Positions 1 through 64,000 of a DNA stretch of 64,000 nt are shown here, piece by piece. The stretch spans positions 2,666,001 to 2,730,000 of the forward strand of contig NZ_CP058334.1 of NCBI RefSeq assembly GCF_013391085.1, in the 5' to 3' direction. The notes under the pieces are model-generated. The model was not told where the DNA came from and did not search any database. It saw nothing but the letters and a program-made list of their open reading frames with translations. Numbering within the stretch: position 1 is the stretch's first letter; each line of letters starts with the position of its first letter. Position numbers and translations under genes: made by a program. The DNA is from Natronomonas halophila (lineage in GTDB: Archaea > Halobacteriota > Halobacteria > Halobacteriales > Haloarculaceae).

Positions 1-376
1 AGGCCACGAGACGCTCAACCGCCTTCGCTGTCCACGTGACCGGCGATTTCGGATCGCGGTCGGGGTGGGTGGCGATCGGATCACGGAGTTCAGCAAGCCA
101 CGGCTTACCCAGAGCGCGACTCGTGAGATACCCGAGAACGTGTAGGTGAAACGGGTTATTGACCGACTGAACCACGTCTACGCTCTGCCGTCGGCCGAGA
201 CGAATACAGCGTCTGAGTGCCATCGGTGCTCCGAGGATGTAGGGTTCGGGTGCGTGGGCGATGGTGACGTTCCAGCCGTGGTCTTCGAGCAGGCGCTTTC
301 GGGTTGCGATTTTCTCCGCTCGGCCCCCTGAATCGGTGGGAAGACGGTTCGAAATGAGAAGTACTGTACCGGGCAT
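1..376 (-). CDS. Glycosyltransferase family 4, N-terminal part (cut by window edge)
   Basis: The minus strand is open from an ATG at 376 to the left edge (125 codons), so the C-terminal half lies outside. It begins MPGTVLLISNRLPTDSGG, followed by R-A-E-K and later a WLAELRDP segment. This is the usual opening of GT4 (GT-B fold) enzymes: a beta-strand, a Gly-rich loop and an N-terminal acceptor domain. The start is well fixed because the TAG stop of the upstream sulfatase-like gene (379-377) is followed directly by this ATG, so the two are surely cotranscribed. Substrate unknown. A role in the surface-glycan locus is inferred from context. Confidence 0.75.
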   Translation of the reverse strand, partial: MPGTVLLISNRLPTDSGGRAEKIATRKRLLEDHGWNVTIAHAPEPYILGAPMALRRCIRLGRRQSVDVVQSVNNPFHLHVLGYLTSRALGKPWLAELRDPIATHPDRDPKSPVTWTAKAVERLVA

Positions 377-1825
377 CTACATGTATCCGAGGTCTTCCAG
401 CTGCTGGACTGATTGCTCATCGAGTTCGTCGGCCGTTTTGCCCCCTCGTTTTACCCCAGCGGTCTCGATGTCCGAAAACGCGGAAGCGACTTTTCCCTCC
501 TCGTCGTTGGATTCAACCCACGCAGTCTGTGCGTCCCGTATTCTAATCGTGCGCTTCTCGTCGCGCCACGTGATGTATTTCCGGACGTCGTTCCCGCTTC
601 CCTCGTAGACGGTTCGTGCCGTCGAGGTGAACGGAGTCAGATCGGTGACGTATTTGCTCGCTCGTTCTTGAACCGGACCATCGAGACCATGTGCTGTGGC
701 GATGACGGGGCCTTCTGTAACGAACGCTTCTCGGTCCGTCTGCCCCTCAATCGTCGATTCGACTGCTGTCGGGAAGTCCGTCAGTGAAACGGGCTGGGAG
801 ACGACTCGGCCGTTGGTCTGACCTGGGTGCTTCACGACGAGCGGCACATGGAGGAGAGATTCGTGAATGGCGACGCTATGGGAGGCGATTTGGGTGTCTG
901 GACGGATACGGGACGGGTCGCCGAACCCCTCACCGTGATCTGATGTGACCACAAGGAGCGTATCGTCGAGTCCACCGCGCTCTCTCAGAGACTCAACGAG
1001 TCGTTCCAGTTCAGCGTCTAACTGCCGAATGCAACCGTCGTAGAGCGCTTCGAGCGAACTCCGCTGCCACCATGGACGCTGTCCGCCGTTGAATTCCCAT
1101 TTCACGTCCTCGATGTCGTTCTGCAGTCCCCGGAGTGTGTCGTCTCCCCAGTCGTCGAACTCCTCGTCGGGTTCGTATGGGTGGTGAGCGTCCATGTAGT
1201 TCACACAGGCGGCCCAGGGTTCATCTTGGTCTGCGGACCACTCGAGAAACAGGTCCGTATACGTCGACCCATGGGTTCCCACTGACTCCTTCGGAAGGAT
1301 ATCCGGATAATCGGACTGGAGCTTGATTGCGAGACCGTTCAATACCGACTGAATTGGTTGGCCGGATTCGAAGGCATGTCGCAGGAACTTCTGATATTCA
1401 CCCTGTCCCTCCTCAGCGACGAAGGTCGTCGGATCGGCGGCGTCGGGGAATGGGACGTTCCGTGGTCCTTCAATGTGGTCGAACGCGTCCTTGAGGCCCG
1501 TATCAATATCCGTAATCCAATTGTTCTCGGAGAAAACACCGGTCGCGTAACCTCGTTCACTGAGCGTTTCCCATATCGTGTTTCCGGGTTCGATTTTGTC
1601 CCCCGTTTTGGTAATCTCATGTTCTTCGATGTGAAGGCCAGTAAAGATACTCGCGTGGCTGTCGAGACTCCGTGCCGCAGGCGCGCGGGCGTGTTGATAT
1701 AGGGTTGCGTTCTCGGCGAAATCCTCCAAAAACGGCGTGGTACGGTTGTGGTATCCGTGTATACTCGTGTTCCGCGCTCGGACGGTATCAAGAACGACGA
1801 GCAGAACGTTCGGCGGCATGAACAT
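377..1825 (-). CDS. Sulfatase-like alkaline phosphatase superfamily protein
   Basis: A 482-aa cytosolic-looking protein of the sulfatase/phosphoglycerol-transferase branch. The metal-binding LDTVR lies at 12-16, the nucleophile region ARSLDSHASIFTG at 51-63, an NYMDAHHPYEP segment near 209-219 and SDHGEGFG at 295-302. The nucleophile position aligns with Ser53, but the formylglycine consensus C/S-x-P-x-R is absent (S-L-D-S-H instead). A true sulfatase needing formylglycine is therefore doubtful; phospho- or glycerophospho-transfer is an alternative. It ends QLEDLGYM, a tail shared with two other proteins here. Start is ATG 1825, or ATG 1819 two codons in. It heads an operon with the truncated glycosyltransferase. 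Confidence 0.8.
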   Translation of the reverse strand: MFMPPNVLLVVLDTVRARNTSIHGYHNRTTPFLEDFAENATLYQHARAPAARSLDSHASIFTGLHIEEHEITKTGDKIEPGNTIWETLSERGYATGVFSENNWITDIDTGLKDAFDHIEGPRNVPFPDAADPTTFVAEEGQGEYQKFLRHAFESGQPIQSVLNGLAIKLQSDYPDILPKESVGTHGSTYTDLFLEWSADQDEPWAACVNYMDAHHPYEPDEEFDDWGDDTLRGLQNDIEDVKWEFNGGQRPWWQRSSLEALYDGCIRQLDAELERLVESLRERGGLDDTLLVVTSDHGEGFGDPSRIRPDTQIASHSVAIHESLLHVPLVVKHPGQTNGRVVSQPVSLTDFPTAVESTIEGQTDREAFVTEGPVIATAHGLDGPVQERASKYVTDLTPFTSTARTVYEGSGNDVRKYITWRDEKRTIRIRDAQTAWVESNDEEGKVASAFSDIETAGVKRGGKTADELDEQSVQQLEDLGYM

Positions 1826-1900
1826 TCGTCGTCGGTGAGTGGCAATAATATTGCTGGAAATGGAACAAGGACTTAACCACTGGGTCGTATTCGCAAAATA

Positions 1901-2854
1901 ATGGCTCTCCGGTATGCGCTTTCAGAGATACGGAAACACGGGACGGACCGAACGTGGTGGCGCAAGCGATTTCTGACGCACGCCGTGAGCCGATATTTCA
2001 CTGACGTGCGGCGACCTCCCGCGACGCCGGTCGTCGAGAAGGACTGGGACAATCTCATCGTTCTGGACGCGTGCCGCTATGACCTCTTCGAGGAGGTTCA
2101 TGCTGAGACCCCGCTGCCAGGGACACTAGAAAAGCGCCGGAGCGTTCAATCGGGAACGCCCGGATTTCTCACCGAAAATTTCGCTGATGGGGAGTTCCAC
2201 GATACCGTGTACGTGACTGGGAATCCGTACGTGAACACGGACTTACCGGAGGAGACGTTCCACGCCGTCGAATCCGTCTGGAAGGACGGCTGGGACGACG
2301 ACCTTCAGACGGTCCGGCCGCAAACAATGGCCGACCGCACGCTTTCGGTCGCCGAGAAGTATCCCGATAAACGAATCATCAGTCATTTTCTCCAGCCGCA
2401 TGCGCCGTTCGTCGGTGACGTACAACTCGGTGAACGGGAGACGTTCGCAATCCGGGAACAGGCGATGGGGAACGAGAACGCGACAACTCGACATCGGACG
2501 CCGTTCGAGATGCTGGAAGCGGGAGAAGTCTCGTATGACGAAGTGTGGACTGCGTATAGGTCCAATCTCGAATCCTCATGGCCTGCCGTTCGGCAACTGC
2601 TCGAAAACCTGCAGGGATTGACGGCCGTCACCTCGGACCATGGAAACGCGATGGGTGAACGAGCATGGCCGTTCCCGATTCGGGTGTACGGCCATCCGCT
2701 CGGCATATTGATCCCCGCACTCACCGAGGTTCCATGGCTCACACATCAAAACGGTACCCGGAAGGACGTAAGTGCTGATCGACCGGTTGATGTGGACCGA
2801 CAGGTTGACGAGAAGACCAATGAACGCCTGCGGATGCTCGGTTACGCGGAATAG
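1901..2854 (+). CDS. Alkaline phosphatase superfamily protein (sulfatase-like, short form)
   Basis: A 317-aa protein with LIVLDACRYDLF (52-63) as the first metal-binding strand, HFLQPHAPF (162-170) and SDHGNAMGE (245-253) as the second metal site. It is shorter than usual sulfatases and has a basic N-terminal extension of about 45 residues. The nucleophile region is unclear; QSGTPGFLTENF (83-94) is the likely place, again without C-x-P-x-R. The C-terminus RLRMLGYAE matches the tails of the proteins at 377-1825 and 19057-20412. It is divergent from the first sulfatase-like gene (75-bp gap), and its 3' end overlaps the convergent GT2 gene by 13 bp. Role in glycan decoration is inferred from context. 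Confidence 0.75.
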   Translation: MALRYALSEIRKHGTDRTWWRKRFLTHAVSRYFTDVRRPPATPVVEKDWDNLIVLDACRYDLFEEVHAETPLPGTLEKRRSVQSGTPGFLTENFADGEFHDTVYVTGNPYVNTDLPEETFHAVESVWKDGWDDDLQTVRPQTMADRTLSVAEKYPDKRIISHFLQPHAPFVGDVQLGERETFAIREQAMGNENATTRHRTPFEMLEAGEVSYDEVWTAYRSNLESSWPAVRQLLENLQGLTAVTSDHGNAMGERAWPFPIRVYGHPLGILIPALTEVPWLTHQNGTRKDVSADRPVDVDRQVDEKTNERLRMLGYAE

Positions 2855-3765
2855 ACGGTGAATCCGTAGAGATACCCGAATCCGACACATGCAGTAAACA
2901 GCCACAGGAACAGGAGTTGTTTTCCCTGGCTAAGCGAGGGGCTGGTGAGGAGTTTTTTGATTCGATTGGGGGTAAAATCTACTAGCAAACGCTTCAAGAA
3001 TTCGCTTTCTTCACCGCTCGTTTCTGGGAGTAATACTTCCATCGCTCGCTTGGAATACCCTTGCCAGAACGCGCGGTTTAGTAGCCACATTGCGTCGGTC
3101 CGATAGTCGAATACCTTGTGTTCGACTTCGGCGTTGGGGTTGTACCAAACCTGTTCACCGTATTCGTCCGCAAGTCGGGCACAGAGTTCGGTCTCGCCGC
3201 CCTGCAGGTTCTTATCGCCTTTCCTCCCACCAATGTCGGTGTCGAATCCTCCGAGGTCAAGGAACACGTCTCGACGGAACGAGAGGTTCGAACCGAAGGT
3301 ATTGCGTACGTAGCCCGGACCATCAGCGAATCCGCGATGGGTGACGCCGACAAGCCAGTAGAACTCCTCGGGAAGGAAATCGGGCTTTCCAGCGACCCAT
3401 CTCGGTGTCATCTTTCCACCAACAGCGAGGGCATCCTGCTCCTCGTAGCCCTGGACGAGTTCTTCGATCCATCGTTCGTCGGCGACGGCGTCATCATCGA
3501 TAAAGGCGACAACCTCACCATCGGCGAGTTCTGCTCCCATGTTCCGGCTCTCCAGCAGTCCCATGTTCTCGTCGTTACAATGGGTGGCTACCCGATTATT
3601 CTCTCCGTAGTCGTCACGAACCCGTTCGTAGACAGCTTCCGTGCCGTCGACGACGACGACAAGTTCGACGTCGGCGTAGGTCTGTGTGAGCACGCTTTCA
3701 GCGGCTTCTCGGAAGTCGTCGTATCGCTCCATAGAATAGACACAGAGGACGACCGAGACTTTCAT
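2842..3765 (-). CDS. aglG: Glycosyltransferase family 2, AglG-like
   Basis: A 307-aa GT-A enzyme. It starts MKVSVVLCVYSMERY, has the acidic FIDDDA motif (D90-D92) for metal and nucleotide-sugar binding, and a long KPDFLPEEFYWLVGVTHRGF stretch that I recall from haloarchaeal AglG, the dolichyl-phosphate glucuronosyltransferase of Haloferax N-glycosylation. The hydrophobic C-terminus (about 283-302) fits membrane attachment. Its neighbours encode an AglF-like nucleotidyltransferase and an epimerase, which supports a glycan role. AglG is proposed from remembered similarity, and the exact sugar is not proven by the sequence. Confidence 0.75.
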   Translation of the reverse strand: MKVSVVLCVYSMERYDDFREAAESVLTQTYADVELVVVVDGTEAVYERVRDDYGENNRVATHCNDENMGLLESRNMGAELADGEVVAFIDDDAVADERWIEELVQGYEEQDALAVGGKMTPRWVAGKPDFLPEEFYWLVGVTHRGFADGPGYVRNTFGSNLSFRRDVFLDLGGFDTDIGGRKGDKNLQGGETELCARLADEYGEQVWYNPNAEVEHKVFDYRTDAMWLLNRAFWQGYSKRAMEVLLPETSGEESEFLKRLLVDFTPNRIKKLLTSPSLSQGKQLLFLWLFTACVGFGYLYGFTVYSA

Positions 3766-3864
3766 TCAGCGGGTGTATCCACGAACAGCCGATAAGCGTT
3801 GTGTCTGCGCTTCGCTAGTCTCTGTAGCCGAAAACACTTGTACACATGGTGGTAGAAAGAACGT

Positions 3865-4623
3865 ATGCAAGCTGTCGTACTCGCCGCCGGCGAGGGAACG
3901 CGTCTCCGGCCTCTCACCGAAGATAAACCAAAGGCACTGGTCGAAGTCGACGGCCGGCCCATCCTGAGTCACTGTTTCGACCGACTCATCGAACTTGACG
4001 CGGACGAATTGCTCGTCGTCGTCGGTTACAAGAAAGAACGCATCATCGATTACTACGGCGACGAATATGAGGGCGTTCCGATTACGTATACCCACCAGCG
4101 GGAACCGAAGGGACTCGCCCACGCGCTCCTGACCGTCGAAGAGCAGGTTGATGACGACTTCATGCTCATCCTCGGGGACAACATCTTCGAGGCGAACCTC
4201 GCGGACGTGGTCAACCGTCAACGTGAGGACCGTGCCGATGCGGCCTTCCTCGTTGAAGAGGTGCCGTGGGAGGAAGCCTCCCGTTACGGCGTCTGTGACA
4301 CGAACGACTACGGCGAGATAACAGAGGTCATCGAGAAACCTGACGACCCGCCGACGAACCTCGTGATGACCGGCTTCTACACGTTCACACCGGCCATCTT
4401 TCACGCCTGCCATCTCGTCCAGCCCTCCGACCGCGGCGAGTACGAGCTCTCGGATGCCATCGACCTCCTGATTCAGTCCGGTCGGACTATCGACGCCATC
4501 CGGATGGACGGCTGGCGTATCGACGTCGGCTATCCAGAGGACCGTGAGGAGGCCGAACGCCGCCTGCAGGAAGGCTATGAGGTAGATGACGAAGCCGAGG
4601 AAGCAAGCGCGGCTTCCGAATAG
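3865..4623 (+). CDS. aglF: Sugar-1-phosphate nucleotidyltransferase, AglF-like
   Basis: A 252-aa enzyme with the signature LAAGEGTRLRPLTEDKPKAL at 6-25, LILGDN for the metal-binding Asp, and MTGFYTFTPAIF. Length and motifs match haloarchaeal AglF, a UTP:glucose-1-phosphate uridylyltransferase of the N-glycosylation pathway that makes UDP-glucose. The acidic C-terminal tail (VDDEAEEASAASE) is typical of halophiles. It is followed after 48 bp by an epimerase on the same strand, a likely operon. Divergent from the AglG-like gene. Family confident; UTP versus dTTP preference inferred. Confidence 0.85.
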   Translation: MQAVVLAAGEGTRLRPLTEDKPKALVEVDGRPILSHCFDRLIELDADELLVVVGYKKERIIDYYGDEYEGVPITYTHQREPKGLAHALLTVEEQVDDDFMLILGDNIFEANLADVVNRQREDRADAAFLVEEVPWEEASRYGVCDTNDYGEITEVIEKPDDPPTNLVMTGFYTFTPAIFHACHLVQPSDRGEYELSDAIDLLIQSGRTIDAIRMDGWRIDVGYPEDREEAERRLQEGYEVDDEAEEASAASE

Positions 4624-4671
4624 CGAATCGATTCCGGACGGCTTTTTGTACGGCCGAAGCGAGGAACGCCC

Positions 4672-5661
4672 ATGCACGTACTCGTCACCGGCGGCGCCGG
4701 TTTCATCGGTGGCCATCTCGCGGAGGCCTTCCTCGAGGATGGCCACGATGTGACCGTTATCGACGCGATGGATCCCTTCTACGATCTGGGCATCAAAGAG
4801 TACACGCTGGATGTCCACCGCGAGGTGGCCGACCGTGAGGGCGTCGACTACGACTTCGTCGAGGGGGATATTCGTAACGAGGAGTTGGTCAACGAACTCG
4901 TTGACGAGGTCGATTACGTCTACCATCAGGCCGCCAAAGCCGGTGTCCGGCCGAGCGTCGAAGCCCCGCGGGAGTACGATGAGGTGAACGTCGACGGGAC
5001 GCTCAACCTTCTGGACGCGGCCCGAAACACGGACCTCGAACGGTTCGTCATGGCCTCCTCGTCGTCGGTGTACGGCGGCCGCGAGGAGTACGTCCCCTTT
5101 TCGGAGACTGACCCAACGATGCCCGTCTCGCCGTACGGTGCCTCGAAACTCGCCGCCGAGCGCTACGCGTGTGCGTACAACGAGGTCTACGACGTGTCTG
5201 CGGTCGCCCTGCGGTACTTCACCGTCTACGGCCCACGGATGCGTCCGAATATGGCTATCTCGAATTTCGTCTCACGATGCCTGAACGACAAGCCACCCGT
5301 AGTCTACGGCGACGGCACCCAGACGCGTGATTTCACATATATCGCGGATATTATTGAGGCCAACCGGACGCTGCTGGACAGCGACGCCGCCGATGGAGAG
5401 GCCGTCAACATCGGGTCGACGGACAACATCGAGATTCGGACGTTGGCGAAGGAAATCCGCGACCAGCTCGCGCCCGAGTTGGAGATCGAATACGCCGAAC
5501 GGTACGACGCCGACGCTGAACACACGCTTGCGGATACGTCGAAGGCCGAGCAGTTACTTGACTACGACCCAGACCACACCATCCGTGAAGGCGTCGAGAA
5601 GTTCATCGAGTGGTACCGACAGAACCGCGAGTGGTACGAGCCGCTCGTGATGGCATCGTAG
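4672..5661 (+). CDS. NAD-dependent nucleotide-sugar epimerase/dehydratase
   Basis: A 329-aa extended short-chain dehydrogenase. Rossmann motif GGAGFIG at 7-13, catalytic Ser region ASSSSVYG near 129-135, and Y155-x3-K159 in SPYGASK. The segment DPFYDLGIKEY after the first strand and the later RYFTVYGPR are typical of UDP-glucose or UDP-glucuronate 4-epimerases. It follows the AglF-like gene by 48 bp, so it probably acts on the nucleotide sugar made there (UDP-Glc/UDP-GlcA or the galacto forms). Substrate is inferred; a decarboxylase or dehydratase is possible. Confidence 0.8.
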   Translation: MHVLVTGGAGFIGGHLAEAFLEDGHDVTVIDAMDPFYDLGIKEYTLDVHREVADREGVDYDFVEGDIRNEELVNELVDEVDYVYHQAAKAGVRPSVEAPREYDEVNVDGTLNLLDAARNTDLERFVMASSSSVYGGREEYVPFSETDPTMPVSPYGASKLAAERYACAYNEVYDVSAVALRYFTVYGPRMRPNMAISNFVSRCLNDKPPVVYGDGTQTRDFTYIADIIEANRTLLDSDAADGEAVNIGSTDNIEIRTLAKEIRDQLAPELEIEYAERYDADAEHTLADTSKAEQLLDYDPDHTIREGVEKFIEWYRQNREWYEPLVMAS

Positions 5662-5686
5662 GCTGGCTGCTCACTCGAGGGGCACG

Positions 5687-6928
5687 CTATCGGGTTCGAA
5701 CCAGAAGGAGCGCCAGGAGGCCGGCCGTCAGCGAGAACCCGCCTAACACAACGAACAGTATCGACGTTGAGCCGTAGGTTCGGACGGCCCCGATAATCGC
5801 GGCGCCGAGGGCGCCGACGCCGAAGATGGCGAGATACGTATACCCGAACGAGAGGCCTCGCGACCCAGCGAGCGAGTACTTCGCGATGGTCGCCTGCGAG
5901 AGCGGCTGCATCGCGAACAGCGCGAATCCGACCAGGAAACTCACCGCCAACAGCCCCCACAGGCCCGTCTCGGCAGCCGGGACGAACAACAGGGCGAGCG
6001 TGGTGAGTAACCCGAGCATCAGCAACATCCCGCGGTCGGGTTCGATGCGTTCGGTGAGGCGGCCGCCCAGATACTGCCCGCCGATGCCGACCATCAGCAG
6101 GCCGGCGTACAGGTACTGCGCGAGGTCGAACTCCTCGGCAAGCGGGCTATCGGGGGCGAACAGGCCGAGGCGGGTGTCGCCGATGGTCACCGTGAGGAAC
6201 TCGCCGAGCAGTTCGGGCAGGAACGTGACGACGCCGCGGTAGTAGAGGCCGTTGAACGCGACGATGACGAAGACGAGCGCGAAGCCGACCGTGAACAGCT
6301 GTCGGGTCTCTGCGAGGAATTCGGCGGGTGACGACGGGGGTTGTCGCTCGCCACCGTCGGCCATCTCGACGGCTGCCGTCGGGTCGAACTCGATAGAAAG
6401 CCCCACGACCGCGGCGATTAGCGCCGGCACCGCGAGAATCGCGACAACGAGTTCCCACTCGAAGACGAGCAAGAGCAGCGCGGTCACGAGTGGGCCAGCC
6501 GCGATACCGACGTTGCCGGCCATCCCGTGGTAGGCGAAGCCGCGCCCGCGTTCCCGGACGCCGTTGCTGATGAGCGTGAGGCCAGCGGGGTGATAGACGC
6601 TGGCTGCAGCGCCCCAGATGGCGATAGCCACTGTGATACCGACGACGTTCGGTGCGATACTCAATACTAGAAACGATAGCCCCATCCCGGCGAGACAGAG
6701 GCTGATGAGTCGCCGCGAGCCGAAGCGGTCGACCAGCAGGCCACCGGGCAGCGCGCCGACGCCGAAGAGCCCGTAGCCGACCGCGACGGCCCCGCCCAGG
6801 ACGGCCGACGTCGTCGAGAACTCCAGGAGCCACACCGTCATCAGGATGGGTATTGACAGCTCGTAGATGTGGACCATCGCGTGGCCGGCCATCACGAATC
6901 CGACGATCGAACGGTCGTTCTCGTCCAC
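5687..6928 (-). CDS. Major facilitator superfamily transporter
   Basis: A 413-aa, very hydrophobic protein with about 12 predicted membrane segments in two halves and a hydrophilic loop around residues 185-205 (ADGGERQPPSSP). The short loop LVDRFGSRRL between helices 2 and 3 is the MFS signature region. It resembles bacterial and archaeal drug or sugar exporters of this superfamily, but no substrate can be read. Start appears to be GTG at 6928. It lies convergent to the epimerase gene and divergent from the phosphoglycosyltransferase, so it may be a bystander in the glycan locus. Confidence 0.8.
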   Translation of the reverse strand: MDENDRSIVGFVMAGHAMVHIYELSIPILMTVWLLEFSTTSAVLGGAVAVGYGLFGVGALPGGLLVDRFGSRRLISLCLAGMGLSFLVLSIAPNVVGITVAIAIWGAAASVYHPAGLTLISNGVRERGRGFAYHGMAGNVGIAAGPLVTALLLLVFEWELVVAILAVPALIAAVVGLSIEFDPTAAVEMADGGERQPPSSPAEFLAETRQLFTVGFALVFVIVAFNGLYYRGVVTFLPELLGEFLTVTIGDTRLGLFAPDSPLAEEFDLAQYLYAGLLMVGIGGQYLGGRLTERIEPDRGMLLMLGLLTTLALLFVPAAETGLWGLLAVSFLVGFALFAMQPLSQATIAKYSLAGSRGLSFGYTYLAIFGVGALGAAIIGAVRTYGSTSILFVVLGGFSLTAGLLALLLVRTR

Positions 6929-7048
6929 GAAGGAGAGTATTCAACGATGACATAATAGACTCACGTCTGTCCGCTCGCAGAAGGAAGCCGCGAGAGGGTT
7001 CGACAACCGTCCGACACAGTCGGAGCGTTTATTCGCGTCGGATACAGA

Positions 7049-8461
7049 ATGCAGGATATGACTGGCGGGTGGCGATATCGGATTGCGAGCGTCCTCGGGG
7101 TAGTCTCGCTTTCCGTGCTCGCTGTCCGCATCGCCAACGTGCCGGCGCTGCAGGCCGGATTCGCGCTCATTCCCGTTATCGGTCATCTGCCTTTCGAGCC
7201 GGCATATGGTGCGGAGTTCGCCTTCGAGGCCGCTACCACGGCGTTGGTTATGCTGGCAGCGCTCGTGCCGCTCTACAAGCCGCGGCCACGACGGATTCTC
7301 GACGCTGCCGAGCTGGCCACGCGACGTGTCTTGCTCGGCTGTATAGCGCTGGCCGCTATCGGCTACTTCGACTATACGTACCGGTTGCCGAGGGCAACGC
7401 TCGTGGTGGCGGGCGCGCTCGTCCTCGTCACGATTCCGCTGTGGTTCGTCGCGATTCGACGGCGTCCCCGCGGCGAGACCGGTCGGACGCTTATCGTCGG
7501 CGACGACCCTGAAACGATGGGTGATATCCTGAATGCGCTTAATGGTGGTGTCGTCGGCTACGTCTCGCCGCCGTCGGCGTACTTCGGAGCAGAAAGGGGA
7601 CCCCAGCCGACGGTGCCAGCGAGCGCCGACGGCGGTCGACCGGAAACGCTCGACGAACTGGCATGTCTCGGTGGACTCTCGCGACTCGACGAGGTGCTGG
7701 TGGAGTACGATATCGACACAGTTGCGTTAGCGTTTGCTCAACCGGATCGCGCGGAGTTTTTCGGTACGTTAGACGCGTGCTACGAGTACGGTGTGACTGC
7801 GAAAGTCCACCGGGAACACGCCGATAGCGTGTTAACGACCGGCTTTGGAAGTGAGGAGTTAGTTGACGTAGACTTGGAGCCGTGGGATCCGCTAGACCAC
7901 GTCATGAAGCGAATCTTTGATACAGCGTTTGCCGGGCTTGGATTACTCGCGCTGTCCCCCGTTATGTTGGTGATTGCGGCGGCGGTCAAACTGGAAGACG
8001 GCGGTTCGGTTCTATACAGACAAGAGCGGACGGCTTCGTTCGGTGATACGTTTCGGGTGTACAAATTCCGAAGTATGGTCGAGAACGTCGAAGACGCCGA
8101 ACCGGTCGACGACGGGAAGAATCCCTATATTACACGAGTAGGCGCGGTGGTTCGTCGGACGCATCTCGACGAGATTCCACAGTTGTGGTCGATTCTAAAG
8201 GGTGACATGAGCGTTGTCGGCCCCCGTGCAGCGTGGGTCGAAGAGGAGGTGGAACTGGAATCAGTTGCTGATGACTGGCGGAAGCGCTGGTTCGTGAAGC
8301 CGGGTCTGACCGGGCTAGCGCAGATCAACGATGTTTCGAGTACCGAACCGGAGAAAAAGTTGCGCTACGACGTGGAGTACATTCGGCGGCAGTCACTGTG
8401 GTTCGATTTGAAGATCGTAGTGAGACAGATCTGGTTGGTCGGAAAGGACTTCATTAACTAG
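7049..8461 (+). CDS. Polyprenyl-phosphate sugar phosphotransferase (WbaP/PssY-like)
   Basis: A 470-aa initiating phosphoglycosyltransferase. Four or five N-terminal membrane helices (to about residue 135), then a CoA-binding-like domain (about 146-265), then the bacterial sugar transferase domain from K287: KRIFDTAFAGLGLL, YKFRSM (338-343), DEIPQLWSILKGDMSVVGPR (374-393). Such enzymes move a sugar-1-phosphate onto a lipid phosphate to start a glycan chain. TTTATT at 7028-7033 lies about 27 nt ahead of the second in-frame ATG (7058), which may be the true leaderless start. It ends 10 bp from the convergent wecB-like gene. Confidence 0.88.
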   Translation: MQDMTGGWRYRIASVLGVVSLSVLAVRIANVPALQAGFALIPVIGHLPFEPAYGAEFAFEAATTALVMLAALVPLYKPRPRRILDAAELATRRVLLGCIALAAIGYFDYTYRLPRATLVVAGALVLVTIPLWFVAIRRRPRGETGRTLIVGDDPETMGDILNALNGGVVGYVSPPSAYFGAERGPQPTVPASADGGRPETLDELACLGGLSRLDEVLVEYDIDTVALAFAQPDRAEFFGTLDACYEYGVTAKVHREHADSVLTTGFGSEELVDVDLEPWDPLDHVMKRIFDTAFAGLGLLALSPVMLVIAAAVKLEDGGSVLYRQERTASFGDTFRVYKFRSMVENVEDAEPVDDGKNPYITRVGAVVRRTHLDEIPQLWSILKGDMSVVGPRAAWVEEEVELESVADDWRKRWFVKPGLTGLAQINDVSSTEPEKKLRYDVEYIRRQSLWFDLKIVVRQIWLVGKDFIN

Positions 8462-8471
8462 AGACGGATAC

Positions 8472-9566
8472 CTATAATTCCTCTTCGAGAATAGAGACTA
8501 TCTTTTCCGCTGAATTTCCATTCCCATACAGATGCGGATGTCCGGTCATCTCCTGTCGAATCGTTGGATTCTGATAAATCTCTCTGATTCGCTTGCTAAG
8601 ATTCTTGGGTTCAACGAGCTCATTTACGCCGGCCTTGATAGTTTCCGGGCGCTCGGTATTCGGACGCACCGTAAGACAGGGGACTTCGAGTATCGAAGCT
8701 TCTTCTTGAATTCCTCCGGAATCGGTCGATACGAGGCGGGCGCTATTGAGGAGTTTAAGGAAATCGAGATAATTGAGAGGGTCTATGAAGCGAAGTGCTC
8801 CGTCTGAGTTGACGTCGATTCCCGCAAGAGCATCCTGGGTTCGCGGATGGACGGGAAAGATGACGGGGAACGACTGGTCATCTAGTGCGTCGATTATTTT
8901 CACGAGGCGATCCTGTTGATCCGTATTTCTGGGTCTGTGAATCGTCGCTACTGCGTATCGGTCTTCGCTGATTCCAAGTCGTTCGAGGACAGCAGATTGT
9001 TTCTCGGCGATTGGCGCATGCTCAAGACACGCGTCGACCACAGTATTACCGACCATCCAGACGTTCGTAGTAACCCCTTCTGCGGAAAGGTGTTCGACCG
9101 CTGTTTCAGTCGGGGCAAATGCTAAATCGGTCACTCGGTCCGCGAGGACTCGATTAACTTCTTCTGGCATCGACCGATCGAAACTCCGGATACCTGCTTC
9201 TATATGAGCAAACGCTGGATCCATCTTGCTCGTGGCGAGCGCAGCCGAGAGAACGGCGTTCGTATCGCCGAGTGCGACGACGGCGTCTGGAGATAGAGCG
9301 GTAATCGCTCGTTCGATTCCGCGAAGGGCTTCCGCGGTTTGCTCGCCCTGTGTACCACTCCCGATTCCGAGCCATTCGTCTGGTTTGGGTACTGATAGGG
9401 TTTCGAAGAACACGTCGCTCAGTTCGTCGTCGTAGTGCTGTCCGGTATGGATGAGTTGCGTCGAGAATTTCTCGGACGCTTCGGTGGCACGGATTACGGG
9501 CGCCAGTTTGATGATTTCCGGCCGAGTTCCGAGAACAAAGAGTAATTCGCGTGAATCTGTAGCCAT
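8472..9566 (-). CDS. wecB: UDP-N-acetylglucosamine 2-epimerase (non-hydrolysing)
   Basis: A 364-aa enzyme of the WecB/MnaA family that interconverts UDP-GlcNAc and UDP-ManNAc. Motifs seen: GTRPEIIK (13-20), HTGQHYD, DTNAVLSAALA, HIEAGIRSFDRSMPEEVNR and STDSGGIQEEA, covering the UDP-binding and catalytic acidic residues. It is the last gene of a minus-strand operon (epimerase, wecC-like, glycosyltransferase, this gene; 45 bp from the preceding one). With the adjacent UDP-ManNAc dehydrogenase it gives a route UDP-GlcNAc to UDP-ManNAc to UDP-ManNAcA. Confidence 0.92.
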   Translation of the reverse strand: MATDSRELLFVLGTRPEIIKLAPVIRATEASEKFSTQLIHTGQHYDDELSDVFFETLSVPKPDEWLGIGSGTQGEQTAEALRGIERAITALSPDAVVALGDTNAVLSAALATSKMDPAFAHIEAGIRSFDRSMPEEVNRVLADRVTDLAFAPTETAVEHLSAEGVTTNVWMVGNTVVDACLEHAPIAEKQSAVLERLGISEDRYAVATIHRPRNTDQQDRLVKIIDALDDQSFPVIFPVHPRTQDALAGIDVNSDGALRFIDPLNYLDFLKLLNSARLVSTDSGGIQEEASILEVPCLTVRPNTERPETIKAGVNELVEPKNLSKRIREIYQNPTIRQEMTGHPHLYGNGNSAEKIVSILEEEL

Positions 9567-9611
9567 CGGTTCTAATGGTCGCCTCTACAGGCCGAAACGG
9601 TTCGTACTGAT

Positions 9612-10835
9612 TTAATCAGTCGGTTCGACTTCGAACGTGTCTGCGTTTTTGATTGCCTTGTCGACGCGGGTGGCGAGTTCCGGCCATCGGTGTTCCCGGT
9701 TTATGAATTCGACGCCTCGTTCACCCATCTCGCGTTGGAGATCATCGTCGTCTACGAGTTTCCGAACAGCATTGGCGACTTCCTCGGAATCGTTGTCGAC
9801 GGCGAATCCAGCACCTGACTCTTCCGTAATTCGTTCGATTTCACGAAGGGAACTCGCTATATATGGGGTTCCAACTGCCATACTCTCGAGTAGTTTCGTA
9901 GGCCGTGCGTAGTCCAGATTTTGCCCCTGTTTGAGGGGCACGAAACTCGAAGTCGCTTCAGCAAGAATCTTGGGAATTTCCTCCCGGGGAACGACGCCCT
10001 CGAACCTCACACGGCCGGTCAAGCCTTCCTCCCTACAGAGGGCTTCGAGTTCCTCGCGACGCTTTCCGGTTCCAACCAAACGGAGTTCTGCAACGTCCTC
10101 CAGATGCTTGAACGCAAGAATGAATGGACGGAGTGCATGGGCTTCGCCCATATTCCCGGTGTAGACGACCGTATCAGTATCCGCTGAACCTGGTTGTGGT
10201 GCAAACAATTCCTCATCCACCCCGAAGGGAACGAGCGTAAACCGGTCCATCGAAACATCGTACTTTTCTGCGAAATGTGCTGCCATCGTCTGGGTGATCA
10301 CGAGAACGTGATTCGAATTCTGAATTGCCCGTCGCTCTAGTTCAGCAATGAACCGATACGGAACAGTATCCTTCTCAACATAGCCCAGATCGAGCGCGTT
10401 GTCGAGCCACAAATCGAAGATATCCGGCATCCACGCCAATCCCAGAGTCTTCCCCACGATTCCCGGTAGAAACGTCGTGTGAGGGGCGGAGACGGTGACA
10501 ATCGTATCGTATCGCCAAAAGTTACACAGCACGTATAGACTGGCGAAGAGCGAAAACAGTACGTAATTTAAAATACGTCCCAGATTCGACTCTTCCGACG
10601 TCGAATCGGATTTCGGCTGGTACGTCCACAGTCGTGTAACCGGAACGCCATCGAGTCGGTCCCGTTCGAGCGGCTTCCATGTTCGGTCGAATTCGCCGTA
10701 GGGGAACGATGGGGGCGGACAGATAACCCGACAATCATGGTCATCTGGCAGTTGTTCGGCGAGTTTCTTCCAACGGTGGGCACCGCCCAGAGATTCTGGT
10801 GAGAAGAAATGTGAAACGATGAGTGTTCGCGTCAT
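9612..10835 (-). CDS. Glycosyltransferase family 4 (WbuB-like)
   Basis: A 407-aa GT-B enzyme. It starts MTRTLIVSHFFSPESLGG with the Gly-rich acceptor loop, and the donor domain has VVYTGNMGEAHALRPF, VRFEGVVPREEIP and the E-x7-E-type region KLLESMAVGTPYIAS. The ATG at 10835 overlaps the upstream wecC-like stop by 4 bp (ATGA), which argues for this start over one 25 codons upstream. WbuB-type enzymes transfer amino sugars in O-antigen synthesis. Given the flanking ManNAcA genes, transfer of that sugar is a reasonable inference but not shown. Confidence 0.88.
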   Translation of the reverse strand: MTRTLIVSHFFSPESLGGAHRWKKLAEQLPDDHDCRVICPPPSFPYGEFDRTWKPLERDRLDGVPVTRLWTYQPKSDSTSEESNLGRILNYVLFSLFASLYVLCNFWRYDTIVTVSAPHTTFLPGIVGKTLGLAWMPDIFDLWLDNALDLGYVEKDTVPYRFIAELERRAIQNSNHVLVITQTMAAHFAEKYDVSMDRFTLVPFGVDEELFAPQPGSADTDTVVYTGNMGEAHALRPFILAFKHLEDVAELRLVGTGKRREELEALCREEGLTGRVRFEGVVPREEIPKILAEATSSFVPLKQGQNLDYARPTKLLESMAVGTPYIASSLREIERITEESGAGFAVDNDSEEVANAVRKLVDDDDLQREMGERGVEFINREHRWPELATRVDKAIKNADTFEVEPTD

Positions 10836-12073
10836 TTCGGAGATGGAGTGAGACGCTCGATTGCGGCACCCTCGAATCGGGCCGCGAGGATACGCTGGTC
10901 GGCCAGCCACTCGCGAAGTTCGTTTAGTTCCGCGACCGTCTCGTCGTGGGCAACAAGTTCGACGATAACATCCGGGCCTTCTCGTTCGACCAGCGCCCGT
11001 AGGTCGTCATACGTCTCTTTGGGGGCATGACGGTCGTAGTGGCTCACCGAGTAGCCATCTAACCGCAGGTCTTCGACGACGGCCCTTGCTGGACTGTTCC
11101 GCTGGTCGTAGGTATCCGGTTTGTATGCCATCCCAAGCGCAAGGATATCCGGGTCAGTATACTCCGCGACGAGACGACGGATGCGTTTGGCGGCACGGTC
11201 CGGCATGAGATCGTTCACACGTCGTGCAGTCGTAATCAGGTTGGTATGCTCCGGGTCGACTTCGTTGAGGAACCAAGGATCGATAGGCAGGCAATGTCCG
11301 CCAACTCCGATTCCGGGTGTGAGAATATCCACGCGGGGATGCTTGTTAGCCAACTCGATGACGTGCTCGATATCGATGTCAAGCTCGTCACCGATGAGGG
11401 CGAACTCGTTGGCGATTGCGACGTTGATATCCCGGAACGTGTTCTCCATCAGTTTGCACAACTCAGCCGAAAGCAGGTCCGTCGTGTAGACATCCCCCTG
11501 GAGGAACGGCTCATAGATTTCCGCCGCCGCCTCGGCGCATTCGGGTGTTGTCCCCCCAATAATGCGGTCGTTATGAACAATCTCTTCGAAGACGTCCCCC
11601 GGGAGGATTCGCTCCGGGGAATGGGCGAGGTGAACGTCCTCGCCTGGAGTGAAATCAGCGTCCCCCAGTATGTTCGATATGAGGGTTTCGCAGGTCCGCG
11701 GCGGAATCGTCGACTCGACGTTCAGCACGTCGCCCGACTCGATATACGGCAGTACTGACTCGATGGCTGCTTCGACGTGTGAAAGGTCGGGGCTCTTTTC
11801 GGGATCCGTGAGCGGCGTCGGTACCGAGATGACGAACGCGTCTCCCTCCTCGGGTGTCGTCTGAGCGATAAGATTCTCCTGAACCGTTTCGTCTTCGAGG
11901 AGTCGCTGTAACTCCTCCTCATCGAGGTTTAGGGACGCATCGTTGATCGCTTTCGTGAGATTTTCGTCGATATCTACACCGACTACTTCGACTTCGTTTT
12001 TCGCGAGTTGGAGCGCCAGCGGGAGTCCGACAAAGCCCGTCCCGACGACGACGACCTTCTCGATTTCAGACAT
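10832..12073 (-). CDS. wecC: UDP-N-acetyl-D-mannosamine dehydrogenase
   Basis: A 413-aa nucleotide-sugar dehydrogenase. NAD site GTGFVGLPLALQLA near 11-24, conserved VSVPTPL, active-site Cys in GVGGHCLPIDPWFL, and a C-terminal UDP-binding domain with LGMAYKPDTYDQRNSP. The GGHC-x3-DPWF form is that of WecC/UDP-ManNAc dehydrogenases rather than UDP-glucose dehydrogenase. It oxidises C6 in two NAD-dependent steps to a uronate. It overlaps the upstream epimerase gene by 8 bp and the downstream glycosyltransferase by 4 bp, so translation is likely coupled. Confidence 0.9.
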   Translation of the reverse strand: MSEIEKVVVVGTGFVGLPLALQLAKNEVEVVGVDIDENLTKAINDASLNLDEEELQRLLEDETVQENLIAQTTPEEGDAFVISVPTPLTDPEKSPDLSHVEAAIESVLPYIESGDVLNVESTIPPRTCETLISNILGDADFTPGEDVHLAHSPERILPGDVFEEIVHNDRIIGGTTPECAEAAAEIYEPFLQGDVYTTDLLSAELCKLMENTFRDINVAIANEFALIGDELDIDIEHVIELANKHPRVDILTPGIGVGGHCLPIDPWFLNEVDPEHTNLITTARRVNDLMPDRAAKRIRRLVAEYTDPDILALGMAYKPDTYDQRNSPARAVVEDLRLDGYSVSHYDRHAPKETYDDLRALVEREGPDVIVELVAHDETVAELNELREWLADQRILAARFEGAAIERLTPSPK

Positions 12074-12980
12074 CGTATTCGTCTTTCATCCACTCGATGG
12101 TCTTGGGGATACCTTCCTCGAGAGAGGTACTCGGGTCATGATCGAGGTCTTGCTTTGCCTTCTCGATGCTCGCCTTCTTGTTCAGCGTGTTGTGCTCTTC
12201 GCGTCCGCGATATTCGACCTTCGAGTCGTCCTTACCGAGATGATCGAGGATCAAATCGGAGAGTTCCTTGATATTACGATAGTCCGTACTCGCGATGTTG
12301 TACACTTCGCCGGGTTTGAAGTTATCTACGACATTTGCGAGTGTGTTTACGGTGTCCCCGATATAGGTGAAGGACCGGTGATGGTCGTCGTAGACGTGAT
12401 ACGGTTCGTCGTGAAGTGCTCGGTAACAGAACTTGGCGACGACGCTTCGATATTCGCTGTAATACTCGCCAGGCCCGTATGTATTGAAAAGGCGAACGCG
12501 GACCGTCTCGGTATCATGTCGGTCCGCAGAGTTGAGAATCTGCATCTCGTTGACCCACTTCGAAATGGCGTAATCGTTGAGTTGGCGAACGGGTTTCTCG
12601 TGGGGGACTGACTCCTCCATTAGTCCGTCGTAGTCGCCGTATACCTCGCTAGACGAGGAGAATATCATCCGGAAGTCATGTTTCTGCTGGAGGCGAATCA
12701 TGTTCTTCGTTCCGGTCGCGTTTGACTGCCACATCGTCTCGTAGAAGTCCTCGCCGTTGTTCCGGCCGAACTCGGCACCGAGATGATAGACGTAATCGAA
12801 TTCACGGTCGGCAAAGACGCGTTCGAGTTGGCGGTACTCCGATACGTCGACGCGGTAGTACTTCTCGCGTTCGTTCCACGGCAAATCGGCGACCCAGACG
12901 TCATGGCCTCTGGATTCGAGTTCGTCGACGAGAGGGGAACCGACGGCCCCGAGGCCACCAGTAACGAGGATATCGCTCAT
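12066..12980 (-). CDS. NAD-dependent epimerase/dehydratase
   Basis: A 304-aa extended SDR with GGLGAVG (7-13) as the dinucleotide motif, FSSSSEVYGDYDG as the Ser/Thr region, and DYAISKWVNE carrying the YxxxK pair. It is the first gene of the ManNAcA-type operon and overlaps wecC by 8 bp, so its product probably works on the same nucleotide sugar (C4 epimerisation or dehydration). On the minus strand, CGAAAG followed by ATGTAATC near 13001-13014 gives a BRE/TATA-like pair about 27 nt before the ATG. Substrate unknown. Confidence 0.82.
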   Translation of the reverse strand: MSDILVTGGLGAVGSPLVDELESRGHDVWVADLPWNEREKYYRVDVSEYRQLERVFADREFDYVYHLGAEFGRNNGEDFYETMWQSNATGTKNMIRLQQKHDFRMIFSSSSEVYGDYDGLMEESVPHEKPVRQLNDYAISKWVNEMQILNSADRHDTETVRVRLFNTYGPGEYYSEYRSVVAKFCYRALHDEPYHVYDDHHRSFTYIGDTVNTLANVVDNFKPGEVYNIASTDYRNIKELSDLILDHLGKDDSKVEYRGREEHNTLNKKASIEKAKQDLDHDPSTSLEEGIPKTIEWMKDEYDV

Positions 12981-13352
12981 AGATTCTCTGGCCTTGCCGT
13001 GAGATTACATCTTTCGGTTCGTTCAAATCGAAATTTCACCCTTTATTCCTATTCCTAAAATGTGATTAATGGTGGATATCTACCAATACCTTTGCGACAT
13101 CAATCTGAAACCCATCGTAATAGCTGGCTTCTCAGCTTACAGTATGGTATTCGACTGATATATGAAGATTGACGGTATTTTATCCCCGGAATGAATGTTA
13201 CCTGTGAGTAGGATACTTCGATCTCGCAGCTTTACCCGAGAATTTTCCGCGAGAGTCGTTCCCGTCGCGCGTTGAAATTCTGAAGCACATGACTTATTGA
13301 TGTGCGTAGCCTTTTGCTCTTCAAGTCGCTGGCGTTGTAGGGTTTTGAATAC
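12981..13352. other. Intergenic gap, AT-richer than surroundings
   Basis: The 372 bases separate divergent operons (epimerase/wecC leftward, ABC transporter rightward). The stretch is visibly richer in A and T than its neighbours (for instance around 13020-13190). I see no supported gene. It should hold the promoters of both operons. No clear repeat or structured RNA was found by eye. Confidence 0.5.
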
Positions 13353-15164
13353 ATGAGTAATGACGATATCCCTTGGCGAGACAAACTCGCTTCGATATAC
13401 GAGGTTGTGGAACATCGGCCACTCTACACGTTTGGTGTCATCGCTCTCGGTCTCGTATCGGCGGTCCTCGAGGGAATAGGCATCAGCTTTCTCGTACCGA
13501 TCATCGACCAAGCTCAGTCGAGCGGCGGCGAACCGGACGGCATCGCGGGAGTATTTTTTACGATGTATGACTTCCTCGGCGTCCCGTTTACGCTGGAGAC
13601 GATTGTCCTCGGTGTGTCGCTCATAATGACGTTACGGTTCACCACCAGTTTCAGCGTTTCGTGGCTTCAGGCCCGGTTGCAGGCCGACTACGTTACTCAT
13701 CTACGGAACCGGGCCTACGAGTCGACCCTCGACGCGCGAATAGAGTATTTCGATCGCGAGGGTTCTGACCGGATATTGAACGCGATTATCACACAGGCGA
13801 TGGAAGCCGGGAAGGTAATCAAGTGGCTTATCAACATTGTCCGTGAAACGTTGTTGAGTCTGATATACCTCTCAATTGCGTTGTATCTAGCTCCGTTGTT
13901 GACGCTCGTCACCGTCGTTGCTCTCGGTGGATTTACGGTCTTCATCCGTTCCATACTCTCACCCGGATACGACGTCGGAGGGTTCGTCGCCCAAGCCAAC
14001 GAGGACGTCCAAGAAGCTACACAGGCGGGGACACAAGGAATTCGTGACATCAAACTGTTCGGGATGGCAGACGAGATGCTCGAACAGTTCCGCAGGAACG
14101 TGGCCGAGGTAGCCGACTCAACGGTCCATCTCCGCCGAAACGAAGCGGCGATGAATAACTTCTATCAGCTCGTCGCAGCGGTGACGGTGTTCGTACTGAT
14201 TTACGCCGCTGTTGGGTACACGTCCCTCTCTCTCGCAAGTCTGGGCCTATTCCTGTTCGCCATTTTCAGGCTGGCCCCTCGGGCGAGTCGTCTCAACAAC
14301 CTCGTCTACAAGGCGGAAGGTGGCCTCCCTCACCTCGTCCGGACACAGGAGTTCATCGCAGAACTGGAGGAGGCTGTCGAACCTGTCCATGGCACCCGCG
14401 ATCCCCCGAAGACGGTCACGCGACTCGCGGCGGATTCGGTATCGTTTTCCTATGATACGAGCCAGAAGGTCCTGAAGGACGTCTCGTTTGAGGCTGACCG
14501 GGGAGAATTCGTCGCCTTCGTCGGTCAGTCCGGTGCTGGAAAGTCGACAATCGTGTCACTCCTCGCCCGCTTCTACGAGCCGGACGCTGGAACCATCAAG
14601 GCCAACGGGGTGGACATCAAGGAGTTCGACAGGGAGCGATGGCGCTCCAAGGTCGCCGTGGTCCGACAGAACCCGTACATCTTCAACGACACTTTGCGGT
14701 ACAACCTGACCGTCGCGAACCGGAATGCCAGTCAGGCCGAGGTCGAACAGGCCTGCGAGATCGCACAGGTGACAGAGTTCACCGACGATCTCCCGGCCGG
14801 ACTCGATACGGTCCTTGGTGACGACGGCGTCCGTCTCTCTGGTGGACAACGTCAGCGCATCTCCATTGCTCGAGCCCTGCTCAAGAACGCGGACGTACTG
14901 GTGCTGGACGAGGCGACGAGCGACCTCGACACCTCCCTGGAAGAGCGCGTCCACGCCGCCATCACCTCCCTCGACGAAGAGTATATCACGTTGGTCGTGG
15001 CACACCGACTTTCGACCATCAGGGACGCCGACCGTATCTACGTCATGGAAGACGGTGAAGTCATCGAGACGGGTCGGCACGAAGAACTCATCGAACGCCG
15101 AGGGAAGTACACGGAGTTATACACCAAACAGGCGACCCAAACTGACTCGGGGGTCCACACCTAA
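13353..15164 (+). CDS. ABC exporter, fused membrane and ATPase domains (MsbA/PglK-like)
   Basis: A 603-aa half-transporter. The N-terminal six-helix exporter domain covers about residues 20-320. The ATPase domain follows with Walker A GQSGAGKST (about 391-399), Q-loop VRQNPYIFND, signature LSGGQRQRISIARAL (about 494), Walker B VLVLDEATSDLD and H-loop AHRLST. It would dimerise in the membrane. Exporters of this class flip lipid-linked sugars (PglK of Campylobacter) or lipids (MsbA). Placed between two glycan operons with no Wzx-type flippase in sight, it is the best candidate for moving the lipid-linked glycan outward. That role is inferred. Confidence 0.88.
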   Translation: MSNDDIPWRDKLASIYEVVEHRPLYTFGVIALGLVSAVLEGIGISFLVPIIDQAQSSGGEPDGIAGVFFTMYDFLGVPFTLETIVLGVSLIMTLRFTTSFSVSWLQARLQADYVTHLRNRAYESTLDARIEYFDREGSDRILNAIITQAMEAGKVIKWLINIVRETLLSLIYLSIALYLAPLLTLVTVVALGGFTVFIRSILSPGYDVGGFVAQANEDVQEATQAGTQGIRDIKLFGMADEMLEQFRRNVAEVADSTVHLRRNEAAMNNFYQLVAAVTVFVLIYAAVGYTSLSLASLGLFLFAIFRLAPRASRLNNLVYKAEGGLPHLVRTQEFIAELEEAVEPVHGTRDPPKTVTRLAADSVSFSYDTSQKVLKDVSFEADRGEFVAFVGQSGAGKSTIVSLLARFYEPDAGTIKANGVDIKEFDRERWRSKVAVVRQNPYIFNDTLRYNLTVANRNASQAEVEQACEIAQVTEFTDDLPAGLDTVLGDDGVRLSGGQRQRISIARALLKNADVLVLDEATSDLDTSLEERVHAAITSLDEEYITLVVAHRLSTIRDADRIYVMEDGEVIETGRHEELIERRGKYTELYTKQATQTDSGVHT

Positions 15165-15181
15165 CGCGCTCCGGGAACCAT

Positions 15182-16345
15182 CTACTGGACCAAATCAACG
15201 AACTCTTCCACGACAGTCTCGACCGCAAATCGGTCGAGAGCAGCCGTCGCGGCCTCCACGCGGCGTCTTCGCTCCTCGGGAGCTGTCAGCGCTGACTCAA
15301 GCGTCTCGGCGCAGGCGGCCACATCGTTCTTCGGGAACAGGAACCCGGCATCTCCGCATAGCAGAATTTCCTTAGGTCCGGAGGGACAGTCGGATGCGAC
15401 TATCGCCGTCCCTACGGCTTGCGTCTCAATCAGCGTGAGTGGAAGTCCCTCCCACTCGGACGTGCTCGCCAGGAGTGTGGCCTGTTTCACCGCAGGCCAG
15501 GGATTCTGTTTGAACCCCACGAAGTCGACAGAGTCTTCGATACCCAGTTCTTGAGTCAGTTCCTCCAGCGCGTCCCGCTCTTCACCGTCGCCGACGACTA
15601 CCAGCCGATATGGAGGATTGGTGTCGGCCGGTTCAGTATCCTTCAGTTCTGCCCATGCCTTGAGGAGGATGTCGACCCGTTTCTGACTAGTGAGGCGGGA
15701 GACGTTGATGACCGTGTTGTTCTCTGCCCCGAGCCAGGGGTGGTCCGGTTCCCTGGCATCGGCCTCTGCCCTGATGTGTTCGATGTCTACCGGGTTGTAA
15801 ATGATTTCGACTTTATCTTCGCGGATACCGTGGTTGTGGATTAGGTCCTCTGCAGCCTCTTCCGCCACGGTGTGGACCACGTCCGCGTAGGTGTTGTACT
15901 CGTGTCTGAAACGGTTTCTGTAGTACCACCCGAACCAGCCTTCGTGAGCGTCCGCCCGCTCGATATTACTCGTCACGTGGCAGTTCTCGCTCACGACCAG
16001 GTCGAAATCGTCGTAGAACCGTTTGACCAGACAGAGGGCGAGCGATTCGAACTGGTTAACAGCGATGACAGTTTCCGGTTGAACCTGTTTGAGCAACCGG
16101 TAGTATGCGAGTACGCGAAACGGTGCCCGAATCCCTGGAATCGGTCGCTGAATTTTGTCCAGTTCGAACACCGGGACTGCCGCGTCGAACTGGGACTCGA
16201 ATCTGCCTTCGGTGTTGTGAAGAGATAGGCCGACGGCCGGACCGCTTTCGGGCCAGTTGTTGAGAATCTTGATGAAGACTCGCTGGACCCCCAGCGCCGC
16301 GAAGTTGTTCATCGCGATTAATACTTCGATGTCCTCGTCTTCCAT
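15182..16345 (-). CDS. Glycosyltransferase family 4
   Basis: A 387-aa GT-B enzyme. N-terminal domain with NNFAALGVQRVFIKIL (Gly-rich loop) and VIAVNQFES; donor domain with NVSRLTSQKRVDILLKAW, VDFVGFKQNPW and SEWEGLPLTLIETQAVGTAI, the last holding the conserved acidic sugar-nucleotide contacts. AT-rich CTAATTTT on the minus strand (16369-16376) sits about 27 nt before the start and may be its own TATA box. It lies 91 bp downstream of the aldo/keto reductase gene on the same strand. Donor and acceptor unknown. Confidence 0.85.
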   Translation of the reverse strand: MEDEDIEVLIAMNNFAALGVQRVFIKILNNWPESGPAVGLSLHNTEGRFESQFDAAVPVFELDKIQRPIPGIRAPFRVLAYYRLLKQVQPETVIAVNQFESLALCLVKRFYDDFDLVVSENCHVTSNIERADAHEGWFGWYYRNRFRHEYNTYADVVHTVAEEAAEDLIHNHGIREDKVEIIYNPVDIEHIRAEADAREPDHPWLGAENNTVINVSRLTSQKRVDILLKAWAELKDTEPADTNPPYRLVVVGDGEERDALEELTQELGIEDSVDFVGFKQNPWPAVKQATLLASTSEWEGLPLTLIETQAVGTAIVASDCPSGPKEILLCGDAGFLFPKNDVAACAETLESALTAPEERRRRVEAATAALDRFAVETVVEEFVDLVQ

Positions 16346-16436
16346 GCCGCTTAGGTCGTCGCTCAGGAAAATTAGTGTTCTGATGACTCAGAATCACGCC
16401 GTCCGGTACCAGTCGTGGACGGGCCGGTCCGAGGGC

Positions 16437-17255
16437 TCACTCCGTCCACGGTGCGAACTCGTACGAAACGTATCGCTTGCGGCGGTCGATGGCGTCGATT
16501 CGGGCTAAATCCTCTTCATCCAGCTCTAAGTCTTTAGCCTCCATATTCGACCGGAGGTGCGCACCGCGAGTACCGGGAATCGCAGCGATACGGTCTCGAT
16601 GAAGGAGCCACGCAAGTGCCACCTGGGCGGGATTCGCTCCGTACTCATCGGCGATCGCCTGTATGTCGGGATCTTCGAGGACATCGCCGTGTGCCAGCGG
16701 CGTATGTGCTACGAGCCAGGCGTCGATATCGTCAACTATGTCGTGGAGTTGGCGTTGCTGGAGGTATGGGTGACACTCCGCTTGGACCGCGAATATCCGT
16801 CCGGGGACGACGGCCTCCGCTTCACGGACCAGTTTCGGCGTGAAGTTACTGAGGCCGATATGCCCGATTAGTCCGTCGTCCTGTAAATCGGCTAACGTGA
16901 GGAGCGTGGACTCGGGGTCGTAGGTGTGGGCCGGCCAGTGAACGTACACCAGATCCAGCGTCTCGACGCCGAGCCGTTCCGTACTCTCCCTGACCTCCGC
17001 ACGGACGTCGGCTGGTTGCAACCGTTTCGAGTGAACCTTCGTGGCGAGAAAGACTGAATCCCGGTCCACGTCCGAGTGTGTTAGCGCCTCGCCGATTGCC
17101 GACTCGTTATCGTACTGTCGCGCAGTGTCGATGTGCCGATACCCGATGGACAGGGCTTTCGTGACCGTCTCGCGGCATTTGGGTCCACGCATGCTGCCGG
17201 TCCCGAGCCCCAGTTCGAAGTCGGCTTTGGAGGTCAGGCCGTCGCCAGAGTTCAT
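16437..17255 (-). CDS. Aldo/keto reductase
   Basis: A 272-aa NADPH-dependent reductase of the single-domain TIM-barrel family. All four catalytic residues are visible: Asp and Tyr in HIDTARQYDNE, Lys in LATKVHS and His in YVHWPAH. The cofactor region IPGTRGAHLRSNMEA is near the C-terminus. It resembles 2,5-diketogluconate-reductase-type members. The gene starts 6 bp after the stop of the RmlA-like gene, so they are cotranscribed. Since rmlC and rmlD are absent, it is a candidate for reducing a 4-keto-6-deoxy sugar nucleotide; this is an inference from context. Confidence 0.85.
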   Translation of the reverse strand: MNSGDGLTSKADFELGLGTGSMRGPKCRETVTKALSIGYRHIDTARQYDNESAIGEALTHSDVDRDSVFLATKVHSKRLQPADVRAEVRESTERLGVETLDLVYVHWPAHTYDPESTLLTLADLQDDGLIGHIGLSNFTPKLVREAEAVVPGRIFAVQAECHPYLQQRQLHDIVDDIDAWLVAHTPLAHGDVLEDPDIQAIADEYGANPAQVALAWLLHRDRIAAIPGTRGAHLRSNMEAKDLELDEEDLARIDAIDRRKRYVSYEFAPWTE

Positions 17256-17261
17256 CGAGAA

Positions 17262-17966
17262 TCAGAATTGCCTGTTATCGCGGACGACTTTCGAAGCCTT
17301 GTAAATCCCTTCTGGCGTTCCGGCATCGAACCACTCCCCGTCGAATACCTCGTATTCGAGTTGCCCACGTTCGACGTAGGCTTTGTTGACGTCCGTTATC
17401 TCGTACTCGCCGCGGTCGGAGGGTTCCAGGTCGTCGATAATATCGAAGACGTCGCTCGTGTACCGGTACAGGCCGAGAACCGCGTAATCGGAGGGTGGGT
17501 CGTCAGGCTTCTCGTCCAAGCGTGTCACTTTACCGTCGTCAATCGTGGCGACGCCATATGCAGCCGGCTCATCCACCTGCTTGACGAAGATTTTGGCTCC
17601 TGGGCTGTCGAGTGAGAGCATCTCACGAGTCAGATCACCGATGAGGATGTTGTCGCCGAGCAGAACGACGAATTCGTCATTGACGAAGTTCTCTGCGAGC
17701 CCGACACCATGTGCGATACCCTTTGGCTCCGACTGGACTTTGTAGTTGAAGTCTGCGTCGAAGTCCTCCTCCAGTAGTTCGATGTACTTACCGATGTGAT
17801 CGGCGTTACTGATAACGAGGATGTCGTCGATGCCGGCCCCGAGGAGCGTCTCGACGGGATAGTAGATCATTGGACGGTCGTAGATAGGAATGACGTGTTT
17901 GTTGACAACACGGGTGGTAGGACGGAGGCGAGTCCCCTTCCCACCTGCGAGAATTACGCCCTTCAT
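17262..17966 (-). CDS. rmlA: Glucose-1-phosphate thymidylyltransferase-like nucleotidyltransferase
   Basis: A 234-aa enzyme starting MKGVILAGGKGTRLRPTT, followed by KHVIPIYDRPMIYYP, which is the RmlA (dTTP:glucose-1-phosphate) pattern, then LLGDN for the metal-binding Asp. I chose ATG 17966 because residue 1 then begins the nucleotide-binding strand; an upstream in-frame start adds only seven residues. It faces rmlB across 55 bp and precedes the aldo/keto reductase by 6 bp. The expected product is dTDP-glucose. It is distinct from the AglF-like and GlmU-like nucleotidyltransferases elsewhere in the window. Confidence 0.85.
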   Translation of the reverse strand: MKGVILAGGKGTRLRPTTRVVNKHVIPIYDRPMIYYPVETLLGAGIDDILVISNADHIGKYIELLEEDFDADFNYKVQSEPKGIAHGVGLAENFVNDEFVVLLGDNILIGDLTREMLSLDSPGAKIFVKQVDEPAAYGVATIDDGKVTRLDEKPDDPPSDYAVLGLYRYTSDVFDIIDDLEPSDRGEYEITDVNKAYVERGQLEYEVFDGEWFDAGTPEGIYKASKVVRDNRQF

Positions 17967-18021
17967 GTCTCTCAAACCTACCGACAAATACTAAAACGTT
18001 GCCGTGACTTGAGATAGGTGT

Positions 18022-18963
18022 ATGTCGTCACAGTCGGTCCTCGTCCTCGGCGGCGCTGGGTTCATCGGTTCCAACTTCGCTCGACACGCGATCCGTACCT
18101 TCGAGTCCGTGGTCGTATTCGACAAACTCACGTACGCCGGCAACACCGAGAAACTACCCACGGCGTCGGATGCACTAACATTCGTACAGGGAGACGTTAG
18201 AGACCGGGGGGCGCTCCGCGAGGTGTACGATGAGGTGGACATCGTCGTAAACTTTGCAGCCGAATCACACGTCGACCGCTCCATCGAATCCGGACGTGAG
18301 TTCGTCACGAACAACGTCGAGGGGTGCTTCGTCGCGATGGACCTCGTCCGGGAGACGGACGTAGACCGCTTTGTACAGATTTCTACCGACGAGGTTTACG
18401 GGAGCACTACGGAGGGGTCGTTCACGGAGTCCGACCCACTTGACCCGAGTTCGCCCTATTCGGCAAGCAAAGCCAGCGCCGACCTCTTCGTAAATGCCCT
18501 CTGGGAAACCTACGACCTTCCCATTTCTGTCGTTCGACCTACGAACGTATACGGACCGAGACAACACGTAGAAAAGCTCATCCCCAAGTTCACGCTTAGA
18601 GCGCTACGCGGCGAAGAACTCCCGCTATACGGCGACGGTTCCAACGTCAGGCAGTGGCTGTACGTCGATGACCTCTGTGAGGCGCTGGTGGCCGTCCTCG
18701 AGGATGGCGATTCCACTATCTACAACGTCGGTGGTCCGGATGAACGCTCGAACCTCGAAGTGACAAATGCCATACTCAATCACTTGGGGGCGTCCTCTGA
18801 TCTGATCACCTTTGTCGAGGACCGAAAAGGCCACGATCAGCGGTACTCGCTTGACGCTAGTCGAATCAGGGACGAACTCGGATTCGAACCGACCGTCAAC
18901 TTCGAGGTGGGGATTGAACGAACCGTCAACTGGTACCGCGAGCATCGAGATTGGTACGAGTAA
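18022..18963 (+). CDS. rmlB: dTDP-glucose 4,6-dehydratase
   Basis: A 313-aa extended SDR. GGAGFIGSNFARHA near 10-23, FDKLTYAGNTEKL (the RmlB hallmark for dTDP-glucose), AAESHVDRSI, STDEVYGS with the catalytic Thr-Asp-Glu, and SPYSASKASADL with YxxxK. It makes dTDP-4-keto-6-deoxyglucose. It is divergent from the rmlA-like gene; the AT-rich centre of the 55-bp spacer (about 17985-17996) can serve as TATA region for both. No rmlC or rmlD follows, so the final deoxy sugar is not predictable. Confidence 0.9.
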   Translation: MSSQSVLVLGGAGFIGSNFARHAIRTFESVVVFDKLTYAGNTEKLPTASDALTFVQGDVRDRGALREVYDEVDIVVNFAAESHVDRSIESGREFVTNNVEGCFVAMDLVRETDVDRFVQISTDEVYGSTTEGSFTESDPLDPSSPYSASKASADLFVNALWETYDLPISVVRPTNVYGPRQHVEKLIPKFTLRALRGEELPLYGDGSNVRQWLYVDDLCEALVAVLEDGDSTIYNVGGPDERSNLEVTNAILNHLGASSDLITFVEDRKGHDQRYSLDASRIRDELGFEPTVNFEVGIERTVNWYREHRDWYE

Positions 18964-19056
18964 CTTCTGTCGGCATCATCTCTGTACGATTCCAGTTCGG
19001 AAATGACGGGTCGAGAAGGCAATAAGGCTATTAGACGTTCAGGCTAATCGAGAGGT

Positions 19057-20412
19057 ATGCAGAATCTCCTCTGGATATCGATCGACAGCTTTCGGCTTGA
19101 TTTTACATCCCTCTCCGGGAACGAGGGGGACACGCCCGTTCTCTCTCGCCTCGCCGAACGAGGTAGGTCGTTCTCTAATTGTTTCAGTACCGGAATCAAA
19201 ACGCCGACCTCTTCGGCGTCTATCCTCACCGGCACGTATCCAACCTACCACGGAATCTACGGGCCCCCGGACGAATTCCTCCCCGAGATAGACGAATCAA
19301 TCACGACAGTCGCAGAACGACTACGGCAGGTCGGCTATCGTACCAGCGGTGTTTCCCGTAATATCTGGATTAGCGAGAAGAGCGGCTTCGACCGTGGGTT
19401 CGACGAATTCGTCTGGTTCGAACAGTCTCCTAAGGAGTTCTACTCGAAGCTCACCATATGGGAGAAACTGAAGTATCCAGTATCGATGGTCACTAACCGG
19501 CTGAAATTCGGGAAAAACGCGAGTTTCTACTCTACTGCCCCGCTCGTTGCTGACCGCGTCAGTAGACACGTGACCGGCCTTGAACGTCGCGACGAACCGT
19601 ACTTCCTCTTTGCCCACTTCAACGAAACCCATCGGCCATATCTCCCGCCGAGGCAATTCCTGTCCGATTCAATCGAGATTGACGAAGTCGTATCGGAGAG
19701 CATGGACTTCCATGAACGGCTCTACGAGATAATTGGACAGGGCGAACAGGACACCATCGATACGGACCTTATCCAGATGCTTTACGAGGCAGAACTACGC
19801 CACGTCGATGCCTGCCTCGAACGGGTTTTCGACGCAGTCGATTTCGACGATACCGTCGTCGTCGTTACTGGCGATCACGGGGAGTTCCTCGGGGAGTACG
19901 GGCTTTTCGGCCACCAGCTTTTTGCGTTCGACGAAGTTATCAACGTTCCGTTAGTGGTCACCGGTCTCGATATCGAAGGTGACCCAGACCAGTACGTCCA
20001 ACACCCCGACGTGTTGCGGACGTTCTTCGCCGCCAACGATATCGAATTCGAGCAAGCCCAGGGAATCGACCTGCGCGAAGAATCCCGTACTGATGCCGTC
20101 ACCTGCTGGCACTCAAGCACGAAGTTCTTTACCGAACACAATTCATCGTTTAATGACGACGGGTCGTACTTCGACGGTTACGTGCTCGGACTCCGAGCAC
20201 CCGATGGTCACTACATGCGGAGTCGTGACGAGGATCGCGAGATGCTCTTTCGTCCAGGTACTAATACGCCACTTGCAGACGAAGCTGTCAGGGATCGGTT
20301 ATCCTCCCGGCTCAACGCGTTTAGAGATGAGACCGAACGGGACACGACAGTTTCGAAGGCCCAGGATTCTGACGCCGAAGAGAGGCTCCGCGATCTCGGA
20401 TACCTCGGATAA
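19057..20412 (+). CDS. Sulfatase-like alkaline phosphatase superfamily protein
   Basis: A 451-aa protein with SIDSFRLDFTS near the N-terminus (metal Asp), nucleophile region KTPTSSASILTGTYPT, FAHFNETHRPYLPP and GDHGEFLGEYGLFGHQ. The position of the sulfatase Cys is held by Thr in T-P-T-S-S, as in Thr-nucleophile phosphoethanolamine or phosphoglycerol transferases, so phosphotransfer is as likely as sulfate removal. It has no evident N-terminal membrane anchor. It ends RLRDLGYLG, the tail shared with the two proteins at the left end. CTATTAG at about 19031-19037 may be its TATA box. It lies downstream of rmlB by 93 bp. Confidence 0.78.
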   Translation: MQNLLWISIDSFRLDFTSLSGNEGDTPVLSRLAERGRSFSNCFSTGIKTPTSSASILTGTYPTYHGIYGPPDEFLPEIDESITTVAERLRQVGYRTSGVSRNIWISEKSGFDRGFDEFVWFEQSPKEFYSKLTIWEKLKYPVSMVTNRLKFGKNASFYSTAPLVADRVSRHVTGLERRDEPYFLFAHFNETHRPYLPPRQFLSDSIEIDEVVSESMDFHERLYEIIGQGEQDTIDTDLIQMLYEAELRHVDACLERVFDAVDFDDTVVVVTGDHGEFLGEYGLFGHQLFAFDEVINVPLVVTGLDIEGDPDQYVQHPDVLRTFFAANDIEFEQAQGIDLREESRTDAVTCWHSSTKFFTEHNSSFNDDGSYFDGYVLGLRAPDGHYMRSRDEDREMLFRPGTNTPLADEAVRDRLSSRLNAFRDETERDTTVSKAQDSDAEERLRDLGYLG

Positions 20413-20474
20413 GGTAATAATGTACCTGATTGAACACCGACAACCGACTATGAGCACGCTGCAAACCTCACAAA

Positions 20475-20485
20475 GGATATATATG
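20475..20485 (+). promoter_or_regulatory. TATA box of the carbamoyltransferase gene
   Basis: The run GGATATATATG with preceding CAAAG (BRE-like) is centred about 25 nt before ATG 20506. Archaeal transcription starts about 25 nt after the TATA centre, so the mRNA should be leaderless. Confidence 0.6.
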
Positions 20486-20505
20486 CCTGGACACACCTTC
20501 AAACC

Positions 20506-22278
20506 ATGATTGTCCTCGGGATTGCTCCTGCCCATCACGATCCGAGCGCATGCTTGGTTCGGGACGGCTCTATCATCTCAGTCGTCGAACAGGAACGGAT
20601 CACGCGCGAGAAACACGCCGTCGGTTCATTCCCAATCGAAGCGATCGAGGAGGTCATCGACCTCGCATCCGTCTCTTTCAGCGACATCGATGCTATCGCT
20701 ACCTCCCGGAACTATGATCAGACTCGCCGTATCTTTGCGAAAGAGGTCAAGGCTGGGCTCCGATCTGACCTCCCCCTCAAGAAGAAGGGAATCGAAGCGT
20801 TCGGAAAACCGGTTCAGCGATTATTGCGGTCGAACGAGGACTTGAAGGCAGAAGTCCGGGGGAGTGTAAACGACCACTTCGACCTGCCCGTTCAGGACGT
20901 ACCACCGATTCACTGTCTCAATCACCATCTCACGCACGCCGCCAGTGCATACTATCCGAGTGGCTTCGACGACGCACTCGTCGTTTCGTTAGATAACCAC
21001 GGCGACCACCTCGCGACTGCCATCTACACGGCCCGAAACGGAACGATCAACGAGCGAAAGACCTTCCACCAGTACAACTCACTCGGGGCGTACTACGGCG
21101 CGTTAACTGAGTTCATCGGATTCCGCTCGCACAACGGTGAAGGGAAAGTGATGGGGCTGGCACCGTACGGACAGCAAAACGACCTTATTGACGCGACCCT
21201 CACGAACTACTGTTCAGTCGGCGAGGGAGAGTACGACGTTACTGAACTTACCTATCGACAGAAGGACGACAGGGTGCCGAAGCTCTCTCGCGACCTAAAT
21301 ATGGAGCCACGGTACTGGGATGACGAGATCACACAGGAGTACAAGGACCTCGCCTACCACGGGCAAGCGAAGCTCGAGGAGATTGTCACCGATCTGGTAT
21401 CGTACTACGTCGACGAAACCGGTCTCTCCAACGTCTGTCTGGCCGGTGGTGTCGCGCTGAACTGCAAGATGAACCGCCGAATCAGGAAACTCGAAGGTGT
21501 CGACGGGATCTTTGTCCAGCCAGTAGCGAACGATGCCGGTGGCAGCATCGGCGGGGCACTCGAACTCTCCGAGCGACGTGGGTACCCGACCGAAGAGATG
21601 ACCCACGTCTACTACGGTAGCTCCTATGACAGCGAGACGATCCGCAAGACGCTCGATCGGCTCAAGGTGGACTACACCGAACCGGAGGACGTCTGTGAGG
21701 TGACGGCAGCTGCTCTGGAGCAGGGCGCTCTCGTCGGCTGGTTCCAGGGTTCGATGGAGGCCGGCCCGCGCGCTCTCGGGAATCGATCGATACTGGCAGA
21801 CCCTCGCGATGAGGCGTCGCTCGACCGGGTAAACAAGTTCGTAAAACACCGTGAAGAATGGCGCCCGTTCTCACCCTCCATGTTACCCTCTGCGGCCGAA
21901 ACGTATCTGCAGGACGAACCGAGTAAGGCGGCGCGGTTCATGATCGACACGTTTGCGTCGACCGAGCGGGCCCGGGAGGATATCCCAGCGGTTCTCCATC
22001 CCAGCGACAAGACGATGCGCCCTCAGATAGTTCTGGAGGATACGAACCCGCGCTACCACCGCCTCATCAGCGAGTTCGAAGAACGAACCGGTGTCGGTGT
22101 CGTCCTGAACACGAGTTTCAACGACAGCGGCGAGCCTATCGTCAGAACCCCACGTGAGGCGGTCCGCGATTTCTACGGTATGGGACTCGACCTCCTAGTG
22201 CTCGGTGACTTCGTAATACGGAAGCGTGATGTCTCCTCGGCGAACGCGGGGAGAGAGGCGGCGATGACTGAGAGGTAG
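20506..22278 (+). CDS. Carbamoyltransferase (NodU/CmcH family)
   Basis: A 590-aa enzyme that puts a carbamoyl group from carbamoyl phosphate on a hydroxyl. The N-terminal Kae1-like ASKHA domain shows GIAPAHHDPSA, VEQERITREKHA, NHHLTHAASAYY (139-150) and SLDNHGDH (161-168). The C-terminal carbamoyltransferase domain has WFQGSMEAGPRALGNRSILA (from about 412) and NTSFNDSGEPIVRTP. Length is right for the family. In surface-glycan loci such proteins carbamoylate sugars. It is followed after 2 bp by a glycosyltransferase. Confidence 0.9.
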   Translation: MIVLGIAPAHHDPSACLVRDGSIISVVEQERITREKHAVGSFPIEAIEEVIDLASVSFSDIDAIATSRNYDQTRRIFAKEVKAGLRSDLPLKKKGIEAFGKPVQRLLRSNEDLKAEVRGSVNDHFDLPVQDVPPIHCLNHHLTHAASAYYPSGFDDALVVSLDNHGDHLATAIYTARNGTINERKTFHQYNSLGAYYGALTEFIGFRSHNGEGKVMGLAPYGQQNDLIDATLTNYCSVGEGEYDVTELTYRQKDDRVPKLSRDLNMEPRYWDDEITQEYKDLAYHGQAKLEEIVTDLVSYYVDETGLSNVCLAGGVALNCKMNRRIRKLEGVDGIFVQPVANDAGGSIGGALELSERRGYPTEEMTHVYYGSSYDSETIRKTLDRLKVDYTEPEDVCEVTAAALEQGALVGWFQGSMEAGPRALGNRSILADPRDEASLDRVNKFVKHREEWRPFSPSMLPSAAETYLQDEPSKAARFMIDTFASTERAREDIPAVLHPSDKTMRPQIVLEDTNPRYHRLISEFEERTGVGVVLNTSFNDSGEPIVRTPREAVRDFYGMGLDLLVLGDFVIRKRDVSSANAGREAAMTER

Positions 22279-22280
22279 TA

Positions 22281-23450
22281 ATGGACGAACCTATTCGATG
22301 CCTCATCGTCGTCGGAACGTACGCTTCTCAACCTACTGGTTATCAAGCTCGAGTCAACGATTTACTCGCTTATGCTGATTATGCCGAACGTGACGAAATA
22401 TCGTTCGAAATTGTTCCACTCTCCGTAAAAAACATTAGTCAATCAGTCGGCTCTCCCCACAAAGTCCACAAATGTCCGGGATCAAAACACAAAAGACTCC
22501 TCTATGCTCTTCGGACAATATTACATCGGCGATCGGCGTCTGACGTAATCCACTTAACGGCCCTCCCTTGGTACGTGCTCCCTCTGCTTGGCGCAAGTAT
22601 TGGGAAACCCCTAGTTCTTGGGCCAAATATTGGATCGAACAAGCCACTAACCTCGTACGATTCTACGACCCGGAATATTCTCCGCGTTACTAACCCAGGG
22701 GCTGTATGGAGGACTAAACTATACGATGATAGATTAGAGAAAGTAAAACTATCTCTTAGTAAAATTCTACCATTTAGTGGTGTAAGATATTTTGATTTTA
22801 GTCGATGGGCTGCTGAGACCGGACTCAGAGCAAGAGGAATCGAGACAGATAAAATCAGCATATTGCCACCGGGGGTGCGTAGAGATGTGTTCTTTCCATT
22901 AGACGGGCCCAAGAAGAAAATGGAACGGCGTCTAACATTTGTCACTTCCAGAGAGCGAGCCCGGATGAAGGGTCTGGGTATATTAAGGAGCGCGCTTGAA
23001 GAGCTGGGTGATTCGTTTAATGATCTTTCAGTAAGGGTGATTGGCGCTGACTCAGCGCCGGTAGAACCTTGGATGGATCAGAGCCTGGTGGATGAGCGGT
23101 TCGAGTTTATGGGTCGGGTTCCGAGGGCAGATCTCCGGAAGCATTACCTACAATCAGATGCTCTTGTCCTCGCTTCATTTACGGAGGCCGGTCCTAATGT
23201 TATGTATGAAGCACTAGCGTGTGGAGTTCCAGTTATAGCCACAAATGGTGACGTCTTTCGTAATCACTCAATCGGTAACAACACCCTCTTTTTTGACCGA
23301 GGTGATTCGAGCTCACTCGCGAGACAGATCGAGCGGTTCTACGACGAACCGGAACGGTACTGGGAGGCGGCCTTCCGGACGTCGTCGCAGTACGACATCG
23401 AACGAACGTTCGACGCGCTCCTGGAAGAGTATCGGTCGCTCCTCGAGTGA
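22281..23450 (+). CDS. Glycosyltransferase family 4 with AT-rich body
   Basis: A 389-aa GT-B enzyme: LIVVGTYASQPTGYQARV at the start, VTSRERARMKGLGIL, VRVIGADSAPVEPW, FMGRVPRADLRKHYLQSDAL and ASFTEAGPNVMYEALACGVPV with the conserved Glu pair. Base use is odd: from roughly 22350 to 23330 it is AT-rich with A- and T-ending codons, unlike every neighbour, while the last 120 bases (about 23330-23450) return to GC-rich haloarchaeal usage. This suggests transfer of most of the gene with a recombination joint near its 3' end. The stop abuts the stop of the convergent asnB-like gene with no gap. Confidence 0.85.
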   Translation: MDEPIRCLIVVGTYASQPTGYQARVNDLLAYADYAERDEISFEIVPLSVKNISQSVGSPHKVHKCPGSKHKRLLYALRTILHRRSASDVIHLTALPWYVLPLLGASIGKPLVLGPNIGSNKPLTSYDSTTRNILRVTNPGAVWRTKLYDDRLEKVKLSLSKILPFSGVRYFDFSRWAAETGLRARGIETDKISILPPGVRRDVFFPLDGPKKKMERRLTFVTSRERARMKGLGILRSALEELGDSFNDLSVRVIGADSAPVEPWMDQSLVDERFEFMGRVPRADLRKHYLQSDALVLASFTEAGPNVMYEALACGVPVIATNGDVFRNHSIGNNTLFFDRGDSSSLARQIERFYDEPERYWEAAFRTSSQYDIERTFDALLEEYRSLLE

Positions 23451-25283
23451 TTACACGTCAACGAACTCGTGGTACCAGGCGACGTAGTTGAGGACCTTCC
23501 AGAGAGCCAATGCGTTGTTCGCCTCGCCACTGCGATGTTCGTCCCACATCTCGAAGACCGCCTCGGCGTCGATGTACTCAGCGTTCTCGACCCGTTCGCG
23601 GGTAAGCTGTGAGGCGATTGCCTCGTGCTCCTCTCGAAACCACTCGTCGATCGGTACCGATAGTCCGTGTTTCTCGCGTTCGAAGATACGATTGGGTAGG
23701 AGGTCGCCCACCGCCCGCTTGAGCAGCGGCTTGTACGCCTGACCCTCGTTCTTCTGTTCTGAGGGGAGGTTGTATGCGTACTCCACAAACTCGTGATCGA
23801 GGAAGGGGACGCGGGCTTCGAGCGAGGCCGCCATCGTCGCATGGTCGACCTTGTAAAGCAAGTCGTCCGGGAGCCAGTAGTCGACCTCGAACGTCGAGAT
23901 GGATTTGACGGTATCGTCGGGGTGGCCGGCGAACGAATCACTAATGATGTCGACGAGACCGCTCGAAACCGGCCCGTGACCCGTCGTGGCGTATCGATCC
24001 GGGTACTCGTCGAAGCTACGTGCCCAGTGTCGGAACGCTCGGTCTCCCGTACTCAGATCTGAAAAGTACTGGAGGTAGCGCTGACCGACGGGACTGACGT
24101 TTGCAGCCAGCGCCGCGACATCGTAGATGCGATTCGGTAGCGATCCGTATCGGTCCCGATGATCCGTCAACTTCCGGTAGTGGCGGTAGCCGGCGAACAG
24201 TTCATCGGCGCCTTCTCCCGAAAGGACGACTTTGACCTCCTCGCTCGCGTGCTCTGCGAGTAGCATCGTCGGCAAGACGGCAGGGTCCGCGAGCGGCTCT
24301 CCGTACCGTCTGATGAGGTCATCGAAACTCGTCATCGACTCGAGGTCGACGGTTATCTCGTGATGGTCCGTGCCGAAGTACTCCGCCACGAACCTGGCCT
24401 CGTCGCTCTCGTCGTGTGGCGCCGACTCGAACGCGATGGAGAACGTCATAATGTCGTCGACCCCGATGTCGTCCAGCATCGCAACGATTGCGGACGAGTC
24501 GACACCGCCAGACAGGAACGCACCAACCGGCACATCGGCCATCAACCGTCGTTCAACAGATTCACGGAGCCCGTCTCTGATCCGTTCGTGGACTGTCGCC
24601 GGATCGTCGTCGACCGGTTCCGACGCTATTTCCCAGTAGTGTTCGAGATGGGTTTCTCCGTCCTCGATCAGCAGAGAGGCCCCTGGAGGGACCTTCCGGA
24701 TATCGCGAAAAAGGGTCTGTGGCCAGGGTGTATACTTGAGCCAGAGGTAGTTGTACAGCGCCCGGGGATCGATCCGTCGCTCTACGCCAGCGGTGAGCAG
24801 TGAGGCGACCTCGCTGCCCCAGATAAACTCGTCGTCGGTATCGGCGTAATACAGCGGCTTGATGCCCAATCTGTCACGGGCGAGAAACAGTTGTTCCTGC
24901 TGGGCGTCCCAAAGCGAGAATGCGAACATCCCGTTGAGATGGGTCGGCAGGTCGGTTCCGTACTCCTCCCACAGGTGTACTAGAATCTCTGTATCACAGT
25001 CCGTCTGGAACGTGTGGCCCTTCGACTCCAATCGGTCTTTGAGGTCTGGGAAGTTGTAAATCTCGCCGTTGAAGACGACAGTAATCGTCCCGTCTTCGTT
25101 CGATATCGGCTGATCACCCCCTTCAAGATCGACGATGGACAACCGGCGCGCACCCATCATCAGCGGAGGGTCGGACGAGTGGAACCGCCCCTCGTCGTCG
25201 GGGCCCCGGTGGTGGATGTCCGCCAGCATCCGGCCGAGTTGCTCGTCATTGGTCCGTCCATAGACCCCTACAATGCCGCACAT
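23451..25283 (-). CDS. asnB: Glutamine-dependent asparagine synthase-type amidotransferase
   Basis: A 610-aa two-domain enzyme. Class II glutaminase domain with the N-terminal nucleophile Cys2 (MCGIVGVYG) and FNGEIYN; synthetase domain with the pyrophosphate loop SGGVDSS (about 260-266) and LSGEGADELFAGY. The family makes asparagine, but members in polysaccharide loci (WbpS-like) amidate uronic acids. Because wecC-type uronate genes lie in the same locus, sugar amidation is a serious alternative. It ends the operon GT2, Wzy-like, FkbM, asnB, although a good TATA box just upstream suggests its own promoter. Confidence 0.87.
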   Translation of the reverse strand: MCGIVGVYGRTNDEQLGRMLADIHHRGPDDEGRFHSSDPPLMMGARRLSIVDLEGGDQPISNEDGTITVVFNGEIYNFPDLKDRLESKGHTFQTDCDTEILVHLWEEYGTDLPTHLNGMFAFSLWDAQQEQLFLARDRLGIKPLYYADTDDEFIWGSEVASLLTAGVERRIDPRALYNYLWLKYTPWPQTLFRDIRKVPPGASLLIEDGETHLEHYWEIASEPVDDDPATVHERIRDGLRESVERRLMADVPVGAFLSGGVDSSAIVAMLDDIGVDDIMTFSIAFESAPHDESDEARFVAEYFGTDHHEITVDLESMTSFDDLIRRYGEPLADPAVLPTMLLAEHASEEVKVVLSGEGADELFAGYRHYRKLTDHRDRYGSLPNRIYDVAALAANVSPVGQRYLQYFSDLSTGDRAFRHWARSFDEYPDRYATTGHGPVSSGLVDIISDSFAGHPDDTVKSISTFEVDYWLPDDLLYKVDHATMAASLEARVPFLDHEFVEYAYNLPSEQKNEGQAYKPLLKRAVGDLLPNRIFEREKHGLSVPIDEWFREEHEAIASQLTRERVENAEYIDAEAVFEMWDEHRSGEANNALALWKVLNYVAWYHEFVDV

Positions 25284-25303
25284 ACTGTGACGTTCGTGGG
25301 TAG

Positions 25304-25312
25304 CTATTTATC
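25304..25312 (-). promoter_or_regulatory. TATA box of the asnB-like gene
   Basis: On the minus strand the sequence reads GATAAATAG, centred 25 nt before the ATG at 25283, which fits a leaderless transcript. Confidence 0.6.
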
Positions 25313-25341
25313 GTTTATCGTAGTCGTGGTGCCCGTCACCC

Positions 25342-26142
25342 TCACTGCCGGCGGTTCTGAAAGAGACAGACCGTTCCACCCTGCTTTGCCGCGAGTAGCT
25401 CGAAACCGGCCTCCTTGAGCATCTGTTTTGCAGGTCCGATAGATTCCGCTCCGTGCGTGTGGAACTCGATGAGGATGTAGGCACAGTGGGACGCGAGGTC
25501 GTCTATCTCGTGTTCTACGAGCTCGTACTCCGCTCCCTCGACGTCAGCAACGAGGACGAACCCGTCGAGGTCCCACCGGTCGATCGCATCGCGGAGCGAC
25601 AGCGCAGGGATGTCGACCGCTTTCCCGTCCGTTCGCTGGACGCTGCTCGCGAGGAAGTTCTCCACGATCGTGAATGAGACCTCCTCGTCGGTTGCCGCGT
25701 ATGCGGCGTGACAGATCTCGAAATCCGCGTCGTTGAGTCCCCTGTTCCGCTCTAGTGTGGACAATAGCCGTGGATTGGCCTCGACAACGTACTGCTGACT
25801 GCTGGCCGAGAGATGCGCGTCGAGATAGCACGAGATGAAGCCGATCGACGCACCGAGTTCCAGCACGTCGCGATCCTCGGGGACGAACTCGTCGATCAGT
25901 TCTCGTTCTGGCTCCTCGTAGGTTTCGTAGACGAAAGACGCCTTCTGGGTCCTGTCTATCTGATCGGACGAGAGATCAAGCGTGATGCCGTAGTACTCGA
26001 CTCGGTTCCCACCCATCTCGATTTGCAGTCCGTACAGACGTTTTTCAGTGAACACTCGGACGTTTCGCCAGACGCTTCGGAGCAGAGGGACGGCCCCGTC
26101 TTCGTTGTACTTCTGGCGGATGTTTCGTAATACGTTCTTCAT
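25342..26142 (-). CDS. FkbM family methyltransferase
   Basis: A 266-aa SAM-dependent methyltransferase. Motif I is DVLELGASIGF (92-102), motif II-like YVVEANPRL, and the FkbM hallmark VADVEGAEYELVEHE. The family O-methylates sugars and lipids and is frequent in surface-glycan loci. A TATA-like TTTGTATATGA on the minus strand (26175-26185) lies about 37 nt before the ATG, so it may have its own promoter. It is flanked in the same direction by the Wzy-like gene (62 bp upstream) and asnB (58 bp downstream). Target hydroxyl unknown. Confidence 0.87.
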   Translation of the reverse strand: MKNVLRNIRQKYNEDGAVPLLRSVWRNVRVFTEKRLYGLQIEMGGNRVEYYGITLDLSSDQIDRTQKASFVYETYEEPERELIDEFVPEDRDVLELGASIGFISCYLDAHLSASSQQYVVEANPRLLSTLERNRGLNDADFEICHAAYAATDEEVSFTIVENFLASSVQRTDGKAVDIPALSLRDAIDRWDLDGFVLVADVEGAEYELVEHEIDDLASHCAYILIEFHTHGAESIGPAKQMLKEAGFELLAAKQGGTVCLFQNRRQ

Positions 26143-26204
26143 TCAGGTGGGGTTAGTGTCAGGTACTCTTGGGTCATATACAAAGGCTGTGCTACCAGCG
26201 ACAG

Positions 26205-27452
26205 TCAGTTCAAGAATTCGTCGTCGGTGGGGTTCTTCTTCCGTAGTTCGAACTGCGCGAGGATGAACCCGATAATTAGCCACATTGGTTTCCAGGCGAG
26301 GACGTCGACGGCGACTCCTTGGACGAGTACACCGACAACCCCCGCACCGAGGACTCCGAACCGGATGCGTTCCCGGCGTTCGAGGTCTTCGTAGCCCCGA
26401 TAACCATTCACGACCAGGCGACAGAGATGCAGTATCCAGGCCGTCAGCAGTGCTACGCCGACGGCACCGAGCTGTGCGAGAACGGAGATGTAAAGACCGT
26501 GGGGGCCACGACGGAGGAAAAGCGGGGGATGGTTGGCGGCGTACTCCGGAAACGTGCCGAATCCGTAACCGAACAACGGTCGTTCGACGAACATCCGTAA
26601 TCCAGTCCGGTAGAGTCCGAGTCTTATGGAGATGGACCGTGCGGATGAATTCCCATCCGGGTCGAGGATGTAGACCAATCGCCCGAAACGTTCGAGGTAA
26701 TACGCCGGGTCCCCCATCTTGAACACGGCGACGACGATGGCACCGACGCCAACGACGCCGAGAATCAGTCGCCGCGGCGCGAGTGTGGGTAAGCCATCAT
26801 CGTACAGGAAGACCGCTACTGAACAACACAGCACCGCGGCAAGAACGAGATAAGCGCCCCGCGAGCCGCTCACGATCACACCTGCGATGAGGGGAATCGA
26901 AAGACCTAGGAGCCCGTACCTTCTACGGTCATGGGTTATGTCTATTGAGAGAGCCAGTAGGAGGACGAACCCAACGACGAGAGAGAAACCCATGAGATTC
27001 TCGTTGATGTTGAGCACAGTTCCGCGAGAGTTCTCCGCGTGGAGCGTAAGGATCGCAGAGATGACAGCGGCTGCAACGGCGTAACTCAACAATACATTCA
27101 GGTCACGACGGCGTCTCACGAAGATGGCGACGAAGGAAGCGAATGCGATCTTCCGGAGGTAGCCTGAAGAGATAGCTGCGCCGTATCCCGAGTAGAAGGG
27201 CTCTGTTCTCAGAACAGCGAACGCTATGAACGGAAGAAACGTGACGATGACGAACATCGTCTGTTTTCGGATACGTACCTTCGTAGTGCTCTGAGTTGCC
27301 TGGCGGAGCGTGTCGGTAACCAGCAGCAACCCGGCCAGTAGTGATAGCGGTTCACTTAGTGAGACGCCCGGGAACAGGTACAGCACGTCGAAGATCATAG
27401 AGAAGACCGCGAGTCCGAGTACGTGGATTCCGAGCCACCTGATTAATGACAT
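26205..27452 (-). CDS. O-antigen ligase/polymerase-like membrane protein
   Basis: A 415-aa polytopic protein with roughly ten membrane helices. The Wzy_C-type region contains SGSRGAYLVLAAVL and, after a large outward loop, RPLFGYGFGTFPEYAANHP and PHGLYISVLAQLGAVGV, the conserved Gly-rich and His-containing part of the family. Such proteins polymerise lipid-linked repeat units or ligate the glycan to an acceptor on the outer face. It lies 73 bp downstream of the GT2 gene. Polymerase versus ligase cannot be decided from sequence. Confidence 0.85.
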   Translation of the reverse strand: MSLIRWLGIHVLGLAVFSMIFDVLYLFPGVSLSEPLSLLAGLLLVTDTLRQATQSTTKVRIRKQTMFVIVTFLPFIAFAVLRTEPFYSGYGAAISSGYLRKIAFASFVAIFVRRRRDLNVLLSYAVAAAVISAILTLHAENSRGTVLNINENLMGFSLVVGFVLLLALSIDITHDRRRYGLLGLSIPLIAGVIVSGSRGAYLVLAAVLCCSVAVFLYDDGLPTLAPRRLILGVVGVGAIVVAVFKMGDPAYYLERFGRLVYILDPDGNSSARSISIRLGLYRTGLRMFVERPLFGYGFGTFPEYAANHPPLFLRRGPHGLYISVLAQLGAVGVALLTAWILHLCRLVVNGYRGYEDLERRERIRFGVLGAGVVGVLVQGVAVDVLAWKPMWLIIGFILAQFELRKKNPTDDEFLN

Positions 27453-27525
27453 CTGGATCGAACACCCCTCGTGGCTCTCTCGACCTCCCGCTCATCCTCG
27501 TGATATTTTGGTAGCCAAGTTCGTC

Positions 27526-28485
27526 TCATCGTCCGCCTTCCCGTCCTGAGACTGCTGACAGTATTCGTGTGCCGATACGACGTGGAATGAGGGCTAGAAG
27601 AAGGTGACGATACGATTCACCATCGTCGGGCGCCAATCTGAGAGCTAATATCCCGGACCGGATTGCATCGATTCGGTGGCCATGCTCGACGTACGCGCGG
27701 ACCATCCGCCGGTGGTACGCGGCGCGTTCGTCTGAATCGAGGTGAGAAAACACCGCACGAATCCCGTCCTCCTTTGCGATCGATTTGAGTCGCGTTTTCG
27801 TGTCCTCGGGTGCACGCGCGATGAGCGAGTAGCCGATTTTCTCTCGTCGTTCGTCCAGTAGAACGAGACCGCTGCTCCGACGTAGTTCGTATAGCGTCTC
27901 GTCCATCCCGTCGATGCAGTAGCCACGCCGTGTGAGGCGGACCCAGAGTTCGTAGTCCTGTCGATACCTGAAGAACGGATCGTAGCCCCCGCTGTCCCGG
28001 ATTGCGGCTTTACGGGCCATAATAGAGCCGTGAACGATTGGATTGTATCGGTCGAGTTTCTCCGCCGGATTCGCGGGTGCCGCGAACCCCCCGAGGACGT
28101 CACCGGAATCGGAGATCACGTTCACGCCAGCAGCAACCACGTCGGTCTCTGGATTCGCTCGAAGGTATTCAACCTGCGAACGTAACCGTCCGGGAAGCGA
28201 CCTGTCGTCGGCGTCTTGTCGAGCCACAAAGCGGCCGTTTGCAGCGTCCAAAGCTGTATTCAACGCCGAAGCGAGGCCTCGGTTCTCATCGTGTTCGAGG
28301 ATTTCCACGTCTTGACGGTCCTCATAGGTCGCGAGGACGTTCGCGGAGTCGTCCGTCGAACCATCGTCCACCACTATCAATTCAAACGAGGCACCCTCTT
28401 GGCCTATAACGCTCTCTATAGCCGTCTCTAGATGAGCCGAGTCATTGTAAACGGGTAGTAGCACCGAGATATCGTAGTCGTTCAT
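27526..28485 (-). CDS. Glycosyltransferase family 2
   Basis: A 319-aa GT-A enzyme starting MNDYDISVLLPVYNDSAHLE, with FELIVVDDGSTDDSA, the metal-binding RQDADDRSLPGRL and a YRQDYELWVRL acceptor region. I chose ATG 28485; a longer open frame upstream would be antisense to the next gene's start and has no family similarity. First gene of the minus-strand series Wzy-like, FkbM, asnB. It transfers an unidentified sugar at the cytoplasmic face. Confidence 0.88.
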   Translation of the reverse strand: MNDYDISVLLPVYNDSAHLETAIESVIGQEGASFELIVVDDGSTDDSANVLATYEDRQDVEILEHDENRGLASALNTALDAANGRFVARQDADDRSLPGRLRSQVEYLRANPETDVVAAGVNVISDSGDVLGGFAAPANPAEKLDRYNPIVHGSIMARKAAIRDSGGYDPFFRYRQDYELWVRLTRRGYCIDGMDETLYELRRSSGLVLLDERREKIGYSLIARAPEDTKTRLKSIAKEDGIRAVFSHLDSDERAAYHRRMVRAYVEHGHRIDAIRSGILALRLAPDDGESYRHLLLALIPRRIGTRILSAVSGREGGR

Positions 28486-28618
28486 GAATCTCTCCGGCCA
28501 ACCATCTCGATAAGGTTGTAAAGAGAGTCTTGATTTAATTCCCTGTCGTTTTTCAACCTTGTCCAACGAACCCGCGCCTGCCCATAGATACAAGTGGTCT
28601 TCATTAGACTGCTTCAAA

Positions 28619-29830
28619 ATGTACACGAGCAAAGATGAGCGATCGAACATCAGGGTGCGTGTCGATGGAGGACGAGTGATTCGGGTCCTCAACAGCGTTA
28701 CCGATCCCAGAATGGGTGGTCCCCAACGACGGTCGCTGCAGGTCGCCGGTAGCCTCAGAAAGCGCGACATCGAGACGGAGTTTCTGATCCCGGAGGGGGA
28801 CGACGCTTTCGACGAGGTGGCGGCCGAGGAGGGGTTCACTACTCACCGATTACCCCTCCCGCGGCCCCGTTCACCGCCGAACCTCCGGGCCAATAGCCGG
28901 TTCGTTCTCTCGTTCCGGAGGACGGTGACTCGTATCGGATCCCTGATTGACACTCGGGACTACGATGTGGTCCACGCCAATATGCCAGTAAATTTCCAGA
29001 CCGCACTAGCGGCAGTAAGGTCGGATACGCCGCTTGCTTGGCACTTCAACGACACGCTCACACCGACTCCCATCAAACAAATCGCAGCGTACGCGGGGGG
29101 CCGTTGGGCGGACGAAATCGTCGTCGCGGCTGACGCCGTACACGACTATTACTTCGATGAAGCGACTCCGTCACGGACGATATACGCGCCGGTCGACCTG
29201 GACACCTTCGATCCCGATCGAATTGATATCGACGAAACCGCGCTCCGGTCAAATCTGGGAATCAAACCTGACCTGACTATCGTCGGGACGGTCGGGAATC
29301 TCAACCCGATCAAGGGACACGAGTATCTCCTCCGTGCAATCGCCACTCTTGACGAGAGGGAATACGAGGTTGCGGTGCCGATAGTAGGTGCCGAACTCGC
29401 AACGAGGCGTCAGTACCTGGAAAGGCTCCGGTCGCTTCGTGACTCGCTGGGTCTTAGTGAGACGGTGCGATTCCTGGGGTTCCGTTCCGATATACCTCAA
29501 CTCCTCTCACTGTTCGACGTCTTTGTGCTTCCGTCAGTCGCTGAGGCTTGCCCAATAGTCGTCCTCGAAGCGATGGCGATGCAATGTCCGGTGGTTGCAA
29601 CGGCTGTCGGTGGCGTCCCAGAACAACTTCCTGATGCGGACCACGGCTGGGTAGTGCCACCGGAGGACGACGACGCCCTCGCGGATGCAATAGGTGAGGC
29701 ATTAAACGAACCAAATGAGCGCCGGCGGCGAGCCGCCAACGCGTATGAACGTGTAGTGTCAGAGTTCTCTCTGACGGCTTGCGTCGACCGACACGAGGAC
29801 CTGTACAGTTCACTCGTCTCCGAGGCCTGA
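28619..29830 (+). CDS. Glycosyltransferase family 4
   Basis: A 403-aa GT-B enzyme from ATG 28619: VIRVLNSVTDPRMGGPQRRS with the Gly-rich acceptor loop, VGTVGNLNPIKGHEYLLRAI, VRFLGFRSDIPQLLSLFDVF and PSVAEACPIVVLEAMAMQCP holding the Glu-x7-Glu pair. A TTG 60 bases upstream keeps the frame open, but those residues do not look like the family. Divergent from the GT2 gene with a 133-bp spacer. It closes the glycan locus on the right. Confidence 0.85.
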   Translation: MYTSKDERSNIRVRVDGGRVIRVLNSVTDPRMGGPQRRSLQVAGSLRKRDIETEFLIPEGDDAFDEVAAEEGFTTHRLPLPRPRSPPNLRANSRFVLSFRRTVTRIGSLIDTRDYDVVHANMPVNFQTALAAVRSDTPLAWHFNDTLTPTPIKQIAAYAGGRWADEIVVAADAVHDYYFDEATPSRTIYAPVDLDTFDPDRIDIDETALRSNLGIKPDLTIVGTVGNLNPIKGHEYLLRAIATLDEREYEVAVPIVGAELATRRQYLERLRSLRDSLGLSETVRFLGFRSDIPQLLSLFDVFVLPSVAEACPIVVLEAMAMQCPVVATAVGGVPEQLPDADHGWVVPPEDDDALADAIGEALNEPNERRRRAANAYERVVSEFSLTACVDRHEDLYSSLVSEA

Positions 29831-30533
29831 TCGGTTCTTATTCCCTCTTCTTGAGTGTAGCCTGCATCACGGAGATACTGGGTCACGTATTTATTAAACG
29901 ACCCGTCCGGCTACTCAATGAACTGTATTGCATCCTACGGTTGGTCCAAGACGATTGCCTCAGGCGTTAAGACGGTGGTCCGATAGACTACGTTGACCGT
30001 GTAGATGGTCCCGACCTCATCGAATGCATCATTTTCCCAGAAGTGGGCGCAGGTATATAGTGGCGTGTCAAAGTCGATATACGAGGTGGGATGGCCAGCG
30101 CAACTGACTGCTCCCACCACCATCGAACAGAGTCTCGTTGGTTCCTGACGGTACCGACGATTGAGCGGAGCCCGCGTTCCGAGGTTATCTCGACGGCATA
30201 GAACTCATACCCTTAGAAACCCTTTCTTAGCCATCCGTTATCTCGGGTTCATAAATCTGAAACGCTAGTCTCAGGTGGTTGGCATCCCGCTGTACTTCAC
30301 GCTCCGGGAGGCCGACGCGGATCTCGCCGGCGGCCTCTTCGTCGCCCTCATTAGCGCGCTGCTCGTCGTCACGGGCCTCCTGCAGCGGGCCTCCGAGGCG
30401 GTCGACGCTTCGCAGGAACCCAGCGACGAGCACGGTCATTCCTCGATACTGCAGGCGATGACCAGATTGCGAACGGGCGAAATCCCCTTGGGGCCGCAGC
30501 GGGGGCGTTGTATCTCGTCGCTCTCGCCCGACC
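29831..30533. other. Scar-like gap with composition shift
   Basis: About 700 bases without a convincing intact gene. The left part (to about 30270) is AT-richer and contains a 62-codon minus-strand frame (30123-29935) of unknown merit. The right part (30275-30541) jumps to high GC and reads, on the plus strand, as a 3' gene fragment with one membrane segment. The stretch lies between the glycan locus and a damaged SWIM gene and looks like a site of past insertion and deletion. Confidence 0.5.
29935..30123 (-). CDS. Possible small protein, unknown
   Basis: A 62-aa frame starting MVVGAVSCAGHPTSYIDFD and ending LTPEAIVLDQP. I recognise no family. It lies in an AT-richer gap, where a random frame of this size is somewhat less expected than in high-GC DNA, but there is no promoter or neighbour to support it. 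It may equally be a remnant or chance. Confidence 0.2.
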   Translation of the reverse strand: MVVGAVSCAGHPTSYIDFDTPLYTCAHFWENDAFDEVGTIYTVNVVYRTTVLTPEAIVLDQP

Positions 30534-30541
30534 ATGGATAG
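30275..30541 (+). pseudogene. Membrane-protein C-terminal fragment
   Basis: This frame reads IPLYFTLREADADLAGG, then a hydrophobic stretch LFVALISALLVVTGLL, then RASEAVDASQEPSDEHG. The first 55 residues look like the last transmembrane helix and acidic tail of an integral membrane protein, such as a transporter permease. No sensible start or upstream body exists; the sequence before it is AT-rich and non-coding. I read it as the leftover 3' end of a deleted gene. Identity unknown. Confidence 0.35.
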
Positions 30542-31025
30542 ACGAGATGTCTTTACCCCACAACCGGACAGTATTGACGAACTCAAATCGAGGACACGGC
30601 GTGCTTACAAGGAATTAATGCAGGTCACACTCGAACGGAGTGGCGGTCAGTATAATGTTTATTCTGAGTCCGGGAACACCTACACCGTCGACATCGTCGA
30701 AGATCCCTGCACCTGCGCGGATTATCATGAAAACGACCCGAAGAATGGGTACAAACATCGACGTCGCGTCGGGATGGAGATTCGGGCAAAGCGCATTCCG
30801 ACACCGGATGGTCGGATTCCCGAGCGAGTCGCCTCTGACGGCGACGTGACCGCTGGATCTTAGGTCCAGGATCAAAACGCTATCGACCGGATTCGCGGTC
30901 CAATCTCTGAATTCGACGCCTATGGTGAGTGGACTGGCGAGGAGTATTACCGCTGTCGAGCCTGTAGCGCCGAAGCGATGCGAAAACGAGACCTCAAAGA
31001 CTGCTGTGAGGCAACTAAGAACTGA
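30534..31025 (+). pseudogene. SWIM zinc-finger protein, disrupted by in-frame amber codon
   Basis: The frame starts at ATG 30534 and meets TAG at 30861-30863 (109 aa), then stays open in the same frame for 53 more codons to TGA 31025. The first part carries a SWIM-type motif CTCADYHENDPKNGYKH (59-75): C59 and C61 are kept and H75 is kept, but the third ligand, normally Cys (CxC...CxH), is Tyr73. The part after the amber codon looks real: EEYYRCRACSAEAMRK with a CxxC pair. Both lesions fit C:G-to-T:A changes (Cys TGC to TAC; Gln CAG to TAG). Haloarchaea are not known to decode UAG. SWIM domains bind DNA, RNA or protein. Confidence 0.75.
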
Positions 31026-31160
31026 TTCCGTGAGCGAGTCGAGGCGAAGTCGTAGGGACGCTGCCGGGTTCGGCGATCTGAGACGCCTCGACAGCCCCTT
31101 GATGTACGATCTGCGACGCGTATCTCTTCCGAAGGGTGACGTCGACCACGAACACAACTG

Positions 31161-31170
31161 GTATATAAAT
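31161..31170 (+). promoter_or_regulatory. TATA box of the DUF4330-like gene
   Basis: GTATATAAAT is centred 25 nt before ATG 31191, the best TATA match in the window. It predicts a leaderless mRNA for the two-gene operon that follows. Confidence 0.7.
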
Positions 31171-31190
31171 GCCGCAACCACTCCGGACAA

Positions 31191-31922
31191 ATGGAACTCA
31201 TCGACGAGCAAGGTCGCCTCTTCGGGCGAGTCAACATCGTCGACGTGCTGGTCGTCGTCTTCGCGCTGGCCATCGTTGTCGCTGGCGCTGCGCTAGTGTT
31301 CGGCGGTACTGACAACCGTGACAGCACCAGGGATGCCGAAGCCCCGGAGAAGCAAACGCTCCACGTCACGGCGGTAGCCACCGGCAACGCAGCGGTGCAG
31401 TTCGACCCCACCGAGATCGACGTCGATGGCACATCAGCCAGCATCACGGACGTTCACCGAACGCCGGCCCAACGCGTCTATTTCCGCATCGCGTTAGACG
31501 GCGTCGAAACCGAGGAAGGATTCCGGTTCGGGGGCAACAGCGTTCGAGTCGGTGACCGATTCACGATTTCCGACAACACCACTAGGACAGCCGCGTTCAT
31601 TATCGAACGCGGTACGTCCTCGTCCTTCGACAACCGAACGACGACCGCCACCCTCGCAGCCACAATCCGAACCCCGGTCGCCGACGCGATCTCCGAAGGC
31701 GACCAGCAGTTTGTCGGTGACATGCCAGTCGCCACGATTACCGGTGTCGACCGAACTGCCGTCAACGAAACCCATACGCGTCTCCGGGTCAGAGTCGACT
31801 TCGAAACCCGCGTCGTCGAGGGAACGCCCTACTACGGGGGCGCGCCGATACGGCTTGGTCAGACCATTCACGTCAGAACGTCCGATTACGAATTCGAAGC
31901 CGACGTCATCGAACGAGAGTAA
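31191..31922 (+). CDS. DUF4330-like membrane-anchored protein
   Basis: A 243-aa protein. After LIDEQGRLFGRVNIVD comes one membrane helix (VLVVVFALAIVVAGAALVFG, about 17-36), then an extracellular beta-rich part with two similar halves (each ending in a segment like GGNSVRVGDRFTI or GGAPIRLGQTIHV). The N-terminal pattern matches the DUF4330 family, whose function is unknown; some members sit near polysaccharide genes. The stop overlaps the next gene by 1 bp (TAATG), so the pair is an operon. Confidence 0.75.
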   Translation: MELIDEQGRLFGRVNIVDVLVVVFALAIVVAGAALVFGGTDNRDSTRDAEAPEKQTLHVTAVATGNAAVQFDPTEIDVDGTSASITDVHRTPAQRVYFRIALDGVETEEGFRFGGNSVRVGDRFTISDNTTRTAAFIIERGTSSSFDNRTTTATLAATIRTPVADAISEGDQQFVGDMPVATITGVDRTAVNETHTRLRVRVDFETRVVEGTPYYGGAPIRLGQTIHVRTSDYEFEADVIERE

Positions 31923-32452
31923 TGTCCCAATCTAACGATATCGAAGCGCTCCGGGACCGAATCAACGAAGCGGCCGACAATTCCCGGTTCGTCAGGATCA
32001 TCCGTCGCGTCGAGTCGACGCTAACACGATGGACCCGCAACTCGCATATCGTCCAATGGTTCCTAGCTGAACCGGACCCGGAGGTCATCGTCATAGACCT
32101 GCGGGAAACCTACACTATCGGGCCGATTATTCGCGTTCTGGACTGGGCGACCGACCGTAGCAATCAACTGGCTGAACGTACGGGCCTCAGCGCAGTCGCC
32201 GAAAGAACCACCCGGCGAATCGAGTCCGAACCCCTCTATCTTACGGGCTGGTTTCTGTTTACGTGCGCACTCGGCGGACTGCTCGCCAGCATCGTATCGG
32301 GGAACCTCTCGGGCGGCTGGCTCCTCCTCTCAGGTATAGCGCTACTGCTCACCCGAGAACGACGGTCGGCCTCAGAACTCACGGAAACACGAATCGGTCG
32401 CGCGCTAATTGCAGCCTTCGAACCGCCCGAGCCACCGGAAAAAGACGAGTAA
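31922..32452 (+). CDS. Uncharacterised membrane protein, partner of the DUF4330-like gene
   Basis: A 176-aa protein: a charged N-terminal half (about 110 residues, with WFLAEPDPEVIVIDLRETYT) followed by a helical hairpin (about 123-160: LTGWFLFTCALGGLLASIV, GGWLLLSGIALLLT) and an acidic tail. It starts on the last base of the DUF4330-like stop codon, suggesting coupled translation and joint action at the membrane. I do not recognise a family. Its stop abuts the stop of glmS with no gap. Confidence 0.7.
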   Translation: MSQSNDIEALRDRINEAADNSRFVRIIRRVESTLTRWTRNSHIVQWFLAEPDPEVIVIDLRETYTIGPIIRVLDWATDRSNQLAERTGLSAVAERTTRRIESEPLYLTGWFLFTCALGGLLASIVSGNLSGGWLLLSGIALLLTRERRSASELTETRIGRALIAAFEPPEPPEKDE

Positions 32453-34243
32453 TTACTCTACAGTAACACTCTTCGCCAGATTTCGTGGCTTGTCTATCGA
32501 CCTTCCTAACTCAGCAGCGGTGTGATACGACACTAACTGCAACTGCACGTTCGCCAGCACCGCCGCCGCTCGCGGGTGCGTCTCCGGAATCTCTAACACG
32601 TAATCGGCGTACCGCTCCACATCGCTCTGCCCATCTGTCACCGCAACCACCGGCGCATCCCGCGCTTCAACCTCCTTTACGTTACCAACGGTCTTCCGAG
32701 CTAGCTCGCCGTCGCCGATTACCGTCGCGAAGATTGGCGTCTTCGAGGTCACCAACGCCAGCGGGCCGTGCTTCAACTCCCCTGCAGCGAAGCCTTCAGC
32801 GTGCTTGTACGTGATTTCCTTCATCTTCAACGCCCCCTCCAGCGCGACGGGGTAGTTGTGGTCCCGACCGATGAAGAAGTAGGCGTCGCTGTCCAGCAGT
32901 TCCTTGGCGACGGTCTCCGCATCGGACGTATCGAGCACCTCTTGAACGTCACTTGGCAGGTCCCGAAGCGCAGCGATGACGTCCCGGTCTGCTTCCCCAT
33001 CAGTCGTCACCAGCGTCAGCAGGTTCAGCGCGACCTGCTGGCCGGCGAAGGTCTTGGTCGCCGCGACGCCGATCTCCGGTCCCGACCGGATGTAGCAGAC
33101 GTGGTCACATTCGCGAGCCATCGTCGAGCCGACGGTGTTGGTGAGCGCAAGCGTCTCGGCGCCACGCCGACGCGCGGCGCGCGTCGCCGCTAACGTGTCT
33201 GCCGTCTCTCCGCTCTGAGAGACGCCGACAACGAGGGCGTCCTCTGCCGGCGGTGACGAGGTTGCGTATTCGTGGGAGAAGAATGCTTGCGCGGGGACGC
33301 CCTCGGCTTGCAGCAACTGCGCACCATATACAGCAGCGTGATAGCTCGTCCCCGCCGCCACGAGGTGCACGCGATTCAGCGAGAGGTCACCCAACTCTTC
33401 GAGCGTTACCTCCCCGGCGAGTTCGTCGACCCGGCCCTGGAGGCACTGCCGGAGCGCTCGCGGCTGTTCGTGAATCTCCTTGAGCATGAAGTGGTCGTAG
33501 CCGCTCTTGCCCGTGTCCTCGGCGTCCCACTCGACGGTCTCGATGGATTTGTCGACGGGCGTCCCGTCGAGCGTCGAGACGCTCCAGCCGTCGGCGGTCA
33601 GACGCGCAATTTCGCCGTCTTCGAGATAGACGACCTTGTCGGTGAACTCTCGGAATGCGGGGACGTCGCTAGCGAGGTAGGTCGCGTCGTCGTCGATGCC
33701 GAGAACGAGTGGCGAATCGTTGCGTGCGACGAAGACCGTCTCGGTCCCCTTGATGACACAGGCGATGGCGAAACTGCCCTCCAGTCGCTCGATTGTACGT
33801 CGGAAGGCGGCCTCAGCGTCCAGCCCCGAGTCGAGCCCAGCCTCGACCAGATGCGGGACGACTTCCGTGTCCGTTTCGCTGTCGAAGGTGTGACCTTCCT
33901 CGGTGAGTTCGTCTCGTAGCTTCTGGTAGTTCTCGATGATGCCGTTATGCACGACGGCGACACGCTCGGTACAGTCTTGGTGCGGGTGCGCGTTGGCGTC
34001 CGTCGGCGGGCCGTGGGTGCTCCAGCGCGTATGGCCGATACCGACCGTCCCGGAGACGGTACGGGTTTCCAGTTCTTCTCGAAGCGCGTCGAGTTCGCCG
34101 GCCTTCTTGACGACGTCGAGACCACCATCACCGACGAGTGCGACACCCGCCGAATCGTAGCCACGATACTCCAACTTCGAGAGGCCGTGCATCAGCGTAT
34201 CCAGCGTGTCATCACAGCCGACACAGCCGATGATGCCGCACAT
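32453..34243 (-). CDS. glmS: Glutamine-fructose-6-phosphate aminotransferase (isomerizing)
   Basis: A 596-aa enzyme: N-terminal class II glutaminase with Cys2 (MCGIIGCVG), GHTRWSTHG and HNGIIENY, then two SIS sugar-isomerase domains (GTSYHAA, SQSGETADTLAA) and the C-terminal PRNLAKSVTVE. It makes glucosamine-6-phosphate, the entry to UDP-GlcNAc. Its ATG shares one base with the TGA of the upstream GlmU-like gene (TGATG), so the two form an operon that supplies UDP-GlcNAc to the ManNAcA route in the glycan locus. Confidence 0.95.
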   Translation of the reverse strand: MCGIIGCVGCDDTLDTLMHGLSKLEYRGYDSAGVALVGDGGLDVVKKAGELDALREELETRTVSGTVGIGHTRWSTHGPPTDANAHPHQDCTERVAVVHNGIIENYQKLRDELTEEGHTFDSETDTEVVPHLVEAGLDSGLDAEAAFRRTIERLEGSFAIACVIKGTETVFVARNDSPLVLGIDDDATYLASDVPAFREFTDKVVYLEDGEIARLTADGWSVSTLDGTPVDKSIETVEWDAEDTGKSGYDHFMLKEIHEQPRALRQCLQGRVDELAGEVTLEELGDLSLNRVHLVAAGTSYHAAVYGAQLLQAEGVPAQAFFSHEYATSSPPAEDALVVGVSQSGETADTLAATRAARRRGAETLALTNTVGSTMARECDHVCYIRSGPEIGVAATKTFAGQQVALNLLTLVTTDGEADRDVIAALRDLPSDVQEVLDTSDAETVAKELLDSDAYFFIGRDHNYPVALEGALKMKEITYKHAEGFAAGELKHGPLALVTSKTPIFATVIGDGELARKTVGNVKEVEARDAPVVAVTDGQSDVERYADYVLEIPETHPRAAAVLANVQLQLVSYHTAAELGRSIDKPRNLAKSVTVE

Positions 34244-35433
34244 CAGCGGACCACCTCGACGCCGTTCTCGATCCAGCCGGAGATGGTCGCACCGCCGCCG
34301 ACCGTCGCGTCCGCACCGACGAGCGTTCCGGGCGCGAAAGTGACGCCGCCGCCGACGTCAACGCGGTCGGCCAGCACCGCACCGAGTCGCTGCTCCTCGA
34401 AGACCGAGGTACCGACCCGGACGTCCGCGGTCCCGCCGGAGACGACGGTTCCGGCGCCGATCGTGACGCTCTGGCCGGCGACACAATCGATTAGCGTCGT
34501 CCCTGGCCCAACGCGGGTGTCGGAATCCAGGAGTGTGTCCTCGACGGTGGCGTTCGAGCCGATAGTCGCGTTTCGACCCACAGCGACGTACGGTCCAAGA
34601 ACGGCCCCCGCGGCGATTTCTGCGTCCGGGCCAACCACGACCGGCCCCTGTAGTGTCGCGTCCTCGTGGACGTGAGCGCTCTCGGCGACCCAGACATCCG
34701 GCTTTTCCTCCTGTTCCGGAAGGCCGACTCGGCCTTCAGCGAGGAGCTTTCGGGTCAGATACAGCAGGTCCCACGGGTAGGTGGCGTCGACCCAGAGGCC
34801 ATCTGTCCGGGCTGCTAGCACCTCGCCGTCGTCCATCAGCGTCCCGATGACGTCGGGCAGATGGAGTTCGCCTTCGCGTCGCGGCGTCCGTTCGATCGCG
34901 TCGAAGACGTCGGTGTCGAAGGCGTAGACGCCGGCGTTGATAAGCCGGTATTCGTCGGACTCCGGTTTCTCGACCAGCTCAACGAGTCGGTCGCCGTCGA
35001 CTTCGACGGCGCCGTACTCGGAGGGCGTCGGATGTTCGAGCACCGCGACGGCCGGCCGGCCATCGAAGGTATCGAGCGTGTCCGTGACGATTCCTTCGTC
35101 GATGGTTCGGTCGCCGTTGACGACCAGAATCGGCTCGTCGACTTCATCAGCGGCCTGCTGGAGGGCGTGGCCACTGCCGAGTTGTTTCTCTTGGTGGGCG
35201 TAGGTAATCGGCACGTCGCGGTAGGCGTGGCCGAAGTGTTCCTGTACGCGTTCGCGCTGATAGCCGACGACGAGACAGAGCCGCTCGATACCGGCCTCGA
35301 CGAGGACGTCGAGGACGTGTTCGAGGATCGGCCGGTCGGCCGCCGGCAGCATCGTCTTCGGGCGGTTGTGCGTCAGAGGACGAAGCCGAGTCCCTTCCCC
35401 TGCCGCGAGAACGACCCCTGTTGAAACGTCCAT
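34243..35433 (-). CDS. glmU: Bifunctional sugar nucleotidyltransferase/acetyltransferase (GlmU-like)
   Basis: A 396-aa protein. N-terminal nucleotidyltransferase: VVLAAGEGTRLRPLTHNRPK and LVVNGDRTIDE; C-terminal left-handed beta-helix of hexapeptide repeats (VVVGPDAEIAAGAVLGPYV and so on). This arrangement is the archaeal bifunctional type that acetylates GlcN-1-P and forms UDP-GlcNAc. I chose ATG 35433 since the nucleotide-binding strand starts six residues in; ten further upstream residues are possible. It is followed by glmS with 1-bp overlap. Exact sugar specificity is inferred from this pairing. Confidence 0.85.
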   Translation of the reverse strand: MDVSTGVVLAAGEGTRLRPLTHNRPKTMLPAADRPILEHVLDVLVEAGIERLCLVVGYQRERVQEHFGHAYRDVPITYAHQEKQLGSGHALQQAADEVDEPILVVNGDRTIDEGIVTDTLDTFDGRPAVAVLEHPTPSEYGAVEVDGDRLVELVEKPESDEYRLINAGVYAFDTDVFDAIERTPRREGELHLPDVIGTLMDDGEVLAARTDGLWVDATYPWDLLYLTRKLLAEGRVGLPEQEEKPDVWVAESAHVHEDATLQGPVVVGPDAEIAAGAVLGPYVAVGRNATIGSNATVEDTLLDSDTRVGPGTTLIDCVAGQSVTIGAGTVVSGGTADVRVGTSVFEEQRLGAVLADRVDVGGGVTFAPGTLVGADATVGGGATISGWIENGVEVVR

Positions 35434-35519
35434 AATCACTCGGTTGACCTGCCGCCGAATCAAAGTATCGGCAGGCGGTGGGACGCTTGACGATTATCGA
35501 CCGCCGCCCCGAGGCGTAG

Positions 35520-35528
35520 CTATTTGTA
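35520..35528 (+). promoter_or_regulatory. Likely TATA box of moxR
   Basis: CTATTTGTA is centred about 27 nt before ATG 35551, the spacing expected for a leaderless haloarchaeal transcript. Confidence 0.45.
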
Positions 35529-35550
35529 TCTCCCTCCACCCCTCTGGAAT

Positions 35551-36504
35551 ATGGATCACGCGGAAGCATCGCAGGTGTGTGGGGAGGTTCTCGACGAGGT
35601 CGAACGAACCGTCATCGGGGACCGCAACTTCTTCGAAACCGTGCTGACGGCAGTGCTGGCCGACGGCCACGCGCTGCTGGAGGACGTGCCGGGGACCGGC
35701 AAGACGCTGACCGCGCGAACGCTGTCGACCGCGCTCGGACTGGAGTTCAATCGCATCCAGTTCACGCCGGACCTTCTGCCGGCGGACATCACCGGAACAC
35801 ACGTCTTCAACGAGAAGGACCGAGAGTTCGAGTTCTCGGAGGGCCCCATCTTCGCCAACGTCGTGCTCGCGGACGAAATCAACCGCGCGCCGCCGAAAAC
35901 CCAGGCCGCGCTGCTCGAAGCGATGGAGGAAGAACAGGTCACCGTCGATGGCGAAACCCACGAGTTGCCGTCGCCGTTCTTCGTCCTCGCCACGCAGAAT
36001 CCCGTCGAACAGGAGGGGACCTTCCAGTTGCCCGAAGCGCAGGTCGACCGCTTCACGGTCAAGACGTCGATGGGGTATCCGGACCGCGACGGCGAACTCG
36101 AACTCATCAATCGGCGTGCCGACCGAACCGCCAAGGCCCCCGTCGCCGAGGCGATGGTCGACCGCGAGACTGTCGTGGACTTTCAGGCCGTCCCCGAAAC
36201 TGTCGACGTCCAGCAGAACGTTCGGGAGTACATCGTCGACCTCGGTCGCGAGACGCGGCAGGACAGTCGGGTCGATGTCGGCGTCTCCCCACGTGGCGTC
36301 CAGCGTTTCTTCGAGGCCTCCCGTGCGCGAGCGGTGCTTTCGGGGCGCTCGTTCGTCGCCCCCGACGACGTACAGGCTGTCGTCCAGCCTGTGTTGGCCC
36401 ACCGGCTCGTCCTGACGGGAGAGGCACAAGTTCGGGATACCGAGAAATCGGAGATCATCGAGGACGTCCTCGACCGGGTCGCCGTCCCGGAGATGGACGA
36501 GTAA
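35551..36504 (+). CDS. MoxR-type AAA+ ATPase
   Basis: A 317-aa ATPase: Walker A EDVPGTGKT (44-52), Walker B VVLADEINRAPP, sensor ATQNPVEQEGTFQLPEAQ and a C-terminal helical lid. MoxR proteins act as chaperones for metal insertion or assembly of von Willebrand and DUF58 proteins. In haloarchaea MoxR usually sits next to a DUF58/DUF4129 block; here that block is 3 kb away on the other strand (39563-44902). ATG 35551 is preferred over an in-frame TTG nine codons upstream because of the TATA spacing and family start. Confidence 0.9.
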   Translation: MDHAEASQVCGEVLDEVERTVIGDRNFFETVLTAVLADGHALLEDVPGTGKTLTARTLSTALGLEFNRIQFTPDLLPADITGTHVFNEKDREFEFSEGPIFANVVLADEINRAPPKTQAALLEAMEEEQVTVDGETHELPSPFFVLATQNPVEQEGTFQLPEAQVDRFTVKTSMGYPDRDGELELINRRADRTAKAPVAEAMVDRETVVDFQAVPETVDVQQNVREYIVDLGRETRQDSRVDVGVSPRGVQRFFEASRARAVLSGRSFVAPDDVQAVVQPVLAHRLVLTGEAQVRDTEKSEIIEDVLDRVAVPEMDE

Positions 36505-36542
36505 CGTCATGGCAACGGTTCGCCGCGGTGGCCGATACCGTA

Positions 36543-37163
36543 TCAGTCCAGATGCTGGAGTTCCCCACGCCGTTCACGATGCATGATACCGCCCGCGAAC
36601 CGCCGAAGCTTGGCGACGAGTTCGGCCTCGGTCTCGTAGGTTTCGACCCGCAAATCCCATCGAACTGATGCAGATCGAATCATCGCACTAGTCACGTCGT
36701 CTTCATGCATGAAAATCAGCCGTTCGCCATGTGTGTCTGCGATATTTTCGAGGATGCTACCTGCCTCTTCACCCACGCCGAAATTGTGGCCGAGAAAGGG
36801 AACGACGAATGCAGTTGCATTACTACACTGCGCGTACTCGATACTTTGTGTTACGGCATCCACGTCGTCGGTTTCGATGTCGATATCGAGTGCGAGAAAC
36901 GCATTCACGCCGGGGTTGGTTCGGAGTTCTCCTTGCACCCGCCGCAGGAGCGCCTGTGCGGCGTTGATGTCGTCTTTGTTCCGAAATAGTCGGCGTAACG
37001 GCCCAGGGAGGTCGTCGATCTCTATCTCGTTGCGTTCCTCTTCGCTGAGTACGTAATTGAGGTTGAACGATTTATATGGCCCCATTAGGTAGAAGAGGAA
37101 ACGGTCATACGTTACGTCCCCAAGGCGGCTGGTGATCACATCGCGTGTAATCTCTACAGTCAT
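36543..37163 (-). CDS. Uncharacterised protein with NDT/TIR-like features
   Basis: A 206-aa soluble protein. It has FLFYLMGPYKSF (23-33), NAFLALDIDIE, then SIEYAQCSNATAFVVP (107-122) and FGVGEEAGSILE (128-139), and ends in LRRFAGG. The order of a GP-loop after strand 1, a central S-x-x-x-A-x-x-S helix and a G-x-G-E-x-G loop with acidic residues recalls nucleoside deoxyribosyltransferase and TIR-like folds; this is pattern reading, not a proven match. ATG 37163 is preferred: TATTTAAA sits 26 nt before it. Divergent from a winged-helix regulator. Function unknown. Confidence 0.7.
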   Translation of the reverse strand: MTVEITRDVITSRLGDVTYDRFLFYLMGPYKSFNLNYVLSEEERNEIEIDDLPGPLRRLFRNKDDINAAQALLRRVQGELRTNPGVNAFLALDIDIETDDVDAVTQSIEYAQCSNATAFVVPFLGHNFGVGEEAGSILENIADTHGERLIFMHEDDVTSAMIRSASVRWDLRVETYETEAELVAKLRRFAGGIMHRERRGELQHLD

Positions 37164-37185
37164 AACTCTCGGTACTCGGCTATGG

Positions 37186-37193
37186 TATTTAAA
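37186..37193 (-). promoter_or_regulatory. TATA box of the NDT/TIR-like gene
   Basis: TTTAAATA on the minus strand, centred 26 nt before ATG 37163. The same AT-rich stretch lies in the spacer shared with the divergent regulator gene. Confidence 0.6.
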
Positions 37194-37261
37194 AAACGGT
37201 GTTTTTGAGAAATATTGGCTTGACAACGACTAAGGATCCACGACTCCTCGATTTATACACG

Positions 37262-37675
37262 ATGGCTACCGATCAAACTCGGCCTCTCGGTGGGGAACCT
37301 CCGGATGACCCGGAAGACCTGCTTCCCGAGGAGAGTGTTCTTAGTCTGGACGAGTACCTCGCGATGCATGCCGCGGTCGGCCACCGAACCCGTTACGAGA
37401 TCCTCTATCGCCTCGTCCATAGTGGAGAGATGAGTCCGAAAGAACTCGAAGACGAAATCGAAATCGACGATAGCACACTCCACTACCACCTCAACGAGCT
37501 CGTCGATGTCGGCCTCGTTGAAAAGCGACAGCGAACGGAACGGGGCCAAGATGGTCTGTACACGTACTATCGGGCGACCGTATTCGGCGAGGTGACACTC
37601 ACAGACGGTGTCGATGAGTTAATCCGCGGCGAACAGGCGTTCGAAGAGATGTATAACAGTTCAACTAAAGAATAG
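37262..37675 (+). CDS. Winged-helix (ArsR-type) transcriptional regulator
   Basis: A 137-aa protein with an acidic N-terminus (GGEPPDDPEDLLPEES) and a winged HTH: HRTRYEILYRLVHSGEMSPK, a recognition-helix segment STLHYHLNELVDVGLVEKRQ and a wing with GLYTYYRATVFGE. No metal-binding Cys cluster is seen, so it is unlikely to be a metal sensor. A TTTATA at 37252-37257 lies only a few bases before ATG 37262, too close to serve it; either transcription starts from an earlier AT-rich box or translation begins at ATG 37364. It may control the divergent gene. Confidence 0.82.
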   Translation: MATDQTRPLGGEPPDDPEDLLPEESVLSLDEYLAMHAAVGHRTRYEILYRLVHSGEMSPKELEDEIEIDDSTLHYHLNELVDVGLVEKRQRTERGQDGLYTYYRATVFGEVTLTDGVDELIRGEQAFEEMYNSSTKE

Positions 37676-37701
37676 AAATCATCTCAGCGGAGTGTATCTA
37701 C

Positions 37702-39504
37702 TCACTCCCGAATCTCGAACCGGGCGCCGCCGAGTTCTTCGGCATCCACAATCTCGATGCTCCAGCCGTGGGCGTCGACGACGCCGGCGACGCTCGCCAT
37801 CCCCATGCCGGTGCCGCCGGGCTTGGTCGAAAAGCCGGGCGTGAAGACGTTTTCGCGGTCCTCGGGCGGGATGCCGGGACCGTCGTCTTCGACGTAAAAG
37901 CCGTCGTCAAGGGCGCCGATTCGAATCTTTGTTCCGGCGTTGCCACGTCCGACGGTATCCTTCTGACCCTGCGAAGCGGCGTCCGTGGTGCTATGCTCGA
38001 CGGCGTTCGAAAGCAGGTTCTGCAGGAGTCGGCGCACGGCATCCGGGTCGCCCTCGACTTCGGGCGAATCGACCGTCTCAAGCCGTGTTCCCTCGGGCGC
38101 GTTGACCCGCTCCCATGCCTCCTCGGCGACTGCCGCTACGTCGACTGGTTCGGTTTCGCCGACGACTTCGCCCGTTCGGAGCATCTCGGCGAGGTCCTCC
38201 CGGAGGTCGTCAAGGCGGTCCAACGCCGACTGTGCTGCCTCGATATGGGACATCTCGCCGGTGTCGGCCGCCATATCGAGCCGACCGCGGGCGGTCGCAA
38301 GCGGCGTTCGAAGGTCGTGGGAGACGACGCTCGCCAGTTCGTCGAACCGCTCGTTCTGGCGTTCAAGGCGACGCTCCCGCTCCTTCTGGTCGGTAATCTC
38401 GGTGATGAACCCTTCGAGGGCCTCCAGGTCGCCGTCGGGACCGTAGATGCCCCGACCGCGTTCCCAGGCCCACCGCGTCTCGCCTTCACGAGTTCGAATC
38501 CGATAGGTGACTTCGAACGAACCGCGTTCCTCCAGCGACGACTGGACGTCTTTCCAGATCCACTCGCGGTCGCCGGGGTGGAGGACATCCTCGCCCCATC
38601 GGACTTCTCCGGACTCCAGTTCGGCGGCGGTGTAGCCGGTAAAGGAAGCGACGTCGCCGCGGACGTCCTCCATCGGCCAGTTCGGTTCGTTGCGGCAGCG
38701 ATAGACCATCCCCGGCAGGTTGCTGGTCAGGGTCTCGAAGCGGCGCTTCCGCTCCTTCTGGGGCGTAATGTCGCGCGTGATACCGGTCTGGAAAATCGGG
38801 TCGCCGTCCTCGTGGATGGTCCGGCCGTTCATCTCGCCCCAGCGGGTGCCGTCGTCGCCCGGGAAGCGAAACTGGATGGAGTAGGATTCGCCGGCCGCCG
38901 CGGCCGACCGGACCGTCTCCTCGGCGGCATCGCGGTCGGCCGGATGGACCTCCGTGAGGAAGTCGTCGAAGGATTCGATGGGGGCGTCGAACACCGGACA
39001 GACGTTCGGGTGAATCTCCATCGCGTCGGTCTCGATGTCGCGGGTCCAGATGGCGGCGTTGGCGGATTCCAGGGCGAACTTCATCCGGGAACGTTCCCGT
39101 TCCAGTCGTTTCCGCGAGCGGTGCTGGCCGACCGCGTTGCGAACCCGGTTGGCGAGCAGTTCGTACTGGTTGCTGCCGGTGCCCTTCTGGAGGTAGTCGG
39201 TCGCGCCGGCCGAAATCGCCTCGCTGGCAACCTCCTCGCTGCCCTTCCCGGTAAAAAGGATGAAGGGGAGGTCGGGGTATTTGTCGCGGACGGATTCGAG
39301 GAATTCGATGCCGTCGGTCCGCGGCATCTCGTAGTCGCTGACGATACAGTCCGGCGTGTCGGTTTCGATACGCCCCAGCGCGGCCTCGGCGCTCGTCTCG
39401 GTGACGACCGATATCCGGTCGCCCTCGCGTTCGAGGGCGTCCGAGACCAGGTCCCCGAACGCCGAGTCGTCGTCGACGTGCAGGACCCGAATGGGGCGTG
39501 CCAT
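37702..39504 (-). CDS. Hybrid sensor histidine kinase (REC-PAS-PAS-HisKA-HATPase)
   Basis: A 600-aa protein. N-terminal receiver domain (HVDDDSAFGDLV, CIVSDYEMPRTDG with the phospho-Asp near 52, TDYLQKG), two PAS domains with PAC motifs (FQTGITRDITPQKER; GFITEITDQKER), then the H-box VVSHDLRTPLA (His about 393) and HATPase motifs NLLSNAVEHS, DDGPGIPPED and GTGMGMASV. No membrane segment, so it senses a cytoplasmic signal. ATG 39504 fits the start of the receiver domain. It stands alone with no response-regulator gene beside it. Signal unknown. Confidence 0.9.
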   Translation of the reverse strand: MARPIRVLHVDDDSAFGDLVSDALEREGDRISVVTETSAEAALGRIETDTPDCIVSDYEMPRTDGIEFLESVRDKYPDLPFILFTGKGSEEVASEAISAGATDYLQKGTGSNQYELLANRVRNAVGQHRSRKRLERERSRMKFALESANAAIWTRDIETDAMEIHPNVCPVFDAPIESFDDFLTEVHPADRDAAEETVRSAAAAGESYSIQFRFPGDDGTRWGEMNGRTIHEDGDPIFQTGITRDITPQKERKRRFETLTSNLPGMVYRCRNEPNWPMEDVRGDVASFTGYTAAELESGEVRWGEDVLHPGDREWIWKDVQSSLEERGSFEVTYRIRTREGETRWAWERGRGIYGPDGDLEALEGFITEITDQKERERRLERQNERFDELASVVSHDLRTPLATARGRLDMAADTGEMSHIEAAQSALDRLDDLREDLAEMLRTGEVVGETEPVDVAAVAEEAWERVNAPEGTRLETVDSPEVEGDPDAVRRLLQNLLSNAVEHSTTDAASQGQKDTVGRGNAGTKIRIGALDDGFYVEDDGPGIPPEDRENVFTPGFSTKPGGTGMGMASVAGVVDAHGWSIEIVDAEELGGARFEIRE

Positions 39505-39562
39505 ACCTCCGCATAACGGATACTGCGGTATAAACTCCAAGGCCGAATTCGGTGCCGAGACG

Positions 39563-41155
39563 CTACGAGACGCTGAGTAGCGTCAGGCCGGCGCCGGCCG
39601 CGAGTACGAGCGCGATAAGACCCGTCGACGTCGGTGCGGCCACCGACCCGACCGAGCCGGCGACGAGGACGGCCACGCCGATTGCGACCGCGCCGACCGC
39701 GAGGCTGCCGGCGAGGTGGACCAGTTCCGTCCGCGCGCTCGACGGCCCCGACGGCAACTGGTCGCGGAGTTCCCGGCCGAAGGTGTTGGTGTCCCAGACG
39801 ACGACGGCCGCGACGGCGCCGACCAAGGCGGGCAGGGCTGCCCCGATGAGCGCGGCCACGAGCGCGCAGGTGAACACGCCGAAGGCAGCCAGCGCCGGGC
39901 CGGTGAGCCGGTTCGGCAAGACGAGTACCGTCAGCACGGAGAAGCCGAACAGCGTCACGAGCGCGATGACGCCGCAGGCCAAAAGCAGCGCGACGGCAAG
40001 GCGGTATGGCCCGAGCGTCGCGAGGAACTCGGCGACGGGGTTGTTCACGGCCCGGAGACCGCGGCGGAAGGTCGCCAGGCCGTCGCCTGCCGACAGATAC
40101 CAGCCGAGGGCGGCGGTAATCGCCGCCCCGCCGAGGGCCGGCGCGAGCGCGCGGGCGAGCCACTGGGCGTTCATCCGGCGGATCCGCTGTATCGTTCGCG
40201 TCACGAGGCCGCTGCCGAGTGCGACCGCCGTGAGGCCGAGTAGCGCGAGGCGGATGCCGGGCGACAGCGACAGGAGGACGAGCACCTGCGAGACGTTCGG
40301 CGGCGCGGCAACGATGAGTTGCCCGAATTGCGCGGTTCCGAATGAGGCGACGGCGCCGACGACGCCGATAATCCAGACGATACAGGCCAAAAAGAGGTAG
40401 CCGAGCCCCCGTTCGGCCCCGTCCAGCGCGTCGACGACGGCGTCTCGCGAGGAGGGCGGCACCAGCGTGTCGATGGGGACGACCCGAACCGCCCACAGCA
40501 CCGACAGCGTCGCCGCGAGGACGACGAAGGGCGCGGTCAGGACGGTGAACGTCGGCGGTGACCCGAGCAGATGGCCGAGAATCGCTTCGATGGCGCCGAC
40601 CGCGAGGTCCACCGCCGTCGTCAGCAGGCTGATGTCCGGCGAGATGAAGACCGCGAGCAAGGCGGCCGCACCAAGCAGGGCGAGAAAGGACCGCTTTGTC
40701 GCGACGAGGAACCGGCCGCGGTCCGGTGAGCGGGTTGCAGCAAGCGGTGCGGCGACGCCGACGGCGACGGTCGCGCCCGTCACCACCAGCGTGACGAGGG
40801 CGGCGACCGGCGACGTCTGGAGCGCCCGGAAGGCCGCCTCCAGCGTGAGCGCACACGCCAGTCCCGCGACGAAGACCGCGATACCGCCGAGGAAGCGGAC
40901 AGGCGTTCGGTCGCTGTTGAGCAGGTACAGCGAGACGGCGACGGCCACGCCACCCGCGAGGCCGACGAAGGCCGTCCGCCCGAGGACGAGGCTGGCGACC
41001 AGCGCGGTAGCCACCAGCGCGACCCCGGCGGCGACGGCGTCGCTGAGTCGCGGCGCAGTCAGGCGATGGCGAGCATCGGCGATGACGTCGGCCACGCGCT
41101 GGCGGAGCGTCGGTCGTCCGGTATCGACCAGCGGCGAAGTGGTGGACGAACTCAT
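39563..41155 (-). CDS. Large polytopic membrane protein of the DUF58/MoxR block
   Basis: A 530-aa protein made almost wholly of hydrophobic helices (twelve or more) after a charged N-terminal segment (RQRVADVIADARHRLTAPRL). I believe it is of the haloarchaeal DUF7519 type found downstream of DUF58 genes, but only length, hydrophobicity and position support this. Its ATG overlaps the DUF58 stop by 4 bp (ATGA), the last gene of a four-gene chain of such overlaps. Function unknown; likely a membrane partner of the DUF58/DUF4129 proteins. Confidence 0.7.
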   Translation of the reverse strand: MSSSTTSPLVDTGRPTLRQRVADVIADARHRLTAPRLSDAVAAGVALVATALVASLVLGRTAFVGLAGGVAVAVSLYLLNSDRTPVRFLGGIAVFVAGLACALTLEAAFRALQTSPVAALVTLVVTGATVAVGVAAPLAATRSPDRGRFLVATKRSFLALLGAAALLAVFISPDISLLTTAVDLAVGAIEAILGHLLGSPPTFTVLTAPFVVLAATLSVLWAVRVVPIDTLVPPSSRDAVVDALDGAERGLGYLFLACIVWIIGVVGAVASFGTAQFGQLIVAAPPNVSQVLVLLSLSPGIRLALLGLTAVALGSGLVTRTIQRIRRMNAQWLARALAPALGGAAITAALGWYLSAGDGLATFRRGLRAVNNPVAEFLATLGPYRLAVALLLACGVIALVTLFGFSVLTVLVLPNRLTGPALAAFGVFTCALVAALIGAALPALVGAVAAVVVWDTNTFGRELRDQLPSGPSSARTELVHLAGSLAVGAVAIGVAVLVAGSVGSVAAPTSTGLIALVLAAGAGLTLLSVS

Positions 41156-42411
41156 CGCGTCTCACCCCACGTTTCGAAGACACGGGAAAGCGTCAGCGCA
41201 AGCGGCTCGGACAGCGACCAGTCGACGACGGGGACGCCGCGCCGTTGCAGGCGGTCGGCGCGTGCCCGCCGTTGGAGCGCCTCGGTTGCCGCGCCGAGGG
41301 AGGGGTCCCCGCCCGCGGTCGTCAGGTCCGGCGAGAGTATCGTCACACCATGGGAGCCGGCTTCCAGTTCCTCGACGAGGTCCTCGGCGAAGCCATCGGT
41401 CAGCGGCGTACAGCAGACGACCTGTGCGTTCGCGGGCAGGCGCTCCCGAAGGGCGCGAATCGCCCGTTCCGCCGAGACGCTGCCGCCGTCGGCCTGCGCG
41501 TAGTCGATGGTCTCGTCGGCTGCCGACCGGGTCGCCGCGTCGCGTCCGGGTTCGGTGTAGCTCGCGAGGTCATCCGACGCGAGGCCGCTGCAGGCGGCGA
41601 CGCCGACGCGGTGGTTCGATTCGAGCAGTGAGGGCAGCGCCCGCGAGACCGCGTAGGTCGTCAAATCCAGCGTGTCGGGGCCGTAACCGGGCCAGGACCG
41701 CTGAGCGCCTGCGCGGTCGTCGATGACGAAAACGACGGTTATCGCCCGCTCGACGCGCATGTCGACGGTGGTCAACTCGCCGGTGCGGGCGAAGCGCCGC
41801 CAGTTGATGCGGTTGACGGGATCGCCGCGCTGGTACTCGCGGGTACTGAAGAACTCGACGCCGCTGCCGCCGGTGTCAGTCGGCGTCCGGCCGACGAAGT
41901 GGATGGTCCGGTCCCGAAGCGGCACCTCGTCCAAGAGCGTCCAGCAGGTGATTTCGGTCGCGCCGTCGACGTCGTGGACGGTCTTCTCACCGGCCCGGCC
42001 GGCCACGCCACGGACGGTCAGCGTCGGGTCGCCGAACTCGTGGGTGCCGCGGGGTAGGGAGAGTTCGTACTCGACGATCAGCGACTCGCCGGATCGGAGG
42101 GCGCTGGCGGCCTCCGTTGACCCATCGACGGGTACCGGCGGCGGGTCATCAGCGACCCGGATGTCCGGCAGCGGCGAGTCGCCGACGTTCTCGACGGTCA
42201 GGCGGACGGTCACCGCCTCGCCCGGTTCCGGGGCCTCGGGTTCGACTGACCGCTCGACGGCCAACCCCGGCGAGGGAACGCCGCTCAGGAAGCCGTACAC
42301 CGCGTAGACCGTCGGTACCGTCGCGACGACGAGGAAGAGTGGGTTCCCGAACAGCAGGCCAAGCGTGCCGGCGCCGAGTGCAGCCACGCCGGCCGCACGC
42401 CAGCGCATCAT
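41152..42411 (-). CDS. DUF58 domain protein
   Basis: A 419-aa protein. Two N-terminal membrane helices (GVAALGAGTLGLLFG, FLVVATVPTVYAVYG), a beta-rich domain with VTVRLTVENVGDSPLP, then the DUF58 core: GVEFFSTREYQRGDPVNRIN and W-R-R-F-A-R-T-G-E-L immediately after, followed by a VWA-like part with VVFVIDDRAG. DUF58 proteins work with MoxR ATPases in envelope-related tasks. It overlaps the preceding gene by 4 bp and the next by 4 bp. Confidence 0.88.
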   Translation of the reverse strand: MMRWRAAGVAALGAGTLGLLFGNPLFLVVATVPTVYAVYGFLSGVPSPGLAVERSVEPEAPEPGEAVTVRLTVENVGDSPLPDIRVADDPPPVPVDGSTEAASALRSGESLIVEYELSLPRGTHEFGDPTLTVRGVAGRAGEKTVHDVDGATEITCWTLLDEVPLRDRTIHFVGRTPTDTGGSGVEFFSTREYQRGDPVNRINWRRFARTGELTTVDMRVERAITVVFVIDDRAGAQRSWPGYGPDTLDLTTYAVSRALPSLLESNHRVGVAACSGLASDDLASYTEPGRDAATRSAADETIDYAQADGGSVSAERAIRALRERLPANAQVVCCTPLTDGFAEDLVEELEAGSHGVTILSPDLTTAGGDPSLGAATEALQRRARADRLQRRGVPVVDWSLSEPLALTLSRVFETWGETR

Positions 42412-43049
42412 GTGTCTCCCTCCTCGGCGAGCGCCTCAACGGTCCCGGGGTCGGCACGACTCAGTTCGTCGATGGCGCTCAGCGTGTGACGGACGCGCCG
42501 GCGGAAGGCCGATTCGCCGCGGAAGAGGTCGATGAGCCAGAGCCACAGCGGCAGGTCCGGCCCCTCGTCGTCGCTCAGGGTCGCGGCCGCTCGCCGGTCG
42601 TCGGTCCAGGCGCCCGTCTCGACCGCTCGCTCGGCCATCTCCGGGGAGCAGGCGGCCGCGCCCGCGTAGGTGTCGACCGCGAGGTCGAACAGCGTTTCGC
42701 GGAGGTCCTCGCGGGTCGAGACGCGCCGGCCACGGGCGGCATCGAGGTCGGTCGCCCGTTCGAGGGTCGCATCGACCGCAGCGCCGAGTCGCGGTGCGTC
42801 GGGGGTCGGTTCCCGACGCGGAACCATCGGCGCGTCCGAGTAGGGCGTCCGCCCCTGAAGCGAGACCAGCCACAGGAGGCCGCCGAAGGCCGCTAGCATC
42901 GCGATGAGGACGCCCGGCGACGGACTCGTGACCGCGGCGATGACCGGCGACGGCACCATCCCGGGCGCGAAGACGGCCACGCCCGCGCCGGCGAGTGCGA
43001 GCAGGCTGACCGCGATGACGCCGATTCGGAACCGGCTCACTCCGGTCAT
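42408..43049 (-). CDS. Small membrane protein of the DUF58/DUF4129 block
   Basis: A 213-aa protein with two N-terminal helices (GVIAVSLLALAGAGVAVFAPG; SPGVLIAMLAAFGGLLWLVSL) and a soluble helical C-terminal domain (TREDLRETLFDLAVDTYAG, HTLSAIDELSRADPG). It matches in position and layout the family I know as DUF7269 in haloarchaea; that label is from memory of gene order. Overlaps both neighbours by 4 bp, so it is translationally coupled with DUF4129 and DUF58. Confidence 0.7.
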   Translation of the reverse strand: MTGVSRFRIGVIAVSLLALAGAGVAVFAPGMVPSPVIAAVTSPSPGVLIAMLAAFGGLLWLVSLQGRTPYSDAPMVPRREPTPDAPRLGAAVDATLERATDLDAARGRRVSTREDLRETLFDLAVDTYAGAAACSPEMAERAVETGAWTDDRRAAATLSDDEGPDLPLWLWLIDLFRGESAFRRRVRHTLSAIDELSRADPGTVEALAEEGDT

Positions 43050-44902
43050 TCGGCGTCACCTCCGTCGAGTTCGGCTTCGGCCTCACTTGCTTCGTCGGCG
43101 TATTTCTTGGGGTCGCGGCCGCCGTATTTCACCGCGCGGAACGCCTCAGTGAGGCGGTCGACCGGGCCGTCGGGAAGGCCGGCCGCCTTAGCCTCTCGGG
43201 CGACGTCACCGGGAGTTCGTCTGCTGACGCGCCGGAGGCCGACCAGCGACACCAGCGACCACCACGCGCGTTCGACGATGGGCGGGCCGTCGTCGGTGGC
43301 GGCCGGCGTCGTCTCGCCGTCGCCGGAACCGCGACTGGCGATGGCCGTGACGCGTTCGACGGTGTTGGTCCCGGCGTTCCGAACGCGCGCTCGGAACCGG
43401 TCCAAGAGGGCCTGAAGTGCTCCGATGGGGTCCTTCGAGTGCAGGGCGTTCCAGAGGGATTCCAGCGCGTCCCGCAGGGCGGCCCCAATCGCCTCGACGG
43501 TCGCCGCGAGGCCGACCACGCGGTCGACGACGCCGCGGGCGATTCCCTGGGCCGTCGCCACGATAGCCGACCCGAGTTCCCGCGGGCCTCTGGCGTTCGA
43601 GCGTCGGGCGATGAGCGCGAGGCCGGCGATAATGAATAACCCGAGCACGCCGAGCACGCCGGGAATCAGCCCGATGTAGGCCGTCCGCTCGTGGGTGATA
43701 CCGGAGGGGAACGTCGCTCCGAGCGCCGCGGTCGGCGCGGTCGGCAGCGTCGCGTTCACTCGCCCTTGGTCGTCGGTCGTCCCGATCGACTCGCCGCCGA
43801 GACGCACCTCGGCATCGGCGACCGGGTCGCCGGATTCGGTCACGACGACCGTCGCCGCCTGTCCGGGAAGCGCGATGCCGAGCGGTCCCGACCCTTCGAG
43901 CGCGATACGTGGGGCCGCGAGCGTGAGGCTCCGCTGGCCTTCGAGGTCGCCGCGGGTCACCGCCACCTGCGTCTCGGTCGCCGTCGGCATCGTCACCGTC
44001 GCGACGCCGTCGTCGTTGGTCCGGGTCCGTTCCTCGCCGTCGATTAGCACGGTGGCGTCGGGAAGCGGCCGGTCGGAGACGGTTGCACGGAGCGACACCT
44101 CCTCGCCGGGTCCGGGGTCCGAGGCGAACTCGATTGTCACCTCGGACTCGACCGACATCGAGGCGCCGTCCTGAGCGGCGCTGACCGAGTAGTACGCGCC
44201 CGTCGCGGCGACGTTGCTCGATTCCACGCTCACAACCATTTGCTCGGCGTAGGGCACTTCGACTTCGACGAGACCCTCCGCGTTGGTCGTGCCCGCGGGT
44301 TCGCCGTTGACGCGGACGCCGACGCCCGAAACCGGGTCGCCGTTGTCGTCCAACACGAGCAGCGTCGTGGTCGTACCGGGGACGAGTTGCTCGCCGAAAC
44401 AGATGACGTAGGGGTCGTTGGCGGGTCGGCACCGTTCGGAATCGGTCGGATCCGACTGCTGGCCGCCCTCGCCGTCGGTGGCGGTCTGCTGGTCCGAGTC
44501 GCTTCCGGACCCGCTTTGCTGCTGTTGGCTCGGGTCGCTGCCGTCGCCGGTCGGGGCGGTCTGGCCGCCGCTGCCGCCTCCCATGAAGGAAAACAGGTCG
44601 AGCAGGCCGTTGAGTAGGCCGCCGTTCGATGGCGGTCGCCAGCCTTCGAGTCCCGAGAGGTCGAACCCGGGGCCACCGGAGAGACTGATTCCCGATCCCG
44701 ACCCGGAGCCCTGCTGTTGTGGGGCCGGTTGCTGCTGCGGTTGTTGGCTCGGCATATCGCCGCCGCCACTGCCGGGTAACTCGGCGGCGATTTGGCTTGC
44801 TGGCGCCGCGCCGCCGAAGGCGGGCAACAGCCCCGCGGCGAAGACCAGCGCGACGACGGCCAGTACGGTCACCAGCGCACGAAACGGCTCTCGGCCACTC
44901 AT
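43046..44902 (-). CDS. DUF4129-type secreted/membrane protein with Gln-rich and Ig-like parts
   Basis: A 618-aa protein and first gene of the block. Signal helix (VTVLAVVALVFAAGLLPAFGG), a Gly/Ser/Gln-rich low-complexity stretch (about 45-155, with QQPQQQPAPQQQGSGSGSG), three Ig-like repeats (each with a DPVSGVGVRVNGEPAG-like core), a membrane helix near 415-430 (LGVLGLFIIAGLALIA), and a cytoplasmic C-terminal region that ends in the DUF4129-like TPGDVAREAKAAGLP and RDPKKYADEASEAE. It may display the repeat domains outside and contact MoxR or DUF58 inside. Confidence 0.8.
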   Translation of the reverse strand: MSGREPFRALVTVLAVVALVFAAGLLPAFGGAAPASQIAAELPGSGGGDMPSQQPQQQPAPQQQGSGSGSGISLSGGPGFDLSGLEGWRPPSNGGLLNGLLDLFSFMGGGSGGQTAPTGDGSDPSQQQQSGSGSDSDQQTATDGEGGQQSDPTDSERCRPANDPYVICFGEQLVPGTTTTLLVLDDNGDPVSGVGVRVNGEPAGTTNAEGLVEVEVPYAEQMVVSVESSNVAATGAYYSVSAAQDGASMSVESEVTIEFASDPGPGEEVSLRATVSDRPLPDATVLIDGEERTRTNDDGVATVTMPTATETQVAVTRGDLEGQRSLTLAAPRIALEGSGPLGIALPGQAATVVVTESGDPVADAEVRLGGESIGTTDDQGRVNATLPTAPTAALGATFPSGITHERTAYIGLIPGVLGVLGLFIIAGLALIARRSNARGPRELGSAIVATAQGIARGVVDRVVGLAATVEAIGAALRDALESLWNALHSKDPIGALQALLDRFRARVRNAGTNTVERVTAIASRGSGDGETTPAATDDGPPIVERAWWSLVSLVGLRRVSRRTPGDVAREAKAAGLPDGPVDRLTEAFRAVKYGGRDPKKYADEASEAEAELDGGDAE

Positions 44903-45062
44903 CCGCCCGACCCCCGATGCATGTCCCGGATTGCCAACCGGTCCCCCTTACGTCTTTCCGAAGAATCGGGCCCTAATATCCCAGCGCCCGCCTGACGTGG
45001 GTGCCGTCGGGTCGTTTTCGGGGAACGGAAGACCGAAGGCCACGCACCTGCGAGGAGAGATA

Positions 45063-46301
45063 ATGACCGTCATCGACGACGCCCGCGAGTTGCTGGCGAC
45101 GGGGCCGCTCTGCGATTCCTGTCTCGGCCGCCCGTTCGCCGACCGCAGTTTCGGCCTGACGAACGCCGAACGGGGCCGTGCGCTCCGGACGACCGCCGCC
45201 CTAGAGGACGACGAACCGTTCGAGGAACGCGATGAGGAATGCTGGGTCTGTGAAGGTATCTGCGAGCGCTTCGACGAACTCGCCGACCGCGTCGTCGAGG
45301 CGCTCGGCGAGACCGAACTGTACACCTATCAGGTCGGCACTCGCGTCCCGCCGCTGGTCGAGGAAAACGACCGCCTGCTCCGTCTCGATGCAGGTCTCGA
45401 AGAGGACGTCGGCGAGCAACTCAAAACCGAGGTCAACCGCGAGGTGGGCCGCCGCGTCGGCGCGAATCTCGATGCCGAAGTCGACTTCGAGCGCCCCGAC
45501 GTCCAGTTCACCGTCGACCTCGAAGACGACACGATCGACGTCCAGCGCAACTCCATCGCCATCTACGGCCGCTACCGGAAGCTCGAACGCGACATCCCTC
45601 AGACGGAGTGGGAGAAGTTCGACGAGAGCGTCGAGGAACTGGTCGCCCCGCCCTTCCTGAGTGCCTTCCGCGGCACCGAAGCCGTCTTCCACGGCGCCGG
45701 CCGCGAGGACGTCGACGCCCTCATGCTGGGAACCGGACGGCCGTTCGTGCTGGAGGTCAAGGAACCGCGACGCCGGGATGCCGACCTCGACGAACTCGAA
45801 GCCGAGGTCAACGGCGGCACCGGCGGCAAGGTCGAAGTCGAGAACCTCGCCTTCGCCCGCTACGACATGGTTGAGCGGGTCAAGGAACTCGACGCCTCGA
45901 AGACGTATCGCGCGACCGTCGACTTCCACGACCCCGTCTCCGAGGCCGACTTCGAGGCGGCGCTGGAAGCGCTTGACGGCGCGACCATCGACCAGCGGAC
46001 GCCCCATCGCGTCGACCATCGGCGCGCGGACCTCGTCCGCGAGCGACAGGTGCTCTCCATCGAGGGCGAACTTGAGGACGAGTACACCGCAACCGTCGAC
46101 GTTCACGGCGAGGGCGGCCTCTACATCAAGGAACTCGTCAGCAGCGACGAGGGACGCACCGAACCCAGCCTCGCCGGCGAGTTGGGCGTCGACGCGGAAG
46201 TTTCGGCCCTCGACGTGATTTCGGTTCAGGGCGTCGACGAACAGTTCCTCACCGACGAGTATCGGGTGGAGCGGGACGGCGAGCCGGTTTCGGGCGAGTA
46301 G
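45063..46301 (+). CDS. pus10: tRNA pseudouridine synthase Pus10
   Basis: A 412-aa enzyme that makes pseudouridine at positions 54 and 55 of archaeal tRNA. The N-terminal zinc-binding/THUMP part has CDSCLGRPF and CWVCEGIC; the catalytic domain has GREDVDALMLGTGRPFVLEV with the active Asp, and EGGLYIKELVSSDEGRTEPS near the end. ATG 45063 gives the family start MTVIDDARELLATGPLC; the longer upstream frame is antisense to the DUF4129 gene and is rejected. It is divergent from that operon. Confidence 0.93.
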   Translation: MTVIDDARELLATGPLCDSCLGRPFADRSFGLTNAERGRALRTTAALEDDEPFEERDEECWVCEGICERFDELADRVVEALGETELYTYQVGTRVPPLVEENDRLLRLDAGLEEDVGEQLKTEVNREVGRRVGANLDAEVDFERPDVQFTVDLEDDTIDVQRNSIAIYGRYRKLERDIPQTEWEKFDESVEELVAPPFLSAFRGTEAVFHGAGREDVDALMLGTGRPFVLEVKEPRRRDADLDELEAEVNGGTGGKVEVENLAFARYDMVERVKELDASKTYRATVDFHDPVSEADFEAALEALDGATIDQRTPHRVDHRRADLVRERQVLSIEGELEDEYTATVDVHGEGGLYIKELVSSDEGRTEPSLAGELGVDAEVSALDVISVQGVDEQFLTDEYRVERDGEPVSGE

Positions 46302-46387
46302 CGGATTTCCGTTTTCACGGCCATCGGTTCGGGTTCGCCGTACCGGCGCAACCGCAGAGATTTACCCCTCGCCCCGAGAGTAGGAGT

Positions 46388-46687
46388 ATGCACACCTGCG
46401 ATGCCTGCGGGGCGGAGTTCGAGACGCTCTCGGAGATGCGAATGCGACACGACTGCCCGGTCAAGGAAGAACAGCGAAAGCGCGAGCAGGCCCTCGACTA
46501 CCTGCGGGACGAGCGGGACCTCGAAATCGGGGACCTGTGTCGAGTCCTCAAGACGGGCAAGGAGGTCGAAATCGTCGACGTCGAACCCAGCGAGGCGGAT
46601 GAACCGCCGACCGTCGTCTGGGTTCCGGCGGGCCGAGAGGATACGCCGGAAAAACGACAGACCAGTTCGCCCGCTGAGCTTATCTGA
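46388..46687 (+). CDS. Small zinc-finger protein (C2HC)
   Basis: A 99-aa protein whose N-terminus has Cys4, Cys7, His21 and Cys23 (HTCDACGAEFETL ... RHDC), a classic CxxC-x13-HxC finger, followed by a charged helix (KEEQRKREQALDYLRDERDL) and a small beta part with VCRVLKTGKEVEIVD-like spacing. Function unknown; nucleic-acid binding is plausible. It lies 86 bp downstream of pus10 on the same strand. Confidence 0.7.
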   Translation: MHTCDACGAEFETLSEMRMRHDCPVKEEQRKREQALDYLRDERDLEIGDLCRVLKTGKEVEIVDVEPSEADEPPTVVWVPAGREDTPEKRQTSSPAELI

Positions 46688-47044
46688 GTCCCCGAAACGG
46701 CCGTCGGTTGCTGGCTCGTCATTTATCCGTTAGCCACGCGTAGAGCTACGGTCGGCATAGTCCACGATGCGCTATATGATTGTCATCTCTGCCAGCAGAG
46801 GTGTGCAATTCGGTTCGACCGACTGACTGGGGTTTCGAATGACTCGACCCTGTGTAATCAAAGCCTTCTATCACAACCTAAAACGGTTGTGTACACATGG
46901 AGTTGCTCTTAAAAGACGCATGGGTTATTGGTCCAAACCCCCTATGGCCGTACGAAGGCGACGAACCGGTCGGGTGGTCCCCGACCGGCGTCATCTCTAC
47001 GCCAGCAATGCGTGCTGGTGATACCTCGCGTGGTGTGGTCGCCT
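46688..47044. other. Intergenic gap with palindromes
   Basis: About 357 bases between the zinc-finger gene and the EthD-like gene, AT-richer than the flanks. I see no supported gene. It contains a 7-bp hairpin (CACAACC/GGTTGTG, 46872-46891) overlapping a perfect 10-bp palindrome TGTGTACACA (46888-46897), which could be a regulator site or terminator part. Confidence 0.45.
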
Positions 47045-47365
47045 TCAGTCGCTACCGAACTGTACCGTCTCGTCGACGACGAGAATTTCGCCTGCGTCGC
47101 CATCGACGAAGTTCTCCGTATCCGCTTGGACCCGTTGGCCGGCATCGCTTCCGAACACGTCGCCAACGGTCGTCTCCGCGGCGAGATACAGTTCCGCGAT
47201 TCCGTCGTAAGCCGCCTTCTCGGGGTCGGCGGGCACCGACGTGGCGTACCGTTCGACGCCGGGGAGGTCCTCCGCCAGCGGCGCGTGCTCGTTCAACCAG
47301 TAGTCCACGAACGCCTCGTGGCTCAGTCCGTCCTGTCGGACGAGGAGATTGACAAGTTTCCGCAT
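47045..47365 (-). CDS. EthD-like small dimeric alpha-beta protein
   Basis: A 106-aa protein starting MRKLVNLLVRQDGLSHEAF, followed by VDYWLNEHAPLAEDLPGV and GIAELYLAAE. The F-x-x-Y-W-x-x-x-H-A-P pattern is typical of EthD ferredoxin-like-fold proteins (Dabb superfamily), which are small dimeric enzymes or binding proteins in catabolic clusters. ATG 47365 fits this start. It is divergent from the 3-hydroxyacyl-CoA dehydrogenase gene (90-bp spacer) and may take part in the same catabolism. Confidence 0.8.
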   Translation of the reverse strand: MRKLVNLLVRQDGLSHEAFVDYWLNEHAPLAEDLPGVERYATSVPADPEKAAYDGIAELYLAAETTVGDVFGSDAGQRVQADTENFVDGDAGEILVVDETVQFGSD

Positions 47366-47455
47366 GACTATCGGTGGTCGGGTGGCGAACTTCGTTCTAT
47401 CGGTTGCCGCTCCGTTCCGGCACACTTAGGTTCCTCGTGTGCCGATTCGGCGGTG

Positions 47456-48319
47456 ATGGCGCTCCAGCTAGAGTCAATCGACCGCGTCGGGGTCGTCGGC
47501 GCGGGCACGATGGGTAGTGGTATCGCACAGGTCGCCGCGACGGCGGGGTACGACGTCGTAATGCGTGACATCGAACAATCGTTCGTCGAGGACGGCTTCG
47601 AGACCATCGATGCCAGCCTCGATAGTCTGGTCGACAGCGACGAACTGACCGCCGAGGGGGCTGAGGCGGCCAAGGACCGCATCGACGGCACGACGGACCT
47701 CGCGGACCTCGCCGACTGTGACCTCGTCATCGAGGCAGCCGTCGAGGACGTCGACATCAAGCAGGACATCTTCGCGGACCTCGATGAGGTGACCACCGAC
47801 GACGCGGTGTTGGCGACCAACACCTCGACGCTGTCGATTACGACCATCGCCGCGGCGACCGACCGCCCCGAACAGGTCGTCGGCATCCACTTCATGAACC
47901 CGGTTCCGGTCATGAAGGGCGTCGAAATCGTCGTCGGCGAGAAGACCGACGACGACGTGGTCGCGCTCGCACACGACTTCTCGGAGGACCTCGACAAGGA
48001 GACCTGGGAGTCCGACGACAAGCCGGGGTTCGTCACCAACCGCGTGCTGATGCCGTGGATCAACGAGGGGATTCGGGCCTACGACGAGGGTGTCGCCTCC
48101 AAGGAGGACCTCGACAAGGGGATGACGCTGGGGACGAACGTGCCGATGGGGCCGCTGACGCTGGCCGACCATATCGGGCTGGACGTCTGTCTCCACGCCA
48201 CCGAGACGCTCCACGAGGAGTTGGGCGACCGCTACAAGCCCGCGTACCTTCTCAAGCGGAAAGTCGAAGCCGGCGACCTCGGGAAAAAGACGGGCAAAGG
48301 CTTCTACGAGTACGACTGA
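47456..48319 (+). CDS. 3-hydroxyacyl-CoA dehydrogenase
   Basis: A 287-aa enzyme of the Hbd/PaaH type that oxidises 3-hydroxyacyl-CoA with NAD. NAD motif VGAGTMGSGIAQVAA near 13-27, ATNTSTLSIT, the catalytic His-Glu region GIHFMNPVPVMKGVEIV, and the C-terminal LADHIGLDVCLHATETL and GKGFYEYD. ATG 47456 gives the normal length; the frame further upstream is unrelated sequence. ACACTTAGG near 47425-47433 may be the TATA box. Convergent with the acyl-CoA dehydrogenase gene (9 bp apart). Confidence 0.92.
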   Translation: MALQLESIDRVGVVGAGTMGSGIAQVAATAGYDVVMRDIEQSFVEDGFETIDASLDSLVDSDELTAEGAEAAKDRIDGTTDLADLADCDLVIEAAVEDVDIKQDIFADLDEVTTDDAVLATNTSTLSITTIAAATDRPEQVVGIHFMNPVPVMKGVEIVVGEKTDDDVVALAHDFSEDLDKETWESDDKPGFVTNRVLMPWINEGIRAYDEGVASKEDLDKGMTLGTNVPMGPLTLADHIGLDVCLHATETLHEELGDRYKPAYLLKRKVEAGDLGKKTGKGFYEYD

Positions 48320-48328
48320 ACGGGAGGT

Positions 48329-49453
48329 CTACTCCTTGAGGTGTCGCGCGATGACCTTCTTTTGAATCTCGGAGGTCCCCTCGTAGATGGTCGTGATTTT
48401 GGCGTCGCGGTAGTAGCGTTCGACGTCGAAGTCCTTGGTGTAGCCGTAGCCGCCGTGGACCTGCACGGCCTCGTTGGCCACGTCGACGGCCGTCTCGCTG
48501 GCGAAGTACTTCGCCATGCTCGCCGATTTGGGGTGGACGTCGCCCTCGTTCTTGCGGGCGGCATCGCGCGTCAGCAGGCGCGCGGCCTGCACGTCGGTCT
48601 GCATGTCGGCGAGTTTGTGCGCGATGGCCTGATGTTCGATGATAGGCTTGTCGAACTGCTCGCGGTCGTTGGCGTAGTCGACGGCGTCGTCGAGGGCGGC
48701 CTGTGCTACGCCGACGGCCTGGCTGGCGATGGCGATGCGGCCGCCGGTCAGAATGGAGAAGGCGGCCTTGAGACCGTCGCCGACCTCGGTCAGGCGGTTC
48801 TCGGCGGGGATGCGCACGTCATCGAAGATGAGTGTCGTCGTGTCGCTGGCCCGCAGGCCGAGTTTGTCCTCCTTCTTGCCGACCTCCAGCCCGTCGACGT
48901 CCTTGGGGACGAGGAACTGCGTGACCGTGTTCGGGTCGTCGCGGTCGGTCTTGGCGAAGAGGATGACGACGCCCGCGCGCTCGCCGTTGGTAATCCACTG
49001 TTTCTTGCCGTTGATGACGTACTCGTCGCCCTCCTTGCGGGCTTCGGTCGTCATCTCGGCGGGGTTCGACCCGGCGTGTGGCTCCGAGAGCGCGAAGGCA
49101 CCGACTGGGCGGCCATCGACCATCTCCGAGAGCCACTCGTCCTGCTGTTCCTGGGTCCCGAACTGGCGGATACACGACGTCGCCAGCCCGTGGACGGACA
49201 GCGCCGTCGCAACGGCCAGGTGGCCGCGAGCCAGTTCCTCGTTGACGATGCTGTAGGTGACCTCGTCGGCGTCGAAGCCACCGTACTTTTCGGGCACGGT
49301 CAGCCCCGTCAGGTCGAGGTCGGCGAGGCCGTCCCAGATCTCTTCGGGGAACTCCTGGGCTTCGTCGGCTTCGTCGACGTTCTCGGCGACTTCGTTGTCG
49401 ACGAACTCCCGTACCGTCTCTCGAATCATCTGCTGTTCGCTGGTGAGGTCCAT
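48329..49453 (-). CDS. Acyl-CoA dehydrogenase
   Basis: A 374-aa FAD enzyme with the family order: N-terminal helices, FALSEPHAGSNPAEM for FAD/substrate, KQWITNGERAG, AFSILTGGRIAIASQAVGVAQ, and the C-terminal KITTIYEGTSEIQKKV with the catalytic Glu near residue 360. Short- or branched-chain substrate, not decidable by eye. Minus-strand TTCTTTAGG near 49480-49488 is a fair TATA box about 29 nt before the ATG. It belongs with the neighbouring hydroxyacyl-CoA dehydrogenase and CoA-transferase genes. Confidence 0.93.
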   Translation of the reverse strand: MDLTSEQQMIRETVREFVDNEVAENVDEADEAQEFPEEIWDGLADLDLTGLTVPEKYGGFDADEVTYSIVNEELARGHLAVATALSVHGLATSCIRQFGTQEQQDEWLSEMVDGRPVGAFALSEPHAGSNPAEMTTEARKEGDEYVINGKKQWITNGERAGVVILFAKTDRDDPNTVTQFLVPKDVDGLEVGKKEDKLGLRASDTTTLIFDDVRIPAENRLTEVGDGLKAAFSILTGGRIAIASQAVGVAQAALDDAVDYANDREQFDKPIIEHQAIAHKLADMQTDVQAARLLTRDAARKNEGDVHPKSASMAKYFASETAVDVANEAVQVHGGYGYTKDFDVERYYRDAKITTIYEGTSEIQKKVIARHLKE

Positions 49454-49600
49454 CGACAGGGGCTTCGTACCGGGGGGACCTAAAGAATACGGTACTGCTA
49501 AGCCGGGACTCGCGGGAGCAACGCGGCGCTCGCGGGTGATTCACGACGGCTATCCCGAGTAGCAAAAGGTTTGTCGGGGGGCTACCGACGTTCGAACGAC

Positions 49601-51160
49601 ATGGTACTCGTAGAACCCGTCGACGAGGCGGTACAGTGTATCGAAGACGGAGATACCGTCGGTATCGGGGGCTTCGTCGCCGTCGGCATTCCGGAGTACG
49701 TGCTGCAGGGACTGGGCGAGCGGTACGCCGAGTCGGGCGCGCCCGGCAACCTGACGCTCTATCACCCGGCCGCCGAGGGCGACCGGCAGGGGAACGGCAT
49801 CTCCCACCTCGTCCAGGACGGGATGATAGAGCGGGTTATCGGCAGCCACTGGGGCTTCGTCCCGGACCTGATGGAGAAAATCGTCGCGGGCGACGTCGAG
49901 GCGTACAACCTCCCGTTCGGTGCGATGGACCACCTGCTCCGTGATACGGCCGCGGGCAAACCCGGGACCATCACCACGGTCGGCCTGCGGACCTTCGTCG
50001 ACCCGCGTCAGGACGGCGCCAAGGCCAACGACGAGACCACCGAGGACATCGTCGAGGTCATCACCGTCGACGGGGAGGAGTACCTGTTCTACCACGCACA
50101 GTCCCTCGACGTCGCCATCATCCGTGGAACGACCGCCGACGAGAACGGCAACATCTCGATGGAACGCGAGGCGCTCACCTCGAACATGCTGGCGACCGCG
50201 CAGGCCGCCCACAACGCCGGCGGGACGGTCATCGCACAGGTCGAACGGGTTACCGAGGCGGGGTCGCTGAGCGCTCGTGAGGTCGACGTTCCGGGCGTCG
50301 TCGTCGACAAGGTCGTTGAGGCGCCGGCCGCCGACCACAAGCAGACCTACGGCGAGGATTACAGCGGCGCCTTCAGCGGCGAAATCAGGGTTCCGCAAGA
50401 CGACGGCGACGGTCAGACGCCGCTCACCGAGCGGAAAGTCATCGCGCGCCGGGCGGCGATGGAACTGGTCCCGGACGCCGTCGTGAACCTCGGCGTCGGC
50501 GTGCCGGAGACGATTCCGGCCGTCGCGAACGAAGGGGGTATCAGCGACGAAATCACCCAGACCGTCGAGGCGGGCCCCATCGGCGGGTCGCCCTCCGGCG
50601 GCATCAGTTTCGGGACGGCCATCAACCACGAGGCACTGGTCACCTCACCAGAGCAGTTCGACTTCTACGACGGCGGCGGCCTCGATATCGGCTATCTCGG
50701 GATGGCTCAAATCGACGCCGATGGCAACATCAACGTGAGCCGCTTCGGTTCGCAACTGCCGGGCTGTGGCGGCTTCATCAACATCACGCAGAACGCCGAG
50801 AAGGTCGTCTTCTGCGGAACCCTCACCACGGGCGGACTGGAGGTCGACGTCGGCGACGGCACCCTCGATATCGTCTCCGAAGGCGAGGGCACGAAGTTCG
50901 TCGACGAGGTCGAACAGATCACCTTCAGCGGCGAGTACGCTGTCGAGACGGACCAGCCCATCGTCTACGTCACCGAGCGGGCCGTCTTCGAACTCTCCAG
51001 CGACGGGGTGGTGTTGACCGAGGTCGCCCCGGGCGTCGACGTGGAGGCCGACGTCATCGACAAGATGGCGTTCGAACCGGCCGTCGCCGACGACCTCGCG
51101 GAGATGCACCCCGGACTGTTCCGCGAGGAGCCGATGGATCTGACCGAATACGTCGACTGA
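49601..51160 (+). CDS. Acyl-CoA:acetate/3-ketoacid CoA-transferase (YdiF/Pct-like, fused)
   Basis: A 519-aa family I CoA-transferase with both halves in one chain: N-terminal alpha part (GDTVGIGGFVAVGIPEYVL, IGSHWGFVPDLMEKI) and C-terminal beta part (AVVNLGVGVPETIPAVANE). The catalytic Glu that forms the CoA thioester is E323 in QTVEAGPIGG. It moves CoA between short-chain acids. ATG 49601 begins MVLVEPVDEAVQCIEDGD; ten extra residues upstream are unlikely. It is convergent with and directly abutting the IclR regulator gene. Confidence 0.9.
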   Translation: MVLVEPVDEAVQCIEDGDTVGIGGFVAVGIPEYVLQGLGERYAESGAPGNLTLYHPAAEGDRQGNGISHLVQDGMIERVIGSHWGFVPDLMEKIVAGDVEAYNLPFGAMDHLLRDTAAGKPGTITTVGLRTFVDPRQDGAKANDETTEDIVEVITVDGEEYLFYHAQSLDVAIIRGTTADENGNISMEREALTSNMLATAQAAHNAGGTVIAQVERVTEAGSLSAREVDVPGVVVDKVVEAPAADHKQTYGEDYSGAFSGEIRVPQDDGDGQTPLTERKVIARRAAMELVPDAVVNLGVGVPETIPAVANEGGISDEITQTVEAGPIGGSPSGGISFGTAINHEALVTSPEQFDFYDGGGLDIGYLGMAQIDADGNINVSRFGSQLPGCGGFINITQNAEKVVFCGTLTTGGLEVDVGDGTLDIVSEGEGTKFVDEVEQITFSGEYAVETDQPIVYVTERAVFELSSDGVVLTEVAPGVDVEADVIDKMAFEPAVADDLAEMHPGLFREEPMDLTEYVD

Positions 51161-51913
51161 TCAGGCGTAGTCCAGGTTCACCTGCACTACGTTCGCCGAC
51201 CGGCGGACGACCTCCGCTATTTCCGCTCGCCGCTGTTCGTCGATACGACTGCGCGGCCCGCACACGCAGATGGCCGCCTGCACGTTATCGGATTTGTCCA
51301 GCACCGGTGCGGCGATACAGACCATCCCCGCGATGCGCTCGCCGTCGTCGACCGCATAGCCCCGTTCTCGGACGGTTTCGAGTTGGTCGAAAAGCACCTC
51401 GCGTTCGGTAATCGTCCGGTTCGTAACCGCGACGAGGCCGTGTTCGTCGAGCACCTCTTCGACCCGCGCTTCGGGCAGGTACGCGAGGATGGCCTTGCCC
51501 GGTGCTGTCGCGTGCAGGGGCATTCGGGCGCCGGGATACGCAAAGAGGCTCACGGCGTCTTCTCCCTCGTTAATCGCGATGAGAACGCCTTGGCCGTTCT
51601 CCTCGATCATCAGGGTGACGTGTTCGCCGGTCTCGTCGGCCACCGTCTCGAGTTCGTCCTGTGCTGCGGTGAACACGTTCATGCGGTGTCGCTGCTGTTG
51701 TCCGACTTCGAGGAATCGCGTCGACGTCCGATACACGTTGTCGGTTTTCGTCACGTACCCCGTCGCGAGTAGCGCCTGCAGATAGTCGTGGGTGGTGCTT
51801 ACGGGCATGTCGAGTTCGTCGGCGACTGCCGACCCTCGGAGGCCGCCCTCCTCGGCCAACACGTCGATGATTTCGAACGCACGATCAACCGTCCGTCGTG
51901 AGCCGCTGGTCAT
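51161..51913 (-). CDS. IclR family transcriptional regulator
   Basis: A 250-aa regulator: N-terminal winged HTH (RTVDRAFEIIDVLAEEGGLR, MPVSTTHDYLQALLATGYVT) and C-terminal GAF-like effector domain (HATAPGKAILAYLP, RERGYAVDDGERIAGMVCIA). ATG 51913 starts MTSGSRRTVDRAF as in related haloarchaeal members; ATG 51925 is possible. Stop codons of this gene and the CoA-transferase touch. It is the natural candidate to control the acyl-CoA genes here, with small acids or CoA esters as effector; inferred. Confidence 0.88.
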   Translation of the reverse strand: MTSGSRRTVDRAFEIIDVLAEEGGLRGSAVADELDMPVSTTHDYLQALLATGYVTKTDNVYRTSTRFLEVGQQQRHRMNVFTAAQDELETVADETGEHVTLMIEENGQGVLIAINEGEDAVSLFAYPGARMPLHATAPGKAILAYLPEARVEEVLDEHGLVAVTNRTITEREVLFDQLETVRERGYAVDDGERIAGMVCIAAPVLDKSDNVQAAICVCGPRSRIDEQRRAEIAEVVRRSANVVQVNLDYA

Positions 51914-52563
51914 TGTTACCAACATGATATCCTTACTGATTGAAAGCACTTTCGAGATTATCGAAAACATATTCGGGAGCTCGCCGGGTGGCCAAGAAGT
52001 TAGTAATCAGTCAAACCGGGTTCTCCGACCGATAACCTTCCTCAAACTGGTCCGTCGATTGTGAGAATACCCACTCACAAACGGTTCGTCGCGCGGTACG
52101 AACGGAATCTCGAAGTGGTTGGATTCGACCATGCCGGATAGCGTATCCGGGGATTCACGACCGGAACTCGTCTCGTATCCGGCCGCTAGTATCCGACAGC
52201 GACCTCGATTCGGTTCGAGAAACTCGAAACACCGATGTGTCGCCCGAGACCGTGTTAGCCAGTACAGGTGGGATAGATAGATAGATAGATAACAAAGTTA
52301 AATTTGTTATGCGGACCTCACTGCCTACCGAGGATTCGAACCCCGTGACAGACGCGACTCGCCGTGGGTTCACACGACCACTAGTGTTTATCAACCAACT
52401 GATTAATGGTTAGACGTAAACTCATATCAACGCCTTACGCCTATGTACATATGCGATAATAGTTGCAGAATGGCTTCTTAGGCACCGATGTTTCTTTACA
52501 CGCACCTCGAACCTGTCGGCGGCAGGCTTACGGTCCCGCCGTCGTACTCTCCCGAGAACCGGT
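51914..52563. other. AT-richer intergenic gap with GATA repeat
   Basis: About 650 bases with no supported gene, more AT-rich than the flanking genes, between the IclR gene (leftward) and the RNA-ligase-like gene (rightward). It holds five tandem GATA units (52272-52291) and a T-arm-like sequence that I reject as a tRNA. The promoters of both flanking genes should be here. It may be decayed former coding DNA. Confidence 0.45.
52272..52291. repeat. Tandem (GATA)5 microsatellite
   Basis: Five perfect GATA units in a row, followed by AACAAAGTTAAATTTG. Such simple repeats are rare in high-GC haloarchaeal DNA. It lies in non-coding sequence. Confidence 0.9.
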
Positions 52564-53397
52564 ATGAAAGTCCCACCGCCGACACCGCCGCTTGCGGAGG
52601 CGCCCGACGAACTCACCGACACGGGGCACCTGTGGCTCCTCGAATACGTCGACGGCGCCTCGTTTCAGTTTCAGGTTCAGGAATCGGGCCTCATCCGCTT
52701 CGGCGACGAGAACCGGGTCTTTCATCCCGACGAGATTCCGGTCCAGTACCATCACACGGTCCGCCACGTTCGCGAGCGCCTCGACCGGGAAGCCCTCCGA
52801 AACGCCGCCGAAAACGTCGAGGACTTCGTCTTCTTCGGGACAGCGACCTACCGCCGGAACATCGACTACGACTGGGCGCGGCTTCCGTCATTTCTCGGCA
52901 GCGATATCTGGTCCGCGAGCGACGAGCGGTATCTCACCTTCGATACCGTCGAGAACGCCCTCGAACGCCTCGGCCTCGATGCCGTGAACGCCTTCGAGCG
53001 CGAACTGCCCGCGCGGGATTTCGACTCCGATTCGTACACGATTCCCGAGTCGGCGTGGTATGACGGCCCTGCTGCCGGCGTCGCCGTCCGGAACAAACGC
53101 GGCGAACGGGCCGAGATACGAGCACCCGGTCTCGACCCGTCGGCGTCCGAAGTGGTCGAGGGGAGCGCGGAGGAAGTCGCCGCGAAACTGGCGACCGACC
53201 GGCGATTCGCGGCGGTCGAACGGCGCCTCCAGCAGCGCGACGAGGCGGTCACCGTCGATGCGCTCGCCGACCGGGTCTTCGAAGCCATCGTCCGCGAGCA
53301 GTACCGCCCGCTCGTTCAGGGACCGGCGAGTATCGACATGGACGGCCTCCGGTCGGCCGTCGCGGCGCGGGCACGGGCGTATCTGGGCTATTCCTGA
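52564..53397 (+). CDS. RNA-ligase-like protein with degenerate active site
   Basis: A 277-aa protein whose N-terminal half follows the order of nucleotidyltransferase (RNA/DNA ligase, Rnl2-like) motifs: LLEYVDGASFQF (25-36) for motif I, RFGDENRVF (45-53), DFVFFGTATYRRNIDYDW (87-104) for motif III, AAGVAVRNK (170-178) for motif IV and RAEIRAP (182-188) for motif V. The lysine of motif I (KxDG) is replaced by Tyr28, the Glu of motif IV by Ala, and motif V lacks its lysines, so adenylyl transfer is unlikely. The C-terminal third is helical. Function unknown; RNA binding possible. Assignment rests on motif reading only. Confidence 0.65.
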   Translation: MKVPPPTPPLAEAPDELTDTGHLWLLEYVDGASFQFQVQESGLIRFGDENRVFHPDEIPVQYHHTVRHVRERLDREALRNAAENVEDFVFFGTATYRRNIDYDWARLPSFLGSDIWSASDERYLTFDTVENALERLGLDAVNAFERELPARDFDSDSYTIPESAWYDGPAAGVAVRNKRGERAEIRAPGLDPSASEVVEGSAEEVAAKLATDRRFAAVERRLQQRDEAVTVDALADRVFEAIVREQYRPLVQGPASIDMDGLRSAVAARARAYLGYS

Positions 53398-53403
53398 GGC
53401 CCT

Positions 53404-53553
53404 TCAACAGCACTCGCTCGCTTCGAGGCGGACGTCCGACCGCAGCCAGGCGTCCTCGTCGGCGGGGTCGTAAATGACGAACCCGCCGTCATCGATGATG
53501 CAGGATTCGAGGTCCGACGGCGCGTGCCTCTCGGCATTGCTTCCGCTCGACAT
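53404..53553 (-). CDS. Small conserved haloarchaeal protein (DUF7331-like)
   Basis: A 49-aa protein, from MSSGSNAERH through SDLESCIIDDGGFVIYDPAD to a C-terminal Cys-Cys. I recognise the DLESCIIDDGGFVIYDP core from many haloarchaeal genomes, where it occurs as an annotated short protein of unknown function. The ATG at 53553 gives the usual start; longer in-frame upstream sequence is antisense to the response regulator and is rejected. Convergent with the RNA-ligase-like gene, 6 bp apart. Confidence 0.8.
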   Translation of the reverse strand: MSSGSNAERHAPSDLESCIIDDGGFVIYDPADEDAWLRSDVRLEASECC

Positions 53554-53697
53554 ACTCGTGGCTCCGGGGAGGGTGATATAAGGCGTTTCCCGAATTCCGA
53601 CCCAAATCTGCCTCGGACGGGGTCGTGGTTCCGGTGGCCGGTTGCTGCTGAACGCTGATGTCCTGAAACCCAGTGTGTTTCTCCCCATTTCAACCGG

Positions 53698-53706
53698 GAA
53701 TTTATT
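53698..53706 (+). promoter_or_regulatory. Likely TATA box of the HalX response regulator
   Basis: ATTTATTAT is centred about 52 nt before ATG 53755, so the mRNA would have a leader of roughly 25 nt. Confidence 0.45.
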
Positions 53707-53754
53707 ATCATCGACGCCCCGTGTTCCCACACGAATCACAGCTGACCCCATCAT

Positions 53755-54312
53755 ATGAGTCAAGACGTCATTCTCGTCGTTGAGGACGAGCCCGACCTCG
53801 CGGACCTGTACAGCGGCTGGCTCTCGGAGAAATATCCGGTGCGAGTCGCTCACGACGGCTCGGAGGCCATGGAAAAGTTCGACGAGGACGTCGAAATCGT
53901 CCTGCTGGACCGCCAACTCCCGGGCATGGACGGTGACGCCGTCCTCTCGCTTATCCGCGACCGTGACCCCGAGTGTCAGGTCGCGATGGTGACCGCCGTC
54001 GAACCCGACGTCGACGTCGTCGATATGGGTTTCGACGCCTACATCACCAAGCCGATTCGCGAGGACGACATCTTCGAACTCGTCGACCACCTCCTGCACC
54101 GCCGGGTCTACGACGACAACGTGCGCAAACTCTTCGCCGCCCTCTCGAAGCAAATCGCCCTCGAAAACCAGCACGACCCCGAGGAACTGGCCGAGGACCC
54201 CCAATACCAGTACCTGCTGGCTCGCATCGAGAAACTCCGCGACGAGACCTCCGACCTCGCTGAGCAGTTCGACGACGAGAACTTCCAGACGGCGCTGTCC
54301 TCGCTTAAATAG
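53755..54312 (+). CDS. Response regulator with HalX domain
   Basis: A 185-aa protein: receiver domain with VVEDEPDLADLY (acidic pocket), phospho-Asp D52 (VLLDRQLPGMDG), T80 and K99 (ITKPIRED), followed by the HalX domain, a haloarchaeal C-terminal helical module (DDNVRKLFAALSKQIALENQ, YLLARIEKLRDETSDLAEQF). HalX has no classical DNA-binding motif, and its role is not established. No kinase gene is adjacent; the two kinases in the window (37702-39504; 60617-62146) are possible partners only by vicinity. Confidence 0.93.
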   Translation: MSQDVILVVEDEPDLADLYSGWLSEKYPVRVAHDGSEAMEKFDEDVEIVLLDRQLPGMDGDAVLSLIRDRDPECQVAMVTAVEPDVDVVDMGFDAYITKPIREDDIFELVDHLLHRRVYDDNVRKLFAALSKQIALENQHDPEELAEDPQYQYLLARIEKLRDETSDLAEQFDDENFQTALSSLK

Positions 54313-54686
54313 TTAAATCTGCTCTCGACGAGACTTGATGTGAACTGTCCGCTGAGGACTGCTTATTGATTGGGCCTCCCTTTCAGCATCCGCCGAGCGG
54401 GGCGCTTGAAAAGCGCCCCCAAGGCGGTTTGCTCAAAAGAGCGCGACGCGCTCTTTTGGCATGACGAAAGGCGCGAAGCGCCTTTCGAACCACCCGGCGA
54501 CGAGCGAAGCGAGTCGCCGTAGCGCGCACGGAATGACGCGCCCGGAGGGCGCGGAAAGAGTACGCGCGCATATTTTCCCCATGTTTTTGCCGCGGAGGCG
54601 GGTTCGGCGCCTTGCGCGCCGAACCGCCGGAGCGTGCAAAAAGTGGTAGCGCAACGCTTTTCGAGTATCGCTCCTCAGCCGTCGCT
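54313..54686. other. Non-coding gap holding a hairpin cluster
   Basis: 374 bases between the response regulator and rnhB. The first 80 bases are plain; 54399-54625 is filled by six consecutive inverted repeats described separately. No gene is supported; the open frames crossing it only reflect the palindromes. Confidence 0.6.
54399..54625. repeat. Cluster of six perfect or near-perfect hairpins
   Basis: Six inverted repeats in a row: 54399-54419 (9-bp stem, GAA loop), 54434-54458 (11-bp stem, GAC loop), 54465-54487 (10-bp stem, GAA loop), 54495-54519 (7-bp outer stem, a 2x2 GA/GA internal loop, 2-bp inner stem, GAA loop), 54537-54553 (7-bp stem, GGA loop), 54601-54625 (10-bp stem, CTTGC loop). 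Stem sequences differ while loop size and spacing repeat. GCGAAGC, known as an unusually stable DNA mini-hairpin, occurs at 54473-54479 and 54504-54510. Confidence 0.9.
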
Positions 54687-55319
54687 ATGGAATTCGGCGT
54701 CGACGAGGCGGGGAAGGGGCCCGCTCTGGGGTCGATGTTCGCTGCAGCCGTTCGGGCACCGCGGGCGGCGCTTCCGGACGGCATCGACGACTCGAAGCGG
54801 TTGTCCGACGCCAAACGCGAGTCGCTGGCCGAGCGGATTCGCGAGGACGACCGCATCGACGTCGGCATCGCCGAAATCACGCCGGCCCGTATCGACGCGG
54901 GCAACATGAACGAGTTGACCGTCGCCGCCCACGCGGAGGCGCTGTCGGGCGTCGTCCGTGCCGGCGACATGGGCGTCTGTGATGCCGGCGATGTCGATGC
55001 CGACCGTTTCGCCGAACGGGTCGAGAGTCGCCTCGCAGTCGACGCGACGGTGACCGCCGAACACGGCGCCGACGCAGCGGACGAACTGGTCGGCGCCGCC
55101 AGCATCGTCGCCAAGAGCGCCCGCGAGGCCCACGTTGCCGACTTGCAAACGGAGTTCGGCGACGTGGGCAGCGGCTATCCGAGCGACCCGACGACTCGCG
55201 GCTTTCTCGCGGGTTACGTCGACGCCAACGGGGAGTTGCCCTCGTGTGCGCGTGCGTCGTGGTCGACCTGTGAGGACGTGCTGGCAGCAGCGGAGCAGTC
55301 CGGCCTCGACGACTTTTAA
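54687..55319 (+). CDS. rnhB: Ribonuclease HII
   Basis: A 210-aa enzyme that cuts the RNA strand of RNA-DNA hybrids. The first catalytic Asp-Glu is in EFGVDEAGKGPALGS (2-16), then DDSKRLSDAKR, ITPARIDAGNMNELT, a middle Asp region, and AASIVAKSAREAHV with YPSDPTTRGFL near the C-terminus. ATG 54687 starts directly before the first strand; the longer frame upstream runs through the hairpin cluster and is rejected. Whether transcription begins within or after the hairpin cluster is unclear. Confidence 0.93.
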   Translation: MEFGVDEAGKGPALGSMFAAAVRAPRAALPDGIDDSKRLSDAKRESLAERIREDDRIDVGIAEITPARIDAGNMNELTVAAHAEALSGVVRAGDMGVCDAGDVDADRFAERVESRLAVDATVTAEHGADAADELVGAASIVAKSAREAHVADLQTEFGDVGSGYPSDPTTRGFLAGYVDANGELPSCARASWSTCEDVLAAAEQSGLDDF

Positions 55320-55406
55320 ACGAGGAGTCGGACGTCGAAGCCGGGAAGCCCGCGCTCGTTGCCTCGCCACGATGCTTTATCAGGGTTCCACGAGTACGTA
55401 GTTTAT

Positions 55407-56435
55407 ATGCGAATCCTTGTCGTGGGCGGTACGGGCTTCATCGGTGAGAAACTGTGTCGCGAACTCGACGGCCGGGGACACGAGGTGACGGCGCTGGCGC
55501 GGAACCCCAAGGAGGCGGACCTCCCCAAGGGCATCGAGACGGTGATGGGCGACGTGACGGCCTACGAGTCCATCGAGGCGGCCTTCGAGGGCCAGGACGC
55601 CGTCGTCAATCTGGTGGCGCTGTCGCCGCTGTTCCGGCCGAGCGGCGGCAACGAGATGCACTTCCGCGTCCACCGGGATGGTACCGACCACGTCGTCCGG
55701 GCCGCCGAGGACCACGGCGTCGAGAAAATCGTTCAGATGAGCGCCCTCGGTGCCGACCCCGACGGCAATACGGCCTACATCAAATCGAAGGGCCTCGCGG
55801 AGGGCATCGTCCGTGAGTCCTCACTCGATTGGGTCGTCTTCCGGCCCTCCGTCGTCTTCGGCGACGGCGGGGAGTTCATCTCCTATACCAAGCAACTGGC
55901 GACGCCCTACCTGACGCCGCTGCCGGGCGGCGGCAAGACGCGGTTCCAGCCCATCTGGGTCGGCGACCTCGTGCCGATGCTCGCCGACGCGACCGTCGGC
56001 AAAGCACAGGAGACGGACGACGAGCCGGAGGAGACGTCCGAAGCCGAACTCGATGAGGAACTGACGCCCGCGATTCGAACGGTCGGCGACGACGAGGACG
56101 AAGGGACGGACCCCCATGTCGGCGAGGTTTACGAGGTCGGTGGTCCCGAGGTGCTGACGCTTGCGGAGGTGGCGACACTGGCCCACGGGGCCGACGACAA
56201 GCCCGTCGATATCGTTTCGATTCCGATGCCGCTCGCGGGGCTCGGCCTCAAGTCGCTGGATTACGTGCCTGAGTCCGTCCTCGATGCCATTCCCGGCCTC
56301 CCTCGGATGGGGTCCGACCAGTTCCGCTCGCTCAAGTTCGATAACACGGTCGCGGACAACGACGTGACTGCCTTCGGAGTGAGCGAGGACGAACTCATGA
56401 CGGTCGCCGAATACCTCGGTGTCGGGGCCGCTTAG
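55407..56435 (+). CDS. NAD(P)-binding epimerase-like protein (NDUFA9-like)
   Basis: A 342-aa atypical SDR: VVGGTGFIGEKLCRELDGRG at 4-23, GDVTAYESIEAAFEGQDAVV, and a KIVQMSALGADPDGNTAYIKS segment in which the Tyr-Lys pair of true epimerases is shifted; it resembles NDUFA9/complex-I-associated and YbjT-like proteins. An acidic insert (about 205-240: QETDDEPEETSEAELDEELT) is halophile-like. CTTTATCAG near 55375-55383 is a fair TATA box about 28 nt before the ATG. Substrate unknown; a quinone- or lipid-related role is only a guess. Confidence 0.82.
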   Translation: MRILVVGGTGFIGEKLCRELDGRGHEVTALARNPKEADLPKGIETVMGDVTAYESIEAAFEGQDAVVNLVALSPLFRPSGGNEMHFRVHRDGTDHVVRAAEDHGVEKIVQMSALGADPDGNTAYIKSKGLAEGIVRESSLDWVVFRPSVVFGDGGEFISYTKQLATPYLTPLPGGGKTRFQPIWVGDLVPMLADATVGKAQETDDEPEETSEAELDEELTPAIRTVGDDEDEGTDPHVGEVYEVGGPEVLTLAEVATLAHGADDKPVDIVSIPMPLAGLGLKSLDYVPESVLDAIPGLPRMGSDQFRSLKFDNTVADNDVTAFGVSEDELMTVAEYLGVGAA

Positions 56436-56515
56436 ACCGCATCCGAGTCGCCTTTGATACTCGCTGACGTGTGTCAGACAATCCGGGGATGAGAGGCGAT
56501 TACGCCTCGATTTGG

Positions 56516-56528
56516 GCCGAAAGCTTAT
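56516..56528 (+). promoter_or_regulatory. Possible BRE/TATA of cetZ
   Basis: CCGAAAGCTTATC lies 36-47 nt before ATG 56563: CGAAA fits a BRE and GCTTATC a weak TATA box. It predicts a short leader of about 10-15 nt. Confidence 0.35.
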
Positions 56529-56562
56529 CCTTCCCGTAGTACGCTATCCGGACAAGTAACGT

Positions 56563-57732
56563 ATGAAACTCGCAATGATCGGCTTCGGGCAAGCCGGCGG
56601 GAAAATAACCGACCGGTTTCTCGAATACGACTCTACTCGCGGCACCGGGATTATCGGGCACGCCGTCGCGGTAAACACGGCGAAGGCGGACCTGATGGGT
56701 CTGGATTACGTCCCCAACGAGAACCGCGTTCTCATCGGGCAATCCGTGGTCAAGGGCCACGGCGCGGGGACCGAACCGGAACTCGGCGAGCGATGCGCGC
56801 GGGAGGACATGGAGGAAATCCAGAGCGCCATCGACCAGATGACCAGCAGCGAGATCGACGCGTTCCTCATCGTCGCCGGTCTGGGCGGCGGGACCGGAAG
56901 CGGTGGCGCACCCGTTCTCGCGGAACATCTCCAGCGACTCTACGTCGAACCCGTCTACGGTCTCGGCGTGCTTCCCGCTCGCGACGAAGGTGGCATCTAC
57001 AACCGCAACGCTGCACGCTCCTTCCAGGAGTTCGTCAAGAACGTCGACAACCTGCTCGGCTTCGACAACGACGCCTTCAAGACCGGCGGCGAGAGCCTCG
57101 GCGAGGGCTACAGCGAAATCAACTCCCAGATCGTCACCCGGTTCGGCGCGCTGTTCTCCGCGGGTGAGGTCGAGGCCCTCGGCGACGACGTGGCCGAAAG
57201 CGTCGTCGACGCCTCCGAGATTATCAACACGCTCGGCGAGGAGGGCATCTCCAGTGTCGGCTACGCCAGCGAGGAGATTGAAACCGAAGAAAAGGGACTT
57301 CTCGGTCGACTTCGCGGCGGTAACGACGATAACGGCCTCGAAAGTTCCGGCGACGCAACCAACCGAATCACGTCGCTGGTTCGTCGGGCGACGCTCGGCA
57401 AACTCACGCTCCAATGCGAGGTGGACAGTACCGAGCGCGCGCTGCTCCTCGTCTCTGGCCCCCCGGACGCTCTCAACCGCAAGGGCATAGACAAGGCGCG
57501 GAAATGGCTCGAGCAAAAGACCGGCTGCATGGAGGTCCGGGCAGGGGACTATCCCCTGCCGAACGAGGACCGGGTCGCCGCCATCGTCGTCCTCTCGGGC
57601 GTGACGGAGGTGCCCCGCGTCAAGGAAATGCAGCGGCTGGCCATCGAGGCCGAGGAGAACGTCGAACAGCTCCAGGCCGAAAGCAAAGAGGACTTAGAGA
57701 ACCTTATCGAATACGGCGACGATGAAGAGTAG
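56563..57732 (+). CDS. cetZ: CetZ tubulin-like GTPase
   Basis: A 389-aa member of the FtsZ/tubulin superfamily restricted to archaea and used for cell shape and motility. GTP site: IGFGQAGGK (6-14), VNTAKADL, tubulin signature GLGGGTGSGG (106-115), LPARDEGGIYNRNA, and NVDNLLGFDND of the T7 region. Unlike FtsZ it lacks a C-terminal FtsA/SepF-binding tail and ends in an acidic helix (EDLENLIEYGDDEE). The next gene starts inside its last codons (11-bp overlap). Which CetZ paralogue group it belongs to needs a tree. Confidence 0.93.
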   Translation: MKLAMIGFGQAGGKITDRFLEYDSTRGTGIIGHAVAVNTAKADLMGLDYVPNENRVLIGQSVVKGHGAGTEPELGERCAREDMEEIQSAIDQMTSSEIDAFLIVAGLGGGTGSGGAPVLAEHLQRLYVEPVYGLGVLPARDEGGIYNRNAARSFQEFVKNVDNLLGFDNDAFKTGGESLGEGYSEINSQIVTRFGALFSAGEVEALGDDVAESVVDASEIINTLGEEGISSVGYASEEIETEEKGLLGRLRGGNDDNGLESSGDATNRITSLVRRATLGKLTLQCEVDSTERALLLVSGPPDALNRKGIDKARKWLEQKTGCMEVRAGDYPLPNEDRVAAIVVLSGVTEVPRVKEMQRLAIEAEENVEQLQAESKEDLENLIEYGDDEE

Positions 57733-58480
57733 CAAGCTACTGTCGCTCCTCGTCGCCGGGTTGCTCGTTTCGTCGCTGGCCGTTGGCTCAGCGGCGGCCG
57801 TCGAGAGCGCCCCCCAGGAGCTTCCCGAAGAGTCCGAAGTCGGCACCGATTACGAGGCAACCTTCGAGCTGACGAACCTGTTCGACGAGTTCGAACAGTG
57901 GACGCTCCGCGGTGAGACCGAACTCACCAACGTCACCTGGACCGTCGTGCAGTACGACCAGGCCGGCAACCAGATCGGCCAGACCTCCGCGGACGGCCAG
58001 ACGTTCAACGAGGACATCAGCATCGACGACGGCACCAGCCGCGTCGAGGTCCGCGTGACGGGCACGACGCCCGAAATCGGCAACCTGACCTACGACCCCG
58101 AAGAGCGCTTCGCGGTCGCGAACTTCACGCAGGTCCGTGAGGGCGGTACCCAGCAGGCGATTGCCTCTCACAGCGCCCACCACTACACGCCGGACAGCAA
58201 GGAAGCCCGAAACGCCATCGACAACGCCAGCGAGGTCGTCAACGGGTCCGGCAGCGACGAGGCCCAGCAGACGCTCCAGAGCGCCATCTCCGCCTACGAG
58301 GCCGGCAACTTCGAGAACGCCATCAGCCTCGCTGACCGCGCCGAAAACGAGGCGACCGAAACCACGACCCGACGGAACTTCCTGCTCTACGGGGCGGCCG
58401 CGGTCGTCGTCCTGCTGCTGCTCGGCGGCGCCTACTACCTCTACAAGTCCCGCCAGCAGGCCCCGAGCCGGCTCCAGTAG
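57722..58480 (+). CDS. Secreted, C-terminally membrane-anchored protein
   Basis: A 252-aa protein: signal peptide (KLLSLLVAGLLVSSLAVGSAAA), a beta-rich outer domain with acidic residues and N-x-T sequons (ELTNVTWTV, GNLTYDP), a helical stretch (NAIDNASEVVNGSGSDEAQQ onward), a membrane helix (LLYGAAAVVVLLLLGGAYYL, about 224-243) and a short basic tail (YKSRQQAPSRLQ). It overlaps cetZ by 11 bp, so the two are translated together. I do not recognise the family. A surface link for a CetZ-dependent structure is a speculation from the overlap. Confidence 0.75.
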   Translation: MKSSKLLSLLVAGLLVSSLAVGSAAAVESAPQELPEESEVGTDYEATFELTNLFDEFEQWTLRGETELTNVTWTVVQYDQAGNQIGQTSADGQTFNEDISIDDGTSRVEVRVTGTTPEIGNLTYDPEERFAVANFTQVREGGTQQAIASHSAHHYTPDSKEARNAIDNASEVVNGSGSDEAQQTLQSAISAYEAGNFENAISLADRAENEATETTTRRNFLLYGAAAVVVLLLLGGAYYLYKSRQQAPSRLQ

Positions 58481-59083
58481 ATGGAGACCCTCGTTCCGTT
58501 CGCGGCCCGCGAGCCGAAAACCCGACTCGCCGACACGCTTTCGGCGGCCGAACGGGACGACTTCTCTCGCGCGATGCTTCTCGACGTCTGTGATGCCGTC
58601 AGCGACGCCGGCGGCGACCCGACCGTACTTTCGACCGCCGACGTCGACTGTCCGTATCCAGCGGTCGTCGATGACCGGCCGCTCACCGAGGCCGTCAACG
58701 CCCGCCTCGACCCGCCGACGGCAGTCGTGATGGCCGACCTCGCGTTGGCGACATCCGAGGCCGTCGGGCGGCTCTTCGAGACGACGGCCGACGTCGCCAT
58801 CGCGCCGGGCCTCGGCGGCGGCACGAACGCGTTGGCGGTCCGCCATCCCGACTTTCGCGTGGACTACCACGGTACCTCCGTCGAGGACCACCGCCGTATC
58901 GCCACGGATATCGGTGCCGCGACGGCGACGGTCGATTCCTTCCGACTCGCGGTGGATATCGACCAGCAACGGGACCTCGCCGAGGTGCTCCTCCATGGAG
59001 AGGGTCGGGCCCGACGGTGGCTCGAAACCGCCGGCTTCGAACTCGACTCGGGTCACGGCCGGACGCTCGTCCGTCGGGACTGA
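58481..59083 (+). CDS. cofC: 2-phospho-L-lactate guanylyltransferase
   Basis: A 200-aa GT-A-fold nucleotidyltransferase of coenzyme F420 synthesis that activates 2-phospholactate (or phosphoenolpyruvate) with GTP. It begins METLVPFAAREPKTRLADTL, with the KTRL motif for phosphate contact, then VVMADLALAT (metal Asp) and APGLGGGTNALAVRHPDF. It starts right after the stop of the secreted-protein gene (no gap), so it is in the cetZ operon or read from it. Length normal for the family. Confidence 0.9.
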   Translation: METLVPFAAREPKTRLADTLSAAERDDFSRAMLLDVCDAVSDAGGDPTVLSTADVDCPYPAVVDDRPLTEAVNARLDPPTAVVMADLALATSEAVGRLFETTADVAIAPGLGGGTNALAVRHPDFRVDYHGTSVEDHRRIATDIGAATATVDSFRLAVDIDQQRDLAEVLLHGEGRARRWLETAGFELDSGHGRTLVRRD

Positions 59084-59168
59084 TCCGTTGACGTTCCCGA
59101 TGTCGGTCTAAACGTGTGTCGCGACGAACCGAAACCGCCACAAGGGAGACGTACGCGCGGTAGGCTGC

Positions 59169-59783
59169 ATGCTGACCGACCTCGCACGGACGTATTCTGC
59201 GGTGTTCGCCCCCGAGTTCTTCGTCCTCCTCTGTAGTCTGCTCGTCATCAGCTACGAATGGCGAACCGAGTCGGAGCGTTCACTCCCGGGGCTCGGTCTT
59301 CGCCTCGGGGTGCTCGGTCTCGGATGGGCCGTTGCGTTCGCCATCTACCAAGGCGTGCCACTGGTGGTTGGGGGACTCCCGGAATGGGGGACGGACTTCA
59401 CGGGAAGTGCCGGATTGGGTGTCGGCATTCTGGTGATCTGGTTCGTCTGGCGGCGCCGAGACTGGGGTGACCTCGTTCCGGCGTTTTCGCTGCTTCTCGT
59501 GGGTGTCACCGTTCCGCATCTCCTCATAACGCCGATCTGGGACGTTTCGAGCCACGTCATCTACGCGGTAGTGCCGGCGGGCTACCTGCTGTTCGTGAAC
59601 GTCCGGTTCGTGCCGGTCGCCGTCATCGCGGTTGGGATGGTGTTCGCCCGGCCCCTCGCCGGCGCCCACACATGGCTGCAGTCGGTTGCCGGACTGCTCC
59701 TCTCGGTGGTGTTCCTGCTCGGCCTCGTTCGATTCGGGTCGCTGCCGGAATGGCGAGTAAGCGACGAACGAAACCCGTCCTGA
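59169..59783 (+). CDS. Uncharacterised six-helix membrane protein
   Basis: A 204-aa integral membrane protein with about six helices (FFVLLCSLLVISYEW, LGVLGLGWAVAFAIY, GLGVGILVIWFVW, LVPAFSLLLVGVTVPHLL, VAVIAVGMVFARPLAG, LLLSVVFLLGLVRFG). Short loops and a Trp-Arg-Arg-Arg segment on the inside. It lies 85 bp after cofC on the same strand. No family recognised; nothing in sequence links it to F420. Confidence 0.7.
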   Translation: MLTDLARTYSAVFAPEFFVLLCSLLVISYEWRTESERSLPGLGLRLGVLGLGWAVAFAIYQGVPLVVGGLPEWGTDFTGSAGLGVGILVIWFVWRRRDWGDLVPAFSLLLVGVTVPHLLITPIWDVSSHVIYAVVPAGYLLFVNVRFVPVAVIAVGMVFARPLAGAHTWLQSVAGLLLSVVFLLGLVRFGSLPEWRVSDERNPS

Positions 59784-59900
59784 TACATCGGGGACGCCTG
59801 AGCCACGAGCGGGTTCAGGTAGTCGGGACAGGTGGGGGTCGTGACGCACCGAAGCGCAGCCGGTCCAAACCTTTTTCGACTCGGTCTGCGAACTGGTACC

Positions 59901-60131
59901 ATGGTCCGTGCGTTTATCATGGTGAAGGCCGGCGCCGGCCACGCTGAGTCGTTGTTGGAGACGGTTCGCAGCCTCGAACACGTCATCGAGGCCAACATCG
60001 TCGCCGGGGATTTCGACATCATCGTCGAGGCCGAAGGCGAGGAGGTCTACGACGTCATCAACTCGGTCGCGACGACCATCCGGTCGACCGACGACGTCAC
60101 CGACACCAAAACGTACGTCTGTCTCGAATAA
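59901..60131 (+). CDS. Lrp/AsnC-like stand-alone RAM domain protein
   Basis: A 76-aa protein, VRAFIMVKAGAGHAESLLET then IVAGDFDIIVEAEGEEVYDV, which is exactly the RAM (SAM, amino-acid effector) domain of Lrp/AsnC regulators without the HTH part. Such single-domain proteins form octameric or dimeric rings and may bind amino acids or pair with full-length regulators. ATG 59901 fits the domain start. The sequence ahead of it (59784-59900) shows no gene. Confidence 0.85.
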   Translation: MVRAFIMVKAGAGHAESLLETVRSLEHVIEANIVAGDFDIIVEAEGEEVYDVINSVATTIRSTDDVTDTKTYVCLE

Positions 60132-60220
60132 CGCCTCGCTGTTTTCGTCTCGTTTCTCGTCGAAACGTCACCGGACGGCCGGACGGACAAACCAAAGAGG
60201 CTCCGCCCCCTACGGCGGAT

Positions 60221-60532
60221 ATGGTCTCCGTATTCGACGCCGTGGGCTTGCTCGTGCTCCTCGGCATCAATACCGCCCTCGCCGCCGTGCTGACCCGGGT
60301 GTTCCGAACCCGACTGAACACGCGGTGGGGTGGTGCGCTCTATACGGTCCTTATCACGCCCGTCGTGTTGCTTATCGTAACGATTTTCATCGGACAGGCG
60401 CTCGGGCCGAACCTCGGCGATACCTCGACGGTCTTCGGGTTGACCGTTCTCGTCCCGATGACGGTCGGCATCGCGTTCGACTACTTCTGGATGCCGGCAC
60501 CCGACGAAGTCGAGGTCCCCGAGACGCTATAG
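60221..60532 (+). CDS. Small membrane protein
   Basis: A 103-aa protein with three hydrophobic helices (AVGLLVLLGINTALAAVLT, YTVLITPVVLLIVTIFI, VFGLTVLVPMTVGIAFDYFW) and an acidic tail (PDEVEVPETL). No family recognised, though the overall layout is common among haloarchaeal small membrane proteins. Stands alone between the RAM protein and the histidine kinase gene. Confidence 0.7.
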   Translation: MVSVFDAVGLLVLLGINTALAAVLTRVFRTRLNTRWGGALYTVLITPVVLLIVTIFIGQALGPNLGDTSTVFGLTVLVPMTVGIAFDYFWMPAPDEVEVPETL

Positions 60533-60616
60533 GCGTCCGTTTTCCCGGGGCCCATCGCCCGGTTCTCCCGAACGAAATCGGAGGATAATTCTTACCGAAT
60601 CGTCTAGGGCCGGTAT

Positions 60617-62146
60617 ATGGCCGATTCCTTCCGTGTGCTCTACGTGGACGACCTGGAGGCGACCGAGCAGGCGGCCACGCGACTCCGCGAGGCGGACGAC
60701 CGGCTTACCGTCGATGGGGCCACGAGCGCACACGAGGGATTGGAACGACTCGACGGGGATGTCGACTGTATCGTTTCGGACTACGACCTGCCGGAGACGG
60801 ACGGCATCGACTTCCTCGAATCGGTTCGTGAACGCCGTCCCAACCTTCCGTTCATCCTGTTTACCGACGCGGGCAGCGAAGCGGTCGCCAGCGAGGCGAT
60901 TTCGGCCGGCGTCACCGACTACCTGCGGAAGGACGGCGGCGACAACCTCCCGGAACTGGTGGCGCACATCGTCGATGCCGTCGAGACCTTCCGGGCCGAC
61001 GAACAGGAACCCGGACGCGAACTGGAAGCACAGCAGGCCAAGGTTCGGGCGCTCCATACGGTCGCTACGCGAATCAGCACCTGCGACAGCAGCGATGCCG
61101 TCTACGAAGCGGTCGTCGAGGCTGCCGAAGCCATCCTCGATTTCGACATCGCCATCGCGGATGCGGCCGTCGAGGACGTCCTCGTGCCGCGGGCCGTCTC
61201 CACGGAACTGTCCGTCGACGAGTACTTCGAGGAGACACCCATCGACGCCGAGAACAACCTCGGGGCGGAAGCCTACCGGACCGGCAAGGCGTCAGTCATC
61301 GATGACCTCCGGGACCTCGATGTGGTTCCCGCCGACTCGGAGTTCCGCTCGGCGCTGACCGTCACCATCGGCGATTATGGGGTCTTCCAGTCGGTCGACA
61401 CCGACCCGGGCGCTTTCGACGAACAGGACCTCGAAATGGCCGAACTCCTCGCCGAACACGCCCGTGCCCGCCTCTCACAACTGGAGGCGAGACAGGAACT
61501 CCAACAGCGGACCGAGGAACTCCAGCGGAAAAACGAGCGCCTCGACGAGTTCACCCGGTTCGTCAGCCACGACCTGCAAAGCCCCCTGACCGTTGCACAG
61601 GGCCGCCTCGAACTCGCCCAGGAGGACTGCGACAGCGAACACCTCGACGACGTGGCGGCCGCCCACCAGCGGATGCGGAACCTCATCGAGGACCTACTGA
61701 CGCTGGCCCGCGAGGAGAAGTCCGCGACCGAATACGAATCGGTCGCACTGGCCGAACTCGTCTATCGCTGCTGGCGGACCGTCGAGACGAAAGAGGCCAC
61801 CCTCGACGTCGACGTCGACGCCACGATTCAGGCCGACCACGACCGCCTGCGGCAACTCCTCGAAAACCTCCTGCGGAACTCGGTCGACCACGGCGGCGAC
61901 GACGTGACCATCACCGTCGGCGAACTCGACGACGGCTTCTATCTCGCCGACGACGGCGAGGGCATCCCCGAGGCCGAACGGGCCCGCGTCTTCGAATCCG
62001 GATACTCGACCGCCGCGGACGGCACCGGGTTCGGTCTCAGCATCGTCAAGAAAATCACCGAGGCCCACGGCTGGGATATCGACGTCACCGAAAGCGAGGC
62101 GGGCGGCGCCCGCTTCGAAATTACGGGCGTCGAGGTGGACCGCTGA
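60617..62146 (+). CDS. Hybrid sensor histidine kinase (REC-GAF-HisKA-HATPase)
   Basis: A 509-aa protein. Receiver domain (LYVDDLEATEQA, CIVSDYDLPETDG, TDYLRKDGG), a GAF-like sensory domain (about 150-290, with TGKASVIDDLRDLDVVPADS), coiled coil (RQELQQRTEELQRKNERLDE), H-box RFVSHDLQSPLT (His318) and HATPase motifs LENLLRNSVDHG, DDGEGIPEAE and GTGFGLSIVKK. The architecture mirrors the REC-PAS-PAS kinase at 37702-39504, but with GAF as sensor. No transmembrane segment. Its stop touches the tmk stop. Confidence 0.9.
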   Translation: MADSFRVLYVDDLEATEQAATRLREADDRLTVDGATSAHEGLERLDGDVDCIVSDYDLPETDGIDFLESVRERRPNLPFILFTDAGSEAVASEAISAGVTDYLRKDGGDNLPELVAHIVDAVETFRADEQEPGRELEAQQAKVRALHTVATRISTCDSSDAVYEAVVEAAEAILDFDIAIADAAVEDVLVPRAVSTELSVDEYFEETPIDAENNLGAEAYRTGKASVIDDLRDLDVVPADSEFRSALTVTIGDYGVFQSVDTDPGAFDEQDLEMAELLAEHARARLSQLEARQELQQRTEELQRKNERLDEFTRFVSHDLQSPLTVAQGRLELAQEDCDSEHLDDVAAAHQRMRNLIEDLLTLAREEKSATEYESVALAELVYRCWRTVETKEATLDVDVDATIQADHDRLRQLLENLLRNSVDHGGDDVTITVGELDDGFYLADDGEGIPEAERARVFESGYSTAADGTGFGLSIVKKITEAHGWDIDVTESEAGGARFEITGVEVDR

Positions 62147-62737
62147 TTACGCTTCGAGCAGGTCGAGAACCGCCTCTTCGGCGGCGGCGATGACCTCCTC
62201 GGGCGACCGCGTCGCGTCGATGCGGACGAACCGCTCGGGTTCGGCCTCGATGAGCCGTTCGTAGTTCTCCTCGACCTGTCCCAGGTAGTCGACCGTCTCG
62301 AACTTGTTCGTCGCGCCGGCCCGCTCGGCGCCGATGTGCGGCGGCACCTCGAAGTACAGCGTCGCATCGGGCGGCCGCGTGAACGGCTGGTGGATACCGC
62401 GAACGTACTCCATCGGTCGCTTGAGGACGCCCGACAGCGTCGCGCCCTGATAGGCGTACCGCGAGTCCGAATACCGGTCGGAGATGACGACCTTGCCGTC
62501 CTCCAGGGCCGGCCGAACCACCCGCGAGAGGTGGTCGGCGTGGTCCGCCGTATACAGGAACAACTCCGCCAGCGGGTCCGCCTCGTCGTCGCCGATGGAG
62601 CGGTTGACTGCCTCGCCGTACCACGACTCCGTCGGTTCCCGGGTGAACACCGTCTCCTCCTCGGGGAGGGTGTCCTGTAACGCCTCGGCCACCGTCGACT
62701 TGCCGCTGCCGTCGAGGCCCTCCAGCGTGATGAGCAT
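62147..62737 (-). CDS. tmk: Thymidylate kinase
   Basis: A 196-aa P-loop kinase that converts dTMP to dTDP. Walker [11 protein letters not shown] (6-15), the D-R-Y motif in [15 protein letters not shown], and a LID region with [12 protein letters not shown] before it. ATG 62737 gives the standard start [14 protein letters not shown]; a longer frame upstream is rejected. It converges on the kinase gene and is divergent from purS with a 127-bp spacer. Confidence 0.93.
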
Positions 62738-62808
62738 ATCCGAGCGTTGTCGCCATCGCTTAAGAGTGGCCGGGATGCCGGTCGACGCTCCAACTGATAA
62801 CCACGAAC

Positions 62809-62830
62809 GTGTATACCACTCAAAATACAC
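62809..62830. promoter_or_regulatory. Inverted repeat in the tmk-purS spacer
   Basis: GTGTAT and ATACAC face each other across 10 bases in the divergent spacer, about 35 bp before purS. It could be an operator for purine regulation; the match is short and may be chance. Confidence 0.25.
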
Positions 62831-62864
62831 AACCGTTTTTACGCACGAACACGCCACGTCAGGT

Positions 62865-63116
62865 ATGCCCGCCTACACCGCGACCGTGACCGTGCGGCTG
62901 AAGCACGGCGTTCTCGACCCGGAAGCCGAGACGACCCAGCAGGCCCTCGAACGGCTGGGCTTCGACCTCGAGGACCTGCGGTCGGCCGACCGCTTCGAGG
63001 TCGACCTCGATGCGGCCGACGCCGACGCGGCAGCAGACCGCGCCACCGAGATGGCCGAACGCCTGCTCGCGAACCCGACCATCCACGATTACGACGTGGA
63101 GGTCGCCGAAGCCTGA
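62865..63116 (+). CDS. purS: Phosphoribosylformylglycinamidine synthase, PurS subunit
   Basis: An 83-aa small subunit starting [20 protein letters not shown], with [12 protein letters not shown] and [13 protein letters not shown], the usual ferredoxin-like PurS. It bridges PurL and PurQ in FGAM synthesis (step 4 of purine synthesis). Its stop TGA shares one base with the purQ ATG (TGATG), so the two are coupled. PurL is not in the window. Confidence 0.93.
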
Positions 63117-63790
63117 TGACGGTCGCCATCATCAGATTCGGCGGCTCCAACTGCGACCGCGACGCCCTTCGCGCGCTACAGTACCTCGGCATCGACGCCG
63201 AAATCGTCTGGCACGAGGACGGCCTACCCGCCGACACCACCGGGGTCATGATTCCCGGCGGCTTCTCGTACGGCGACTACCTGCGTGCCGGTGCGATGGC
63301 CGCCCGTTCGCCCATCATGAGCGAGGTTCGCGAGGCGGCCGACGACGGTACGCCCGTCCTCGGCGTCTGCAACGGCGCCCAAATCGGTTCCGAAAGCGGC
63401 CTGACCCCCGGCGCGTTCACCACCAACCGGAGCGCCCGCTTCCAGTGTGAACCGGTGTATCTCCGCGTCGAGAACGCCGACACGCCGTGGACGTCGGCCT
63501 ACGACGAAGGCGAGGTCATCGAGGTTCCAATCGCACACGGCGAGGGGCGCTTCGAGGTCCCTGACGACCACCTCGACACGCTCAACGACGAGAACCGCGT
63601 CCTCTTCCGCTACTGTGATGCCGACGGCAACGTCACCGACGCCGCGAATCCCAATGGGTCGAAGGAGAACGTCGCGGGCGTCCTCGGCGAAACCGACCAC
63701 GTCGCGGTGCTGATGCCCCACCCCGAGCGGGCGTCGCTGCCGGATATCGGCGCGACCGACGGTCAGGGCGTCCTCGACGGCTTCGCCTAA
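63116..63790 (+). CDS. purQ: Phosphoribosylformylglycinamidine synthase, PurQ subunit
   Basis: A 224-aa class I glutamine amidotransferase that supplies ammonia to PurL. FGGSNCDRDALRAL near the start, GGFSYGDYLRAGAMA (48-62), the nucleophile C85 in LGVCNGAQIG and the His-Glu pair in LMPHPERAS. It starts on the last base of the purS stop. Its stop overlaps the convergent gene at the right edge by 3 bp. Confidence 0.95.
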   Translation: MTVAIIRFGGSNCDRDALRALQYLGIDAEIVWHEDGLPADTTGVMIPGGFSYGDYLRAGAMAARSPIMSEVREAADDGTPVLGVCNGAQIGSESGLTPGAFTTNRSARFQCEPVYLRVENADTPWTSAYDEGEVIEVPIAHGEGRFEVPDDHLDTLNDENRVLFRYCDADGNVTDAANPNGSKENVAGVLGETDHVAVLMPHPERASLPDIGATDGQGVLDGFA

Positions 63791-64000
63791 TCGTCGGCTT
63801 TCGTGCCCGTGGTGGTGAGTTCGGCCGCGCGTTCCCGGTGGCTTGCCGCGGCCTCGATATCACCGATTGCTTCTCGACAGTCCGCCAGTTTTGAGAGCGT
63901 TCCCGCTAACTCGCCGCGAGCGCCGGCCTCTTCCAGCACCTCGGCGGCCGCCTCGTAGCGCTGGCAGGCCGCCTCAAGGTCATCGCGGGCGCGTTCGAGG
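63787..64000 (-). CDS. Helical TPR-like protein, C-terminal part (cut by window edge)
   Basis: Open on the minus strand from the right edge to TAG at 63789-63787; 71 codons are visible, so the start is outside. The sequence LERARDDLEAACQRYEAAAE, followed by EEAGARGELAGTLSKLADC and GDIEAAASHRERAAEL, is two helix pairs of tetratricopeptide-like spacing (A at 8, G and Y positions). Function unknown. It converges on purQ with a 3-bp overlap. Confidence 0.65.
   Translation of the reverse strand, partial: LERARDDLEAACQRYEAAAEVLEEAGARGELAGTLSKLADCREAIGDIEAAASHRERAAELTTTGTKADD

Follow-up and report, generated by a model that had tools for sequence, protein, structure and literature searches.

The window analysed here is a stretch of 64,000 nucleotides from a Natronomonas genome (3.21 Mb, single contig), in which a row of hairpins lies between two genes of the + strand. 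The upstream gene (53755–54312) encodes a HalX response regulator, with the Pfam domains Response_reg and HalX, and the downstream gene (54687–55319) is rnhB, encoding ribonuclease HII (Pfam RNase_HII); both had been named in an earlier sequence-only reading of this DNA. The six inverted repeats which that reading had described, with stems of 7–11 bp, could all be confirmed in place: hairpin 1 (54399–54419, 9 bp, GAA loop), hairpin 2 (54434–54458, 11 bp, GAC loop), hairpin 3 (54465–54487, 10 bp, GAA loop), hairpin 4 (54495–54519, 7 bp plus a tandem GA/GA plus 2 bp, GAA loop), hairpin 5 (54537–54553, 7 bp, GGA loop) and hairpin 6 (54601–54625, 10 bp, CTTGC loop). The 3-nt GAA, GAC or GGA loops reported for nearly all hairpins are found in five of the six, and the tandem GA/GA mismatch reported for one of them is that of hairpin 4. 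Two further remarks, that the hairpins share form and not sequence and that they include the GCGAAGC DNA mini-hairpin, are likewise correct and provided the key to the family described below. Folding of the region, a check which the same reading had suggested, gives structures far beyond chance as DNA (z = -8.5; 0 of 200 shuffles) as well as RNA (z = -6.1 on the + strand, 0 of 100 shuffles; z = -7.9 on the - strand).

The feature is larger than the six hairpins. Its extent was revised to 54385–54646 on the + strand (AGCATCCGCC...GTGCAAAAAGTGG), starting 72 nt downstream of the response regulator gene, with outer stems under hairpin 1 (CCGCC/GGCGG) and under hairpin 6 (CCAT-G-TTTTTGC/GCAAAAAGTGG). 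Once positions 54430–54492 are removed, it aligns contiguously with dozens of genomic copies, and end to end with copies of about 200 nt elsewhere; the covariance-model match to the window copy (2720489–2720646 in contig numbering) scores 155 bits. The general order of the element is AGCATCC-hp1-GGCGGTT-(optional module)-hp2-TAGCG-P3/hp3-GCATATTTTCMCCA-GTTTTTGCC-hp4-GTGCAAAAAGTGG. In the window copy, hp1 (54390–54427, + strand) consists of the CCGCC/GGCGG stem folded round the variable hairpin 1, and other copies have other stems in the same place. Hairpins 2 and 3 form a single optional module (54430–54492, + strand), TGC-hairpin-GCATGA-hairpin between GGTT and AACC, which is absent from most copies and is found at the same point in others (L082, L090, L113, L114, L116, L227 and L267). 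The hp2 hairpin (54495–54519, + strand) reads CGGCGAC-GA-GCGAAGC-GA-GTCGCCG, that is, two stems round a tandem G.A step with a C(GAA)G loop. It is followed by P3/hp3 (54522–54567, + strand), in which an outer stem GCGCG../..CGCGC and GA-rich steps surround hairpin 5, with covariation in helices 3 and 5. The constant linker GCATATTTTCCCCATGTTTTTGC (54568–54590, + strand), near-invariant in the alignment, contains a T4 and a T5 tract and provides the 5' arm of the terminal stem. The variable tip of the terminal hairpin, hp4 (54592–54633, + strand), includes hairpin 6 and is a different palindrome in nearly every copy, and the gene-proximal 3' end (54634–54646, + strand) is constant, reading GTGCAAAAAGTGG, or CCACTTTTTGCAC on the - strand. 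The lengths of these runs hardly vary: the T tract has exactly five T in 111 of 121 copies, and the A tract exactly five A in 121 of 122.

The six hairpins are almost certainly one copy of a dispersed family of structured multi-hairpin elements, apparently undescribed until now. A search of the window genome with the intergenic DNA of the array returned 62 matching stretches, with more in related genomes, and a covariance model built from 18 copies found 46 strong copies in the window genome together with weaker ones. Many of the weaker matches belong to a sister type with the core TTTTTCATCGAAGTTTTTGC, in which, by eye, the terminal stem CCAC/GTGG is swapped for a different matching pair such as CGAA..TTCG. 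It is present in 27 copies in the window genome, which with about 46 of the main type makes roughly 70 in total. Main and sister copies stand head to head in 8 of the 27 sister cases, compared with about 0.6 expected by chance. The sister copies seen in N. gomsonensis (L260, L268, L254) are docked after stop codons, like the main family.

Among 20 Natronomonas genomes searched at E ≤ 1e-4, the E-values of the model being rough, twelve contain 7–75 copies and eight contain 0–3; leaving aside the window genome, 11 of the other 19 carry the family and 8 have next to none, and the sister type has the same split. One match was found in genome G017. N. pharaonis has been reported to contain 38 IS605-related transposons (PMC3119063). 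Copies docked in the same way are also present in other genera of the taxonomic family; in two genomes of one genus (L185 and L186, genus g6), a thermosome-like (GGM-tail) gene has a single-copy element 2 nt beyond its stop. More widely, 68 of 391 haloarchaeal genomes, from 23 of 86 genera, contain the terminal core TTTTTRC-N18-45-GYAAAAAGTGG; the reversed pattern has 2 matches in total. A phage or plasmid origin was rejected, as neither the 50,697 phage records nor the 72,556 plasmid records searched contain a match. Open-access literature on haloarchaeal intergenic palindromes, Natronomonas repeats and GCGAAGC hairpins describes PATEs and SMRs and not this family, which may already have a name outside that literature.

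At the window locus itself the array is an addition, since the gap between response regulator and rnhB is only 50 nt, with the element absent, in the closest named rnhB relatives (N. gomsonensis and Natronomonas sp. CBA1123, 76% protein identity). A single-copy structured RNA at rnhB is thereby ruled out. The sequence-only reading would have been refuted by absence or scrambling in close relatives with no compensatory changes, by lack of a transcript and by lack of a genomic excess, and the outcome is divided: the element is indeed missing at the locus in relatives, but compensatory changes are strong family-wide and the genome is rich in such clusters. Among its interpretations, a termination region and a structured RNA are still alive, whereas the idea of a remnant of many small palindromic elements is wrong, the array being one composite element with constant linkers, covarying stems and dozens of copies. 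Chance is ruled out by the folding z-scores and the dozens of homologous copies, and a random pile-up of unrelated mini-palindromes by the single alignable scaffold in fixed order.

The structure of the element is kept while its sequence turns over. In the 18-copy alignment, which was built without structure and from which the structure itself was then derived, changes on both sides are seen in 22 of 46 pairs. Paired cells amount to 95.4% (81.5% in shuffles), double-change cells to 101 (38.8 in shuffles) and the covariation score to 0.325 (0.111 in shuffles), values reached by none of 500 shuffles, and the covariation signal collapses when the pairings are slid. The outer arms of hp2 could be analysed independently of this alignment, by excising them through their flanking motifs: 457 of 462 positions are Watson–Crick over 66 copies representing 11 different arm sequences. 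Constant linkers alternate with hypervariable stems which are still complementary.

The copies also share a position relative to genes. At 96 of 126 unique sites, the stop of an open frame of 80 codons or more on the opposite strand lies 0–6 nt from the 3' end of the element, with one more at 10 nt; of random positions in the same genome, 5.9% satisfy an 18-nt window. The fetched loci were the better-scoring copies, and docking was not selected for, since elements were detected by their own sequence only. Some of the remaining 29 sites correspond to misplaced model ends or to reverse-strand matches of the palindrome. Most other non-docked sites precede a co-directional start by about 40–52 nt, a distance which often includes a TATA-like stretch, and at least three (L070, L084, L201) lie between divergent promoters, part of the gene calls at these upstream-docked and divergent sites relying on a home-made hexamer score. 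The window copy is of the upstream-docked kind, 40 nt before the ATG of rnhB, and the gap (54647–54686, + strand) contains the promoter-like TTTTCGAG; other upstream-docked copies are 41–52 nt from the start. In two genomes with 1–3 copies, an element (L195 in G002, L196 in G019) lies 33–48 nt upstream of the same gene, with hp2 and hp4 nearly identical and the P3/hp3 block entirely different.

Sites persist between species while hairpin modules are exchanged. N. gomsonensis and CBA1123 have about 95.6% DNA identity, and at three of the four orthologous sites compared between them flanks and linkers match but hp4, P3/hp3 or hp2 is wholly replaced; the fourth is nearly identical. An acyl-CoA dehydrogenase ortholog (at least 80% identity) is followed by an element 1–5 nt after its stop in six of nine species, with differing hairpins, and by none in three, so that the function of the element is dispensable there; the CBA1123 copy is without part of the core and the N. 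gomsonensis copy is of a related type. Altogether, 18 gene families have a docked element in at least two species, which is far above chance given the few sites. Hairpin modules recur in different combinations, P3/hp3 being swapped as a block between copies. In L148 and L072 this block is inverted relative to other copies, which looks like an in-place flip through the module's own stems. In a genome of another family (L045, G039), the optional module (GCATGACGAAAG...CTTTCGAACCAC) comes directly after a docked CCACTTTTTT core with the rest of the main element missing, which suggests that modules combine freely across families.

Loop composition gave insights into the folded form. Of 363 loops counted over 127 copies, 309 are triloops, 223 of them GNA and only 29 TNC; the GNA loops are closed by C-G in 211 of 223 cases and by G-C in none, and G.A steps account for 221 of 282 in-stem mismatches. 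With this bias in loops and steps, tight folding therefore belongs to the element + strand. When combined with at least two G-C pairs, GNA and GNNA loops form the exceptionally stable DNA mini-hairpins, among which GCGAAGC melts at 78 °C (PMC4686876). G.T represents only 1.5% of pairs in the element and A.C 0.7%. RNA helices usually contain many more G.U pairs. The loop type and the few G.T pairs together suggest that the strand folds as single-stranded DNA more probably than as RNA.

We tentatively prefer the interpretation that the element is a terminator or insulator of gene borders which works in both directions by means of its T5 tracts, and whose hairpins are reshuffled through recombination. 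Because the terminal hairpin CCAC-TTTTT-GC...GC-AAAAA-GTGG carries a T5 tract on both strands, it could serve as a transcription terminator in both directions and as an insulator. The mRNA of the adjacent gene would end a few nt after its stop codon. On the + strand, T tracts follow a GC-rich hairpin: the P3/hp3 hairpin and then ATATTTTC and GTTTTTGC would stop transcripts coming from the other side, and neither an antisense run into the gene nor a run into the next promoter would occur. The window copy would in this way keep the HalX regulator apart from rnhB. As stretches of homology, the constant linkers may allow modules to pass between dispersed copies, whether by gene conversion or by cruciform recombination, and orthologous sites would have different stems because of such swaps. 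In Haloferax volcanii, T stretches serve as the intergenic terminators, and insertion of T5C ends 95% of transcripts in vivo (PMC7237163). At least five T shortly after the stop, as in archaeal T-tract terminators, are found at the stop-docked sites but not at upstream-docked copies such as that of the window. Against a terminator, the need for one is not obvious between the divergent promoters of L070, L084 and L201, and the acyl-CoA dehydrogenase gene does without any element in three of nine species. Moreover, a plain T5 would suffice in archaea, which leaves unexplained the upkeep of at least four hairpins with DNA-type loops.

A bolder proposal, for which confidence is low, goes beyond termination: the family could be a new class of genetic element, made of chromosomal elements that sit at gene borders and are under selection for the shape which a single DNA strand takes on folding. 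C(GNA)G mini-hairpins and tandem G.A steps would be their building blocks, and they would keep a fixed place by stop codons over species divergence, their modules being constantly exchanged by a dedicated machinery kept in some haloarchaeal lineages and lost in others.

Like the PATEs of Haloquadratum or REP/RAYT pairs, the family might instead be a non-autonomous mobile element moving as folded single-stranded DNA, with an HUH (Y1) transposase or another enzyme reading the hairpin shape. Dispersed copies, patchy between species, with palindromes near both ends, nested optional modules and loops of the exceptionally stable GNA/GNNA type (PMC4686876) on one strand only would be expected of it. 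We consider this unlikely, since site persistence across species and stop-codon docking are left unexplained, no consensus target is visible by eye next to the 5' end, and the number of Y1 genes does not track copy number among the 20 Natronomonas genomes, some of which are incomplete. The window genome has one Y1 gene for about 73 copies, no Y1 was found in the incomplete genomes G010, G012 and G014 with 31, 24 and 18 copies, and conversely G007 has five Y1 genes and no copies and G002 four and one copy. This discordance disfavours mobility of the IS200/IS605 type; a route other than Y1 is possible.

A structured RNA, in which the + strand would give rise to a small RNA or to an antisense RNA directed at the 3' end of the docked gene, would agree with the strong covariation, the constant joining segments, a possible three-way junction in the optional module and the RNA folding score (z = -6.1). 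It is nevertheless quite unlikely in view of a G.T frequency (1.5%) close to that of A.C (0.7%), the dominance of triloops (309 of 363) over GNRA or UUCG tetraloops, which are nearly absent, and the lack of a constant promoter upstream of the 5' end, as judged by eye. Rfam gave no match at gathering score, only sub-threshold chance matches, and no tRNA or known RNA family was found. Less probable still, on likeness to REP/BIME or attC sites, is a protein-binding or recombination site whose folded strand would be read by a nucleoid protein, topoisomerase or recombinase: the location at gene 3' ends as for REPs and directly after stops as for attC, the conserved structure with varying sequence, the swapped and flipped modules and the head-to-head pairs (8 of 27 sister copies, about 0.6 expected) point to it, but no linked recombinase or binding protein was identified, and the flanked genes are ordinary chromosomal genes in conserved positions, not cassettes.

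Several known systems share part of these features. Integron attC sites lie directly downstream of stops and are recognised by shape as folded single strands of variable sequence. The likeness is an analogy only, in that both are stop-adjacent, shape-based and sequence-variable; unlike in integrons, no cassette arrays or integron integrase were seen, and the constant ends here are CCACTTTTTGC/GCAAAAAGTGG. The BOX elements of Streptococcus pneumoniae are modular intergenic repeats with optional internal units foldable into stem-loops. Modularity and optional internal units are common to both, but BOX modules have conserved sequences, unlike the stems here, and we know of no stop-codon docking or GNA-loop rule for BOX. 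The REP/BIME repeats of enterobacteria and pseudomonads, associated with RAYT transposases, are likewise dispersed intergenic palindromes, often in opposite-orientation pairs and common at the 3' ends of genes. Their RAYTs are members of the Y1 family. REPs are 20–40 nt long with one conserved palindrome sequence, whereas each copy here has several hypervariable hairpins that share shape and not sequence, and no RAYT-type gene, nor the Y1 family as a whole, tracks the copies; REP/BIME was thus rejected. A MITE was rejected for lack of a terminal inverted repeat, AGCATCC.. and ..AAAAAGTGG not being inverted repeats of each other.

Comparable too are the palindrome-associated transposable elements (PATEs) which Dyall-Smith et al. 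(2011, PMC3119063) described in Haloquadratum walsbyi. They and the present family are haloarchaeal, short, non-coding and multicopy, with palindromes near the ends, and are often invaded by or combined with other small elements. The near-terminal palindromes (hp1 and hp4), the lack of terminal inverted repeats and a length too short for a transposase are as in PATEs. However, PATEs are tied to IS605-type transposon ends and a 4–5 nt target, while the present family does not follow Y1 (TnpA) numbers in the 20 Natronomonas genomes, some incomplete, and is distinguished by stop-codon docking and hypervariable covarying stems. As regards such a target, the 5' flanks show no consensus by eye, and close strains yielded no clean pair of empty and filled sites. 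With the terminators of H. volcanii it shares a T stretch at gene ends; those are unstructured, with a median 3' UTR of 97 nt (PMC7237163), whereas T5 here comes about 4–10 nt after the stop, inside a large modular hairpin element.

If docking and structure-keeping are functional, these elements would represent an unrecognised layer of haloarchaeal gene-border architecture, in which shape alone can preserve short intergenic palindromes whose letters are replaced within species-level divergence. A genome would then also make repeated natural use of d(C-GNA-G), a hairpin of extraordinary stability studied mostly in the test tube. With presence and absence so sharply divided inside a single genus, the factor responsible can be sought by comparing gene content.

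The genome search for clusters of such hairpins, which the sequence-only reading had recommended, revealed many of them. In 400 kb of evenly spaced stretches sampled from the genome, with one Markov replicate as a control, perfect triloop hairpins of at least 7 bp are about twofold in excess and C(GNA)G/C(TNC)G hairpins number 16 versus 3. Palindromes of another kind occupy the gap between response regulator and rnhB in a metagenome-assembled genome (L003, MAG QS_1_69_70), where it is 477 nt long: they follow the pattern (stem)GA-NN-GNA-NN-GA(stem), for example GGCCGACCGCAGGGAGGCC on the - strand, and such motifs may be general in haloarchaeal gaps.
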